In this document: positions 1 to 41,855 of the stretch, piece after piece
Layout of the letters: the number at the start of each line of letters is the position of its first letter
Numbering within the stretch: position 1 is the stretch's first letter
DNA from: Candidatus Falkowiibacteriota bacterium
GTDB taxonomy: Bacteria > Patescibacteriota > Patescibacteriia > Patescibacteriales > VMTK01
Assembly: GCA_013791585.1 (NCBI GenBank)
Contig: VMTK01000062.1
Coordinates: 1-41,855 of the forward strand
Length of the DNA: 41,855 nt
Reading direction: 5' to 3'
Made by a program: the position numbers and the translations under genes
The notes under the pieces: model-generated
The model's input: the letters and a program-made list of their open reading frames with translations, nothing else
Told to the model about the DNA's origin: nothing
The model's database searches: none

Positions 1-111
1 AAAAGAATGAAATATTACAATAGAAAAAGGATACATACGAGCGCTGACTACCAATCGCCGATAAAATTTACCAAATTATTTATTAAAAAACTTTCCTTAG
101 CTTGCCGTTAA
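1..111 (+). CDS. Transposase/integrase C-terminal fragment (IS481/IS3-like, rve fold), cut by window edge
   Basis: An open frame runs in from the left edge and stops at TAA 109-111 (36 codons visible). It reads KYYNRKRIHTSADYQSP then IKF, the signature C-terminus of DDE integrase-core transposases, where a YYN..R.H.. motif and a Y.SP/Y.TP..F motif end the catalytic domain. IS481 or a related IS3-superfamily element is the best guess. The catalytic DDE residues lie outside the window, so I cannot tell whether the gene is intact. It is on the plus strand, opposite to nearly everything else, together with the winged-helix gene that follows. Confidence 0.7.
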   Translation, partial: KRMKYYNRKRIHTSADYQSPIKFTKLFIKKLSLACR

Positions 112-141
112 AAACGGTATAGTATATTCAGGGATTGACAT

Positions 142-342
142 ATGCTTATGCTTAAAAGGTGCGGGGTTAAGATTGTGGATTTTATGATGACCATGGGTAA
201 ATTTGATCGTAAAGATGTGGAAAGCATATTAGATGTATCACCTGCAACAGCAAAAAGATTGATTCAAAGTTTAATTAAAACTCGTTTAATCAAACAAGAA
301 AGAATGGGCAGTAAAGATATTTTTTATATGCTTAATATTTAA
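142..342 (+). CDS. Small winged-helix DNA-binding protein or detached domain
   Basis: This 66-residue protein has the pattern of a winged-helix domain: a helix containing FDRKDVESIL, a recognition-helix-like stretch VSPATAKRLIQSL, then a basic wing (KQERMGSKDIFYML). The same arrangement forms the C-terminal wHTH of many Fic-family and other regulators, so this may be a detached or decayed C-terminal domain rather than a whole regulator. An in-frame TGA lies at 136-138, just before the ATG, so it is not simply continued upstream. A weak purine patch (GGGA, 131-134) is the only ribosome site. It follows the transposase fragment by 30 bases and may be passenger cargo of that element. Confidence 0.5.
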   Translation: MLMLKRCGVKIVDFMMTMGKFDRKDVESILDVSPATAKRLIQSLIKTRLIKQERMGSKDIFYMLNI

Positions 343-378
343 TGAGCCGCATTTTGAGCCGCATTTGAGCCGATCATC

Positions 379-431
379 TGTCCGTTAAAATGTCCGTTCC
401 CGTTATCCAACGGGACAAGTATTTGTCCGTT
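379..431. repeat. TGTCCGTT repeats with a small hairpin, possible insertion-sequence end
   Basis: TGTCCGTT occurs three times (379-386, 391-398, 424-431). Between copies two and three is the hairpin CCCGTT-ATCC-AACGGG (399-414). Iterated subterminal repeats starting with TG next to a transposase remnant are what an IS right end can look like. The other end is outside the window, so this is inference. Confidence 0.35.
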
Positions 432-478
432 AAATATCTGAACGATATTTGATTGCGCGATTATTTCAATGAACCTCT

Positions 479-500
479 CCGCCAACTCGGCGGTTTTTTT
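479..500 (+). terminator. Intrinsic terminator after the plus-strand leftmost genes
   Basis: CCGCC-AACTC-GGCGG stem (479-493) is followed by seven T residues on the plus strand. It would end transcription of the transposase/winged-helix unit. Confidence 0.75.
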
Positions 501-594
501 GTTTTAACTGCAAAAATTTTTTGTTTAAAAGAATAAACATCAACACAGCGCAAAATCCGTATTCTTTTATAAAAATAATTCGTGTAGTTAAAAC
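501..594. repeat. Palindromic mobile-like repeat, copy 1
   Basis: The outer ends GTTTTAACTGCA and TGTAGTTAAAAC are inverted repeats, and the inner arms contain TTTGTTTAAAAGAATAAAC (521-538 region) and TATTCTTTTATAAAAATAA (560-578). Both arms recur, in inverse orientation and nearly identical, at 41541-41613 close to the other end of the window. Copy 1 has about 21 bases between the arms and copy 2 only a few. It encodes nothing and looks like a MITE or REP-type element. Confidence 0.7.
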
Positions 595-609
595 TCGCAC
601 GGTTCTTAA

Positions 610-656
610 TCACTAATTCCCCTCCCCTGCGAACGCAAGGGAGGATTTATCAGTGA
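610..656. repeat. Hairpin downstream of first TasA-like gene
   Basis: The outer arms TCACT/AGTGA and the inner arms CCTCCC-CTGCG/CGCA-AGGGAGG form a long imperfect stem just past the stop of the minus-strand gene at 678. There is no T run on the minus strand, so it is a transcript-end hairpin rather than a clear intrinsic terminator. Confidence 0.55.
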
Positions 657-677
657 TCAAGAAATGCTGAATTTAAT

Positions 678-1400
678 CTACTGCCAAGGATTAGGATTAT
701 TCCTGCTTTGGACAACTTCCATAATTATCTTGCCTGTCAGAGAATCAGTTTGGACAATATTACCCGTTGTCGCAAAAGGAAGATCCCACTGCATGCCAAG
801 ATAATAAGTTGTGGATCCTTCCAATATTCCAGGAAGTTCAACTCCGTCAACAAGCTCTCTGGCGGTCTTTGTAGCTAATATTGTCTCAACTCCATTTAAT
901 TTATTATCTCCTTCTAATTTATCTTCATCACACGGTCCATTACCGCCGTCGGGACATTGCCAGCCCGCTTTAGCTCCTTCATCCATCCAAAGAGTAAAAA
1001 TCAAATAATCATCTAATTCACCCTTTACATCTCCCGGGTCCTCGCAAGTGGTGTCCACATCTTCTTCCGGCTCGGTACAGCCATTTTCATAGTCATGAAT
1101 ATCCGCCAATCTTATTCGCGCCCAGGCATTATTATCATAAACATGCCAGCTGATTGTCACTTCTTCAGAATCGCCAGGTTTTATGTCGCATTCTTTAAAG
1201 AATACATCCCCGTCTAAATCTCTCAACTTAAAATCACAACCTGATTCCGGACATTGTAAATCAATCTTCAAATCAATAGTCCCGGCGGTAAAAGTATTGC
1301 CGGTTGAAGTTTCAGTGTCATTAAAGTAAGCGGTAGTAGCGCCGATAGCAACAGCAGAAACAATTCCTATAATCCCTAAACTAATAATTATATTCTTCAT
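678..1400 (-). CDS. Exported TasA/camelysin-like protein with SipW-type signal sequence
   Basis: 240 residues. The N-terminus is a hydrophobic export signal (about residues 3-21) running into ATTAYFNDTETSTGNTFTAG, the hallmark of TasA/CotN/camelysin-type proteins and other 'SipW-dependent' signal proteins. Family knowledge suggests cleavage near GATTAYF and assembly of the mature beta-rich domain at the cell surface or in matrix fibres. The body is acidic with several Cys (CPESGCDF, ECD, CTEPEEDVDTTCED, CPDGGNGPCDE) that could form disulfides. It is a paralogue of the gene at 1548-2420: signal region and CTEPE segment are shared. No SipW-type signal peptidase gene is visible here. The start is the ATG at 1400. 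Confidence 0.75.
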   Translation of the reverse strand: MKNIIISLGIIGIVSAVAIGATTAYFNDTETSTGNTFTAGTIDLKIDLQCPESGCDFKLRDLDGDVFFKECDIKPGDSEEVTISWHVYDNNAWARIRLADIHDYENGCTEPEEDVDTTCEDPGDVKGELDDYLIFTLWMDEGAKAGWQCPDGGNGPCDEDKLEGDNKLNGVETILATKTARELVDGVELPGILEGSTTYYLGMQWDLPFATTGNIVQTDSLTGKIIMEVVQSRNNPNPWQ

Positions 1401-1447
1401 AAGTTTAATATCAGGAAAATATTTCTTTGGCTTCAGTTAGCTGGATT

Positions 1448-1470
1448 CCCCGATTTGCACCAAATCGGGG
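1448..1470. repeat. Hairpin between the two TasA-like paralogues
   Basis: CCCCGATTTG-CAC-CAAATCGGGG is a perfect 10-bp stem in the 147-base gap. It could be a processing site or a weak terminator. Neither side has a strong T run. Confidence 0.6.
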
Positions 1471-1547
1471 AGTCCTTTTAGCTTAGAATTATGCTAAAGC
1501 CACAAAAGAAAATTCTCCTAATTTTTAAGTTTCTTCCGGTTTAGGAA

Positions 1548-2420
1548 TTAATATGGTACATTAGGACATGTAAAGTCATCATTATTTCTTGACTGAACCG
1601 CGCTGAAACTTATATCAAGCTTTACCATATCTGACTGTGATTTATTAGTAATTACTCCTGCGCCTGTGCAAGTAAATCCGCCATCTTCTGATTCACCTGA
1701 TATACCGTTGTCATCATTATCGCCAGCTGGGGTCATTAGAACACCAGAATCATCCTGGAAAATTGGATCTTCTTCTAAATCTCCAAAGCACCACGCTTTA
1801 GCAATATATTTTGTGGTAGCGCCAGGAAGCGGACCTGTTCCCCAAACACTATAATTTGAATCAGCTAAAGTAACTGTTACGGCTTGACCTAATGGCGCTT
1901 GGCCAAGATTTGTGATTCCAGGAGAAAGAAGGATCTCGTCAGATTCATAAACATTGTCTCCGTCATCAGCCCACCACATAATTTGAATTTCATCCGCTAA
2001 ATCGCCGCTACCGTTGGCATCGTTTTCATCACAATTACCAGCTTCAGCATCCGCATCATTTTCCGGTTCAGTACAGCCATTGTCTAAATCATCGGTAACT
2101 TTAGTCGCAGAACATACCCAAGAGTCATTGTTGTTCACATGGATACTAATAGTGTCTTCTCCGTAATCACCTGGCTTTAAATCGGCGAAATCAAAGAAGA
2201 GGTATTCTCCACCATCAAGATCGTATGCTAATGCCCACGATGTGTTTTGACTAAATTTACCATTGTAATAACTTGCATTATCAATCCCCAAATCAATGCT
2301 TCCAGCGGTGAATGTATTTCCGGTTGAAGTTTCAGTGTCGCTGAAATAAGCGGTTGTGGCTCCGACTACGACCGCGCCCACAGCGGCGATCATAGCCAAA
2401 CTAATAATAATTTTTTTCAT
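1548..2420 (-). CDS. Exported TasA/camelysin-like protein, second paralogue
   Basis: About 290 residues from the ATG at 2420. An upstream TTG (2441) gives a longer frame, but the segment GGGCGGGAAG in that extension makes a better ribosome site for 2420, and MKKIIISLAM is a normal signal-peptide start. The signal leads into VVVGATTAYFSDTETSTGN then TFTAGSIDLG, almost identical to the gene at 678-1400. The mature part is acidic (ENDADAEAG, NCDENDANGSGD) and resembles surface or matrix proteins with Ca2+-binding character, though I see no definite EF-hand. The two genes look like a tandem duplication, the second longer than the first. Confidence 0.75.
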   Translation of the reverse strand: MKKIIISLAMIAAVGAVVVGATTAYFSDTETSTGNTFTAGSIDLGIDNASYYNGKFSQNTSWALAYDLDGGEYLFFDFADLKPGDYGEDTISIHVNNNDSWVCSATKVTDDLDNGCTEPENDADAEAGNCDENDANGSGDLADEIQIMWWADDGDNVYESDEILLSPGITNLGQAPLGQAVTVTLADSNYSVWGTGPLPGATTKYIAKAWCFGDLEEDPIFQDDSGVLMTPAGDNDDNGISGESEDGGFTCTGAGVITNKSQSDMVKLDISFSAVQSRNNDDFTCPNVPY

Positions 2421-2449
2421 AGTTTTTTTCTTCCCGCCCAAGTTTTATA

Positions 2450-2511
2450 CCTCTCCCCGCTCGCTTCGTTCGCTTCCCCTCTCCTAATTAGGAGAGGGGT
2501 TAGGGGTGAGG
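2450..2511. repeat. GC-rich palindromic repeat (CCTCTCC/GGAGAGG family), intergenic copy
   Basis: The inner core CCCCTCTCCTAATTAGGAGA then GGGG (2476-2499) is a perfect palindrome, flanked by CCTCTCCCC (2450) and GGGGTGAGG (2511). The same core with TAATTAGGAGAGGGGTTAG occurs inside the recO coding sequence (about 20374-20395), so one family occupies both noncoding and coding sites. It lies directly upstream of the TasA-like gene start. Confidence 0.8.
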
Positions 2512-2586
2512 TTAATATTAAACGGGTTGCTTAATTAAACTTGAGGATAAATTGAATTTATTTCGACCTTTTGTCCCTCCCGTTTA

Positions 2587-2614
2587 CCCCGTTAGATAAA
2601 TTATCTAACCGGGG
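2587..2614. repeat. Leader hairpin
   Basis: CCCC-GTTAGATAA/TTATCTAAC-CGGGG forms a near-perfect stem with almost no loop, in the long leader upstream of the TasA-like gene. Confidence 0.6.
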
Positions 2615-2679
2615 TTTATCAATCTCCGCAAGCTTAACTTTTGTTAATTAATTTTTTATTATGTAAATTTGTTAATAGT

Positions 2680-2784
2680 ATGATGCGAACCTGCGAATTT
2701 TAATGCAAATTCTACAAACTTGCGAATTAAATTTGTAGCATTCGCAAGTTTGTAGAATTTGCATAATTTGTAGATTCGCATCAT
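2680..2784. repeat. 105-base inverted repeat
   Basis: The outer arms ATGATGCGAA/TTCGCATCAT enclose 25-base arms starting ATGCAAATTCTACAAACTTG on the left (2703-2727) and ending in the exact complement (2740-2764), so the region can form a very long hairpin or cruciform. The words TTGCGAAT and TTTGTAG recur within the arms, like the word-built palindromes elsewhere in the window. Confidence 0.8.
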
Positions 2785-2792
2785 GTTCAAAC

Positions 2793-2817
2793 AAAAACCC
2801 CGCGTAAAAAACGCGGG
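2793..2817 (-). terminator. Intrinsic terminator or attenuator on the minus strand
   Basis: On the minus strand CCCGCG-TTTTTTA-CGCGGG is followed by GTTTTTGTTT. No gene ends just upstream, so it would stop the short transcript from the promoter at 2957-2985, or act as an attenuator ahead of the TasA-like genes. Confidence 0.6.
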
Positions 2818-2950
2818 AGTTAAAAATCAAAACAATGATAATTTGTCCAATAATTATTTAAAAATATAGGGAATTTTTTTACAAACATAATATTAAAATT
2901 CCGTTTAATTGCTTTATAATTACTTTCTAAAAAATTCCCTCCTTGACTAC
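2793..2950 (-). ncRNA. Candidate small RNA or attenuated leader
   Basis: Between the promoter (2957-2985) and the terminator (2793-2817) lies about 155 bases with no convincing gene. Its 5' part contains AAGGAGGGA, and AGGGAATTTTTT pairs perfectly with AAAAAATTCCCT (arms 2929-2940 and 2868-2879), so part of the G-rich patch would be sequestered. The largest frame is 18 codons without a ribosome site at the right distance. Read-through past the terminator would form the 5' leader of the TasA-like genes at 2420, so this may be a riboregulated leader rather than a free sRNA. Confidence 0.4.
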
Positions 2951-2956
2951 TGTTTT

Positions 2957-2985
2957 ACATTAGCAAAAAAATAATTTAATGTCAA
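2957..2985 (-). promoter_or_regulatory. Sigma70-type promoter, minus strand
   Basis: Minus strand TTGACA (2980-2985), 17-base spacer, TAATGT (2957-2962) preceded by TGC, an extended -10 type. Predicted start is near 2950. It drives the candidate small RNA and possibly the TasA-like genes. Confidence 0.6.
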
Positions 2986-3223
2986 GCAATTATTTAACAA
3001 AATCTTTGGCTAATATTGAACAAAAAAAATATAAAAATAAAAAAACTTATCAACAGCGCTTTTATCCGCAATTTTTTTCTTTAAACTTTATTTGTTTTGC
3101 GCGGATTATCAACAAGATATAAACATTTCAGCAAAATATTGAGCGGCCAGCCGTCCGCCTTATCAATTTTCTTGTCCGATTTCCGCGCGCTTGGCAGCCA
3201 GACTGCCAAACAGAAGCGGAAAA

Positions 3224-3273
3224 AGAAAAAAAGCGCTGTTAATGACAATAAATTATCATCAACAGCGCTTTTG
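3224..3273 (-). terminator. Strong terminator of the exported-protein operon
   Basis: AAAAGCGCTGTT pairs with AACAGCGCTTTT around a short AT loop, followed on the minus strand by a T run. It sits 26 bases past the stop of the gene at 3299. The arm ATCAACAGCGCTTTT recurs as a direct repeat at 3049-3063. Confidence 0.85.
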
Positions 3274-3298
3274 TTTTTACTAAGGTACTAAACTAATT

Positions 3299-3703
3299 TT
3301 AATGAATAACTATCTGACTCAACGCATCGGCCCACCCTGAAGCGTTATGGCTGGCGTTAACCTGTGAAGATGCTGCTGCAGCTACAAGGACAACATCCTC
3401 GCCACGACACTGATCTATCAGCGTAAACTCAACACTATTCCAAGTGCTGGTATCAACGCTTCCTCTCCATCCAGCATTCTGCACGGACATAGCGTTCATA
3501 TCAAAATTGATTTGAACATCTGGTGTAAAAAGCCCGCCGCCGGAGTTCAAAACCTGATATTCATGAGCGGGACCGTTGACATGGGCCACCAGATACTGGG
3601 ATGCCCCGCCGTAAATGTATGTTACTCCTCCTGCCTGTGCGGGAAGGGCGCCGAAACAAAGAACAGCTATAAGAATAGCAATCATACTAAATACTTTTTT
3701 CAT
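3299..3703 (-). CDS. Small secreted protein, unknown family
   Basis: 134 residues with a clear Sec signal peptide: MKK, a hydrophobic core and cleavage after ALPAQA (about residue 24). The mature part is Gly/Ser/Asn-rich (YIYGGASQYLVAHVNG) with a likely beta-rich fold and a single cysteine (QCRGED), so no internal disulfide. I do not recognise a family. Ribosome site AAAGGAG precedes the ATG at 3703. It is the last gene of a unit with the lipoprotein at 3839 and the exported protein at 4090. The terminator and strong SD differ from the SD-poor housekeeping genes around it and suggest transfer from another bacterium. Confidence 0.75.
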   Translation of the reverse strand: MKKVFSMIAILIAVLCFGALPAQAGGVTYIYGGASQYLVAHVNGPAHEYQVLNSGGGLFTPDVQINFDMNAMSVQNAGWRGSVDTSTWNSVEFTLIDQCRGEDVVLVAAAASSQVNASHNASGWADALSQIVIH

Positions 3704-3838
3704 TTTTTTCTCCTTTTCTTGTTTTTTTGTTTTGTTTTTTTTAAAACATTAACGACCAGTCAGTCTTTCTTTTTCTATTTTTTTCTATATCACCCCCTTT
3801 CAGCAGGCCTAAAAACATAGACCTTGTTTTATTCTCCC

Positions 3839-3976
3839 TTATTTTGTTTCGGGAGAACTTTGTTGATATTCCATGGGGAGCGGCCTCGTCTTGTAAACTT
3901 TATATTGGTTCGCGCAACCAACGGTCAAACAAGACAAGAAAGCAATTGATAACACAATCGTCAATAATCTCTTCAT
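3839..3976 (-). CDS. Very small lipoprotein (45 aa)
   Basis: Starting at ATG 3976 behind GGAGGG, the frame encodes MKRLLTIVLSIAFLSCL then TVGC, a signal sequence with lipobox LTVGC, followed by a short polar tail ANQYKVYKTRPLPMEYQQ and a TAA at 3839-3841. Lipid anchoring on Cys21 is predicted. It sits between two other exported proteins in the same orientation. Its ribosome site is embedded in a four-codon frame (MKEG-stop, starting at 3991) that has its own GGAGGG site, a possible translational-coupling device. Function unknown. Confidence 0.7.
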   Translation of the reverse strand: MKRLLTIVLSIAFLSCLTVGCANQYKVYKTRPLPMEYQQSSPETK

Positions 3977-4089
3977 TTTTTAACCCTCCTTCATTTAATA
4001 CCCTCCTGCCATTTTTCCGGCAGAAGTATTGTTTATTTTTTATTGTTGTTTTATCAGAAGACTCAACTCCGTTTCTAAAAAAACGAACT

Positions 4090-4989
4090 TTATTCAATGA
4101 CCGCTGATTTTTCCGGCAAAGTAAGCGGTGCTTTTTCTGATGATTTGAGTTTAGGAGGAACAACCACTACCGCAGTCCCGATGTTTACTCCATCTTTCCA
4201 GAAACGGACCTGAACATAGGGTTTGGTTGTAACCTCTATTGAAGTGGTTCCAAAACCGGTGCCTGAAGCGCCGGAAATTCCAGCTGCTTCTTTCTCGCCA
4301 ATCACTCCGCTGCCGCCGCCGCCGATACCAATGTGCCAATCCGAACTTTCGGGTTTTTTTAAAGCTGAACTGGCTAGTAGCTCCACATAGTCCGCCCCAA
4401 TGTCCATGCCTATGGTTTTGGCTATGGCCATTGCGCCCTCTGTGCGCTGTTTTGGGGTTACAATAACCCCGAGAGTAGCTAATTTTTCCCCTTTTACATC
4501 TCCCGAACCGACAATAGCTATTGCATCTGTCGGCGGATACTTTTTGAATATATCTAAAGACAATTCAACATATTCAATTTTCTCCTGTTCGCCGGTTTTT
4601 ACCCAGACTTCATTCAGGACTATGGGTGTGACATTCCAGTTCACGCCATCTTCTGCCTTCCACCCGCCGAAATATTGCATGGGACCAGTACTGCCTGGCA
4701 CCCCGATCTGCGGAAATTGGCGGTTGATGTATTCACTTTCATCAATATAAGTGTTGTGAGAGTCAAACGAAAGTCCCAGCGACAATTCGTTTGCGATATT
4801 TGGGTTGTTTATCACCCCCGCTGCCGAACTATTATCCGGCGCATTCACCACTCCAACCACCGCGCCTGATTGAGCGCTGTTGTTATTTGTTGTGTCAGCC
4901 CAAGCCGTTGGCGTCATTGCCAATAAACACAGGCAACACAAACTAATTACAAAACAGTTTTTTACCATCTTTTCCTTTTTCTCTTTCAT
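4090..4989 (-). CDS. Exported glycine-rich protein, unknown family
   Basis: 299 residues from ATG 4989, chosen over an in-frame ATG at 5037 because AAAGGAG lies about 8 bases upstream of 4989 and because the sequence then begins with a basic stretch and a hydrophobic signal (FVISLCCLCLLAM) cut after TAWA. The mature N-terminus is Asn/Ser/Ala-rich, followed by a mixed domain (WKAEDGVNWNVTPI, DAIAIVGSGDVKGEKL) and a Gly-rich stretch IGIGGGGSGVIG near residue 220. I cannot assign a family. It is the first gene of the promoter-to-terminator unit 5233-3224, and all three products are exported, so a joint surface role is likely. Confidence 0.7.
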   Translation of the reverse strand: MKEKKEKMVKNCFVISLCCLCLLAMTPTAWADTTNNNSAQSGAVVGVVNAPDNSSAAGVINNPNIANELSLGLSFDSHNTYIDESEYINRQFPQIGVPGSTGPMQYFGGWKAEDGVNWNVTPIVLNEVWVKTGEQEKIEYVELSLDIFKKYPPTDAIAIVGSGDVKGEKLATLGVIVTPKQRTEGAMAIAKTIGMDIGADYVELLASSALKKPESSDWHIGIGGGGSGVIGEKEAAGISGASGTGFGTTSIEVTTKPYVQVRFWKDGVNIGTAVVVVPPKLKSSEKAPLTLPEKSAVIE

Positions 4990-5050
4990 CTCGTTCTCCT
5001 TTCTCTTCTTTGAGTTTTTTTGAATTAAAATTGTCAAAGGACTCTGTTCC

Positions 5051-5097
5051 GTCCTCTTAATTTAAAATTAAAAAAAATACTTTCAAATTAAGAGGAC
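5051..5097. repeat. Leader hairpin of the exported-protein operon
   Basis: GTCCTCTTAATTT and AAATTAAGAGGAC are perfect 13-base inverted arms, lying between the promoter (5206-5233) and the first start codon (4989). It is a candidate 5' UTR control or stability element. Confidence 0.7.
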
Positions 5098-5205
5098 AAA
5101 AATAAAAAAACAACAATGAGGATAGCAACAAAATTTATCTTTTTTTAGAGATAAACAAAGCCAGAAAAAACCTCGTTATCTAACCTGATCTATAATCTGC
5201 ACTCC

Positions 5206-5233
5206 ATTATAGCTAAAACCAAAATCTTGTCAA
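5206..5233 (-). promoter_or_regulatory. Consensus sigma70 promoter of the exported-protein operon
   Basis: Minus strand TTGACA (5228-5233), 16-base spacer, TATAAT (5206-5211). Both hexamers match consensus. Predicted start is near 5199, giving a leader of about 210 bases. Confidence 0.8.
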
Positions 5234-5243
5234 GCCCTTGCGG

Positions 5244-5268
5244 CGGCGCTCGGCGCTGATAATAAAAT
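5244..5268. repeat. Diverged half-copy of the palindrome at 10909-10961
   Basis: Reads GCGCTCGGCGCTGATAATAA then AAT, against GCACTCGGTGCTGATAATAA at 10939-10958. The two differences (A to G, T to C) compensate in the GC(A/G)C...G(T/C)GC stem, which suggests structure is maintained. Confidence 0.6.
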
Positions 5269-5291
5269 TTTGAAAAATACTCCTTTAGGTT

Positions 5292-5370
5292 AAACAAAAA
5301 AAAACCAAACAAATTGCCCGGCTTGCGAATATTTTTTTTGAGATAAAAAAAGAGTTGATTGAAGGGGTTT
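5292..5370. repeat. About 78-base direct repeat, copy 1 (3' end of the ncRNA locus)
   Basis: Matches 7247-7324 at most positions: ACCAAACAAATT, GAATATTTTTTT and ATAAAAAAAGAGTTGA are shared in order. Here it forms the 3' end of the structured locus. The other copy lies directly downstream of tRNA-Thr. Confidence 0.75.
5296..5321 (-). terminator. Terminator-like end of the ncRNA locus
   Basis: On the minus strand CCGGGCAATTTGTTTGG, a G-U tolerant self-complementary stem, is followed by nine T residues. A second T run directly follows the outer stem at 5351-5364, so there are two tandem stop signals. Confidence 0.6.
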
Positions 5371-5767
5371 GTTGGGTGGGATTTGTTTTGTGTGGGTGGG
5401 TTGGGAATTTGAGAAGTGTTGCGGATGCGGTTCTGAACCATTTTTCAATGATGCAAAACTGCATCCGCAATACTATCTTCATTATCCCTGCTTCAATCAA
5501 CTCTATGATATTGTAAAGATTTTGATTGAGAGTAGATTTTTTTTGTGTTTGGGGTTTATTGTTGATTGCGTTTACTTTGATAAGTTATCCGCTAATAAAC
5601 CTTTTTGATTGTGATTGAAGTTTTTTTATTTTTTTGTTGTGATTTTTTAGGGTGGGGTTTTTTGAGAAAGATGTTTGGGTATGGTTTTAAATCCGTTTAG
5701 ATTCAAAACTATACCCATCATCTTATGCTCATTCCCTTGTAAAAAACTTCTATCTACTCTCAATCTT
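5296..5767 (-). ncRNA. Candidate structured noncoding RNA locus with two tandem modules
   Basis: About 470 bases without a credible gene. On the minus strand, module 1 begins with GATTGAGAGTAGAT (5752-5765), which pairs perfectly with its complement at 5524-5537. Inside is a hairpin (5670-5722, arms GGGTATAGTTTT and AAAACCATACCC), then a long C/A-rich strand with CCCCACCC. Module 2 repeats the plan: a 14-bp perfect outer stem (5491-5504 with 5351-5364), an inner hairpin (5418-5472, GCGGATGC arms), a C/A-rich strand with two CCCACCC motifs, then T7. Sequence is shared between modules too: AGGGA.AATGA before the hairpin, AGTTTTG in the arm and CTTCTCAAA after it. A promoter lies at 5774-5801. 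I do not recognise the family; it is not tmRNA, 6S, SRP RNA or RNase P RNA by eye. Confidence 0.55.
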
Positions 5768-5773
5768 GCTTTT

Positions 5774-5801
5774 ATATTAGCATACTTAAATAATATGTCA
5801 A
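5774..5801 (-). promoter_or_regulatory. Promoter of the ncRNA locus
   Basis: Minus strand TTGACA (5796-5801), 16-base spacer ending in ATGC, then TAATAT (5774-5779), a consensus -35 with an extended -10. The predicted start near 5767 falls at the 5' edge of the module 1 outer stem. Confidence 0.65.
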
Positions 5802-5891
5802 GTCCGCTAACATTAGCTAATTTTGACTAACTTAAACTTACTTTAATTTAAAATGCGCGGAGTTATCCACAGGGGTTGCGAATTATTCTTT

Positions 5892-7061
5892 TTAATAAAA
5901 ATTATCAGCGGTAATAATCCTGACTTTTGCTTTTGGATACCTGTTTTTAAAAGCCTTATTAGCGGCTTTTCGCTTATATTTTATTTCTACCCCGATAAGT
6001 TCATCGCCCTTTTCCATCACAACATCTATTTCTGACCCCTGTTTTGTTCTCCAATAATAAAATTTGAAATTTTTATCCGAATAACTGTCCTGTTTTATTA
6101 ATTCGCTGATTATAAAATTTTCAAACAAAGCGCCTTTATCCGCCCTTAAATCTAAATTAGAAAAATCTCCAATTAACGAATTCCTTACTCCGACATCGTA
6201 GAAAAAAATTTTTGCGGATTTTGTGATCTCATCTCTTTTGTTTTTTGAATATGGATATAATCTGAACAAGATAAAGCTCTGTTCAAAAATTTCAATATAT
6301 CTCTTGATTGTTCGCTGATCAGCTTTTAAACTGTTGGATAATTCGGAATAATTTATAAGGTTTCCAATTTGAAAAGCCAATAATTTCAACAAATCCTTGG
6401 CTAATTTCTTATCCTCAATCAAATTTAATTCCAAAATATCTTTAAAAATCAAACTATCCATAAAGTTCAAAAGATATTTTTCGTCATTTGAGTTTTTAAT
6501 TAAATGCGGATACTGCCCATAAATCAAAACGCAATTTAAAATATTTTTTATATCAAATTTATATAGCTGATCTTTTGGATTATATTTTTCGTTATCAATT
6601 ATTTTTTCTAAAATATTGAAATTCAAATCATTTTCAATCCCCTTTTGATTTAAATATTCGGAAAAAGTAAGCGGATAAATATTATAATCAATTTTTCTTC
6701 CGGCTAAACTTTCACCTGTTTTATTTTTAATATGAAATGAAGACGAGCCCGTAATAATTATTTTTATATCCTCCAATTGATCGTAAATTATCTTTACGGC
6801 TCTGCCTGGATTGGCCAGCAGATGAATCTCATCAATAATAATTTGTTTGGAATTTTCATTTATTAATGTTTTGTATGTCTCAATGTCGTATGATTCTAAA
6901 ATTTTCTTAATCGGTTCATTGTCAACTAAAAAATAATCCGCTTTGGAAAATATTTTTTTGACCAGAGTTGTTTTTCCAACCTGTCTTGAGCCAAGCAAAA
7001 TAAGCACTTGCTTGTATTTTTCAAAGTGTGTGCTGATTTTAGAGTCAAGATGTCTTCTCAT
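5892..7061 (-). CDS. DUF4143-type AAA ATPase
   Basis: 389 residues. Walker A is GSRQVGKT (about residues 24-31) and Walker B is QIIIDEIHLL (about 73-82). Then come a helical middle region, a winged-helix-like part (YSELSNSLKADQRTIKRYIE, about 260-280) and a C-terminal domain with YYWRTKQGSEIDVVM...GVEIKY, which has the spacing of a PD-(D/E)XK nuclease fold. This is the architecture of the widespread AAA_14/DUF4143 ATPases, whose cellular role is unsettled. It is a single-gene unit with its own consensus promoter and is not co-directed with any close neighbour. Such genes are often mobile between prokaryotes. Confidence 0.88.
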   Translation of the reverse strand: MRRHLDSKISTHFEKYKQVLILLGSRQVGKTTLVKKIFSKADYFLVDNEPIKKILESYDIETYKTLINENSKQIIIDEIHLLANPGRAVKIIYDQLEDIKIIITGSSSFHIKNKTGESLAGRKIDYNIYPLTFSEYLNQKGIENDLNFNILEKIIDNEKYNPKDQLYKFDIKNILNCVLIYGQYPHLIKNSNDEKYLLNFMDSLIFKDILELNLIEDKKLAKDLLKLLAFQIGNLINYSELSNSLKADQRTIKRYIEIFEQSFILFRLYPYSKNKRDEITKSAKIFFYDVGVRNSLIGDFSNLDLRADKGALFENFIISELIKQDSYSDKNFKFYYWRTKQGSEIDVVMEKGDELIGVEIKYKRKAANKAFKNRYPKAKVRIITADNFY

Positions 7062-7109
7062 AAAAACATATTACCTTTTAGGCATTAAGTGTATTAAAAG
7101 ATATATCTA

Positions 7110-7138
7110 ATTATACATAGTAGCCTATTTTTTGTCAA
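7110..7138 (-). promoter_or_regulatory. Perfect consensus promoter of the DUF4143 ATPase
   Basis: Minus strand TTGACA (7133-7138), 17-base spacer, TATAAT (7110-7115). The start is predicted near 7103, about 40 bases before the ATG at 7061. Confidence 0.85.
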
Positions 7139-7246
7139 ATTGAATCACTCTCTTGCAAGTTTTAATTAAAAAGAATGGAATTAGTTATAGAGTTAATCAT
7201 TATTAATAACCTCCTTAACTGCTTTAACATAACCTAAATAAGGCTA

Positions 7247-7324
7247 AAAACAAAAAAACCAAACAAATTTGTCCGGTCCATGAATATTTTTTGAAAATAA
7301 AAAAAGAGTTGAGAGAAGGTGGTT
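7247..7324. repeat. About 78-base direct repeat, copy 2 (downstream of tRNA-Thr)
   Basis: Homologous to 5292-5370. It lacks the partner of the 14-bp outer stem and the internal hairpins, so only the 3' part of the ncRNA module is present, serving as the tRNA trailer. Confidence 0.75.
7251..7276 (-). terminator. Terminator of tRNA-Thr
   Basis: Minus strand CCGGACAAATTTGTTTGG stem followed by TTTTTTTG, about 65 bases past the tRNA 3' end. Confidence 0.65.
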
Positions 7325-7340
7325 TATAGCCGTTTTCATG

Positions 7341-7413
7341 AGCCGTTGCGCGGATTTGAACCGCGGACCTACTCCTTACCATGGAGTTGCTCTGCCAGCT
7401 GAGCTACAACGGC
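7341..7413 (-). tRNA. tRNA-Thr, anticodon GGU
   Basis: The minus strand folds as a full cloverleaf. The acceptor is GCCGTTG/CAACGGC with discriminator T, and the D arm is GCTC/GAGC. The anticodon stem ACTCC/GGAGT has loop ATGGTAA (anticodon GGT), and the T arm is CGCGG-TTCAAAT-CCGCG. No CCA is encoded (ATG follows). It decodes ACC and ACU. Confidence 0.95.
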
Positions 7414-7526
7414 GTTTCGGATGTCGGATGTCGGATTTCGGATGTCGGATTTCGGATGTCGGATTTCGGATGTCGGATTTCGGATGTCGGATGTCGGATG
7501 TCAGATGTCGGATTTCGGATGTCAAA
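7414..7526. repeat. Tandem CGGATGT/CGGATTT word repeat
   Basis: Fourteen-base units of CGGATGTCGGATTT with point variants fill the gap between the tRNA and the upstream TPR gene. The reading frames across it are repetitive translations of the word and not genes. Confidence 0.9.
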
Positions 7527-7580
7527 TATAAATTTTAAAAAACGCTACCCTTTAATAATAATCGTTATGCGTTATGCGAT

Positions 7581-8453
7581 TTACAGCTCATCAATTTTTT
7601 TCTTAAATTCTGCCAATTTCTGATTTTCAGGATTAGCGCTTTTTAATTTTTCATAAGCGCCGAGAGCCGCGCCCTTATCCTTATTGATTATACTGATGTC
7701 AAGCATTGTGTCAAGATAGCGCGGATTGTTCGGCTCAATATCCAAGGCCTTTTTAATATTCCAGCATGCTTCCGCCCCGTTGTCCATGGCGTTATAAACC
7801 AGCGCTAAATCAAAATATGTCTGCGATCGCTGATTATTAACATTAAGCGCCCGCAAATACTCGTCTCTTGCCTGGCTTAAATCCCCTTTTTCTTTGGCAA
7901 TTTCCGCCAGTCCGCCGTAAGCTTCAACGTCATCGTCCTTTAGCTTTAAAATGTGCTCAAAAATCTGCTTTGCCTCTTCATAATTTTTCAGCTCAAAATA
8001 AACTTGCGCCAGATTCTTGAATGCCTGTACATTTTTGCTGTCTATCCCGATAATTTCAATATACTTCTTTTCCGCCGCGGCCAAATCATTGCTTTTCTTT
8101 AATTCTTCGGCATCAGCAAACAGCTGTTCTGTTTTTTCTTTTGAATCGCTTTCTGAAAGCCGCTCCTCGCCTTTATAATCCTCTTTAAGCTCGTTTAATT
8201 TTTTGTATAACCACTTGAAAAAACCGGCTATGGCTGAGCCGACAGGCCTGATTATTCTAATCGCTTTTGATCCCCATCTGATAAAATTTCTTTTCAAGCG
8301 GCTGCCGATAATCCGCTCCTTCATGCTCGCCTCTTTCTCGGCCGGAATGCTTTTTAAATCCAAGCTGGAAACGGCAGAAAATTTTCTGGAAACAACAATA
8401 ATAATAATCAGCAAGCTTATTAAAATTATAATTAACGGAATAAGGTTGTACAT
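7581..8453 (-). CDS. Membrane-anchored TPR protein
   Basis: 290 residues. A single hydrophobic segment (residues 3-21, LIPLIIILISLLIIIIVVS) anchors the N-terminus. A basic linker follows, then at least four tetratricopeptide repeats from about residue 110 to 280 (for example AFKNLAQVYFELKNYEEAKQ, AYGGLAEIAKEKGDLSQARD, TYFDLALVYNAMDNGAEACW). TPRs mediate protein contacts, and the partner is unknown. It is downstream of fba and is separated from it by a palindromic word repeat. Confidence 0.85.
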   Translation of the reverse strand: MYNLIPLIIILISLLIIIIVVSRKFSAVSSLDLKSIPAEKEASMKERIIGSRLKRNFIRWGSKAIRIIRPVGSAIAGFFKWLYKKLNELKEDYKGEERLSESDSKEKTEQLFADAEELKKSNDLAAAEKKYIEIIGIDSKNVQAFKNLAQVYFELKNYEEAKQIFEHILKLKDDDVEAYGGLAEIAKEKGDLSQARDEYLRALNVNNQRSQTYFDLALVYNAMDNGAEACWNIKKALDIEPNNPRYLDTMLDISIINKDKGAALGAYEKLKSANPENQKLAEFKKKIDEL

Positions 8454-8468
8454 AAATATTAGGTAATT

Positions 8469-8529
8469 AGGGGTTAGGTAATTAGGGATTAGGATACAAA
8501 TACCCTAATCCCTAATTACCTAATCCCTA
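8469..8529. repeat. Inverted word repeat (TAATTAGGGATTAGG)
   Basis: The arm AGGGGTTAGGTAATTAGGG is complementary to CCCTAATTACCTAATCCCT. The right arm overlaps the fba stop codon. Confidence 0.85.
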
Positions 8530-9402
8530 AGTTTCCACGTCTCCTATGTCAATTCTGCCGGCGCTGCCGAAGAGCTTCATTTTCGCCATAACAACTTTTT
8601 CAACCGCCTTAATGGTCGGCTTGAGCAAAACTCGCGGATCAGTTTCCTTTCTATTCTTTAAGCAATTATCAATTAGCGCTTCGCAAAAAGCTATTTTTAT
8701 ATCGCTGCCTATGTTAATAATATTCACGCCCTGCTTAATCGCCTGCTTAATCATCTTGTCGGCAACGCCCGACCCTCCGTGCAAAACAAACGGCTTCTTG
8801 GTTTTTGATTTTATTTCTTTCAACAAGTTAAACTTGATATCTTCGTTTTCAAAAACGCCGTGCGCCGTGCCGACTGCCGCGGCAATAGTGTCAACTTTCG
8901 CCTTTTTCACGAACTCAATAACTTCCGCCGGGTCCGCCAATGGAATATTTTTTATTCTTTTGCTTTTTTCGCCGTGCCCGCCTATCATAGAGCCGATTTC
9001 TCCCTGAACCCATACCCCCCTGTTGTGCGCCACCTCCACGACATGCTTGGTTAAATTTATGTTTTCATCCAACGGCAAAGCGGAAGCGTCTATATGCACC
9101 GAGGTGAACCCGGCATTAATGCATTCAAAAATAGAATCAAAACTTTTGCCATGGTCCAAGTGCAGCGCGATCGGAACTTCAGCCGCTATATTTTTCGCTA
9201 CCGTGGAAACAATGTGCGTAATCGGCTTTAAGCCCATGTATTTTATGGCTGATTCAGAAACCTGGATTATGGCAGGCGACTTGGCTTTGACAGCGGCCCG
9301 GGCCACGCCCAGCGCCGACTCTAAATTGTGAATATTAAAAGCGCCAACGGCATAACCGCCCTTTTGCGCCTCCTTGACAATGTCTTTAATGTGAACAAGC
9401 AT
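8527..9402 (-). CDS. fba: Class II fructose-1,6-bisphosphate aldolase
   Basis: 291 residues, normal for the FbaA/GatY family. It begins GGYAVGAFNIHNLE and carries the zinc/substrate motif HLDHGKSFD (about residues 80-88). VQGEIGSMIGG (about 132-142) holds a metal-coordinating glutamate region. AAAVGTAHGVF and FVLHGGSGV supply the remaining metal histidines, and NIGSD binds phosphate. It cleaves fructose-1,6-bisphosphate to DHAP and glyceraldehyde-3-phosphate in the cytosol. tpiA is the next gene upstream, so the two consecutive triose-phosphate steps of glycolysis are adjacent. Confidence 0.95.
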   Translation of the reverse strand: MLVHIKDIVKEAQKGGYAVGAFNIHNLESALGVARAAVKAKSPAIIQVSESAIKYMGLKPITHIVSTVAKNIAAEVPIALHLDHGKSFDSIFECINAGFTSVHIDASALPLDENINLTKHVVEVAHNRGVWVQGEIGSMIGGHGEKSKRIKNIPLADPAEVIEFVKKAKVDTIAAAVGTAHGVFENEDIKFNLLKEIKSKTKKPFVLHGGSGVADKMIKQAIKQGVNIINIGSDIKIAFCEALIDNCLKNRKETDPRVLLKPTIKAVEKVVMAKMKLFGSAGRIDIGDVET

Positions 9403-9426
9403 AAACTGATGTTTAAAAATTAATTA

Positions 9427-9500
9427 TAACTAATAACCTATAACTAATAACTCGCTTAAAGCACTCTTAAATAATGTTATAAGTTATGGGTTATTAGTTA
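9427..9500. repeat. Inverted word repeat (TAACTAATAAC)
   Basis: TAACTAATAACCTATAACTA then ATAAC (9427-9451) is nearly the complement of GTTATAAGTTATGGGTTATT then AGTTA (9476-9500). It fills the fba-tpiA gap. Confidence 0.8.
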
Positions 9501-9509
9501 TTTGACTGA

Positions 9510-10277
9510 CTATTTGAGAATAGCCCTAGCTACTTTATAAAATTCTTCCGCGTTCAGGCTGGCTCCTCCTACCAGCAAACCGTCTATATTTTCTATTTTG
9601 GCAAAGCCCTTTACATTTTTGCCGTCAATGCTTCCTCCGTAAATAATATCAAAATTATTATTGGCTTTTTCTATGCCGAATATGTCATTCAGGGTAAGCT
9701 TGACAATCTTATGCGCGTATTCAGCTTCCGCCGGCTCAATGGCAACGCCTGATCCAATGGCCCAAATCGGCTCGTAGGCGATAATAATTTTTTGATTTGC
9801 CAAAATATTAATACCCCCAAGCGCCTGATGCAGCTGGTCCACCAAGACAAAATCGCGGCGGTCTGTCTTGCGTTCCTCTCTGTTTTCGCCTATGCAGACA
9901 ATCGGAATTAAATTGTCCGAGTTTATAACCGCTTTTAATTTTAAGTGGATCATCTCATAATTTTCAAGCAAATATTTTCTTCTCTCGGAATGGCCCACGA
10001 TCACATATCCGCATCCTGTTTCAGCAAGCTGCTCCGTGGAAACTTCTCCGGTATAAGCGCCTTTTTCTTCCCAAAAAACATTTTGCGCGCCAAGCTTAAC
10101 ATGGCTTGCTTTAAATATTTTGCTAACCTCGGCCAAAGAGAGAGACCCCGGACAGACAACGACTCTGCCCTTGTTAAAATCCTGAAATTTAATTTTTATT
10201 TCTTTGGCAAGACCTATGGTTTCCGCCAAATTTAATTTCATCTTCCAATTGGCGATAACAATTTTTTGTTTTTTCAT
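9510..10277 (-). CDS. tpiA: Triosephosphate isomerase
   Basis: 255 residues from ATG 10277. The frame extends to a TTG at 10292, but MKKQKIVIANWKMKLN is the standard start. Catalytic signatures are NWKM (Asn/Lys), YVIVGHSERR (electrophilic His), AYEPIWAIGSG (catalytic Glu), and the phosphate-binding IIYGGSID and LVGGASL. It interconverts DHAP and G3P. No Shine-Dalgarno sequence is visible, and the leader is a word palindrome, as for most housekeeping genes here. Confidence 0.96.
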   Translation of the reverse strand: MKKQKIVIANWKMKLNLAETIGLAKEIKIKFQDFNKGRVVVCPGSLSLAEVSKIFKASHVKLGAQNVFWEEKGAYTGEVSTEQLAETGCGYVIVGHSERRKYLLENYEMIHLKLKAVINSDNLIPIVCIGENREERKTDRRDFVLVDQLHQALGGINILANQKIIIAYEPIWAIGSGVAIEPAEAEYAHKIVKLTLNDIFGIEKANNNFDIIYGGSIDGKNVKGFAKIENIDGLLVGGASLNAEEFYKVARAILK

Positions 10278-10283
10278 AATTAT

Positions 10284-10370
10284 AACACTCAAATCTACAA
10301 ATGATATTCAGATCTACGAATACTAAATAAAAATATTTGTAGATTTGAATGCATTCGTAAATTTGAGTGT
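10284..10370. repeat. Inverted word repeat upstream of tpiA
   Basis: CACTCAAATCTACAAATGAT pairs imperfectly with TTGAATGCATTCGTAAATTT then GAGTG. The words ATCTACAAAT/ATCTACGAAT repeat inside it. Confidence 0.8.
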
Positions 10371-10372
10371 GC

Positions 10373-10867
10373 TTAAAATATCTTAATAAACCCCAAGCTA
10401 ATCAATGTTACAATGCACGCTGATATTATAACACCTAATGAAATAAAAAACAAAGATTTCTTTTTATCAATGCCGAACATCCACGAAGCCACGGACGCGG
10501 TCCAGGCCCCTGTTATGGGCAAAGGAATCGCCACAAAAAGCATCAGCGCTATATTGCCCCATGTTTCATACTTTTTAAAAAACTTTTGCCGCGTTCTTTC
10601 AAAAACCCAGTCAAAAATATTGGTGATCCATTTATATTTTCCGTATAAAAATTTATGGAAAGCGCCCAAGAAATATATTACCGCGGCGGCGACAATAATA
10701 TCGCCTATCACGGAGAAAAAAAACGCCTGCCAAACCGGCAGATCATAAACCCCCAGCGCTATTGGTATGGAAGCCCTAAGCTCCGCGACAGGGACCATGG
10801 ATATCAGCAAGGTTGCCAGTTGCGGCGGCATGCTTTTAAATATTTCTACATAATTAAAATCAAACAT
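10373..10867 (-). CDS. Small multidrug-export-family membrane protein (PF06695/COG2426)
   Basis: 164 residues with about four membrane segments. The N-terminal part SMVPVAELRASIPIALGVY and the later FVAIPLPITGAWTASVASWM match the COG2426 'small multi-drug export' family, distantly related to the SNARE-associated/DedA group. Substrate and function are not established in the family, and the name is historical. It lies between tpiA and scpB. Confidence 0.8.
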   Translation of the reverse strand: MFDFNYVEIFKSMPPQLATLLISMVPVAELRASIPIALGVYDLPVWQAFFFSVIGDIIVAAAVIYFLGAFHKFLYGKYKWITNIFDWVFERTRQKFFKKYETWGNIALMLFVAIPLPITGAWTASVASWMFGIDKKKSLFFISLGVIISACIVTLISLGFIKIF

Positions 10868-10908
10868 GGGTACTTTAAAATAATTTTAGGGCTTGCGCGC
10901 TTGGCAAT

Positions 10909-10961
10909 ATTTTATTATCAGCACCGAGTGCTGTCGCAGCACTCGGTGCTGATAATAAAAT
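10909..10961. repeat. Perfect 25-bp-arm palindrome
   Basis: Arms of 25 bases (left begins ATTTTATTATCAGCACCGAG) with a 3-base TCG loop are exact complements. It lies between scpB and the COG2426 gene. A diverged half-copy with compensating changes lies at 5244-5268. Confidence 0.9.
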
Positions 10962-11012
10962 AACAGTTTTGTTTTTTACGCTCAAACGCGTAATTCCTAA
11001 ATTTAAAATTTA

Positions 11013-11558
11013 TTAATTCGCCTCTGCGCCTGCCAGCATCCTGTCTATGGTGTCGTCTTTATTTAATCTTTCATAATCAGGAAGCTCTTTAATATTATTA
11101 ATCCCCAAGAATTTTATAAAATCAAAAGTAATGCTGTAATATGTTTCCTTTTTCTTATTATCGCATTTTCCTTCTATCAATCCGCGCAAAAGCAAATTGC
11201 GCAAAATCAAGGAGCAGTTGACTCCCCTGATCCTGTCAAGGTCAATCTTGGCAACCGGCCCCCTGTAGGCTATCATTGTTAAAGTTTCCAGGCTGGGCCT
11301 GGAAAGTTCGCCTGTTGTTTCGTCCTTGATGAATTCCTGAACCAGTTTGGCATTATCCGGAGAGCTTACCATCTGATACTTTGAGTTATTTTTTATAATT
11401 TGAACGCCGCGCTTGTCCTTTTTATAATCTTCAATCAGCTCAGCGGCCGCCCGCTCAATTTCCTGATTTTTTTCACCAATCAAATTCGCAAGCTGTTTTA
11501 TCGGCATCGGCTTGGCGGAAATAAACAGCAAAGATTCAATTTTAGATTTTATCAACAT
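11013..11558 (-). CDS. scpB: Segregation and condensation protein B
   Basis: 181 residues with the two winged-helix domains of ScpB. It begins LIKSKIESLLFISAKPMPIK, continues with the conserved LSRPSLETLTMIAYRGPVAK (about residues 89-108) and IDLDRIRGVNCSLILRNLL, and ends in an acidic/polar tail. ScpB dimers bind the ScpA kleisin and SMC to form the bacterial condensin that organises the nucleoid. scpA is immediately upstream, separated only by the 8-base tandem repeat. Confidence 0.95.
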   Translation of the reverse strand: MLIKSKIESLLFISAKPMPIKQLANLIGEKNQEIERAAAELIEDYKKDKRGVQIIKNNSKYQMVSSPDNAKLVQEFIKDETTGELSRPSLETLTMIAYRGPVAKIDLDRIRGVNCSLILRNLLLRGLIEGKCDNKKKETYYSITFDFIKFLGINNIKELPDYERLNKDDTIDRMLAGAEAN

Positions 11559-11591
11559 ATTATTTTATTATTACATGCTTATAAGGTTGCT

Positions 11592-11726
11592 GTGTTTTCG
11601 TGTTTTCGTGTTTTCGTGTTTTCGTGTTTTCGTGTTTTCGTGTTTTCGTGTTTTCGTGTTTTCGTGTTTTCGTGTTTTCGTGTTTTCGTGTTTTCGTGTT
11701 TTCGTGTTTTCGTGTTTTCGTGTTTT
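11592..11726. repeat. Tandem GTGTTTTC x about 17
   Basis: About 17 perfect 8-base units abut the scpA stop codon (TAA complement at 11725-11727) and fill the scpA-scpB gap. In the mRNA it is (GAAAACAC)n. The same unit occurs inside rplD and in the tail of the gene at 41625. There are no spacers, so it is not CRISPR. Confidence 0.97.
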
Positions 11727-12432
11727 AATTTTTCATAATCTCCATGTCCCCGAACATAACCTCCTGCGTAACTATTACATCCTTTTGCTTAATCAGCTCC
11801 AGCATTGCCAAAAAACTGACAATTATTTCCGTCTTGGATTTGGCATGCTGCAAGATTCTATTAAAATTAAACTTAATTTTATTAATCAGCATCTGCCGGA
11901 TAGACAATATTTTATCTTCTATGCTTATTTTATGCTCTAATTTTTCTTCCTTTATTTTTTCCAGCGGTCTTATGCCGCCAATCAGCTCCTTGAAAACATT
12001 TTTCATGTTTTCGGCAGTAAGTTTTTTCGGGGGGGAGAAAAAATTTAAATTATTTAAAATTAACTTGCGGTTAAATTCCCTGCCAAACATAAATTTCTTT
12101 TTTCCCAGCAAAAAATCAACACCCTTGGCCGCTTCCAAAAATTCTTTATACATTTTTAATTGATTCTCCAGTTCTTTAATCTCTTCTTCCTCCTCTCCGG
12201 CGCATAAATACGGCAAAAGCGCCTTGGATTTAATCAAAAGCAAGCGCGCCGCCACAACTAAAAAGTCAGCCATGTCATCCGGACTGATTTTATCCGTTAT
12301 TTTTATGTATTCAATGTATTGATCCGCTATTTTCGCCAAACTTACTTCAGCAATATCCATCTCTTCCTTTTCTATCAATTGCAGAAGCAGGTTTAACGGG
12401 CCTTGGAATTTTTCTATTTTGATGTCTATCAT
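11725..12432 (-). CDS. scpA: Segregation and condensation protein A (kleisin)
   Basis: 235 residues. The N-terminal kleisin motif KIEKFQGPLNLLLQLIEKEE (residues 5-24) is followed by DIAEVSLAKIADQYIEYI and FLVVAARLLLIKSKALLP. The C-terminal winged helix ends in IVSFLAMLELIKQKDVIVTQ. ScpA bridges the SMC heads in the condensin complex. The protein ends exactly where the GTGTTTTC array starts. Confidence 0.95.
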   Translation of the reverse strand: MIDIKIEKFQGPLNLLLQLIEKEEMDIAEVSLAKIADQYIEYIKITDKISPDDMADFLVVAARLLLIKSKALLPYLCAGEEEEEIKELENQLKMYKEFLEAAKGVDFLLGKKKFMFGREFNRKLILNNLNFFSPPKKLTAENMKNVFKELIGGIRPLEKIKEEKLEHKISIEDKILSIRQMLINKIKFNFNRILQHAKSKTEIIVSFLAMLELIKQKDVIVTQEVMFGDMEIMKN

Positions 12433-12436
12433 AGAC

Positions 12437-12536
12437 TTGAATAATGAATTAGGAATTAGGAATTATGCGGAGTGGATATAATTGCAAACTTTCATAATCA
12501 ATAATCCATAATTCATTATTCATTATTCCTAATTCA
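12437..12536. repeat. Inverted word repeat (AATTAGGAATTA)
   Basis: AATGAATTAGGAATTAGGAA on the left is complementary to the TTCATTATTCCTAATTCA cluster on the right. It fills the gap between scpA and the YbaK gene. Confidence 0.85.
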
Positions 12537-13127
12537 CTTTTTTTTATTAACAGATTTTTTCTTAACCACAGTCCTATTTTTAACAACTTTCCCCGCCTTA
12601 ACAATCTTCACTTTCTTCTTCACCCCAAAGCTGCCCAGCAAAGCATTTTCCATTTTAACAAACTCTTTTACCGCCATTTCTATTGAATGGTTGAAACTGC
12701 CTGAAGAAAAAACCGCTTTCTTCACTTTTAAAAGCCCCTTATCCATAATAACAGGCGCTTTATGCAATCCGCCGAAAGCGCTTAGCGCCCCTGCCTTTAC
12801 CTTAAGAGCCGACTCCATGATTTTTTCGCCGGGAATTTTTACAGCTTTTATTGTTTTGCCTGTCTGCTTGCTTATTAATCCGCCAAGCTTGCCAAAATCC
12901 AAATTATTATCAGCCGGCAAAATAACCAAATAATAATCATTATCCGCTTTAATCAACAATGACTTGGCAATTTCGCCTAATTTTTTCTTCATTGTCGTAG
13001 CCGCGTCAAAAGCGGTATAAACGGTTCTGTGCTCTAAAATTTCATGCTTAACGCCTGCTTTTTCCAGATATTTAACTAACTTAGCCGGCAGTTTGGTTTT
13101 TTTTGTTTTTAATGTTTTCTTGGGCAT
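12534..13127 (-). CDS. YbaK/EbsC-type aminoacyl-tRNA deacylase
   Basis: 197 residues. After a basic N-terminus (KKTLKTKKTKLPAK), the body follows the YbaK/ProX fold: LEKAGVKHEILEHRTVYTA (about 20-38), IAKSLLIKADNDYYLVILPA with the conserved Lys, and an AFGGLHKAPVIMDKGL/ VFSSGSFNHSIEM segment equivalent to the G-x-x-P and substrate loop of the family. Such enzymes hydrolyse mischarged Pro-, Cys- or Ala-tRNAs, and the substrate cannot be set from sequence. The last 30 residues are a Lys/Val-rich tail not expected in the family. Confidence 0.85.
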   Translation of the reverse strand: MPKKTLKTKKTKLPAKLVKYLEKAGVKHEILEHRTVYTAFDAATTMKKKLGEIAKSLLIKADNDYYLVILPADNNLDFGKLGGLISKQTGKTIKAVKIPGEKIMESALKVKAGALSAFGGLHKAPVIMDKGLLKVKKAVFSSGSFNHSIEMAVKEFVKMENALLGSFGVKKKVKIVKAGKVVKNRTVVKKKSVNKKK

Positions 13128-13136
13128 ATTTTTAAA

Positions 13137-13222
13137 ATTAGAAATTAGAAATTAGAAATTTGGCTGTATTATATTATCTTAATTCTTGCTGTTCCAAATT
13201 TCAAATTTCCAATTTCAAATTA
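13137..13222. repeat. Inverted word repeat (GAAATTAGAAATTA)
   Basis: AATTAGAAATTAGAAATTAG then AAATTTGG is the near complement of CCAAATTTCAAATTTCCAAT then TTC. It lies upstream of the YbaK-type gene. Confidence 0.85.
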
Positions 13223-13255
13223 CTTGTCTATATTATACCCCAAACCATATTTAAA

Positions 13256-13289
13256 AGCAAAAAGGCCGATTTATTTTCGTAAACCGGCC
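13256..13289 (-). terminator. Terminator of the pyrF-pyrE unit
   Basis: GGCCGGTTTA pairs with TAAATCGGCC (one G-U), followed on the minus strand by TTTTTGC. It is located 22 bases after the pyrE stop. Confidence 0.8.
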
Positions 13290-13310
13290 GTTGTTATTGT
13301 TTGTTTTGAG

Positions 13311-13978
13311 TTACGCGGCCTTATTCGCCGCGACATAATCCATGCACTCTTGATATTTATTTTGACCAATTTTTCCTGATTCAAGATAATAATTAAAAAG
13401 CTGGCTGATCGTAAAAGCAGAATACACTGGATATCCTGCTTGCTCAATCTTTTCTTTGCCTCCTTGCTCGCGATCAATAAGCACTATCAGGCCAACAACC
13501 TGCTGTCCAACAAGTTCAAGGGCTTGAATTGCTTCAAACTTTGTATCAGCTTCAGTAACTAAATCATCAATTAATAATACTTTTTCGCCAGTACGATAAG
13601 TAAAATTAAGCGCGGGCACTATTCTGCGCTCATTCCCTGTTTCTTTTTTGTCTAATGGTATTACCCGAAAACCGCGCGGTTTTGCGGCAATACGCGCAAT
13701 TTCATTTACAATCGGCTCGCCAGCGCGAGGAATACCTGACATTCCATGAAAAATAAATAATTATCAAGCACTATACCGAGCAAACATCGCGCGATAAGAT
13801 TAAAATCCTCTGCTTCAAGCGGGCCTTTTTTAGGATGATCTCTTCCCCTTAACTCCATATAAAATGGGGACGGTGCAGCAGCTGGATTTTTTTCATGAAG
13901 CTTCAGCTTAAATGCCCCGAATTTTAACGCTCCCCTTTCAAAAATCATATCAGCGGTTTTGATTAACATTTTGTTCAT
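13311..13978 (-). pseudogene. pyrE: Orotate phosphoribosyltransferase, split by a frameshift
   Basis: The first part starts at ATG 13978 behind a strong GGAGGAGGTG and reads GALKFGAFKLKLHEKNP then SPFYMELRGR, the OPRT N-terminus. The second part continues in the -1 frame (13742-13311): HGMSGIPRAGEPIVNEIARI, then the PRPP loop VLLIDDLVTEADTKFEAIQA. The frames join near 13740-13755, at a short T run in TATTTATTTTTCATGG. The full product would be about 220 residues, normal for OPRT. It may be a real mutation, an indel from sequencing, or a recoding site; no classical X-XXY-YYZ heptamer is present. The loop has TEADTK where most OPRTs have TTGGSK. It follows pyrF in the same unit, supplying the last two steps of UMP synthesis. 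Confidence 0.8.
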
Positions 13979-14003
13979 CAGCAACACCTCCTCCTTAAAT
14001 TTC

Positions 14004-14030
14004 AGCCCCAACCAAAAAATGATTGGGGCT
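14004..14030. repeat. Hairpin between pyrF and pyrE
   Basis: AGCCCCAATCA-TTTTTT-GGTTGGGGCT forms a strong stem just ahead of the pyrE ribosome site on the minus strand. There is no T run after it; it may stabilise or separate the two messages. Confidence 0.7.
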
Positions 14031-14049
14031 TGGTTATCTATTTTCTTTA

Positions 14050-14949
14050 TTATGCATTTCCTCCGGCTCTACGAATTTGATCACGCAATTTTTTAGCCTC
14101 ATATGCGGCCGCTTCAGCAAAATCGTCTCCTTGGCTGGCGAAAATAATCCCCGATGAAGAATTAATAGCAATAGAACCAGGACCAACATAAGCAGTTTTA
14201 ACAGTTTCTTCAACAAATCCCTTTTGAGCGCCAACACCGGGAATTAGATACCAAAGCTTATCTCCAACAATTTCTCTTCCGCGAGAAAGATGGAAAGAAA
14301 AAATCTTGCCTGATTCTTTAGGATATTCATGGGCAGCAGCCATTACTAAACCGGCATTTTCAACAATTTCAAATTTTTGCGCCCAATTTAAAGTTCTATC
14401 AGCGATAAATTCCCAATAATGCCGTCCATCTGCGAGTTTAATGTCTTGCACTTCTCTGGCGGCAAGATTGCTGGTATAACATAATCCAACAATGGCTCTG
14501 CCGTTATTACCCTTGTCAACTAGATACTCCATGCAATCACTGCCCATGTATGGGCTAAAATTCATGCCATCAACGCCATCAATCTCAAAATGAGCTATGC
14601 GATATCTCTGCTGTGTTCGGCCTATATCACCGCGTTTACAATCCAGAAATACAGGAATTTCGGGATATTTATAATGAATATAATTCACTATAAACTGCAG
14701 AATGTCACGGCCATTCCTTAGTGATTCGTAATGAGCTCTTTGAGGTTTAAACATTGAAGCAAACGGAGCGGTAGCATCAATAATTTCTTTTATCCAAAAA
14801 GAAATAGCGCTACAGACATATCGATTACATCTTTCCATGCATTGTTCTGGAATTTTTTCCGATAATGGATCCAAGCCAACACATACAAGAGAATTAATTT
14901 CTTGCTGTCTTCTTGCCAATTTTTCTCTAAATCCTATTTTTCCTGTCAT
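14050..14949 (-). CDS. pyrF: Orotidine-5'-phosphate decarboxylase
   Basis: 299 residues from ATG 14949, chosen because AAAGGAG lies about 11 bases upstream and the family starts near FREKLARRQQEINSLVCVGL. LVCVGLDP (substrate Asp), MFKPQRAHYE and the catalytic tetrad segment FLDCKRGDIGRT (D-x-K-x-x-D) are all present. So are FSPYMGSD and a phosphate loop LIPGVGAQ. Length and motifs fit the longer PyrF subfamily. It decarboxylates OMP to UMP and pairs with pyrE downstream. Strong SDs and flanking promoter/terminator set this cluster apart from the SD-poor neighbours. Confidence 0.93.
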   Translation of the reverse strand: MTGKIGFREKLARRQQEINSLVCVGLDPLSEKIPEQCMERCNRYVCSAISFWIKEIIDATAPFASMFKPQRAHYESLRNGRDILQFIVNYIHYKYPEIPVFLDCKRGDIGRTQQRYRIAHFEIDGVDGMNFSPYMGSDCMEYLVDKGNNGRAIVGLCYTSNLAAREVQDIKLADGRHYWEFIADRTLNWAQKFEIVENAGLVMAAAHEYPKESGKIFSFHLSRGREIVGDKLWYLIPGVGAQKGFVEETVKTAYVGPGSIAINSSSGIIFASQGDDFAEAAAYEAKKLRDQIRRAGGNA

Positions 14950-14999
14950 AATACTTATCTCCTTTCCTGCCTTTATATTTACATTAAAAATTCTAACAA

Positions 15000-15140
15000 C
15001 TAATCCTGAACAGCGCGGCAGCGCTTGCAAATACTTTCTTTTTTCCCTTTTTTCTTGAAACTAGTTCTTGTTCTCAAACAATCAGTGGATCCTGGTTTTT
15101 TATTGCAGTCTTTCGGCTGGCCTTTGTGCTTTGTTCTCAT
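15000..15140 (-). CDS. Small basic protein with four cysteines (46 aa)
   Basis: Starts at ATG 15140, behind an excellent AGGAGGTAGCT site, and ends at TAG 15000-15002. It is Lys/Arg-rich with cysteines in QPKDCNKK, TDCLRT and ICKRCRAV, so a small zinc knuckle or ribbon is possible (CxxC near the C-terminus). It lies 50 bases upstream of pyrF and shares its promoter. I do not recognise the family. Confidence 0.6.
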   Translation of the reverse strand: MRTKHKGQPKDCNKKPGSTDCLRTRTSFKKKGKKESICKRCRAVQD

Positions 15141-15169
15141 AGCTACCTCCTCACATTTTTTTATTGTCG

Positions 15170-15198
15170 TTTATAATTATTCTTATTTCAAAGGACAA
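15170..15198 (-). promoter_or_regulatory. Promoter of the small protein-pyrF-pyrE unit
   Basis: Minus strand TTGTCC (15193-15198), 17-base spacer, TATAAA (15170-15175). The -35 is 4/6 and the -10 5/6 to consensus. It sits between the upstream terminator and the ATG at 15140. Confidence 0.5.
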
Positions 15199-15204
15199 GA
15201 TTAA

Positions 15205-15246
15205 TAAAAAACCCAAGAATTTACCTTAACTAAGGCATCCTTGAGC
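15205..15246 (-). terminator. Terminator after the MNT/HEPN pair
   Basis: Minus strand: CTCAAG...CTTGGG closes around CCTTA-GTT-AAGG, followed by TTTTTTATT. It is about 35 bases past the HEPN stop. Confidence 0.65.
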
Positions 15247-15279
15247 TTTATGAAATATTATAATAAATATATTATAAAA

Positions 15280-15678
15280 TCAAATATTTAAATCGCTTTT
15301 AACAAATTTAATAACTTTTTTAGCAACCTGATAACTTTCTTTGGCCTGAACTTTAGTGTGAACCGGCCAATGAGCCGGATATCTTGATGGGATATAATAT
15401 TGGCTGACTGTTTCGCAATTCTCTATAAAATCTATAAATTTTTTATTAATATTAGAACATTCTTGGCATAAATACCTAAGATCATGGGTTCTCTTGGCTT
15501 TAATGTTATGAGCGGCTAAATATCCTTTTAGGTATTTTTCAATTGTCTGCTGAAACATAAAACAAATTTGAGAATAAAATTTATCCTGCTTATCTTTCAA
15601 CCCTAAACAGGCGAAACCGAATTCATTGTCGCCAATATAAAACCATTTTTTAGCTTCTGTTAAATTAATGCTTTTCAT
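15280..15678 (-). CDS. HEPN-domain protein (HepT-like toxin partner)
   Basis: 132 residues, all-helical, with the HEPN pattern of PF05168: EAKKWFYIGDNEFGFACLGL at the N-terminus, QICFMFQQTIEKYLKGYLAAHN, then KRTHDLRYLC and VSQYYIPSRYPAHWP. HEPN proteins paired with MNT nucleotidyltransferases form toxin-antitoxin modules in which the HEPN partner is an RNase or is modified by the MNT. The start overlaps the MNT gene by 14 bases, typical of translational coupling. Confidence 0.88.
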   Translation of the reverse strand: MKSINLTEAKKWFYIGDNEFGFACLGLKDKQDKFYSQICFMFQQTIEKYLKGYLAAHNIKAKRTHDLRYLCQECSNINKKFIDFIENCETVSQYYIPSRYPAHWPVHTKVQAKESYQVAKKVIKFVKSDLNI

Positions 15679-15997
15679 AAATTACTTTGCCATGATTTAT
15701 TATATCTTTTACAAAATAATCCCCAATGGATAATCTGTGTTTTAATTCTTTTGGAGTAATGTTTATTATGTCTTTCGGAACATCTATGCTGATATTTCCG
15801 ATTGCTTTGCTTATATCCTTTACTCTTTGCCAATAATCTTTTTTAGTATTTTTAACCACTAACAAATCAATATCACTGTCTTCCCCAATCTTGCCATTAG
15901 CTAAGCTGCCGAATAAAATTATTTTTTCCGGCTTATAGTTTTCTATAATTTGCTTAGAAAGCTTGTTCAGTTCTTTTTGGTATTTTTGCTTAATCAT
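15665..15997 (-). CDS. MNT-type minimal nucleotidyltransferase (antitoxin partner)
   Basis: 110 residues. The nucleotidyltransferase signature is complete: ILFGSLANGKIGEDSDIDLLV (about residues 27-47) has the GS motif and the metal-binding D-x-D, and a later acidic position is plausible at SIDVPKD. In MntA/HepT systems the MNT neutralises the HEPN toxin by adenylylation. It is first in the two-gene unit. The start region ATAATATTATT then ATG shows no Shine-Dalgarno site, and a -10-like box almost touches the start codon. Confidence 0.9.
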   Translation of the reverse strand: MIKQKYQKELNKLSKQIIENYKPEKIILFGSLANGKIGEDSDIDLLVVKNTKKDYWQRVKDISKAIGNISIDVPKDIINITPKELKHRLSIGDYFVKDIINHGKVIYEKH

Positions 15998-16041
15998 AAT
16001 AATATTATTGCATTAAACCTTTTAATAAGCAAGCTAATCCA

Positions 16042-16986
16042 CTACAATGGCATTAATTCTCCGCTGTTTTTATCTCTTACTTTCTGCTTTAAACATTGAT
16101 AGCCGGCATCATGCGGCCAGTTTTCTTTGTAAAAATTATTATACGCGTCATTTTCTTCGCCTTTGCTGGAAGTCCTGAAATCAGCGCACAGCTCGTAAGA
16201 ATTGTTTTCGCCCGGCTTGTATCCAAACTTTTTCCCGGTTGCCGCGTCAGCCAAGTCTTCATTGGTTAAATAAGGAAACTCCTCCGCCAATAATTCCAAA
16301 CTGCCGGGCAATTTTTTGTTTTCCTGATAATAAGTATTTACGGCATTGTCAATTTGGTTGAATTTATCCAGAACCATATTGTCTAATTTTCTATTTCTGG
16401 TTTCCTGCGGCGATTCTACGAAAAATAAGCTGGCCGCGAATACGGCTATAACCGCCGCCAAAGAAGCGTAAAAATATATTAATATGATTTTGTTCTTTTC
16501 GCCGACAGCCACATCCCTTTTTATGTCATAAAAATAAAAAGTAAAAATTGCCGCGGCAATAACTATAGCCGTGATTGATTTTAAAATAAATTTGCCTGTT
16601 AGCTCCCCGTCCAGAAAACTGTTGATAGTGGCGATCAGCCAGCCGATCATCACGATTGAAGACACAAGCAGAATAAAATAAGTAAGCCACTTGCGGACGC
16701 CTGAGTCCTTGTCCAGTTCGCCGGAAAACAAGCTTTTGTAAATGCGGCTCATTGCAACATAAAAAATCGGCGCGGAAATTATCAGCGCGGAAATGGCGAA
16801 TTTCAGCTGGTCCGGAGAATAGCTGCCGCGGAACTGCTCCAAAACATCAACTATGTTTTTATTAATAATCTGAAAAATAATCATGCCTGCGGCAAGCGAC
16901 ATAAAAACCAAAGATGCCAGAGACAGCATGTAGAAAAAAGCGAATTTCGCGGAATTATTAGCCGAATTGTTTTGTGTGTTTTCCAT
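16042..16986 (-). CDS. DUF5671-type membrane protein
   Basis: 314 residues. It has a polar N-terminus, then about five membrane segments between residues 15 and 210 (AFFYMLSLASLVFMSLAAGM; AISALIISAPIFYVAMSRIY; YFILLVSSIVMIGWLIATI; ITAIVIAAAIFTFYFY; LIYFYASLAAVIAVFAASLF). The C-terminal domain faces one side of the membrane and contains NAVNTYYQENKKLPGSLELL, which looks like a pilin-type or type II secretion-like strand region. The organisation matches DUF5671 proteins common in Patescibacteria. Function unknown. Confidence 0.75.
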   Translation of the reverse strand: MENTQNNSANNSAKFAFFYMLSLASLVFMSLAAGMIIFQIINKNIVDVLEQFRGSYSPDQLKFAISALIISAPIFYVAMSRIYKSLFSGELDKDSGVRKWLTYFILLVSSIVMIGWLIATINSFLDGELTGKFILKSITAIVIAAAIFTFYFYDIKRDVAVGEKNKIILIYFYASLAAVIAVFAASLFFVESPQETRNRKLDNMVLDKFNQIDNAVNTYYQENKKLPGSLELLAEEFPYLTNEDLADAATGKKFGYKPGENNSYELCADFRTSSKGEENDAYNNFYKENWPHDAGYQCLKQKVRDKNSGELMPL

Positions 16987-17001
16987 AAATTTTTTACTTA
17001 G

Positions 17002-17289
17002 TTAATTATTATTTAAATTGCTATATCGCTCCTCTATGAACTTTTCCACTGAATCATCGCCTGGAAAATCAAACATAGAACATTCATGTTGAATTCCGCT
17101 AAACGCTAAAATATGATATAGCTTGCAGTCATAATGATTTGGATATTTTCTTTTTATTTCATTAATAAATTTCACGATTTCTTCATTATTTTTCATTAAA
17201 TCCTTGCGCAGCCAAATATTAAATTTTTCTTTTAACTCATTAAAATTCTCGTCCTCTTTATTAAATTGTTTAAATTTTTCCGGATCCAT
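17002..17289 (-). CDS. Hypothetical protein (95 aa)
   Basis: Charged, mostly helical protein with a central IVKFINEIKRKYPNHYDCKLYHILAF and the C-terminal motif CSMFDFPGDDSVEKFIEERY. It is 11 bases downstream of the aspS stop and 15 bases upstream of the DUF5671 start, so probably co-transcribed. No family recognised. Confidence 0.6.
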   Translation of the reverse strand: MDPEKFKQFNKEDENFNELKEKFNIWLRKDLMKNNEEIVKFINEIKRKYPNHYDCKLYHILAFSGIQHECSMFDFPGDDSVEKFIEERYSNLNNN

Positions 17290-17300
17290 ATAATTTTATG

Positions 17301-19121
17301 TTATTCGTTATGTTTTATGTTAATGCCCAGCTCTCTCAACTGCTTTTCGTCAACTTTACCGGGAGCTTCCATTGTTAAATCCCGCCCGTCGCCGGTTTTG
17401 GGAAATGCCATAACATCTCGGATGCTGTTTTTGTTCATCAGCACCATTAATATCCTGTCTAATCCCGGCGCGATGCCTCCGTGCGGCGGGACACCGTATT
17501 CAAAGGCGCGCAAAAAATGGCTGAATTGCTTTTTCTTTTCTTGATCAAAGCCGATTAAATCAAAAATTTTCTCCTGTAATTTAATGTCATGAATCCTAAT
17601 GCTGCCGCCTCCCAATTCAACGCCATTGCCCACCATGTCATGCTGATACGACCTAACTTTGGCCGGGTTCTTATCAAGCAATTTCAAGTCTTGTTCGCGC
17701 GGAGCAGTGAACATATGGTGCGACGGAGCAAAATGCCCTTCTTCCTTTTCCGGCTCAAACAAAGGAAAATTAACCACAAAGGCCAAGGCGATTTTATTTT
17801 TATCAATCAAATCCAGCCGCTTGGCGCATTCATTTCTTACAGCGCCCAGAACATCGCATACTGCGAGCTGTTTATCAGCTCCGAAAAATATAATATCCCC
17901 TGCTTTGGCCTCAACATGCTTGACGATTTTACCGGCCAGCTCCTCGCCTAAAAATTTAACAATCGGCGATTGCAGGATAACCCCCTCTTGCCTGTCCCGC
18001 AACTGGCGGGAGGAGGGGTTAGTGGCGGGTTTAACCGCGATATAGGCAAGTCCTTTAGCGCCATGCTGTAATGATAATTCGGTTAACTCATCAATTTCTT
18101 TGCGGGTGAACTTGGCTCCGCCGCCAACTTTCAAAGCTCGCACAACATGCCCTTCTTTTTCCGCCATGCCGGCAAAAACCTTAAAGCCGCAGCCCTTGAC
18201 CAAATCAGTGATGTCTTCAATCTCCAACCCAAAGCGCAAATCCGGCTTGTCAACGCCGTATTTCAGCATTACATCGTCATAATTCAATCTTGGCCAGGGC
18301 TTGGTTAAAATGCTTTTTTCAGGAAATAATTTTTCAATCGCCTTGGTGAATAAATCTTCGGTTAAATTTAAAATATCATTCTGCTCCACGAAAGACATTT
18401 CCAGATCAAGCTGAGTGAATTCCGCCTGCCTGTCTCCGCGAGTATCTTCATCGCGGAAGCATCTGGCGATTTGAAAATACCTGTCAATACCGCCTATCAT
18501 TAACAGCTGCTTGTACTGCTGGGGCGACTGGGGCAAAGCGTAAAATTCTCCGGGCTGCAGGCGCGAAGGAACCAAAAAATCGCGCGCGCCTTCAGGGGTG
18601 CTTTTGCCAAGTACAGGGGTTTCAATTTCCAAAAAATTTAATCCAGACAAATAATCTCTGATAAATTTAATAAATTGGTGCCTTTTAGCCATTACCTCCA
18701 TCGCGGCATGTTTGCGCAAATCAATATAGCGATACTTCATTCTTATTTCTTCATTGGCTTCCGCGGCTTTTTCTTCGTCCAATTCAAACGGCGGGGTTTT
18801 TGATTTGGATAAAATTTCCAATTCATTAACCACAACTTCTATTTCGCCTGTACCAAGCTTTTTATTAACCATGCCGCAGGGCCGCTCAACAACTTTTCCT
18901 TTTGCTTGTATAACCCATTCGCTTCGCAATTTATCAGCTTCTTGCCATGCTTTTTTATTTATATCAGGATCAAATTTAACCTGCGTTAAACCGTAGCGGT
19001 CGCGCAAATCAATAAAAATAATCCCGCCATGGTCGCGCCGGCGGTGCACCCAGCCGGCCAGCTCAACGGTTTCGCCGGCTTGTTTTTTCGTTAATTCTCC
19101 GCAAGTATGTGTTCTTAACAT
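17301..19121 (-). CDS. aspS: Aspartyl-tRNA synthetase with a small in-frame palindromic insert
   Basis: 606 residues from ATG 19121 (MLRTHTCGEL); the longer frame to 19166 is word-repeat sequence. The N-terminal OB domain has GWVHRRRDHGGIIFIDLRDR. Class II motif 2 is FRDEDTRGDRQAEFTQLD and motif 3 is GGIAPGLDRI. The bacterial GAD insert lies between. At about residues 364-382 the stretch KPATNPSSRQLRDRQEGVIL, where homologues pass directly to the SPIVKFL strand, is encoded by a palindrome at 17976-18031. Whether it charges tRNA-Asp only, or Asn too, cannot be read here. Confidence 0.95.
   Translation of the reverse strand: MLRTHTCGELTKKQAGETVELAGWVHRRRDHGGIIFIDLRDRYGLTQVKFDPDINKKAWQEADKLRSEWVIQAKGKVVERPCGMVNKKLGTGEIEVVVNELEILSKSKTPPFELDEEKAAEANEEIRMKYRYIDLRKHAAMEVMAKRHQFIKFIRDYLSGLNFLEIETPVLGKSTPEGARDFLVPSRLQPGEFYALPQSPQQYKQLLMIGGIDRYFQIARCFRDEDTRGDRQAEFTQLDLEMSFVEQNDILNLTEDLFTKAIEKLFPEKSILTKPWPRLNYDDVMLKYGVDKPDLRFGLEIEDITDLVKGCGFKVFAGMAEKEGHVVRALKVGGGAKFTRKEIDELTELSLQHGAKGLAYIAVKPATNPSSRQLRDRQEGVILQSPIVKFLGEELAGKIVKHVEAKAGDIIFFGADKQLAVCDVLGAVRNECAKRLDLIDKNKIALAFVVNFPLFEPEKEEGHFAPSHHMFTAPREQDLKLLDKNPAKVRSYQHDMVGNGVELGGGSIRIHDIKLQEKIFDLIGFDQEKKKQFSHFLRAFEYGVPPHGGIAPGLDRILMVLMNKNSIRDVMAFPKTGDGRDLTMEAPGKVDEKQLRELGINIKHNE
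17976..18031. repeat. In-frame palindromic insert within aspS
   Basis: TAACCCC ... GGGGTTA outer arms and CCCGC-AACT-GGCGGG inner arms. The edge GAGGGGTTAG matches the recO insert and the intergenic copy at 2450. It adds about 19 residues without breaking the frame. Confidence 0.7.
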
Positions 19122-19128
19122 AAATATT

Positions 19129-19230
19129 AAAATAAGAAAATAATAAAAATAATAATGCAATAACAATAAAAAATAGCATTATTTCACTTTATTATTTCAT
19201 TATTTCATTATTTCTCTTATTTCTTATTTT
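19129..19230. repeat. Inverted word repeat upstream of aspS
   Basis: AAATAAGAAAATAATAAAAA then TAATAATG on the left is complementary to CATTATTTCATTATTTCTCT then TATT on the right. It separates aspS from the small-gene cluster. Confidence 0.8.
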
Positions 19231-19254
19231 AATACATCTTTCCAATTTAAGCAA

Positions 19255-19294
19255 GAAAAAAGCCGGTTTTAAATTTTCTCTAAAAAACCGACTT
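19255..19294 (-). terminator. Terminator of the recO/small-gene unit
   Basis: AAAAGTCGGTTTT pairs with AAAACCGGCTTTT, followed by TTTC on the minus strand. It directly follows the stop at 19295. Confidence 0.8.
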
Positions 19295-19597
19295 TTAAGT
19301 TGAATTTATAAAGGTGATTCCGCCTTTAAAGTTTTTAGAAACAACCTGCTTGCTCCCTGTCCTATAATTAATTATTAAGCGCCTGCCTCTTGTTAATTTT
19401 TTGAGCACTACATGCCCATTCTTCATTTCTTTTTTTGTAACTTTCTTCCTTACCGGCTGAAAGAATCCTGATCTTGAAACAGATCTAAGCGCGTAGTGCT
19501 TGCTTTCCTGTCCGCTTGAACTTAACAAGCTTGTCTTATTCTTCTTTGCTTTCTTTTTCCACTTCTTGTCTCTTCTTTTTTTGAAATTCTTTGCCAC
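19295..19597 (-). CDS. Small basic protein (100 aa), GTG start
   Basis: Starts at GTG 19597 behind AAGGAGGTGATA and ends at TAA 19295. The first 25 residues are almost all Lys/Arg (KNFKKRRDKKWKKKAKKNK), followed by HYALRSVSRSGFFQPVRKKV and VLKKLTRGRRLIINYRTGSK, which suggest nucleic-acid binding. No family recognised. It overlaps the 3' end of the next upstream small gene in another frame. Confidence 0.6.
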   Translation of the reverse strand: MAKNFKKRRDKKWKKKAKKNKTSLLSSSGQESKHYALRSVSRSGFFQPVRKKVTKKEMKNGHVVLKKLTRGRRLIINYRTGSKQVVSKNFKGGITFINST

Positions 19598-19688
19598 GCA
19601 TTATCACCTCCTTTGGCGGAACAAATTTATGAATCATTCCAACGCAAGTTTGTCTTAGTTTCATTGGAACAAAAATCGGTCTTTTCAT
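19536..19688 (-). CDS. Small protein (50 aa) overlapping the 100-aa gene
   Basis: ATG 19688 follows AAAGGAGGG at ideal spacing; TAA is at 19536-19538. The product starts MKRPIFVPMKLRQTCVGMIH and ends in a Lys/Glu-rich helix that overlaps the start of the 100-aa gene by about 60 bases. The overlap region is purine-rich and may be fortuitous, so the true protein could be this one, its neighbour, or both. Confidence 0.4.
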   Translation of the reverse strand: MKRPIFVPMKLRQTCVGMIHKFVPPKEVIMRGKEFQKKKRQEVEKESKEE

Positions 19689-19699
19689 GATTCCCTCCT

Positions 19700-20020
19700 T
19701 TAATTTTTTTGCTGAATTGTTTTATACCCCATCGGAATTCGCGATCCGCGCCGGTTTCTAAACGTTTTAACGTTTGGCATAACGCGCTGAATATTACAAT
19801 GCGCCATTTGCTCCTTTACTGCCTTGCCGGCGATTTTGCAAAAGCCGCACATAAATCCATCCAATAATTCATCAGAAGCATACTCCCTGCAGGGCTTGTC
19901 AACTTTACACTCAGTATCCCTTAATTTAATTATATTATCTGTTGACCAAAGGCCTTTTATCGGGGTTAATCTGCCTCCATGGGGAAGTTCAACTGTTTCG
20001 CCTACTTTTAAAACATTCAT
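19700..20020 (-). CDS. Small cysteine-containing protein (106 aa)
   Basis: ATG 20020 follows AAAGGAGGC. The N-terminus MNVLKVGETVELPHGGRL looks like a small beta domain. Cysteines occur at DTECKV, KPCREY, MCGFCK and AHCN, so a metal site built around MCGFC is possible. No family recognised. It lies 12 bases from the 46-aa gene upstream and 11 from the 50-aa gene downstream, with compact operon spacing. Confidence 0.65.
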   Translation of the reverse strand: MNVLKVGETVELPHGGRLTPIKGLWSTDNIIKLRDTECKVDKPCREYASDELLDGFMCGFCKIAGKAVKEQMAHCNIQRVMPNVKTFRNRRGSRIPMGYKTIQQKN

Positions 20021-20032
20021 GGTTGCCTCCTT

Positions 20033-20173
20033 TTAAGCATAAGTGTCAACTTTTTTTTCTTTTTCAAGCTCTTGCTTTTTATGAGCCGCTAAAACATGGC
20101 CAAGAAAATGAAACGTTTCCATAGGCTCTAATCGTCCCTGCGCTTCTTCTTTGTTGTAAAGAACAATATCCAT
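20033..20173 (-). CDS. Small protein (46 aa)
   Basis: ATG 20173 follows ATAGGAGGTGTATT. The product MDIVLYNKEEAQGRLEPMET then FHFLGHVLAAHKK ends in an acidic/basic helix. It begins 10 bases after the recO stop, so it is transcribed with recO. No family recognised. Confidence 0.6.
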   Translation of the reverse strand: MDIVLYNKEEAQGRLEPMETFHFLGHVLAAHKKQELEKEKKVDTYA

Positions 20174-20183
20174 AATACACCTC

Positions 20184-20990
20184 CTATAAGCTGTGGTAAT
20201 TTAAAAATAAATTAACTATATTGTTTATTTCTCTAGTTAATTTATTATCAATTTTTAATTTTATTGGCTTATCCAAATTATTAATAATCGCGAATCTTAA
20301 TACTTTAATGCAATTTTCAGAAATTGGCAACCTCTCCCCTGTCTTTCCCGCTGAGGCGGGATCGCCTCCCCCTTTCCTAATTAGGAGAGGGGTTAGGCCT
20401 GCCCGCCATGCTTGCGCAGGCAAGGCAGGCGGGGGCGAGGCGCAACTCGCGCAAATTACGCCTCCTTTTGATAAATCAAATTTATTGCCTGCGGGCTTAA
20501 TTTTATTTTTACAAACCGCGCAATTATATAATTCCGGCCTGTATCCCAGCTGAACCAATAATTTTAAAATAAAAAAATCAAGCAGCAACTCATAATTAAA
20601 TTCTTTATTTTCATCCAAGATGTTTAAAAAATCCTGCAATAAAATAAAAATTTTTCCGTCCCCTTCTCCGCGCTTTATTAATTTATTAAAAATATTAATT
20701 GCCTGGCCGGCAATCAAAAGCTTTTCTAAATCGCTCTTTAAATTAGCATGGCAATTTTGGCTAACCGCGCCGCCAATATAGTCAAACTGCCTGCCGCGAA
20801 CCACCATAACCTCTGATAAATTTATCGGCTCCAAATGAGCCGCTAATTTAGATGTTATTTTTCTAGCGCCTCGCGCTACTAATTCTAATTTGCCTTGCCC
20901 GGCGCTATACATAGTTATCCTGCTGTCATTTTCCCTGAACGGCTGACGGTTTAATATTATGGCTTTGGTTGTATAAGTTTCATCTCGCAT
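20184..20990 (-). CDS. recO: DNA repair protein RecO with a large in-frame palindromic insert
   Basis: 268 residues. The N-terminal OB fold is TTKAIILNRQPFRENDSRIT then MYSAGQGKLELVARGARK, and the helical domain LLIAGQAINIFNKLI follows. The zinc ribbon CAVCK ... GGVICASC is present. Just after the second Cys pair, residues about 178-220 (PPPALPAQAWRAGLTPLLIR, then KGGGDPASAGKTGERL) are translated palindromic repeat, after which the RecO C-terminus resumes at ISENCIKVLRFAI. RecO loads RecA with RecR in gap repair. The start ATGCGAG lies in the repeated word GTTATGCG. Confidence 0.92.
   Translation of the reverse strand: MRDETYTTKAIILNRQPFRENDSRITMYSAGQGKLELVARGARKITSKLAAHLEPINLSEVMVVRGRQFDYIGGAVSQNCHANLKSDLEKLLIAGQAINIFNKLIKRGEGDGKIFILLQDFLNILDENKEFNYELLLDFFILKLLVQLGYRPELYNCAVCKNKIKPAGNKFDLSKGGVICASCASPPPALPAQAWRAGLTPLLIRKGGGDPASAGKTGERLPISENCIKVLRFAIINNLDKPIKLKIDNKLTREINNIVNLFLNYHSL
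20330..20459. repeat. Palindromic insert within recO
   Basis: About 130 bases contain three nested palindromes: CCCGC-TGAG-GCGGG, CCCCTTTCCTAATTAGGAGA then GGGG, and GCCTGCC...GGCAGGC. The middle one matches the intergenic copy at 2476-2499. The length keeps the reading frame. Confidence 0.8.
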
Positions 20991-21135
20991 AACTCATAAC
21001 GCGTAACTCATAACGATTTATTTTATTAATTTTATTGAACAGCAAAAAAAGACAAAATATATAAAAAATCTCTATCCTATAAAGACAGCCGTTATGCGTT
21101 ATGCGTTATGCGTTATGCGTTATGCGTTATGCGTT
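20991..21135. repeat. Word repeat GCATAAC/GTTATGC between recO and ruvX
   Basis: Left arm GCATAACTCATAACGCGTAA, right arm seven or more copies of GTTATGCG. The left arm supplies the recO start codon, and the right arm runs into the ruvX stop region. Confidence 0.9.
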
Positions 21136-21547
21136 ATGCGCCGTCAAAGTAGCTCTGCAAAATCAGCATGGCCGCGATGGCGTCTCTGGGCGCTCTTGCC
21201 CGCCGAAACTTTAGTGAAGGAGGGTTTGCTCTTTTGCCGCCAACCAAAGCGTCTGCCGCTTTGCTGGACAAGCGCTCGTCAACCATCTCTATTGGAATAC
21301 CGGCTTTTTTTCTTAATAATTTAATAAATGATTCAAATTCATCAGACAATTCATCTCTGCCTGACATTTTAACTGGCTTGCCGATAATAATTGCATTGAT
21401 TTTTTCTTCCTTAATAATTTTTACTATTTCTTTAATGCTTCCCGCAACTTTAAAAGGCGTAGCGATTTTAGTTTCACTATCGCCCAAAGCCAGGCCGATC
21501 CTTTTTTCGCCCCAATCTATTCCTAAATATTTTTTCGCATAACGCAT
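21134..21547 (-). CDS. ruvX: RuvX/YqgF pre-16S rRNA nuclease (Holliday-junction-resolvase fold)
   Basis: 137 residues, normal size. YLGIDWGEKRIGLALGD carries the first catalytic Asp, INAIIIGKPVKMSG the second strand, MVDERLSS the conserved DERL motif, and RDAIAAMLILQSYF the C-terminal Asp/Ala helix. The family processes the 5' end of 16S rRNA. Residues about 108-116 (ANPPSLKFRR region) are encoded by a palindrome of the CGAAACTTTAGTGAAG family, replacing a variable loop. The N-terminus MRYAKKYL is translated GTTATGCG repeat; adk begins almost identically. Confidence 0.92.
   Translation of the reverse strand: MRYAKKYLGIDWGEKRIGLALGDSETKIATPFKVAGSIKEIVKIIKEEKINAIIIGKPVKMSGRDELSDEFESFIKLLRKKAGIPIEMVDERLSSKAADALVGGKRANPPSLKFRRARAPRDAIAAMLILQSYFDGA
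21199..21224. repeat. Coding palindrome in ruvX
   Basis: CCCGCC-GAAACTTTAGTGAA-GGAGGG. The core CGAAACTTTAGTGAAG is the same 16-mer design as in map (CGAAGCCTTGGCGTAG) and rplR (CGTAGCTTTAGCGGAG). Confidence 0.65.
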
Positions 21548-21572
21548 AACTAATAATTAAAATTGTTTAGTT

Positions 21573-21708
21573 TTCTAGTTAACGAGTTAATTTTGATTAA
21601 AAATTATTTAGTTAACGAATTAACGAGTTAGCGAGTTCTGATTCTTTAATAAAATAAAATATATAAAATAACCCGTTAATCCGTTAACTCTTTAACTAAA
21701 TAATAAAT
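21573..21708. repeat. Inverted word repeat (GTTAACGAGTTA)
   Basis: AGTTAACGAGTTAATT and GTTAACGAATTAACGAGTTA on the left are complementary to TAACCCGTTAATCCGTTAAC on the right. It fills the map-ruvX gap. Confidence 0.8.
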
Positions 21709-21745
21709 AATACTTTAGTTGAGTAATATTTTAATTATTTATAAA

Positions 21746-22606
21746 TTATGCGATAGTCAACACATCACGCCCCTTCTCTGTAACGACAACCGTATGCTCA
21801 AAATGGGCGCTTAATTTTCCGTCGGCAGTAAGAATGGCTAACCCGTCTTTGCCTGTTTTGATTTTCCAGCCGCCGGCATTGACCATGGGCTCAATCGCTA
21901 TGGCCATTCCCGGCTTTAAGATAACATTTTCAAAACTATCGTCCACGATTTTGTAATTAGGCACTTGCGGATCTTCATGCACGGCCGTGCCGACTCCATG
22001 GCCGACTAATTCGCGCACTACGGAAAAGCCATTTGATTCAGCAAAATCCTGGATCGCGCCGCCAATATCGCTCAAAGTATTTCCCGGCTTGACTTGTTTT
22101 ATGGCTAATTCTAAAGATTTTTTTGTTGTATTAATTAATTTGCTTGCCTGCTTGCTTATTTTTCCAACCGGTACAGTAATAGCCATATCAGTAAAATACC
22201 CGCCCATCTCTGAATCTTTATTCGCAAACCCGCTCGCAAAAAACTTTTCACGCGCTGGCTTGCCATACGAAGCCTTGGCGTAGTATGGATGCTCCATGCC
22301 CAAATCCAAACCGGCTATATCGCCTGATTTTAATTCGCGGGATGGCAATGCCGGCGCGTGGACCACTTCATTATTTATGGAAATACACAAAGCTGTTGGA
22401 AAAGCTTGAGCGTTGCGCTTGGACTTATATCCTTTGAAAGACGGCCTGCCGCCCGCTTTGCCAATCAATTCGCAGGCCATGTTTTCCAAATGTTCCGTAC
22501 TGACTCCCGGCGCGATTTCTTTGGCAAGCTTATCCATGATTTCAGCCAAAATCTTACCTCCCTTGCGCATTATCTCTATTTCTTTTTTTGTTTTTATTAT
22601 AATCAT
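21746..22606 (-). CDS. map: Methionine aminopeptidase type I with an internal insert
   Basis: 286 residues, about 30 longer than typical type I MAP. EIEIMRKGGKILAEIM opens the pita-bread fold. The metal ligands are visible: D in GLDLG, D in YFTDMAITVPVG, H in ELVGHGVGTAVHEDPQVPN, E in IAIEPMVN, and E in SAHFEHTVVV. Between the first two Asp, residues about 101-131 (HPYYAKASYGKPAREKFFAS region) have no counterpart in common MAPs and are encoded around a palindrome (22263-22288). It removes N-terminal Met from nascent proteins. map-adk adjacency is conserved with secY in many bacteria. Confidence 0.95.
   Translation of the reverse strand: MIIIKTKKEIEIMRKGGKILAEIMDKLAKEIAPGVSTEHLENMACELIGKAGGRPSFKGYKSKRNAQAFPTALCISINNEVVHAPALPSRELKSGDIAGLDLGMEHPYYAKASYGKPAREKFFASGFANKDSEMGGYFTDMAITVPVGKISKQASKLINTTKKSLELAIKQVKPGNTLSDIGGAIQDFAESNGFSVVRELVGHGVGTAVHEDPQVPNYKIVDDSFENVILKPGMAIAIEPMVNAGGWKIKTGKDGLAILTADGKLSAHFEHTVVVTEKGRDVLTIA
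22263..22288. repeat. Coding palindrome in map
   Basis: CCATAC-GAAGCCTTGGCGTA-GTATGG. Its core differs from the ruvX core by changes that keep two base pairs (A-T to G-C and T-A to C-G), consistent with a structured repeat family. Confidence 0.7.
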
Positions 22607-22614
22607 AAACTATA

Positions 22615-22735
22615 TAATTTCTAATTTCTAAATTATAATTTCTAATAAATGCCTAATGATAAAATGTCTAAATCCTAATTATTTTTAGCCATTTTTGAAT
22701 TAGACATTAAAAATTTATTAGGCATTATAATTTAC
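22615..22735. repeat. Inverted word repeat between adk and map
   Basis: AATTTCTAATAAATGCCTAA then TGATAAAATGTCTAA is complementary to TTAGACATTAAAAATTTATT then AGGCATTATAATT. A related sequence occurs at 30655-30783 upstream of rplO. Confidence 0.85.
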
Positions 22736-22799
22736 CACCGCCTTTGCGGGGTCCCGCATCAATAATATAAATATAGTGGCGGGATAATTTAGAAATTTT

Positions 22800-23468
22800 T
22801 TAAACTTTATCTTTCAATTTATTAAAAATATCCTTCTCCACCTCCCCTATGCTTTGCTCTCCGTTTATATTAATTAGAATATTATTTTTTTTATAATGCT
22901 TCAGTATCGGCTTTATGCTTTTGTTAAAACGATTTATCCGTATTTTTATTATTTCCGCTGAATCATCTTTTCGCTTGTATAGCTTGGCTCCGCACAAATC
23001 GCAAATACCTTGCTTCTTGGGCGGATTATATATTGCGTGGTATGAAGCGCCGCAATCGCATACTCTGCGGCCCGCAATTCTCCTTTTCACTTCTTTGGCG
23101 CTTACATGGATATAAACAGCTAAAATTATATCATTATCAGAAGCTATTTTTTTAAATCTATTGTTCAAAAATTTTAACTGGCTGATTGCGCGAGGATAGC
23201 CGTCCAGCAGAAAACCATGCTTTGCGTCTTTCTTCGCCAGCCGCTTGTTAATAATTTTTTCAATTATCTCGCCGGACGCCAATCCGCCCCTGTTAAGGAT
23301 TGGCCCGGCTTGCTTGCCGATTTCAGTTCCGCGATCTCTTTCATGCCTCAAAAGCTCTCCCGGAGAAATAACAGGCAAGTTTAATTTTTCTCCCAATTTA
23401 TCCGCCTGCGTGCCTTTGCCGGAAGCCGGAGGACCGAAGAATATTAAATATTTTCTCGCATAACGCAT
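22800..23468 (-). CDS. adk: Adenylate kinase, zinc-lid type
   Basis: 222 residues. The P-loop is FFGPPASGKGTQ (about residues 10-21). The AMP-binding part includes SPGELLRHE and FLLDGYPRAISQ. The lid has four cysteines (CDCGASYHAIYNPPKKQGIC then DLC), so it binds zinc, and RKDD/IRINRF complete the family. It converts 2 ADP to ATP and AMP. The first residues, MRYARKYL, come from the GCATAACGC word repeat upstream and parallel ruvX. Confidence 0.96.
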   Translation of the reverse strand: MRYARKYLIFFGPPASGKGTQADKLGEKLNLPVISPGELLRHERDRGTEIGKQAGPILNRGGLASGEIIEKIINKRLAKKDAKHGFLLDGYPRAISQLKFLNNRFKKIASDNDIILAVYIHVSAKEVKRRIAGRRVCDCGASYHAIYNPPKKQGICDLCGAKLYKRKDDSAEIIKIRINRFNKSIKPILKHYKKNNILININGEQSIGEVEKDIFNKLKDKV

Positions 23469-23620
23469 AACGCATAACGCATAACGTAAAACGCATAACT
23501 TGGCGCGTAACGCTACGGATTAAAATTGATATTAAAATATGAAAATACTAAAATATAAAATTTTTATTAACTTCTTTTTTATTAAATGTTATGCGTTACG
23601 CGCTATGCGTTACGCGAGAA
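23460..23620. repeat. GCATAACGC / GCGTTATGC word repeat between the antiporter and adk
   Basis: Copies of GCATAACGCATAAC at the adk start face AATGTTATGCGTTACGCGCT on the other side of an AT-rich centre. It gives adk its start codon. Confidence 0.9.
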
Positions 23621-23621
23621 A

Positions 23622-24578
23622 TCATCCCGTATAAATCAAATATACAATATAGCCGATATAAGAAATCAGCAATACAGCTCCTTCAATCCTTGCCATTCTG
23701 TCGCTGGTGCGCAGCAAAGTTATTAAAATTAAAGTGAATAAAATTAAAAATAATAAATCAAAATTAATTAAATAAGCCGGCACAATAATCGGCGAAATTA
23801 TTACAACTATGCCCAAGATCACGAAAATATTAAAAATCGTGGATCCGATCACATTGCCAAAAGAAATTTCCGCGCTCTTTTTAATCAAAGCCGTGATTGA
23901 AGCGAATAATTCAGGCAAAGCCGTGCCCATGGTAATTACGGTAACGCCGATAATAATTTCACTGACGCCATAGATATTCGCGATGCTTATGCCGGCGCTA
24001 ACTATAAATTTAGCGCCTAAAATAAGCAGAATCAATCCCAATATTAAAAAGAAAAACTGCCTAACGGTTTCTGTTTTGGCATCTCCTGCCTGGCTCAATG
24101 CTTTGATTTTATTTATCAGCTCGCCATTATTCTGCCCTGCGCTCCAGATCGCGTAATAAACAAACAAGAAGGCCATAATCAATAAAATGATTCCGTCAAG
24201 CCGCGACAAGATTCCATCCATAGCCAATAAATAAAGCATTACCGGCGCCAAGATGACAAAAGGAAACTCTTTTTTCAATGAGGATGTTTTTACTTTAATC
24301 GGCTGGATCAAAGCGGTTAGCCCGATAATTAAGCCGATATTGGCTAAATTCGCTCCTAAAACATTGCCTAATGATATTATCGGATCGCCTTTGATGGCAG
24401 ACCAAATGCCAACGAATAATTCAGGCGTAGAAGTGCCGAATGCTACAACCGTCAAGCCGATAACCAAAGTTGAAATGCCTAATTTGCGGGATAAAAAAAC
24501 AACCGCGTTAATCAAATACTGCGCTCCCCAAAAAATAAAAGCAAATCCGATAATTAAAAAAATTAAATTTAAAGCCAT
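23622..24578 (-). CDS. Calcium/sodium antiporter (CaCA family, YrbG-like)
   Basis: 318 residues with about 10 membrane segments and the two inverted alpha-repeats of the CaCA superfamily. Repeat 1 is VIGLTVVAFGTSTPELFVGI with SLGNVLGANLANIGLIIG; repeat 2 is IIGVTVITMGTALPELFASI with SFGNVIGSTIFNIFVILG. The Glu in each TPEL/LPEL motif and the G(N/S) motifs form the ion sites. It is predicted to exchange Ca2+ for Na+ or H+. It lies between adk and the hypothetical gene at 24641. Confidence 0.93.
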   Translation of the reverse strand: MALNLIFLIIGFAFIFWGAQYLINAVVFLSRKLGISTLVIGLTVVAFGTSTPELFVGIWSAIKGDPIISLGNVLGANLANIGLIIGLTALIQPIKVKTSSLKKEFPFVILAPVMLYLLAMDGILSRLDGIILLIMAFLFVYYAIWSAGQNNGELINKIKALSQAGDAKTETVRQFFFLILGLILLILGAKFIVSAGISIANIYGVSEIIIGVTVITMGTALPELFASITALIKKSAEISFGNVIGSTIFNIFVILGIVVIISPIIVPAYLINFDLLFLILFTLILITLLRTSDRMARIEGAVLLISYIGYIVYLIYTG

Positions 24579-24640
24579 AGATTTTCGCTTAACTTTAACA
24601 AAAATTCAAAAACATCACAATCTGTTTTACGTGAATTATA

Positions 24641-25270
24641 TTAGTTGTTTATTCCGCCGAATTTCGGGCGCTCTCCTGTGTTTATATCTAAACTATTATT
24701 CTTATTAATACCTATTCCCAAGCTGTCATTCTTGTCCGAACTTGGCGCAAGGCCGCGCGGCGCTTCTGAATTTGCCCCTCTTCCGGCAAATCCCGCGGCT
24801 TCTTTTGGAATATTATACCAGCCGCCTCCTTGTATTTTATTTTTCAAATCCGCCGATCCGAAAGCTTTCATTCTGCGAACATTTCTTTGTTTTAATTTTT
24901 CCTCTTCTTTTTTTATTCTGGCTTGCTCATCGCGGCTTGGCCGCGCGTTTTGATTATTTGTTAAAACAAATTTTTCCCTAACAGCATTTAATATTTTATT
25001 CCGCTTTTTATCTAAAATTCCCGCCTTTCTCATTCTTTCTTTAAAAGTACTTTCGCTTGCGCCTATAGACAGCTCTGCTAATTTTTCTTGCAGTTCTATT
25101 CCTTGCATTTCTTTATCTCCAAATTTAACATTTCCCACTTTACTCTTCAAGTACTTGCCGCTTAATTTTTCCTTAAATTTTCTGCTGCTGGGAATGCGCA
25201 ATGTTTTTCTTGATCCGCTTAATGCATTTTTTGCTCCTCCGCCAAAACCCAACAATGAACCTATGTCCAT
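24641..25270 (-). CDS. Hypothetical basic protein (209 aa)
   Basis: I use ATG 25270 (MDIGSLLGFGGGAKNALSGS), since the longer frame to 25312 starts in AT-rich spacer. The protein is Lys/Gly/Asn-rich, with a helical, charged middle (QARIKKEEEKLKQRNVRRMK) and a disordered Gly/Asn C-terminus (GIGINKNNSLDINTGERPKF). There is no signal or membrane segment. No family recognised. Confidence 0.6.
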   Translation of the reverse strand: MDIGSLLGFGGGAKNALSGSRKTLRIPSSRKFKEKLSGKYLKSKVGNVKFGDKEMQGIELQEKLAELSIGASESTFKERMRKAGILDKKRNKILNAVREKFVLTNNQNARPSRDEQARIKKEEEKLKQRNVRRMKAFGSADLKNKIQGGGWYNIPKEAAGFAGRGANSEAPRGLAPSSDKNDSLGIGINKNNSLDINTGERPKFGGINN

Positions 25271-25361
25271 ATATTTTTTGCCTCGCGTGATATTCTTTAA
25301 CAAAATTATCACGCAAAGTAAGCTTAATAATTAAATATTCATAATTCATAATTCTTGCTTC

Positions 25362-26570
25362 TTACTTGTAGCGAAGCGCTTCCAAGCAGTTGATCTTCGC
25401 GGCGCGGCGGGCCGGATAAAAGCCGGTGGCGACTCCGACAAAAGTGGAAAACAATACAACTAAAAATATAAACCAAAAAGGCGTCCAGAAAAAATCAACT
25501 TTTTCTCCGCCAAAAAATGCCGCCAATAAATTAACGCCGTAATTAAAAATTTCTCCGCCCAGAAGCCCGATAGCAATGCCTCCCACTCCGCCCAGAAACC
25601 CTATAATGGTCGCCTCGCCCAAAAACATGTTCCAAATATCCACGCCGGTCGCTCCCAGCGCTTTCATAATTCCGATTTCCTGCGTCCTTTCAAGCAGGGC
25701 GATGGTCATTGTGTTAAACATGCCTATGGCGCTAACCAATAAAGCTACAATTCCGAATAACGCCAAAGCAATCTGCGCTATTCTGAAAACCTGGTTTGCC
25801 TGCTCTATAATGTCGGATAGGGCGCTCACGGCGTAGCCCTGCTCTATAATATAATCCCTTACCGGATCCAAATTGTCTTTATGGCCGACTTTGACTTTAA
25901 TCTTGCTGTAATCGTCAATTCCTAATCCATCTATAGCGGAAAAAGGCAAATAAACATAATTTGAATTTTCTTCTTCTATAATCCCTATTATCTGAAAATC
26001 GCCGCTCAAATCAATATTATTTCTTGCGGAGCTTTCACTGTCGCTGGATTTGTTCGGCGAAAGCAAAGTAAAATTAACGTTTTTGCCTTGGTAGCTATCT
26101 TCGCCTAAATCAAACAAGCGCAAAACTGACGAGGAAACAATAATTTTGTTTTTATCTTCCTGCGATTCAGAGTAAAAATCCCCTTGCTCAACAACAGTCC
26201 CTTCCAGGCGGAAAAAATCGCTGTTGGCGAAATTAGCGACTATCTCGGAAGAAATATTAACCAAGCTCATCCGCGCCGGAATTGAAACCAAAGGGCTTAT
26301 CCTTTCAACTCCGGAAACTTGCTTAATATTTTCCGCGGCATTGCTGTCCAAATTCAAGCTTGTTAAATCGCTCGCGCTAACATCCAAACTAAGCAGGGAA
26401 TCAGAAGTTGTAATCTGCCCCAAAATAAGCCTTTGCAATCCGTACCCGAGGGAAACTAAAAATAATATGGCTCCAATCCCAACACTAATCCCCATTATGG
26501 TTAAAATGGTTCTGGAGCGATTGCTCCTGAACATTCTGGTTGATAATCTAAAAATGTCTATTATTAACAT
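25362..26570 (-). CDS. ABC transporter permease, MacB/FtsX type
   Basis: 402 residues. One N-terminal membrane segment follows the typical motif FRSNRSRTILTIMGISVGIG. A large external MacB-PCD-like domain spans about residues 45-270. Three C-terminal segments (IALALFGIVALLVSAIGMFN; ATIIGFLGGVGGIAIGLLGG; FWFIFLVVLFSTFVGVATGF) follow, then the family end YPARRAAKINCLEALRYK. LERTQEIGIMKALGA is the FtsX signature. Together with the ATPase at 26623-28080 it forms a type VII ABC system acting on periplasmic or envelope substrates; no adaptor gene is visible. Confidence 0.93.
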   Translation of the reverse strand: MLIIDIFRLSTRMFRSNRSRTILTIMGISVGIGAILFLVSLGYGLQRLILGQITTSDSLLSLDVSASDLTSLNLDSNAAENIKQVSGVERISPLVSIPARMSLVNISSEIVANFANSDFFRLEGTVVEQGDFYSESQEDKNKIIVSSSVLRLFDLGEDSYQGKNVNFTLLSPNKSSDSESSARNNIDLSGDFQIIGIIEEENSNYVYLPFSAIDGLGIDDYSKIKVKVGHKDNLDPVRDYIIEQGYAVSALSDIIEQANQVFRIAQIALALFGIVALLVSAIGMFNTMTIALLERTQEIGIMKALGATGVDIWNMFLGEATIIGFLGGVGGIAIGLLGGEIFNYGVNLLAAFFGGEKVDFFWTPFWFIFLVVLFSTFVGVATGFYPARRAAKINCLEALRYK

Positions 26571-26575
26571 ACTTT

Positions 26576-26634
26576 TCTTATAACTCGCAACGCGTTACGC
26601 GTTACGCGTTATGCGTTATGCGTTACGCGTCATG
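26576..26634. repeat. GCGTTACGC/GCGTTATGC words between permease and ATPase
   Basis: Six to seven copies of the word. The ATPase stop codon (GCG TAA) lies within this word array, so the C-terminal Asp-Ala and the stop are repeat-derived. Confidence 0.85.
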
Positions 26635-28080
26635 AATTAAGCGGTTGGCAATATCCGCTTTGTGCTTGTCTGTTGATTCAGAAGAGAGCAAGCTGTTGTC
26701 TTTATTCCGCATATTCTGCTCTATGCCATAGCCCAATATCAATATCAATTCAATTTCTTCGGTAATCGCTCTGGCTGTTTTGCTGTTAAGCCCTACTCCG
26801 CCATCCTTAAACGGCTTATCTAAAAAATTCAAAAAACCCGCTTTATTCAATCCTTGAAACAGGCGCTCATTTACCGCCAGCCCAAGCCGGCTTAACATAA
26901 TATCGCTTACTTCTTCTTTATAGCTCCCATAGTATGTCTTTAACAAATAAAATGTTAATTTGCGCGCTTTCTCTTCGTTGGTTATTTTTTTGTGCTTGCC
27001 TTGCTTGTCTTTTCTTTGATGGCCTTTTCTATAAATATAATGGGCTATTCTGATTTTTCTATTAACCTTCCTGAATATTTTTTCAGCGGTTCTTTTGTCA
27101 AGCCCTACGCCGCCATCCTGATACGGCCTATCAAGCAAATTAAAAAAATCTTTGCTTGATATCGTATGCAGCAATTTTTTCTGTATGGCGTCTTCAAATA
27201 TTCTTGTTTCTTCCATATTGCGGTTAGTGATAAAATGATGGGCGAACAATCTGGCTTTGTACGGCATAATTATAATATTAATCTGCTCCGGCGTAAGCCC
27301 TTTATAAACTCTCATCATATCTTCCAGCTCAGCTGTCGGCGCTTTGGCAAAAGTTTTGCTTTGATCAAGTTCTGCTTTATATTTTTCGCGAGGGACTGTT
27401 TCTCTGGTAACCATGCCGTCTTTCATGTAAAAAATCCTGTCCCCGTATTCTAAATATTCAGGATTGTGCGTAACTAAAATTATGGTTTTCTTTTCTTTTT
27501 CATTAAGCTCATTCTTGAGGATTTCCAAAACATTTTTTGCCGAAACCGAATCCAGATTCCCTATGGGCTCATCGGCTAAAATAATATCAGGATCATTGAT
27601 AATAGCCCGGGCTATTCCTATTCTCTGCTGCTGCCCTCCGGACAATTCAACCGGTATTTTTTTTGCCTGCTTAATAATGCCGAATCTCTCTAATAATTTT
27701 AACGCCTTTTTTTCTCTTTCTCTTTTTTTAATATTTAAAAAAATCTGCGGCAGGGCGACATTATCCAAAACCGACAAGCTATTGATTAGATTATACGCTT
27801 GGTAAATCATGCCTATGCTCTTGCGATGATAATAAACAAATTCTTTCTTGTCCATTGTGGAAACTTCTTTTCCGGACACCACAATGTTTCCGCTTTGCGG
27901 AATTTCCAGGCCGGCTATGATATTAAGCAAAGTGGATTTGCCGCAGCCGGAAGGACCGAAAAAAATAACAAGTTCTTCCGGATAAATTTTTAAGCTTACA
28001 TTTATCAAAGCTTGAAATTCATTGTCTTTGCCTTTATTGTATACAAAATTTAATTTTTTCGCTTCTATTAACGGTTCCAT
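26623..28080 (-). CDS. ABC transporter ATPase with a duplicated C-terminal extension
   Basis: 485 residues. The first 230 are a normal MacB/LolD ATPase: Walker A FGPSGCGKST (41-50), Q-loop MIYQAYN, signature LSGGQQQR, Walker B DIILADEP, and switch His in LVTHNPEYLE. The remaining 250 residues are unusual. They contain FFNLLDRPYQDGGVGLDKRT then AEKIFRKV, and later FLNFLDKPFKDGGVGLNSKT then ARAITEEI, two copies of one motif about 105 residues apart, each preceded by helical basic segments. I do not know this domain; it may bind a partner or regulate the transporter. The permease lies downstream. Confidence 0.92.
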   Translation of the reverse strand: MEPLIEAKKLNFVYNKGKDNEFQALINVSLKIYPEELVIFFGPSGCGKSTLLNIIAGLEIPQSGNIVVSGKEVSTMDKKEFVYYHRKSIGMIYQAYNLINSLSVLDNVALPQIFLNIKKREREKKALKLLERFGIIKQAKKIPVELSGGQQQRIGIARAIINDPDIILADEPIGNLDSVSAKNVLEILKNELNEKEKKTIILVTHNPEYLEYGDRIFYMKDGMVTRETVPREKYKAELDQSKTFAKAPTAELEDMMRVYKGLTPEQINIIIMPYKARLFAHHFITNRNMEETRIFEDAIQKKLLHTISSKDFFNLLDRPYQDGGVGLDKRTAEKIFRKVNRKIRIAHYIYRKGHQRKDKQGKHKKITNEEKARKLTFYLLKTYYGSYKEEVSDIMLSRLGLAVNERLFQGLNKAGFLNFLDKPFKDGGVGLNSKTARAITEEIELILILGYGIEQNMRNKDNSLLSSESTDKHKADIANRLIHDA

Positions 28081-28085
28081 AGTTT

Positions 28086-28180
28086 TAGAAATTGGAAATT
28101 GGAAATTTGTAATTTGGAAATAATTAATGCCTTAGTTTAAAAAGCCAAATTTCCAATTTCAAATTTCAAATTTCTAATCT
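28086..28180. repeat. Inverted word repeat upstream of the ABC ATPase
   Basis: AGAAATTGGAAATTGGAAAT then TTG is complementary to AATTTCCAATTTCAAATTTC. The tandem TTAAATCTGAAATC words at 28250-28280 follow, next to the secY stop. Confidence 0.8.
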
Positions 28181-28283
28181 TATTATACCACAAAAACAAA
28201 AAAACAAAAAAACAATCCGCTAAAGACTGTTTTGAAAAAATTATTTTGAAATCTTAAATCTGAAATCTGAAATCTTAAATCCC

Positions 28284-29555
28284 CTAAGATCCCTCGTACT
28301 CCCTCATGGTCAGCTGAGATTCAATTTGCTTTACTGTTTCAATAACAACGGCAACTACGATTAAAAGGCCTGTGCCGCCTATCGCCAATGATTGCATTCC
28401 TGTGAAATAACGCATAATTAAAGGCAGAATCGCTATCAAACCCAAAAATAAAGCCCCGACAAATATAATTTTATGCGTAGTGTTGGCTAAATATTCGCTG
28501 GTATGCCTGCCCGGCCTGATGCCAGGTATAAATCCGCCTTGCTTCTGCAAATTCTCGGCAATTTGAGTAGGGTGGAAAATAACTTCTGTATAAAAAAAAG
28601 TAAAGGCAAAAACCAGTAAAAAATACAAAATTCCATAAAATAATTGGTTTTGAAAAGCGGAAATAACCCATTCAGCCGCTCCGGCTATCCAGCTGCTGCG
28701 CGCCTGTACGAAAAACTGGGCGATCATTGAAGGGAATAAAACAACGGAAATGGCGAAAATAATCGGGATAACGCCGGCCATATTTACCCGCAAAGGCAAG
28801 TGAGTGCTTGTTCCTCCGTACATTCTGTGCCCCCTAATCTGCCTGGCGTATTGCACCGGCACATTGCGCTGGCCTTCAGTAATTATTACAACTCCGATAA
28901 TAGTAATTAAAGCGATGAGGATAAATCCGACAAAAGTAAAAAGCATGGCAGGGTTAAAAGTAACGATAATCTGCTGAGCCGCCTGCGGAAGCCCGGCGAC
29001 AATTCCCGCGAATATCAGCAAAGAAATTCCATTTCCTATATTTTTTTCAGTAATAAGCTCTCCTATCCACATTAAAAATATGGTGCCGGCCGTTATTATG
29101 ATTATCATTGAAAGCAAATCAAAACCGGAAATATCGCCCAAAATATCAATAGACGATCTTCTAAGCAATGTTATCATGCCGTAAGACTGCAAGGCCGCCA
29201 AGGGGACTGTGGCCCAGCGCGTCCACATATTAATTTTTTGCCGCCCTGCTTCTTCTTTTTGCATTTCTTCCAGTTGGGGAATAATCATGCCAAGCAGCTG
29301 GAATATAATGGACGAAGTAATATACGGGGCTATGCCCATCATGACAATGGAAAAATTCTGCATTCCGCCGCCTGAAAAAATATTAAGCAAACCCAGCATC
29401 TGATTTGACCCGAATAGCTCTTTTAGAGCTTCCGTGTTAACTCCCGGAACTGGAATATGCGCGGCAAAACGGAAGACAACCAGCATTGCCAAAACATACA
29501 ATATGCTGTTTCGTAAATCTTTAGCTTTCCAAATTTGTAGTAGCTTATTTAGCAT
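28284..29555 (-). CDS. secY: Preprotein translocase subunit SecY
   Basis: 423 residues with ten membrane segments. It starts LLQIWKAKDLRNSILYVLAM, has a plug region near IFSGGGMQNFSIVMMGIAPY, the conserved GQRNVPVQYARQIRG and GIIPIIFA-type segments, and the cytoplasmic loop IRPGRHTSEYL. SecY is the channel for Sec export, used by the signal-peptide proteins at the left of this window. Normally it follows rplO; here a toxin-antitoxin pair separates the two. Confidence 0.97.
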   Translation of the reverse strand: MLNKLLQIWKAKDLRNSILYVLAMLVVFRFAAHIPVPGVNTEALKELFGSNQMLGLLNIFSGGGMQNFSIVMMGIAPYITSSIIFQLLGMIIPQLEEMQKEEAGRQKINMWTRWATVPLAALQSYGMITLLRRSSIDILGDISGFDLLSMIIIITAGTIFLMWIGELITEKNIGNGISLLIFAGIVAGLPQAAQQIIVTFNPAMLFTFVGFILIALITIIGVVIITEGQRNVPVQYARQIRGHRMYGGTSTHLPLRVNMAGVIPIIFAISVVLFPSMIAQFFVQARSSWIAGAAEWVISAFQNQLFYGILYFLLVFAFTFFYTEVIFHPTQIAENLQKQGGFIPGIRPGRHTSEYLANTTHKIIFVGALFLGLIAILPLIMRYFTGMQSLAIGGTGLLIVVAVVIETVKQIESQLTMREYEGS

Positions 29556-29576
29556 AGTTAATTGATTCTCTAAACA

Positions 29577-29855
29577 TTAAAAACTGTTCCCTCCATTCGC
29601 GTATCTATGAAGCACTGAGGATACCAAGGTTTGATAAGGCACGCCTTTCTCAACGGCTTTGGATTTTACTTTCTGCAAATCCTTTTCTGATAATCTAATG
29701 TTGATATTTTTGGTTTTGTTTAAAGTGGATTTCGCGTACTCTTGATATTTTCTTTTATCTTTTTTTAACTGCTCTTTGCTAACACTGACAAGCTTGCCAC
29801 CTTCATAATCTTTTAATAACTTTTTTTCTTCTTTGTCTAATTCAAAATATTTCAT
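29577..29855 (-). CDS. BrnA/CopG-like antitoxin
   Basis: 92 residues. The C-terminal half NINIRLSEKDLQKVKSKAVE then KGVPYQTLVSSVLHRY is a ribbon-helix-helix DNA-binding domain (beta strand NINIRL, two helices around KGVPYQ). This is the usual antitoxin arrangement, with an N-terminal toxin-binding segment (KYFELDKEEKKLLKDYEGGK). It lies 11 bases downstream of the toxin gene, and a perfect inverted repeat overlaps the promoter, fitting autoregulation. Confidence 0.85.
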   Translation of the reverse strand: MKYFELDKEEKKLLKDYEGGKLVSVSKEQLKKDKRKYQEYAKSTLNKTKNINIRLSEKDLQKVKSKAVEKGVPYQTLVSSVLHRYANGGNSF

Positions 29856-29866
29856 ATAACTTATGG

Positions 29867-30142
29867 TTATTTTTTTATAATATATTTTTTAGTCGCCTGG
29901 CGGCTTGGAATTATTGTTTTCAAAAATATTTTTTCCTTATCTTCAACAAAAGGAACTAAATATGCATAATCATTTATATTAACTATAAATATTTTTTGAT
30001 TAAAATATTTCTTCTGATTTGTATGGTTTACTATATTTAAAATTTTACCTTCTTCAATGGCAATAATAATATCTTCAAAACCAATATCTCTTTCAGCTTT
30101 CAATTTCTTGCTTTTCTCATCGCTCCAATCAAAATATTTCAT
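29867..30142 (-). CDS. BrnT-like ribonuclease toxin
   Basis: 91 residues. The N-terminus KYFDWSDEKSKKLKAERDIG then FEDIIIAIEEGKIL follows the BrnT/DUF497-type pattern (FxWDxxK...GIxFE), and the C-terminal strands IFIVNINDYAYLVPFVE and KTIIPSRQATKKY match the catalytic basic region. Toxin-first order is typical of brnTA and unlike most type II pairs. The family is a relaxed RNase. The promoter at 30149-30177 would place the transcript start at or next to the ATG. Confidence 0.78.
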   Translation of the reverse strand: MKYFDWSDEKSKKLKAERDIGFEDIIIAIEEGKILNIVNHTNQKKYFNQKIFIVNINDYAYLVPFVEDKEKIFLKTIIPSRQATKKYIIKK

Positions 30143-30148
30143 AAGTAC

Positions 30149-30177
30149 ATTTTATGACAAATAGTATTGTTTGTCAA
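30149..30177 (-). promoter_or_regulatory. Toxin-antitoxin promoter with overlapping operator
   Basis: Minus strand TTGACA (30172-30177), 17-base spacer, TAAAAT (30149-30154), only six bases before the ATG at 30142. The inverted repeat TGACAAA-N8-TTTGTCA (30155-30176) covers the spacer, a likely site for the ribbon-helix-helix antitoxin. The message is probably leaderless. Confidence 0.75.
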
Positions 30178-30209
30178 TAGTAATTTTTATAATTCTTATT
30201 TCTCGCTTC

Positions 30210-30647
30210 TCACTTCTCACTTCTAACTTCTAACTCCCCCCTCACGCTCTCGCTCATCTTGACTCCGCTGAATTTCAAATTTTTCAGCTTTAGTTCTCCA
30301 GCGCCTAAAATCTTTATTGGCAAATCTATTTTGCCGATTAAGCCGGCTTTAAGCAAGCTTTTTGGATTAATTTCATCGCTGTCTTTAAAATGCTTATTCA
30401 AATCAGCTAAATTAACAACTTGATTTTTCGGCTTATCGGATTTAAATCCGCGCTTTTTCGGTATTGTTCTCAGCATCATTTTCATGCCCAAGCGCTTCAA
30501 GCCGGATTTTCCGCCCGATCTTGATTTTTGGCCCTTAAGTCCGCGGCCGCTGTAAGTTCCGCTGCCGGAAGCATTGCCTCTGCCGATGCGTTTTCTTTTT
30601 TTTGTCGCGCCTTTGGCCGGTTTAATTGTATGGAGTGATAATGGCAT
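30210..30647 (-). CDS. rplO: Ribosomal protein L15
   Basis: 145 residues. The N-terminus LHTIKPAKGATKKRKRIGRG then NASGSGTYSGRGLKGQKSRSGG is the L15 rRNA-binding tail, and GLIGKIDLPIKILGAGEL is the globular strand region. The last residues (GELEVRSEK) are encoded by a tandem TTCTCACTTCTAAC-type word repeat, so the C-terminus is repeat-derived. rpmD (L30) is absent between rpsE and this gene. Confidence 0.95.
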   Translation of the reverse strand: MPLSLHTIKPAKGATKKRKRIGRGNASGSGTYSGRGLKGQKSRSGGKSGLKRLGMKMMLRTIPKKRGFKSDKPKNQVVNLADLNKHFKDSDEINPKSLLKAGLIGKIDLPIKILGAGELKLKNLKFSGVKMSESVRGELEVRSEK

Positions 30648-30654
30648 ATTCTTT

Positions 30655-30783
30655 AAATTTCTAAATTATAATTACTAATTTCTAAATAAATAACTAATTC
30701 TAAAATGTCTAATGCCTAATTTTTAGTCATTTGGAAATTAGACATTAAAAATTTATTAGGCATTATAATTTATAATTTAGAAA
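30655..30783. repeat. Inverted word repeat between rpsE and rplO
   Basis: TCTAAATTATAATTACTAAT then TTCTAAATAA is complementary to TTTATTAGGCATTATAATTT then ATAATTTAGAAATTT. It occupies the place where rpmD (L30) sits in most other bacteria. Confidence 0.85.
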
Positions 30784-30784
30784 T

Positions 30785-31450
30785 TTATTTATCCTTCTTT
30801 ATATCTTCTATTTTATTCTCTACCTTTTTCTTGGCTTCAACTTTCTTTAAGTTTCTTAATGCTTCAATCGTACACTTTGCGTTGCTTACTTTATTATTTG
30901 TGCCTAAAATCTTGCTGGTAATGTTTTTTATGCCTGATAATTCCAAGACAATCCTAACGGCTCCGCCGGCAATAATGCCGCGCCCTTTGCGCGCCGGCTT
31001 GAATAAAATTTTAGCGGCGCCGAATTTTTGAAAAATTTCATGAGGAATAGTGTCATCAACAATGGGCGCTTTAATAAATTTTTTCTTTGCCTCGTTGACC
31101 GCTTTCGTAACCGCGATGGTCACATCAGCGCCTTTTGCCAAGCCAATCGCGACTTTGCCTTTCTTGTCGCCGATTGCCACGCAGGCCCTGAAGCGCATTC
31201 TTTTGCCGCCCGCCATAACGCGCGTTACTCTGGCAATATCAACGATTCGCTGGTCAAAATCATCCTGATCTCTGCCTGCCTTGCCTTTAAAACCGCCCTT
31301 TTTATTGCCTTGAAACATTTTTTTCTTGGCCTGCGGCTTTGGCTGAGGTTCTGTTTTAACTTCCGGATTAGAAACATTTGCAATTTTATTATTGCTATTT
31401 TCAGTTTCTTCAACTTTATTCGTTTGTTTTTTATTTTGATCTTCTGCCAT
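30785..31450 (-). CDS. rpsE: Ribosomal protein S5 with extended N-terminus
   Basis: 221 residues against about 165 usual. Residues 1-65 are a charged, low-complexity extension (KTEPQPKPQAKKKMFQGNKK). The S5 body starts at DFDQRIVDIARVTRVMAGGK then RMRFRACVAIGDKKGKV, followed by GKGRGIIAGGAVRIVLEL and GTNNKVSNAKCTIEALRNL. S5 works at the mRNA entry site and in decoding fidelity. Confidence 0.96.
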   Translation of the reverse strand: MAEDQNKKQTNKVEETENSNNKIANVSNPEVKTEPQPKPQAKKKMFQGNKKGGFKGKAGRDQDDFDQRIVDIARVTRVMAGGKRMRFRACVAIGDKKGKVAIGLAKGADVTIAVTKAVNEAKKKFIKAPIVDDTIPHEIFQKFGAAKILFKPARKGRGIIAGGAVRIVLELSGIKNITSKILGTNNKVSNAKCTIEALRNLKKVEAKKKVENKIEDIKKDK

Positions 31451-31516
31451 ATAAATAATTTAATTACAGAAATTATGCATTTGCGTTATTTAATAAAATA
31501 AAATTCATTGCTGCCA

Positions 31517-31609
31517 TATGCTGAAATACAAGAATATGAAAATATGAAAATAAAATATTCTCTTATGTTTATAAAAATATTTTTATATTCTTGTACTTTC
31601 ATATTTTCA
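31517..31609. repeat. Inverted word repeat between rplR and rpsE
   Basis: ATACAAGAATATGAAAATAT then GAAAAT is complementary to the right arm TATTTTTATATTCTTGTACT then TTCATATTTTC. Confidence 0.8.
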
Positions 31610-31682
31610 CTATTCGGTTTAAACTAAGATAATTATTATTTTTATTCAAACGCGTAATTCCTATAATTATTAAATCGTAAAT

Positions 31683-32120
31683 CTAAAATTCCAGTCCTCC
31701 TTCTCTCGCCCCATCCGCTATGTCCTTAATAACGCCATGGTATTTGTAGCCGCCTCTGTCAAAAACTATTTTTTTAATTTTCTTGCTTATCGCCTTCTTG
31801 GCTATTAATCTGCCCAATTCAAAACCAAGAGCATTCTTTTTGTCCTTATCCTCCGCGGCTTTTTTGCCTGTCAAAACTTTCTTGACATCCGTAGCTTTAG
31901 CGGAGGGCGTAACTTCGGCGGGAGCAAAAGAAGCTTTTATCTCTCTGCTGTGCGCGCTATCTAAAGTTTTGCCCTCGCCGTCATCAATTAACTGCAAATA
32001 TAAATTTTTATTGGATTTAAACACGCTCAACCGCGGGCGATCTTTTGAACCGCTGATTTTTACGCGGATTCTTCCTCTGCGCCTGTCTCTTTGCTCTTGT
32101 TTTATTTTTTGTTTATTCAT
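31683..32120 (-). CDS. rplR: Ribosomal protein L18 with a coding palindrome
   Basis: 145 residues against about 118 usual. RRRGRIRVKISGSKDRPRLS then VFKSNKNLYLQLIDD and the C-terminus FDRGGYKYHGVIKDIADGAR then EGGLEF are canonical. Between them, residues about 60-90 (SFAPAEVTPSAKATDVKKVL) are longer than in homologues and contain, at 31890-31905, the palindrome CGTAGCTTTAGCGGAG. L18 binds 5S rRNA. Confidence 0.95.
   Translation of the reverse strand: MNKQKIKQEQRDRRRGRIRVKISGSKDRPRLSVFKSNKNLYLQLIDDGEGKTLDSAHSREIKASFAPAEVTPSAKATDVKKVLTGKKAAEDKDKKNALGFELGRLIAKKAISKKIKKIVFDRGGYKYHGVIKDIADGAREGGLEF
31890..31905. repeat. Coding palindrome in rplR
   Basis: CGTAGCTTTAGCGGAG, preceded by TC and followed by GGC. 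Its core is AGC-TTT-AGCG, the same design as the ruvX and map cores. Confidence 0.6.
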
Positions 32121-32126
32121 AGAATA

Positions 32127-32215
32127 ATTTAAGATTTAAGATTGCGGATTTAAGATTGACGTTAACTGTATACTTAAATTTAATATTAAAAATCATAAAT
32201 CTTAAATCATAAATA
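32127..32215. repeat. Inverted word repeat (ATTTAAGATT)
   Basis: TTTAAGATTTAAGATTGCGG and ATCATAAATCTTAAATCATA are opposed copies. It fills the rplF-rplR gap. Confidence 0.8.
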
Positions 32216-32219
32216 TTGT

Positions 32220-32765
32220 TTACTCTCCCTTGCTGGCTGCTTTTCCTACTTTTCGCCTAATCACTTCATCAATATATTTAATGCCTTTTCCTTTATACGG
32301 CTCCGGCTTTCTTATTTTTCTGATTTGAGAAGCTGTTTCCCCGACTAATTGTTTATCAATTCCGCTAATGGCAATAACATTGCCCTCTACTTGCGCCGCA
32401 ATTCCCGCCGGCAAATTATAATCAACCGGATTAGAATATCCGACATTTAAAGTTAATTTCTGGCCGCTGACCGATGCCCTGAAGCCAACTCCGTTTATTT
32501 CCAATTTCTTCTCGTAGCCGTTATTCACTCCCTCCACCATGTTATTGATTAAACTCCTAAACAACCCCCAAAAAGCCTTTTCTTTTCTGTTTTCCGCGTC
32601 GGCGACAGACACTATAATCTCTTTGCCTTTTATCTCTACTTTCGCTAATTTATGCAATTTTTGCTTTAATTCGCCTTTAGGCCCTTTAACTATTATAAAA
32701 CCATTCTCAATTTTAGCTTGAGTTCCTTCGGTCAATTTAATTGGCAGTTTTCCTAACCTGGACAT
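32220..32765 (-). CDS. rplF: Ribosomal protein L6
   Basis: 181 residues in two related domains. It starts SRLGKLPIKLTEG and contains FIIVKGPKGELKQKL. The C-terminal signature is RKPEPYKGKGIKYIDEVIRR then KVGKAASK. It is normal in size and has no insert. Confidence 0.97.
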   Translation of the reverse strand: MSRLGKLPIKLTEGTQAKIENGFIIVKGPKGELKQKLHKLAKVEIKGKEIIVSVADAENRKEKAFWGLFRSLINNMVEGVNNGYEKKLEINGVGFRASVSGQKLTLNVGYSNPVDYNLPAGIAAQVEGNVIAISGIDKQLVGETASQIRKIRKPEPYKGKGIKYIDEVIRRKVGKAASKGE

Positions 32766-32771
32766 AAATAT

Positions 32772-32878
32772 AATTCAAATCCTCAAATTTATTCAAATGC
32801 TTCAAATGTTATAATTCAAATTAATTTTAATAATTCGTATTTGAGGCATTTGAATATTAATTTGTAGATTCGCATTAT
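32772..32878. repeat. Inverted word repeat (CAAATGCTTCAAATG)
   Basis: AATTCAAATCCTCAAATTTA then TTCAAATGCTTCAAATG opposes CGTATTTGAGGCATTTGAAT then ATTAATTTGTAGATTCGCAT. A related palindrome lies at 33634-33740. Confidence 0.8.
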
Positions 32879-32879
32879 T

Positions 32880-33293
32880 CTAATAAATTTCACAAATTAC
32901 TTCTCCTCCCATTCCCTGTTTGCGGGCTTCCATGTTTGTCATTATGCCCTTGGAAGTGGAAATAATCGCTATACCCAAATTATTTAAAACCCTCGGCAGC
33001 TTGTCTTTGCTGACATATATTTTACAACCCGGCTTGCTTATCTTTTTTAGCGATTTTATGGCAGGAGAGCCGTCTTTATTATATTTCAAAACTATTTTTA
33101 ATTCATCAAAAACAGAGCTGCCATTTTTTAAGCTTTTAGTCTTTATAACTTCTGTTTTATTGATCCATTCTTCTTTTTCTAAAATTTTAGCAATATTATA
33201 TTTTATCCCGCTCATAGGCAAAACAACCTCTTCCTTTTTCACGGCTGAAGCATTTCTAATGCGTGTTAGCATGTCTGCGATTGGATCTGTCAT
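32880..33293 (-). CDS. rpsH: Ribosomal protein S8
   Basis: 137 residues. MTDPIADMLTRIRNASAVKK opens, SGIKYNIAKILEKEEWI follows, and the C-terminal rRNA-binding motif NNLGIAIISTSKGIMTNMEA then RKQGMGGEVICEIY is intact. Confidence 0.97.
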   Translation of the reverse strand: MTDPIADMLTRIRNASAVKKEEVVLPMSGIKYNIAKILEKEEWINKTEVIKTKSLKNGSSVFDELKIVLKYNKDGSPAIKSLKKISKPGCKIYVSKDKLPRVLNNLGIAIISTSKGIMTNMEARKQGMGGEVICEIY

Positions 33294-33302
33294 ATTTTTG
33301 AA

Positions 33303-33391
33303 AATGAATTAGGAATAATGAATTATGAATTAGGGTTTAAAATCATTAATCTCTTTTGTCCATAATTCCTAATTCATAATTCATAATTCTT
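33303..33391. repeat. Inverted word repeat (ATGAATTAGGAAT)
   Basis: AATGAATTAGGAATAATGAA then TTATGAATTAGGG opposes CATAATTCCTAATTCATAAT then TCATAATTC. It lies between rpsN and rpsH. Confidence 0.85.
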
Positions 33392-33440
33392 TGATTTTAT
33401 ATAATAAACTTACTTCATCTTGCGCTTGTGAAATATCCGC

Positions 33441-33626
33441 TTACCATGAAGACTTGGTAATCCCGGGCACATCTCCGCTGTTTGCCAGCTCCCTAAAACA
33501 TATTCTGCAAAGACCAAAGTCGCGCATAAAGCCGCGATTGCGGCCGCAGCGCCAGCACCTGCGCACTATTCGCGTGGAGTATTTTGGATTTTTATTTGAT
33601 TTTGCTATTTGCGCTTTTCTAGCCAT
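33441..33626 (-). CDS. rpsN: Ribosomal protein S14, zinc-binding (type Z)
   Basis: 61 residues from ATG 33626 (MARKAQIAKSN); the upstream ATG at 33641 would add five residues not found in the family. Zinc ligands are CWRCGRNRGFMRDFGLCRIC (C-x2-C, C-x2-C). The C-terminus GDVPGITKSSW is standard. Confidence 0.97.
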   Translation of the reverse strand: MARKAQIAKSNKNPKYSTRIVRRCWRCGRNRGFMRDFGLCRICFRELANSGDVPGITKSSW

Positions 33627-33633
33627 ATTAATA

Positions 33634-33740
33634 TAATTCAAATCTACGAATGTTATTCAAATGCTTCAAATAATTTTTATTCAAATTATTTTGATAATTA
33701 ACATTTGAAGCATTTGAATATTAATTTGTAGATTTGAATT
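33634..33740. repeat. Inverted word repeat between rplE and rpsN
   Basis: The left arm runs from AATTCAAATCTACGAATG through TTCAAATGCTTCAAAT (33634-33670). The right arm, ATTTGAAGCATTTGAATATT then AATTTGTAGATTTGAATT, complements it almost fully. Confidence 0.9.
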
Positions 33741-34278
33741 ATGCTTTTTTAAACGGAAATCCCATTAATTTAAATAATTCCAGCCCTTCCTCTTTCGTTT
33801 TGGCTGTTGTTGATATGCAAACTTCCATGCCGTGTATTTTGTCAACTTCATCAGCTTTTATCTCCGGAAACGCCAAATGCTCGCGGAAGCCGACGCTTAA
33901 ATTGCCCTTATTGTCAACTCCTTTTGCGTCTAAACCGCGAAAATCTCTTATTCTTGGAAAGGCGGCATTAACTAATTTTTCTAAAAAGTCATACATTCTT
34001 TTCCCGCGCAATGTAACCATTACGCCCACAATGCTGCCTTCGCGCACTTTAAACCCTGAAATTGATTTTTTGGATTTTGTTAAAACCGGCTTCTGCCCCG
34101 TAATGCGGCTCAAACTGCTTACGACGTTATCAATATACGCTTTGTCTTTCGCAAATTTGCCAATGCCGGCATTAACCACAACCTTGTTTATTTTAGGCGC
34201 CTCTAAATCGTTTTTATAGCCGAATTTGCTTTTCATTTCCGGCAAAATTTTCTTTTTATATAATTCTTGTAATCTCAT
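33739..34278 (-). CDS. rplE: Ribosomal protein L5
   Basis: 179 residues. YKKKILPEMKSKFGYKN, then PKINKVVVNAGIGKF, the RREGSIVG-like FKVREGSIVGVMVTLRGKRM and FPRIRDFRGLDAKGVDNKGN then LSVG are all L5 landmarks. It binds 5S rRNA with L18. Confidence 0.97.
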   Translation of the reverse strand: MRLQELYKKKILPEMKSKFGYKNDLEAPKINKVVVNAGIGKFAKDKAYIDNVVSSLSRITGQKPVLTKSKKSISGFKVREGSIVGVMVTLRGKRMYDFLEKLVNAAFPRIRDFRGLDAKGVDNKGNLSVGFREHLAFPEIKADEVDKIHGMEVCISTTAKTKEEGLELFKLMGFPFKKA

Positions 34279-34284
34279 AATTTT

Positions 34285-34377
34285 TTTCTACCGAGCTTTA
34301 GCTCGGGTTCTTGATGCTTTAGCATCATTATCTTTGAGGCTAAAGCCTCTGAAACCCGACTTAAAAGTCGGTAGAAA
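34285..34377. repeat. Four-hairpin cluster between rplX and rplE
   Basis: Four consecutive hairpins, CCGAGC-TTTA-GCTCGG, TGATGC-TTTA-GCATCA, GAGGC-TAAA-GCCTC and CCGACT-TAAA-AGTCGG, are enclosed by TTTCTA/TAGAAA and GGGTT/AACCC. The whole 93-base spacer can fold as one multibranched structure. The hairpins share TTTA/TAAA loops. Confidence 0.85.
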
Positions 34378-34710
34378 TTAATCTACTGTTTGTTTACATT
34401 TCTTGCATATTCTAATTTTTTTTGTTTTCTTTTTCTCACCGACTTTTACTTCTATATTTTTGTAGCCAACCCTAGTAGATTGATTGCATTTTGGGCAAAC
34501 CAATAAGACATTTGATAAATCCAAAGCTGATGGAAATTCAATCCTTTGGCCTTTTTCGCCTTGCTTTCTCGGCCTCATATGCTTTATTAAAAGGTTAAGC
34601 CCTTCTATGCTTGCCCTGTTTCGCGGCGGAAAAACCTGCAAAACCTTGCCGGACTTGCCTTTGTCTTTGCCTTTTATTATCTTAACTTTGTCGCCTTTTT
34701 TTATTTTCAT
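34378..34710 (-). CDS. rplX: Ribosomal protein L24
   Basis: 110 residues. The KOW motif GDKVKIIKGKDKGKSGKVLQ then VFPPRNRASIEGLN is followed by MRPRKQGEKGQRIEFPSALD. The C-terminal pair CPKCNQSTRVGY ... CKKC could form a zinc ribbon, a feature of many bacterial L24s. Confidence 0.96.
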   Translation of the reverse strand: MKIKKGDKVKIIKGKDKGKSGKVLQVFPPRNRASIEGLNLLIKHMRPRKQGEKGQRIEFPSALDLSNVLLVCPKCNQSTRVGYKNIEVKVGEKKKTKKIRICKKCKQTVD

Positions 34711-34779
34711 AATCTACAAATTACAAATCTTTTACAAATTTACAAATATTTAAATTTAATAATTTTAAAATTCTTACTT

Positions 34780-35151
34780 CTACAAAACTTCAGGAGCAAG
34801 AGATGCAATCTTAAAATATCCCGCCCTTCTTACCTCGCGCGGAATCGGGCCGAAAATCCTGGTGCCTTTCGGTTCTTTGGTTTTTTTGTCAATAATAACA
34901 CAGGCGTTGTCGCCAAATCTTATATAACTGCCGTCTTTGCGCCTGATTTCTTTTTTTGTTCTTACTATGACAGCGGGCAAAACATCGCCTTTTTTCACCA
35001 TTGAATGGGGCGCGGCTTCCTTAACTGTGATTGTAATAACATCCCCGACTCCGGTAAAGCGCCTTCTGGACGCGCCGGGCATGCCGATACACTGGACCTT
35101 TTTTGCCCCTGTATTATCCGCTGAATTTAATTTTGTTTGTACTTGAATCAT
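34780..35151 (-). CDS. rplN: Ribosomal protein L14
   Basis: 123 residues, canonical throughout: [20 protein letters not shown] then [37 protein letters not shown] and [11 protein letters not shown] at the end. Confidence 0.97.
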
Positions 35152-35223
35152 TTCGGATTTCGGATTTCGGATTTCAGATTTCGGATTTAAAATAAATCGT
35201 CAATCGAAAATCGTCAATCGAAA
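35152..35223. repeat. Tandem ATTTCGG and ATCGTCAATCGAAA words
   Basis: Five to six ATTTCGG/ATTTCAG units are followed by two TCGTCAATCGAAAA units in the rpsQ-rplN gap. The TTTCGGAT unit is the same word as in the array at 7414-7526. Confidence 0.8.
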
Positions 35224-35224
35224 A

Positions 35225-35500
35225 TTAATAAACTACTCGCCATCGCTTGTCTTTACTCAATGGTCTGCACTCTGTAAAACTAACTTTATCACCTTCTTTA
35301 AACTTATTCTTTTCATCATGAACTTTATATTTCCTGCTTACCGTGTATCTTTTTTTATACATAGGATGGACTTTAACACTATCAACTTTAACCACAATGG
35401 TTTTATCCATTTTATCGCTTACAACAATACCTTGAAATTTTTTATTAATTACGGTTTGCTCATTATCTATTTTATTTTCTTGTTTTTTTTCTTCTTCCAT
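35225..35500 (-). CDS. rpsQ: Ribosomal protein S17
   Basis: 91 residues. A Glu/Lys extension ([15 protein letters not shown]) precedes the OB fold [20 protein letters not shown] then [20 protein letters not shown]. It is transcribed just after rpmC (26-base gap). Confidence 0.96.
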
Positions 35501-35526
35501 ATTTGATAAATTAATAAAATAATAAA

Positions 35527-35709
35527 CTATTTCTTGTTTAACAATGTTAAAATCCGCGCAATCATCTCGCGCACTTTTCTTATCTCCCGCACATTCTTCA
35601 ACTGCTTGTTCGCATCCTTAAAACGCAAATCTCTTAATTTATCCCGAGATTCCGCCAATGTTTTATGCAATTCACTTTCTGTTTTCTTTTTTAATTCTTT
35701 ATATTCCAT
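35527..35709 (-). CDS. rpmC: Ribosomal protein L29
   Basis: 60 residues, two-helix hairpin: [20 protein letters not shown] then [20 protein letters not shown] then [13 protein letters not shown]. The size is normal for the family. Confidence 0.96.
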
Positions 35710-35725
35710 ATTTTATTAAAATTTA

Positions 35726-36130
35726 TTATTTGCTAATAAATTTGCATTTTACCGGCAATTTATGCGCCGCTAATTCCATTGCCTTTTTCGCGATTTCCTC
35801 CGAAACCCCTTCCATTTCAAACAAAACCATGCCCGGCTTAACTACGGCCACATAATGGTCAACCGCGCCCTTGCCTTTGCCCATTGGCATTTCTCCGCCT
35901 TTCAGGGTAACCGGCTTGTCCGGAAAAATTCTAATCCACAGCTTTCCGCTGCGCTGGACATAGCGGGTGATAACTCGCCGCGCGGCTTCAATTTGGCGGG
36001 AAGAAACCCAATAAGCTTCCAAGCTTTTCAGCCCAAAACTGCCAAAAGCTATCGCGGTCTTGCGAGTCGCTTTGCCGCCTCTTTTGCCTTTATGCGACTT
36101 TTTGTGTTTTGTTTTTTTCGGCATTAACAT
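35726..36130 (-). CDS. rplP: Ribosomal protein L16
   Basis: 134 residues. The start [19 protein letters not shown] is canonical, so I keep ATG 36130. [20 protein letters not shown] then [24 protein letters not shown] then [14 protein letters not shown] are standard. Confidence 0.97.
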
Positions 36131-36135
36131 AAGCC

Positions 36136-36285
36136 GTAAATTTCTAAATTATAATTACTTCAGCCAAAGGCTGATCCGCCTCTGGAGGAAATTTCTAATA
36201 AATGACTAATGTCTAAAATTTTATAATCATTTAGAAATTAGGCACTTATTAGATATTATAATTTAGAAATTAGAAATTTCAATTA
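36136..36285. repeat. Inverted word repeat with CAGCC-AAA-GGCTG hairpin
   Basis: TAAATTTCTAAATTATAATT opposes ATTATAATTTAGAAATTAGA. The centre holds CAGCCAAAGGCTG (36163-36175) and TCCGCCTCTGGAGGA, a GC-rich palindrome of the type seen in coding inserts, embedded in an AT-rich word palindrome. Confidence 0.8.
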
Positions 36286-36317
36286 TTGCTATTAGAATTA
36301 TTACTATTAGATTACTG

Positions 36318-37016
36318 TTATCGTAATTTCGCCCCTACTACTTCCCCCTTCTTCTCTTCTTCTTTTTTAAAAACTTCTCCTTTATAAATCCACACTTTGA
36401 TTCCTATGGCTCCGTAGATTGTTCTGGCAGCTCCTCTGGCATAATCAATATCAGCGCGCAAAGTGTGCAAAGGCACCTTGCCGGAAGTAAGCATCTCGCT
36501 GCGCGCGATTTCCGCTCCGTTTAATCTGCCCTTAACAATAACTTTCACGCCCAAAGCGCCTGCTCTTGTTACGCGGCTAACCGCTTGTTTCATGATTCTG
36601 CGAAAAGGCATTCTTTTCTCCAAATCTAACGCTATTGACTGAACCAGTATCTGCGCGCTTAAATTAGGCCTGTCAAATTCAGTAATATTTAGATTTATCT
36701 CGCTTAACCTGATTCCGCTTGGACGCGACAAAAATTTCTTGTGAATCTTCTTTTTTAAATCCTCAACCCCCATGCCTCCTCTGCCTATAATCAACCCCGG
36801 CTTAGCGGTAAAAATACTGATATTAATCTTATTGGCGCTTCTTTCTATCTCTACCCTGTCAACGCCCGCTTCTCTTAATTCTTTAATAAAAAATTTCCTG
36901 ATTTTAATATCTTGCGAAAATTTTTCAATATATTTTTTTCCACTGCTAAACCACTTAGAATGCCAGCTTCTGGTTATCCCCATGCGAAATATTTTTGGAT
37001 TAACTTTTTGTCCCAT
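36318..37016 (-). CDS. rpsC: Ribosomal protein S3
   Basis: 232 residues. GQKVNPKIFRMGITRSWHSK then WFSSGKKYIE, the KH domain PGLIIGRGGMGVEDLKKKIH, and RMPFRRIMKQAVSRVTRAGA then LGVKVIVKGRLNGAEIARSE are intact, with a short charged tail EEEKKGEVVGAKLR. Confidence 0.97.
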   Translation of the reverse strand: MGQKVNPKIFRMGITRSWHSKWFSSGKKYIEKFSQDIKIRKFFIKELREAGVDRVEIERSANKINISIFTAKPGLIIGRGGMGVEDLKKKIHKKFLSRPSGIRLSEINLNITEFDRPNLSAQILVQSIALDLEKRMPFRRIMKQAVSRVTRAGALGVKVIVKGRLNGAEIARSEMLTSGKVPLHTLRADIDYARGAARTIYGAIGIKVWIYKGEVFKKEEEKKGEVVGAKLR

Positions 37017-37021
37017 ATAAT

Positions 37022-37180
37022 TATTGAAATTCTAAATTCTAAATCTTAAATTCTAAACAAATCATAAATTCTAAATTACAAATAACAAACAAATTTCAAA
37101 TTTCAAAATTTTAAAATTTGGAATTTGATGTTTGGGATTTGGAATTTGTTTAGAGTTTAGAATTTAAGATTTCGAATTTT
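37022..37180. repeat. Inverted word repeat (AAATTCTAAAT)
   Basis: AAATTCTAAATTCTAAATCT then TAAATTCTAAAC on the left opposes GTTTAGAGTTTAGAATTTAA then GATTTCGAATTT on the right. It fills the rpsC-rplV gap. Confidence 0.8.
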
Positions 37181-37187
37181 TAAAACA

Positions 37188-37775
37188 CTATCCCGACTTG
37201 CGCCGAAACATCTTGCCGACAAAACCTTTATGGCTTTTGCCTTCTATCTTGGTATGCCCGCCTCTTCCTTCGCCGCGCGGATCAACAATTTGCTTGTCTT
37301 TTTCTCCGCCAGCCGGCGGAGCGGATATTTCTTTTTCTTTCTTGGCTTCTTTTACTTTTACCGAATCTTCCCCCTTTGGCTGCCCGTCTAATTTAATCGG
37401 GGCTTCAATCTTTTGCTTTTTAGCTTCTTTTTTGCCGCTTTCTTTAATTTCTGCCAGAACTAAGCTTACATGGCTGGCGCGCTTGCGTATCGGTGTTGCT
37501 CTGCCATGGGCCTTTGGCGTCCATCTGTGCAAAGTAGACCCTTCATCCACTCTGATTGCTTTAATATATAAATTATTTTTTTCAATTTCAAAATTATGTT
37601 CGGCGCTTGCTATGGCTGAATTTACTAACTTAATAATCGGCTTAACGGCAAGCTTATTAATAAATTGAAGCTGGCTAAGAGCGGCGCCAACTTCTTTGCC
37701 GCGCACGGCATCAACCACCAGACGAACTTTTCTGGGCGACATTCTTATGTGTTTTGCTTTTGCTTTAATTTCCAT
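37188..37775 (-). CDS. rplV: Ribosomal protein L22 with a long C-terminal extension
   Basis: 195 residues; the core is the first 112 (HIRMSPRKVRLVVDAVRGKE, RVDEGSTLHRWTPKAHGRAT then PIRKRASHVSLVLAE). The last 80 residues are a Lys/Glu/Gly-rich tail not part of the ribosomal fold. The tail carries APPAGGEKD, encoded by the palindrome CTCCGCC-AGCC-GGCGGAG (37304-37321), so part of it is translated repeat. Confidence 0.95.
   Translation of the reverse strand: MEIKAKAKHIRMSPRKVRLVVDAVRGKEVGAALSQLQFINKLAVKPIIKLVNSAIASAEHNFEIEKNNLYIKAIRVDEGSTLHRWTPKAHGRATPIRKRASHVSLVLAEIKESGKKEAKKQKIEAPIKLDGQPKGEDSVKVKEAKKEKEISAPPAGGEKDKQIVDPRGEGRGGHTKIEGKSHKGFVGKMFRRKSG
37304..37321. repeat. Coding palindrome in the rplV tail
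   Basis: CTCCGCC-AGCC-GGCGGAG, perfect 7-bp arms, encoding PPAG at residues about 153-156. Confidence 0.6.
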
Positions 37776-37789
37776 AGAATTAATGTAAT

Positions 37790-37925
37790 GCTAATCAACT
37801 AATCGCTAATGATAATGAAAATATAAAAATATAAGAATATCTGAAATAATTTTTTATAGTTTATTTTTATATTCTTGTATTTTTAATTTAAAAATTCGCG
37901 ATTCGCAGATTGGCATTTATTCGCG
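37790..37925. repeat. Inverted word repeat between rpsS and rplV
   Basis: TGCTAATCAACTAATCGCTA then ATGATAATGAAAATATAAAA opposes TTTATATTCTTGTATTTTTA and GCGGATTAGCAT at the far side. Confidence 0.75.
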
Positions 37926-37939
37926 GATTAGCATTATAT

Positions 37940-38224
37940 CTATTTTCCCTTCTCTTGCGTCTTTGCCATCTTGCCGCCGTGGCCGATAAATTTTCTGGTT
38001 GGCGAAAATTCGCCCAGCTTATGGCCTACCATATTTTCAACTATATAAACCGGCACATGAGTTCTCCCGTTGTGCACTCCGATTGTAAATCCTACCATTT
38101 CCGGCGTAATTGCGCAAGCCCTATCCCAAACTTTAATTACCGTCTTGTCCTCCGGTTTTAACGCCTGAATTTTCTTTATTATTCTCAGGTTGATATAAGG
38201 CCCTTTTTTTAGTGATCTTGACAT
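37940..38224 (-). CDS. rpsS: Ribosomal protein S19
   Basis: 94 residues: [39 protein letters not shown] then [20 protein letters not shown] and [14 protein letters not shown], all standard. Confidence 0.97.
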
Positions 38225-38228
38225 TTTT

Positions 38229-38312
38229 TATATTGTTATATTGCTAAATTGTTATATTGCTAAAAATTTTTAAAAAATAATTCAACAATATAACCATATA
38301 ACCATATAACCA
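38229..38312. repeat. Inverted word repeat (TATATTGTTATATTGC)
   Basis: TATTGTTATATTGCTAAATT then GTTATATTG opposes CAACAATATAACCATATAAC then CATATAACC between rplB and rpsS. Confidence 0.8.
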
Positions 38313-38365
38313 TTTAATCTAATAATATAAATTGTTCGTGATTTTCAACATTAAATATCCGCTTT

Positions 38366-39208
38366 TTACCTCCGTTTTTTACCGCGGCGCTTTATTATTA
38401 ACTTATCCGACTTCCTATCTTTCTTTCTTGTTTTAACCCCCAAGGCCGGCCTGCCCCATTTGGTTTTAGGCGCCTTTAGCCCGATTGGCTGGTTTCCTTC
38501 TCCTCCGCCATGCGGATGATCGTTCGGATTCATTGCCTTGCCCCTTACAGTCGGCTTGATTCCCAAATGCCTTGTTCTGCCCGCTTTTCCTAATTTTATA
38601 TGCCGCTTGTCAGGATTGCTTGATCTGCCGACAACGCATAAACACTCTTTCTTAATCAATCTTATTTCTCCGGAAGGCATTTTTATCTGCGCATACTTTC
38701 CTTCAACGCCCATAACATGGACTTCATTGCCTGCTCCGCGCGCGATTTTTCCTCCTTGGCCCGGCTCTAATTCTATATTGTACACTGAAATGCCGGCTGG
38801 AATATATTTAATAAGCATTGCGTTGCCTATTTTCACTTCAATTTGCTTCTTGGAGCTGATAACTTGCGAACCGACTTTTAATCCAATCGGCGCGACAATA
38901 TATCGTTTTTCCCCATCCGCGTAATTAAGCAAGGCGATTCTGGCTCCTCTGTTAGGATCATATTCAATAGACGCGGCTTTAGCCGGAATATCAAATTTAT
39001 CTCTTTTAAAATCAATAATCCTTATATTCCTCTTGGCTCCGCCGCCTCTGTGCCTGATCGTTATCTTGCCTCTTGAGTTTCTGCCGCCTTGTCTTTTCTT
39101 TGCCACTGTCAAACTCTTTTCTGATTTTGTCTTGGTGATATCCGCAAAATCGTCAAAACTGGCTCCGCGCCGTCCCGGTGTCGTTGGTTTTACTTTTATA
39201 ATACCCAT
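38366..39208 (-). CDS. rplB: Ribosomal protein L2
   Basis: 280 residues, normal size. KQGGRNSRGKITIRHRGGG, FDIPAKAASIEYDPNRGARI and the peptidyl-transferase-proximal TVRGKAMNPNDHPHGGGEGN then QPIGLKAPKTKWGRPALG are intact. Confidence 0.98.
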   Translation of the reverse strand: MGIIKVKPTTPGRRGASFDDFADITKTKSEKSLTVAKKRQGGRNSRGKITIRHRGGGAKRNIRIIDFKRDKFDIPAKAASIEYDPNRGARIALLNYADGEKRYIVAPIGLKVGSQVISSKKQIEVKIGNAMLIKYIPAGISVYNIELEPGQGGKIARGAGNEVHVMGVEGKYAQIKMPSGEIRLIKKECLCVVGRSSNPDKRHIKLGKAGRTRHLGIKPTVRGKAMNPNDHPHGGGEGNQPIGLKAPKTKWGRPALGVKTRKKDRKSDKLIIKRRGKKRR

Positions 39209-39274
39209 ATTATTTTAAAATTCTAAACTCTAAATTATAAATCCTAAACAAATCACAAATTCTAAATAACAAAT

Positions 39275-39634
39275 CTATTTTTTATCTTTATCCCCTTTTA
39301 ACGCATTTTCAATCATTGCGCCGAACATTTTCATTAATTCTGTTGATTCTTGGATTAAATATTGCTGCTCGTTTATCATTCCTGCTTCAACTAATTTTAA
39401 CCAATATCTGCTTTCCTTGGATTCCTTTTTACAAATTTTTGCCCGCATAATAAAATCCTTTTTAGAAAGTGATTCATTGGCTTCAATGTAATTGGCGCCA
39501 ACCGAACCTGATGATCTTATTAGTTGTTTCCCATATTCAATGTTAGATATTGTTCTTGGAATTTTTTTAACAAAATCTCTGCATCTTTTAGCAAATTCAA
39601 ACGTTCTATCTTCTAAGTCATATTGCTTAACCAT
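39275..39634 (-). CDS. Four-helix-bundle (S23/IVP) protein between rplW and rplB
   Basis: 119 residues. The pattern LEDRTFEFAKRCRDFVKKIP, then QLIRSSGSVGANYIEANESL and RAKICKKESKESRYWLKLVE is the PF05635 four-helix bundle, first known from open frames in 23S rRNA intervening sequences. The biochemical role is unknown. It interrupts a gene order (L23-L2) that is nearly universal, so it is probably a recent insertion. Word repeats AAATTCTAAACTC flank it on both sides (39215-39270 and 39645-39715). Confidence 0.9.
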   Translation of the reverse strand: MVKQYDLEDRTFEFAKRCRDFVKKIPRTISNIEYGKQLIRSSGSVGANYIEANESLSKKDFIMRAKICKKESKESRYWLKLVEAGMINEQQYLIQESTELMKMFGAMIENALKGDKDKK

Positions 39635-39644
39635 ACTTGTTTAT

Positions 39645-39715
39645 ATTAATGAAATTTTAGGATTTGAAATTTAGGATTTGTTTAGAGTTTAGTATTTCGA
39701 ATTTAGTATTTCTCG
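39645..39715. repeat. Word repeat (TTTAGGATTTGAAATTTAGG) upstream of the IVP gene
   Basis: Tandem ATTTAGGATTTG and GTTTAGAGTTTAGTATTTCG words. The reverse-complement words, with ATTCTAAACTCTAAATT, lie on the other side of the gene (39215-39270), so the gene is bracketed by an inverted pair. Confidence 0.65.
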
Positions 39716-39716
39716 C

Positions 39717-40199
39717 CTACACGCCTTCATAAACCTTTATTGTCTTGCCTTCCGGCAATTGAATAATCGCTTTTTTCCAGTCTTTTCTCCTGCCTAATGT
39801 CTTGCCGCTTCGTATTTTCTTGCCTTTCATTTTAACTATATTAACGTTTACCGGCTTGATGCCATAGACTTCATTAATGGCTTTTGCTATTTCAATCTTG
39901 TTCGCTTGTGTTGAAACTTCAAATACGTATTTATTTTCAGCGCCCAAATTGGTTGCTTTTTCCGTAATCAGCGGCTTAACTAAAACCTTATACGCATTGC
40001 CGTATTTTTTAATTTTCTTTTTCTCATCGCTTTTTTCCGATTTATCGGTTTTTGCGGTTTTCCGGACTTTTTCAGCTTGGCCCTCTTCATACAGATCTTT
40101 CATACTCTGCTTTTTTTCGTCTTTTTTTTCAATATCAGCCTTAACAGATTTTTCTTCCTGTTTTTTTTCGTCTTTATCTTTTTTGCTAAACCATTTCAT
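39717..40199 (-). CDS. rplW: Ribosomal protein L23 with a charged N-terminal extension
   Basis: 160 residues against about 95 usual. Residues 1-65 are Lys/Glu/Asp-rich and low in complexity (KDKDEKKQEEKSVKADIEKK). The L23 body begins at NAYKVLVKPLITEKATNLGA, then YVFEVSTQANKIEIAKAINE and VYGIKPVNVNIV. L23 forms the docking site for SRP and trigger factor at the tunnel exit; the added tail would sit near there. Confidence 0.95.
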   Translation of the reverse strand: MKWFSKKDKDEKKQEEKSVKADIEKKDEKKQSMKDLYEEGQAEKVRKTAKTDKSEKSDEKKKIKKYGNAYKVLVKPLITEKATNLGAENKYVFEVSTQANKIEIAKAINEVYGIKPVNVNIVKMKGKKIRSGKTLGRRKDWKKAIIQLPEGKTIKVYEGV

Positions 40200-40204
40200 A
40201 AAAT

Positions 40205-40275
40205 TTGTAAAATATGTTATTAGTTAAATTGGTTAAAATAAATTTAACATGTTTAACTAATTTAACTAATAACAA
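40205..40275. repeat. Inverted repeat (GTTATTAGTTAAATTGGTTA)
   Basis: The left arm GTTATTAGTTAAATTGGTTA then AA and the right arm TTTAACTAATTTAACTAATA then AC match at 21 of 22 positions. It lies between rplD and rplW. Confidence 0.9.
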
Positions 40276-40291
40276 AAATCGTTTTAAAACT

Positions 40292-41053
40292 TTATTTATT
40301 ATACTTCGCTTCTAACGCCTTTACAGCATCAACAGTAAGAATAACATTTCTATATTTTAATAAATCCAATAAATTAATATTTTCTAAATTAATAATTTCC
40401 ACTCCCGTTAAATTTCTTCCTGAATACTTAACCTTATCATCCTTTTTATCATTAATCAATAAAACACTGCGTTTAATATTTTTTTTGTTTTCGTGTTTTA
40501 TTGTTTTATTGTTTTCGTGTTTTTGTGCTTTCGTGTTTTCGTGTTTTCGTGCCGCCAAAACATTCTTTTCCAAGCAACTCAGCATTATATTAAACTCCTT
40601 GGTCTTAAACTCCGCCATCTCTAATTTTTCCAAAACAGCCATATTGCCGCTTTCCACCCTGTCGCTCAATGCCATAAACATGGCTTTCTGCCTCATCTTC
40701 TTATTAATATTCTTTTTAAAATTCCTGTCTTTTCTCGGCCCGAATGTAACTCCGCCGCCGATCCAAATAGGAGATCTGGATGAACCAACCCTTGCTCTGC
40801 CCGTGCCTTTCTGCCGCCATGGCTTCTTGCCGCCGCCGCGAACCTCGCCTCTGTCTTTGGTATGCGCTAAAACTTGCCTTTCATTAGACATCTGCGCCAC
40901 CATTGCCTGATGCACCAGCGCTTCGCTCGTTTTCACGCCAAAAACCTTATCGGCTAATTTCATATCACCGACCTGTTCCGCTTTTTGGTTGTAAATTTTA
41001 ACTGCTATTGACCCCGCACCTTTTGAGCGGTTTTGTTTTTCTTCCGTTGCCAT
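40292..41053 (-). CDS. rplD: Ribosomal protein L4 with a repeat-encoded His-Glu-Asn tract
   Basis: 253 residues against about 205 usual. Core L4 features are GEVRGGGKKPWRQKGTGRAR then VGSSRSPIWIGGGVTFGPR (tunnel loop) and SGRNLTGVEIINLENINLLD. Residues about 168-190 read RKHENTKAQKHENNKTIKHE then NKKN and are encoded by GAAAACAC-type units (40485-40553), the same unit as the array between scpA and scpB. The tract precedes the strand SVLLINDKK, so it lies in a surface connection of the fold rather than at an end. Confidence 0.95.
   Translation of the reverse strand: MATEEKQNRSKGAGSIAVKIYNQKAEQVGDMKLADKVFGVKTSEALVHQAMVAQMSNERQVLAHTKDRGEVRGGGKKPWRQKGTGRARVGSSRSPIWIGGGVTFGPRKDRNFKKNINKKMRQKAMFMALSDRVESGNMAVLEKLEMAEFKTKEFNIMLSCLEKNVLAARKHENTKAQKHENNKTIKHENKKNIKRSVLLINDKKDDKVKYSGRNLTGVEIINLENINLLDLLKYRNVILTVDAVKALEAKYNK
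40485..40553. repeat. Coding GTGTTTTC repeat inside rplD
   Basis: Degenerate copies of GTGTTTTC with variants (TTGTTTTA, GTGCTTTC) keep one long open frame in L4. They match the 17-unit array at 11592-11726. Confidence 0.85.
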
Positions 41054-41080
41054 ATTTATACATTTTTTATTTTCAACTCC

Positions 41081-41097
41081 GCTTAAAAGGTGCGGGG
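41081..41097. repeat. 17-base match to 150-166
   Basis: GCTTAAAAGGTGCGGGG occurs here and at 150-166. Here GTTGACATAT follows directly; on the left GATTGACATAT precedes it. It may be a conserved promoter-linked word of two plus-strand genes, or chance. Confidence 0.5.
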
Positions 41098-41098
41098 G

Positions 41099-41127
41099 TT
41101 GACATATCTAATAAATTTTGCTATATT
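41099..41127 (+). promoter_or_regulatory. Near-perfect plus-strand promoter
   Basis: TTGACA (41099-41104), 17-base spacer, TATATT (41122-41127). It points to the small gene at 41220, opposite to the ribosomal operon. Confidence 0.8.
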
Positions 41128-41219
41128 AATTTATTGCTTAAAACTATTTTAATTGGTAAATAATTTAGAGTAATACATTAATGATCTTTTTTTAAAAAAA
41201 GGGAGGGGGGTGGTATAAA

Positions 41220-41459
41220 ATGAAAATTGAGATTAAGACTGAATGTGTAGGAACAAAAACATTTTCTTCACTTTTAAAACTTCTTGAAAGCGAAAGAAAT
41301 TTTATAAAAACTGTAGAGTTGAAAGAAGTCGTCCCATATTCGAGTGGAGAGAATAAGATGCTGTTTGAATTGAAATTAATCTACAATTCGAGCTCCGTAT
41401 CTATTCCCGGAATATCAATAAAAAACCTGTTTAATCTTTTGGGCGTAGATGTCAAATGA
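41220..41459 (+). CDS. Small plus-strand protein (79 aa), unknown
   Basis: ATG 41220 follows GGGAGGGGGG, a strong ribosome site, and a promoter; an intrinsic terminator follows the stop. The product begins with MKIEIKTECVGTKTFSSLLK and has a repeated strand pattern (FELKLIYNSSSVSIPGISIK) ending KNLFNLLGVDVK. There is no signal or membrane segment. No family recognised. It interrupts the ribosomal operon between the putative rplC and rplD, on the opposite strand, as a complete self-contained unit. Confidence 0.75.
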   Translation: MKIEIKTECVGTKTFSSLLKLLESERNFIKTVELKEVVPYSSGENKMLFELKLIYNSSSVSIPGISIKNLFNLLGVDVK

Positions 41460-41482
41460 GAATATAAATGCTTTTTTACTTT

Positions 41483-41538
41483 AAACCAGCACTGCAGTTA
41501 AAACTAAGTTTTAACATTAACTGCTCTGCTGGTTTTTT
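41483..41538 (+). terminator. Terminator of the 79-aa gene
   Basis: AAACCAGCA...TGCTGGTTT with inner GCAGTTAAAAC/GTTTTAAC-TTAACTGC forms a long stem followed by TTTTTT. The minus-strand side (AAAACC start) could also act on the transcript from the right. Confidence 0.75.
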
Positions 41539-41540
41539 GC

Positions 41541-41613
41541 TTTGAACTACAGGAATTATTTTTATAAAAGAATAAAAGGTTTATTCTTTTAAACAAATAA
41601 TTCTTGTAGTTTA
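41541..41613. repeat. Palindromic mobile-like repeat, copy 2 (inverted relative to copy 1)
   Basis: AACTACAGGAATTATTTTTA then TAAAAGAATAAA and TTATTCTTTTAAACAAATAA then TTCTTGTAGTT are inverted arms. Read on the minus strand they match 506-589 on the plus strand, arm for arm. The central spacer is only a few bases here. Confidence 0.75.
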
Positions 41614-41624
41614 ATTTTAATGTT

Positions 41625-41855
41625 CTACTTTTTAACTTCTTCTTTTTTAATTTCTTTAATCTCCCCAACTTTCTCCGCCGCCTCAACCACAACTTTTTCA
41701 ATATTTTCTTCCTTATTTTCGTGTTTTTGTGTTTTCTGTGTTTTTGTGTTTTCAGTGTTTTCGTGTTTTTGTGTTTCCGTGTTTTCGTGTTTCAGTGTTT
41801 TCGTGTTTTCGTGTTTTTGTGTTTTCTGTGTTTTTGTGTTTTCAGTGTTTTCGTG
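41625..41855 (-). CDS. C-terminal part of a ribosomal-operon gene, probably L3, with HEN-T/K repeats
   Basis: The minus strand is open for 76 codons from the right edge to TAG 41625-41627. The first 48 residues are low-complexity (HENTENTKTQKTQKHENTK and variants), encoded by degenerate GAAAACAC/AAAAACAC units. The last 28 are an acidic/basic helix ENIEKVVVEAAEKVGEIKEI then KKEEVKK. The gene order S10-L3-L4 and the habit of long charged tails in this operon make rplC the best guess, but no conserved L3 sequence is inside the window. rplD follows after the plus-strand gene. Confidence 0.6.
   Translation of the reverse strand, partial: HENTENTKTQKTQKHENTKTLKHENTETQKHENTENTKTQKTQKHENKEENIEKVVVEAAEKVGEIKEIKKEEVKK

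Follow-up and report, generated by a model that had tools for sequence, protein, structure and literature searches.

Introduction

OLE, GOLLD and ROOL are large ornate bacterial RNAs, and the RNA family described here resembles them in being long, structured, free-standing and first known by comparative genomics, but it has no Rfam match to them, follows another plan and has a much smaller structured core. CsrB is a Csr/Rsm sponge RNA carrying an array of GGA hairpin loops; a protein-sequestering role would be possible for the new family as well, although this array is missing and the variable part is A/C only. The overall architecture is closer to that of 6S RNA (RF00013), likewise a free-standing gene whose product is a rod with a closing stem, a large internal loop and an apical hairpin, but the new family differs in giving no RF00013 match, in its one-sided A/C strand of up to 242 nt, in its DnaA-box promoter and in its tandem modules. 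In the literature found, we consider the closest functional precedent to be CcnA of Caulobacter crescentus, a replication-linked noncoding RNA located at the origin of the chromosome and presumably CtrA-activated; its 182-nt gene holds three weak DnaA boxes (PMC8959179). Both are noncoding RNAs tied to replication control sites; the likeness is one of function and implies no homology, and the new family, unlike CcnA, has strong single boxes that precede the promoter, at dispersed sites.

Regulatory RNAs of the Patescibacteria are almost undescribed: our literature search on this group found none, and searches on Patescibacteria, Parcubacteria or Falkowbacteria combined with RNA motifs returned nothing relevant. 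The stretch analysed here is, on comparative sequence evidence, a real and previously undescribed noncoding RNA gene of a group of ultra-small bacteria. It represents a strongly covarying, free-standing family from uncultured bacteria without detected 6S RNA or Hfq, and its helically phased box provides comparative evidence that the replication initiator may regulate noncoding RNA transcription. The DnaA-box promoter furthermore makes it possible to test cell-cycle control directly in cells whose genomes are very small. The novelty lies in the RNA family, while its mode of action could still be of a known kind.

Promoter, modules and terminator of the window locus

The minus strand of the window (the whole stretch of DNA analysed, 41,855 nucleotides) carries at 5294-5767 a promoter-driven gene consisting of two tandem structured modules followed by an intrinsic terminator; all features of the gene given below are on this strand. 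The sigma-70-type promoter, TTGACA-16-TAATAT with an extended -10 TG, occupies 5774-5801 and places the predicted start at about 5767, at the edge of the outer stem, whose 5' strand spans 5752-5765. An AT-rich upstream element, GCTAATGTTAGC (5806-5817), recurs at many loci by inspection and has the family form TAATATTA, located directly upstream of the -35. The terminator region (5294-5339) contains the terminator itself at 5324-5302, followed by a T-run. A reading of the sequence without database searches (the sequence-only reading) had proposed both the promoter and the terminator as well as the start at the stem edge, and all three agree with the present analysis.

In module 1 (5524-5765) the outer stem P1 is formed by 5752-5765 and 5524-5537, and P2 by AGAAGTTTTTT (5741-5751) and AAAAAAACTTC (5617-5627). 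The 5' strand of P3, GGGAATGAGCATAAGATG, lies at 5719-5736 and is followed by the apical hairpin P4 (5677-5716) and by an A/C-rich, G-free single strand (5624-5663), the 3'-terminal bases of which overlap the 3' strand of P2. An extra hairpin between the 3' strands of P2 and P1 (5553-5603) is absent from most relatives. Module 2 (5351-5504) is a tandem copy without a promoter of its own. Its outer stem, 5491-5504 paired with 5351-5364, is a perfect 14-bp helix as in module 1, with a P4 hairpin at 5419-5470 and an A/C-rich single strand at 5365-5402. That the two modules are homologous, as previously suggested, is borne out by covariance model R2, which recovered module 2 at E 9.6e-10 although module 2 was not among its sequences. 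A second module duplication is seen in a relative (L070, G230:C21), where two P4 hairpins of almost the same sequence follow one another.

Both modules fold far more stably than shuffled sequences (z -10.4 for module 1 and -9.2 for module 2), as does the whole region (-131.7 kcal/mol against a shuffle mean of -68.1, z -13.1), and in none of these comparisons was a shuffle equally stable. No convincing open reading frame covers the RNA region, the listed ones being short and missing from relatives, in line with the gene-free stretch first reported. Overlapping reading frames at the homologous loci G001 and G047 are not evidence for coding, because A/C-only DNA is stop-free in every frame by composition. 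Above the gathering threshold, Rfam 15 gave only tRNA-Thr in the window, and at permissive E-values no family recurred over the RNA in the window and 16 homologous loci; the initial failure to place the RNA in a known family is thereby upheld.

Separately, the terminator region (5292-5370) is about 80% identical to 7246-7325 (minus strand), just downstream of tRNA-Thr (7340-7413, minus strand) and, as seen from the RNA, beyond a gene for a DUF4143/AAA_14 ATPase. Judged by sequence, this likeness is a duplication.

Homologous loci and covarying structure

A BLASTN search against 60 related genomes gave three clear homologues with one module each (G001, G002 and G051), while first matches in G005, G048, G014 and G034 proved on reading to be chance promoter or A-rich matches. 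Covariance model R1, built from 4 sequences, added G059, G074, G047, G078, G012 and G077; R2, from 9 sequences, found G213, G349, G242, G393, G337, G355, G361, G315 and G230 elsewhere in the class; and R3, from 14 sequences, added G302, G358 and G137. Model matches in G066, G128, G313, G339, G347 and G045 were rejected on reading, and a doubtful one in G443 was likewise left out of the accepted set. A pattern scan of named genomes confirmed three family loci, in G002 and G051 (Candidatus Falkowbacteria) and in G047; its remaining matches and one viral contig gave no R3 match. Loci were accepted only after each sequence was read, which resulted in 26 loci in 22 genomes, all from one class of Patescibacteria (the order of Ca. 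Falkowbacteria and others). The covariance-model search of related genomes suggested by the sequence-only reading thus did return homologous structured loci. The family occurs in about 10 of 109 genomes of the window's own order and in 7 of 12 in the order of G337, and a 380-genome sample of the phylum gave no match besides the window genome; the genomes are incomplete, and this patchy distribution may be undercounted by the models, which lose long-armed members because false P1/P2 partners inside the arm get matched.

The family plan is a rod, P1-P2-P3-P4, opened on one side by an A/C strand of 15-242 nt. P1 closes the molecule, P2 (GAAGTTT/AAACTTC) follows a few bases on, and then come P3 and the long P4 hairpin; almost all length variation is 3'-sided, between P3 and P2. 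Short words noticed earlier in both modules correspond to homologous elements of this plan, AGGGA being the 5' strand and CTTCTC the 3' strand of P3, and AGTTTTG part of P4. In alignment A8, 27 of 41 pairs vary in both partners, giving 68 two-sided cells against 18.2 in shuffles, a value reached by 0 of 500 shuffles; sliding the partners yielded at most 17 cells. The A/C linkers were cut before alignment and one or two bases near P2 were taken out in some rows, and A8 was additionally hand-trimmed in a few rows by removal of a P4 base pair or a short insertion. The less edited alignment A6 agrees, with two-sided change at 21 of 43 pairs. The structural conservation that the two perfect 14-bp outer stems had hinted at is consequently seen across the family, and by its covarying pairs across diverged homologues the locus is a new structured RNA family.

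A phased DnaA box upstream of the promoter

The classical DnaA box is TTATCCACA. Its reverse complement, TGTGGATAA, lies at 5863-5871 (minus strand), 70 bp upstream of the -35 of the window promoter, a feature that the sequence-only reading did not mention. Such a box is found within 130 bp upstream of the -35 at 19 of 21 loci (13 perfect, 6 with one mismatch) and is missing there at G059 and G047; the frequency in background windows is 0.36% for a perfect box and 3.2% with one mismatch allowed, and the statistics include related loci. The orientation is identical at all 19 box-bearing loci. The distances from box to -35 are 16, 26, 36, 47 (five loci), 58, 59, 60, 67, 68, 68, 69, 70, 78, 82 and 93 bp, that of G078 having been set by hand with the correct -35. 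These distances follow the helix with a period of 10.9 bp (R 0.79, p ~5e-5 with the period scanned; p 5e-4 after collapsing same-family loci with similar distances), which is the pattern expected if a bound protein touches RNA polymerase from one helix face. Perfect boxes number 26 in the window genome, whereas the reversed control occurs once, which marks the motif as a genuine site of this organism. With a box conserved in position and helically phased, the promoter has the sequence character of a DnaA-regulated one, and the motif makes DnaA most likely the protein bound.

Boxes were also observed elsewhere. Three genes that appear LexA-like on reading (L124, L141 and L142; G000 contigs C7 and C52) each have a perfect DnaA box near the start; at L124 a consensus promoter follows downstream of the box after 48 bp, a spacing that keeps the phase seen in the RNA family. 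Short open reading frames for hydrophobic peptides of ~25-37 aa, possibly a small membrane peptide family, sit behind a similar TAATATTA and TTGAC promoter at L134 1500-1720 (G000:C37) and at L030 near 1501 (G021), with a DnaA box 68 bp upstream of the -35 in L134. Clusters of boxes at L144/L145 (G000:C62:18996-19024) and L127-L129 (G000:C26) are candidate replication origins or titration sites. Adjacency of the window locus to the origin is unlikely, as the window carries no replication genes and the box cluster is on contig C26.

Possible modes of action

We give an even chance to the reading that the gene belongs to a free-standing, trans-acting RNA family controlled through the DnaA box, with a protein-binding rod and a free A/C arm. 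Transcription would start at the edge of P1 and stop at the intrinsic terminator, and the transcript would fold into the rod P1-P2-P3-P4, two such modules being joined in one transcript in the window. The protein at the box, most likely DnaA, would control the promoter from a fixed helix face relative to RNA polymerase, presumably by activation rather than repression, thereby tying the RNA level to the replication initiator. The RNA would most likely act in trans, its conserved rod binding a protein partner and its arm being kept unpaired to offer a platform for binding or to act as a linker that does not interfere. Since the promoter almost always has a DnaA box on a fixed side of the DNA, the product may be an RNA regulator with a link to the replication machinery. 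More tentatively, and with somewhat less than an even chance, it could be a lineage-specific DnaA-controlled RNA that links the initiation of replication in Patescibacteria to a core process, be it transcription, RNA turnover or translation, by means of a scaffold bearing the pairing-free A/C arm; a long arm of this type is not known from any described RNA family. The patchy distribution and the boxless loci G059 and G047 count against the free-standing, DnaA-controlled reading, and no partner gene for the RNA was found.

Alternatively, the RNA could be 6S/Ms1-like and bind RNA polymerase, the rod with its large bubble mimicking melted promoter DNA. The closing stem, internal loop and apical hairpin of a free-standing rod fit this proposal, as does the result that 6S RNA (RF00013) was recognised in 0 of 14 carrier genomes with a control positive in known bacteria, a result that may just reflect failure of the Rfam model in this phylum. 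Still, the bubble is extremely asymmetric, with its 15-242 nt on one side, and none of the 16 homologous loci gave a 6S match even at permissive E-values, leaving this alternative unlikely.

The composition of the arm bears on a second alternative, an antisense-type regulator whose unpaired C-rich stretches, present as runs in both modules, pair with ribosome sites of mRNAs. Over 22 loci (1388 nt) the arms are 52% A, 38% C, 9% U and 1% G, compared with 12-23% G and 24-35% T in the loci around them. They range from 15 to 242 nt; that of G047 is largely made of repeated CAACCAAA-like units, hairpins stand in place of the arm in G302, and G137 and G315 have local hairpins within it. CACC words occur 21 times against 40.5 expected and CAC is also depleted; although the long G047 repeat accounts for part of it, this deficit speaks against a functional role of CCCACC. 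The C/A-rich strand of the original description is therefore real and family-wide, while its CCCACC motif, though found in the window, is not conserved. As the arm varies in length, sequence and hairpins, what selection appears to maintain is its failure to pair with the rod, and not a motif. The pairing with Shine-Dalgarno sites of the neighbouring operon once envisaged for the C-rich motifs is not supported, given the CACC deficit and neighbours that differ at almost every locus; moreover, the arm, being almost U-free, cannot pair with the A residues of such sites. Together with the variable arm length and the failure to detect Hfq (PF17209) in the 14 carrier genomes, control positive, this makes an antisense role improbable. 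The same Hfq result renders an Hfq sponge unlikely, and this candidate was rejected. A Rho sponge is unlikely to apply to all members, as arms can be 15-18 nt.

The free-standing character of the gene, part of the preferred reading, follows from its surroundings, as the neighbours (among them mnmA, msrB, a flippase, typA and a DUF4143 ATPase, the last named by Pfam match and the others from reading translations) are unrelated between loci except among close relatives. Among the five copies in G074, identity amounts to 98% over the RNA, 91% for the part between the box and P1 and ~60% outside, indicating that box, promoter and RNA form a single unit of copying and conservation. These dispersed copies, the patchy distribution and the tandem modules of the window and G230 would suit a small repeat of selfish or mobile kind that brings along a promoter and a terminator, but no transposase is common to the loci, most genomes have one copy and the phase of promoter and box is kept over deep divergence, and we judge this reading as improbable as an antisense role.

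Slightly more doubtful still is a DNA-level replication element, that is, a secondary DnaA site or origin-like unit with a transcript of local use, e.g. as primer. A DnaA box followed by AT-rich DNA does precede the transcript, but each locus has a single box, five copies are dispersed in G074, the RNA helices covary, the genomic contexts are unrelated, and the window is not the box cluster of contig C26. Finally, a cis-acting leader (riboswitch or attenuator) is very unlikely: although in the window a gene for an exported protein is found downstream of the RNA, the terminator and a second perfect promoter (5233-5206) stand between them, downstream genes vary and are in some cases on the opposite strand, and, with neighbours unrelated, no conserved class of downstream gene was found.

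The exported-protein gene itself (4093-4986, minus strand), which has no Pfam match, is preceded at 5233-4987 (minus strand) by a perfect 12/12 sigma-70 promoter and a leader of ~200 nt with inverted repeats. Intergenic arrays of short direct repeats (CCGACATCCGAAAT-like; FSCFRV-coding repeats) were also observed in the window, at ~7413-7540 and 11590-11740.
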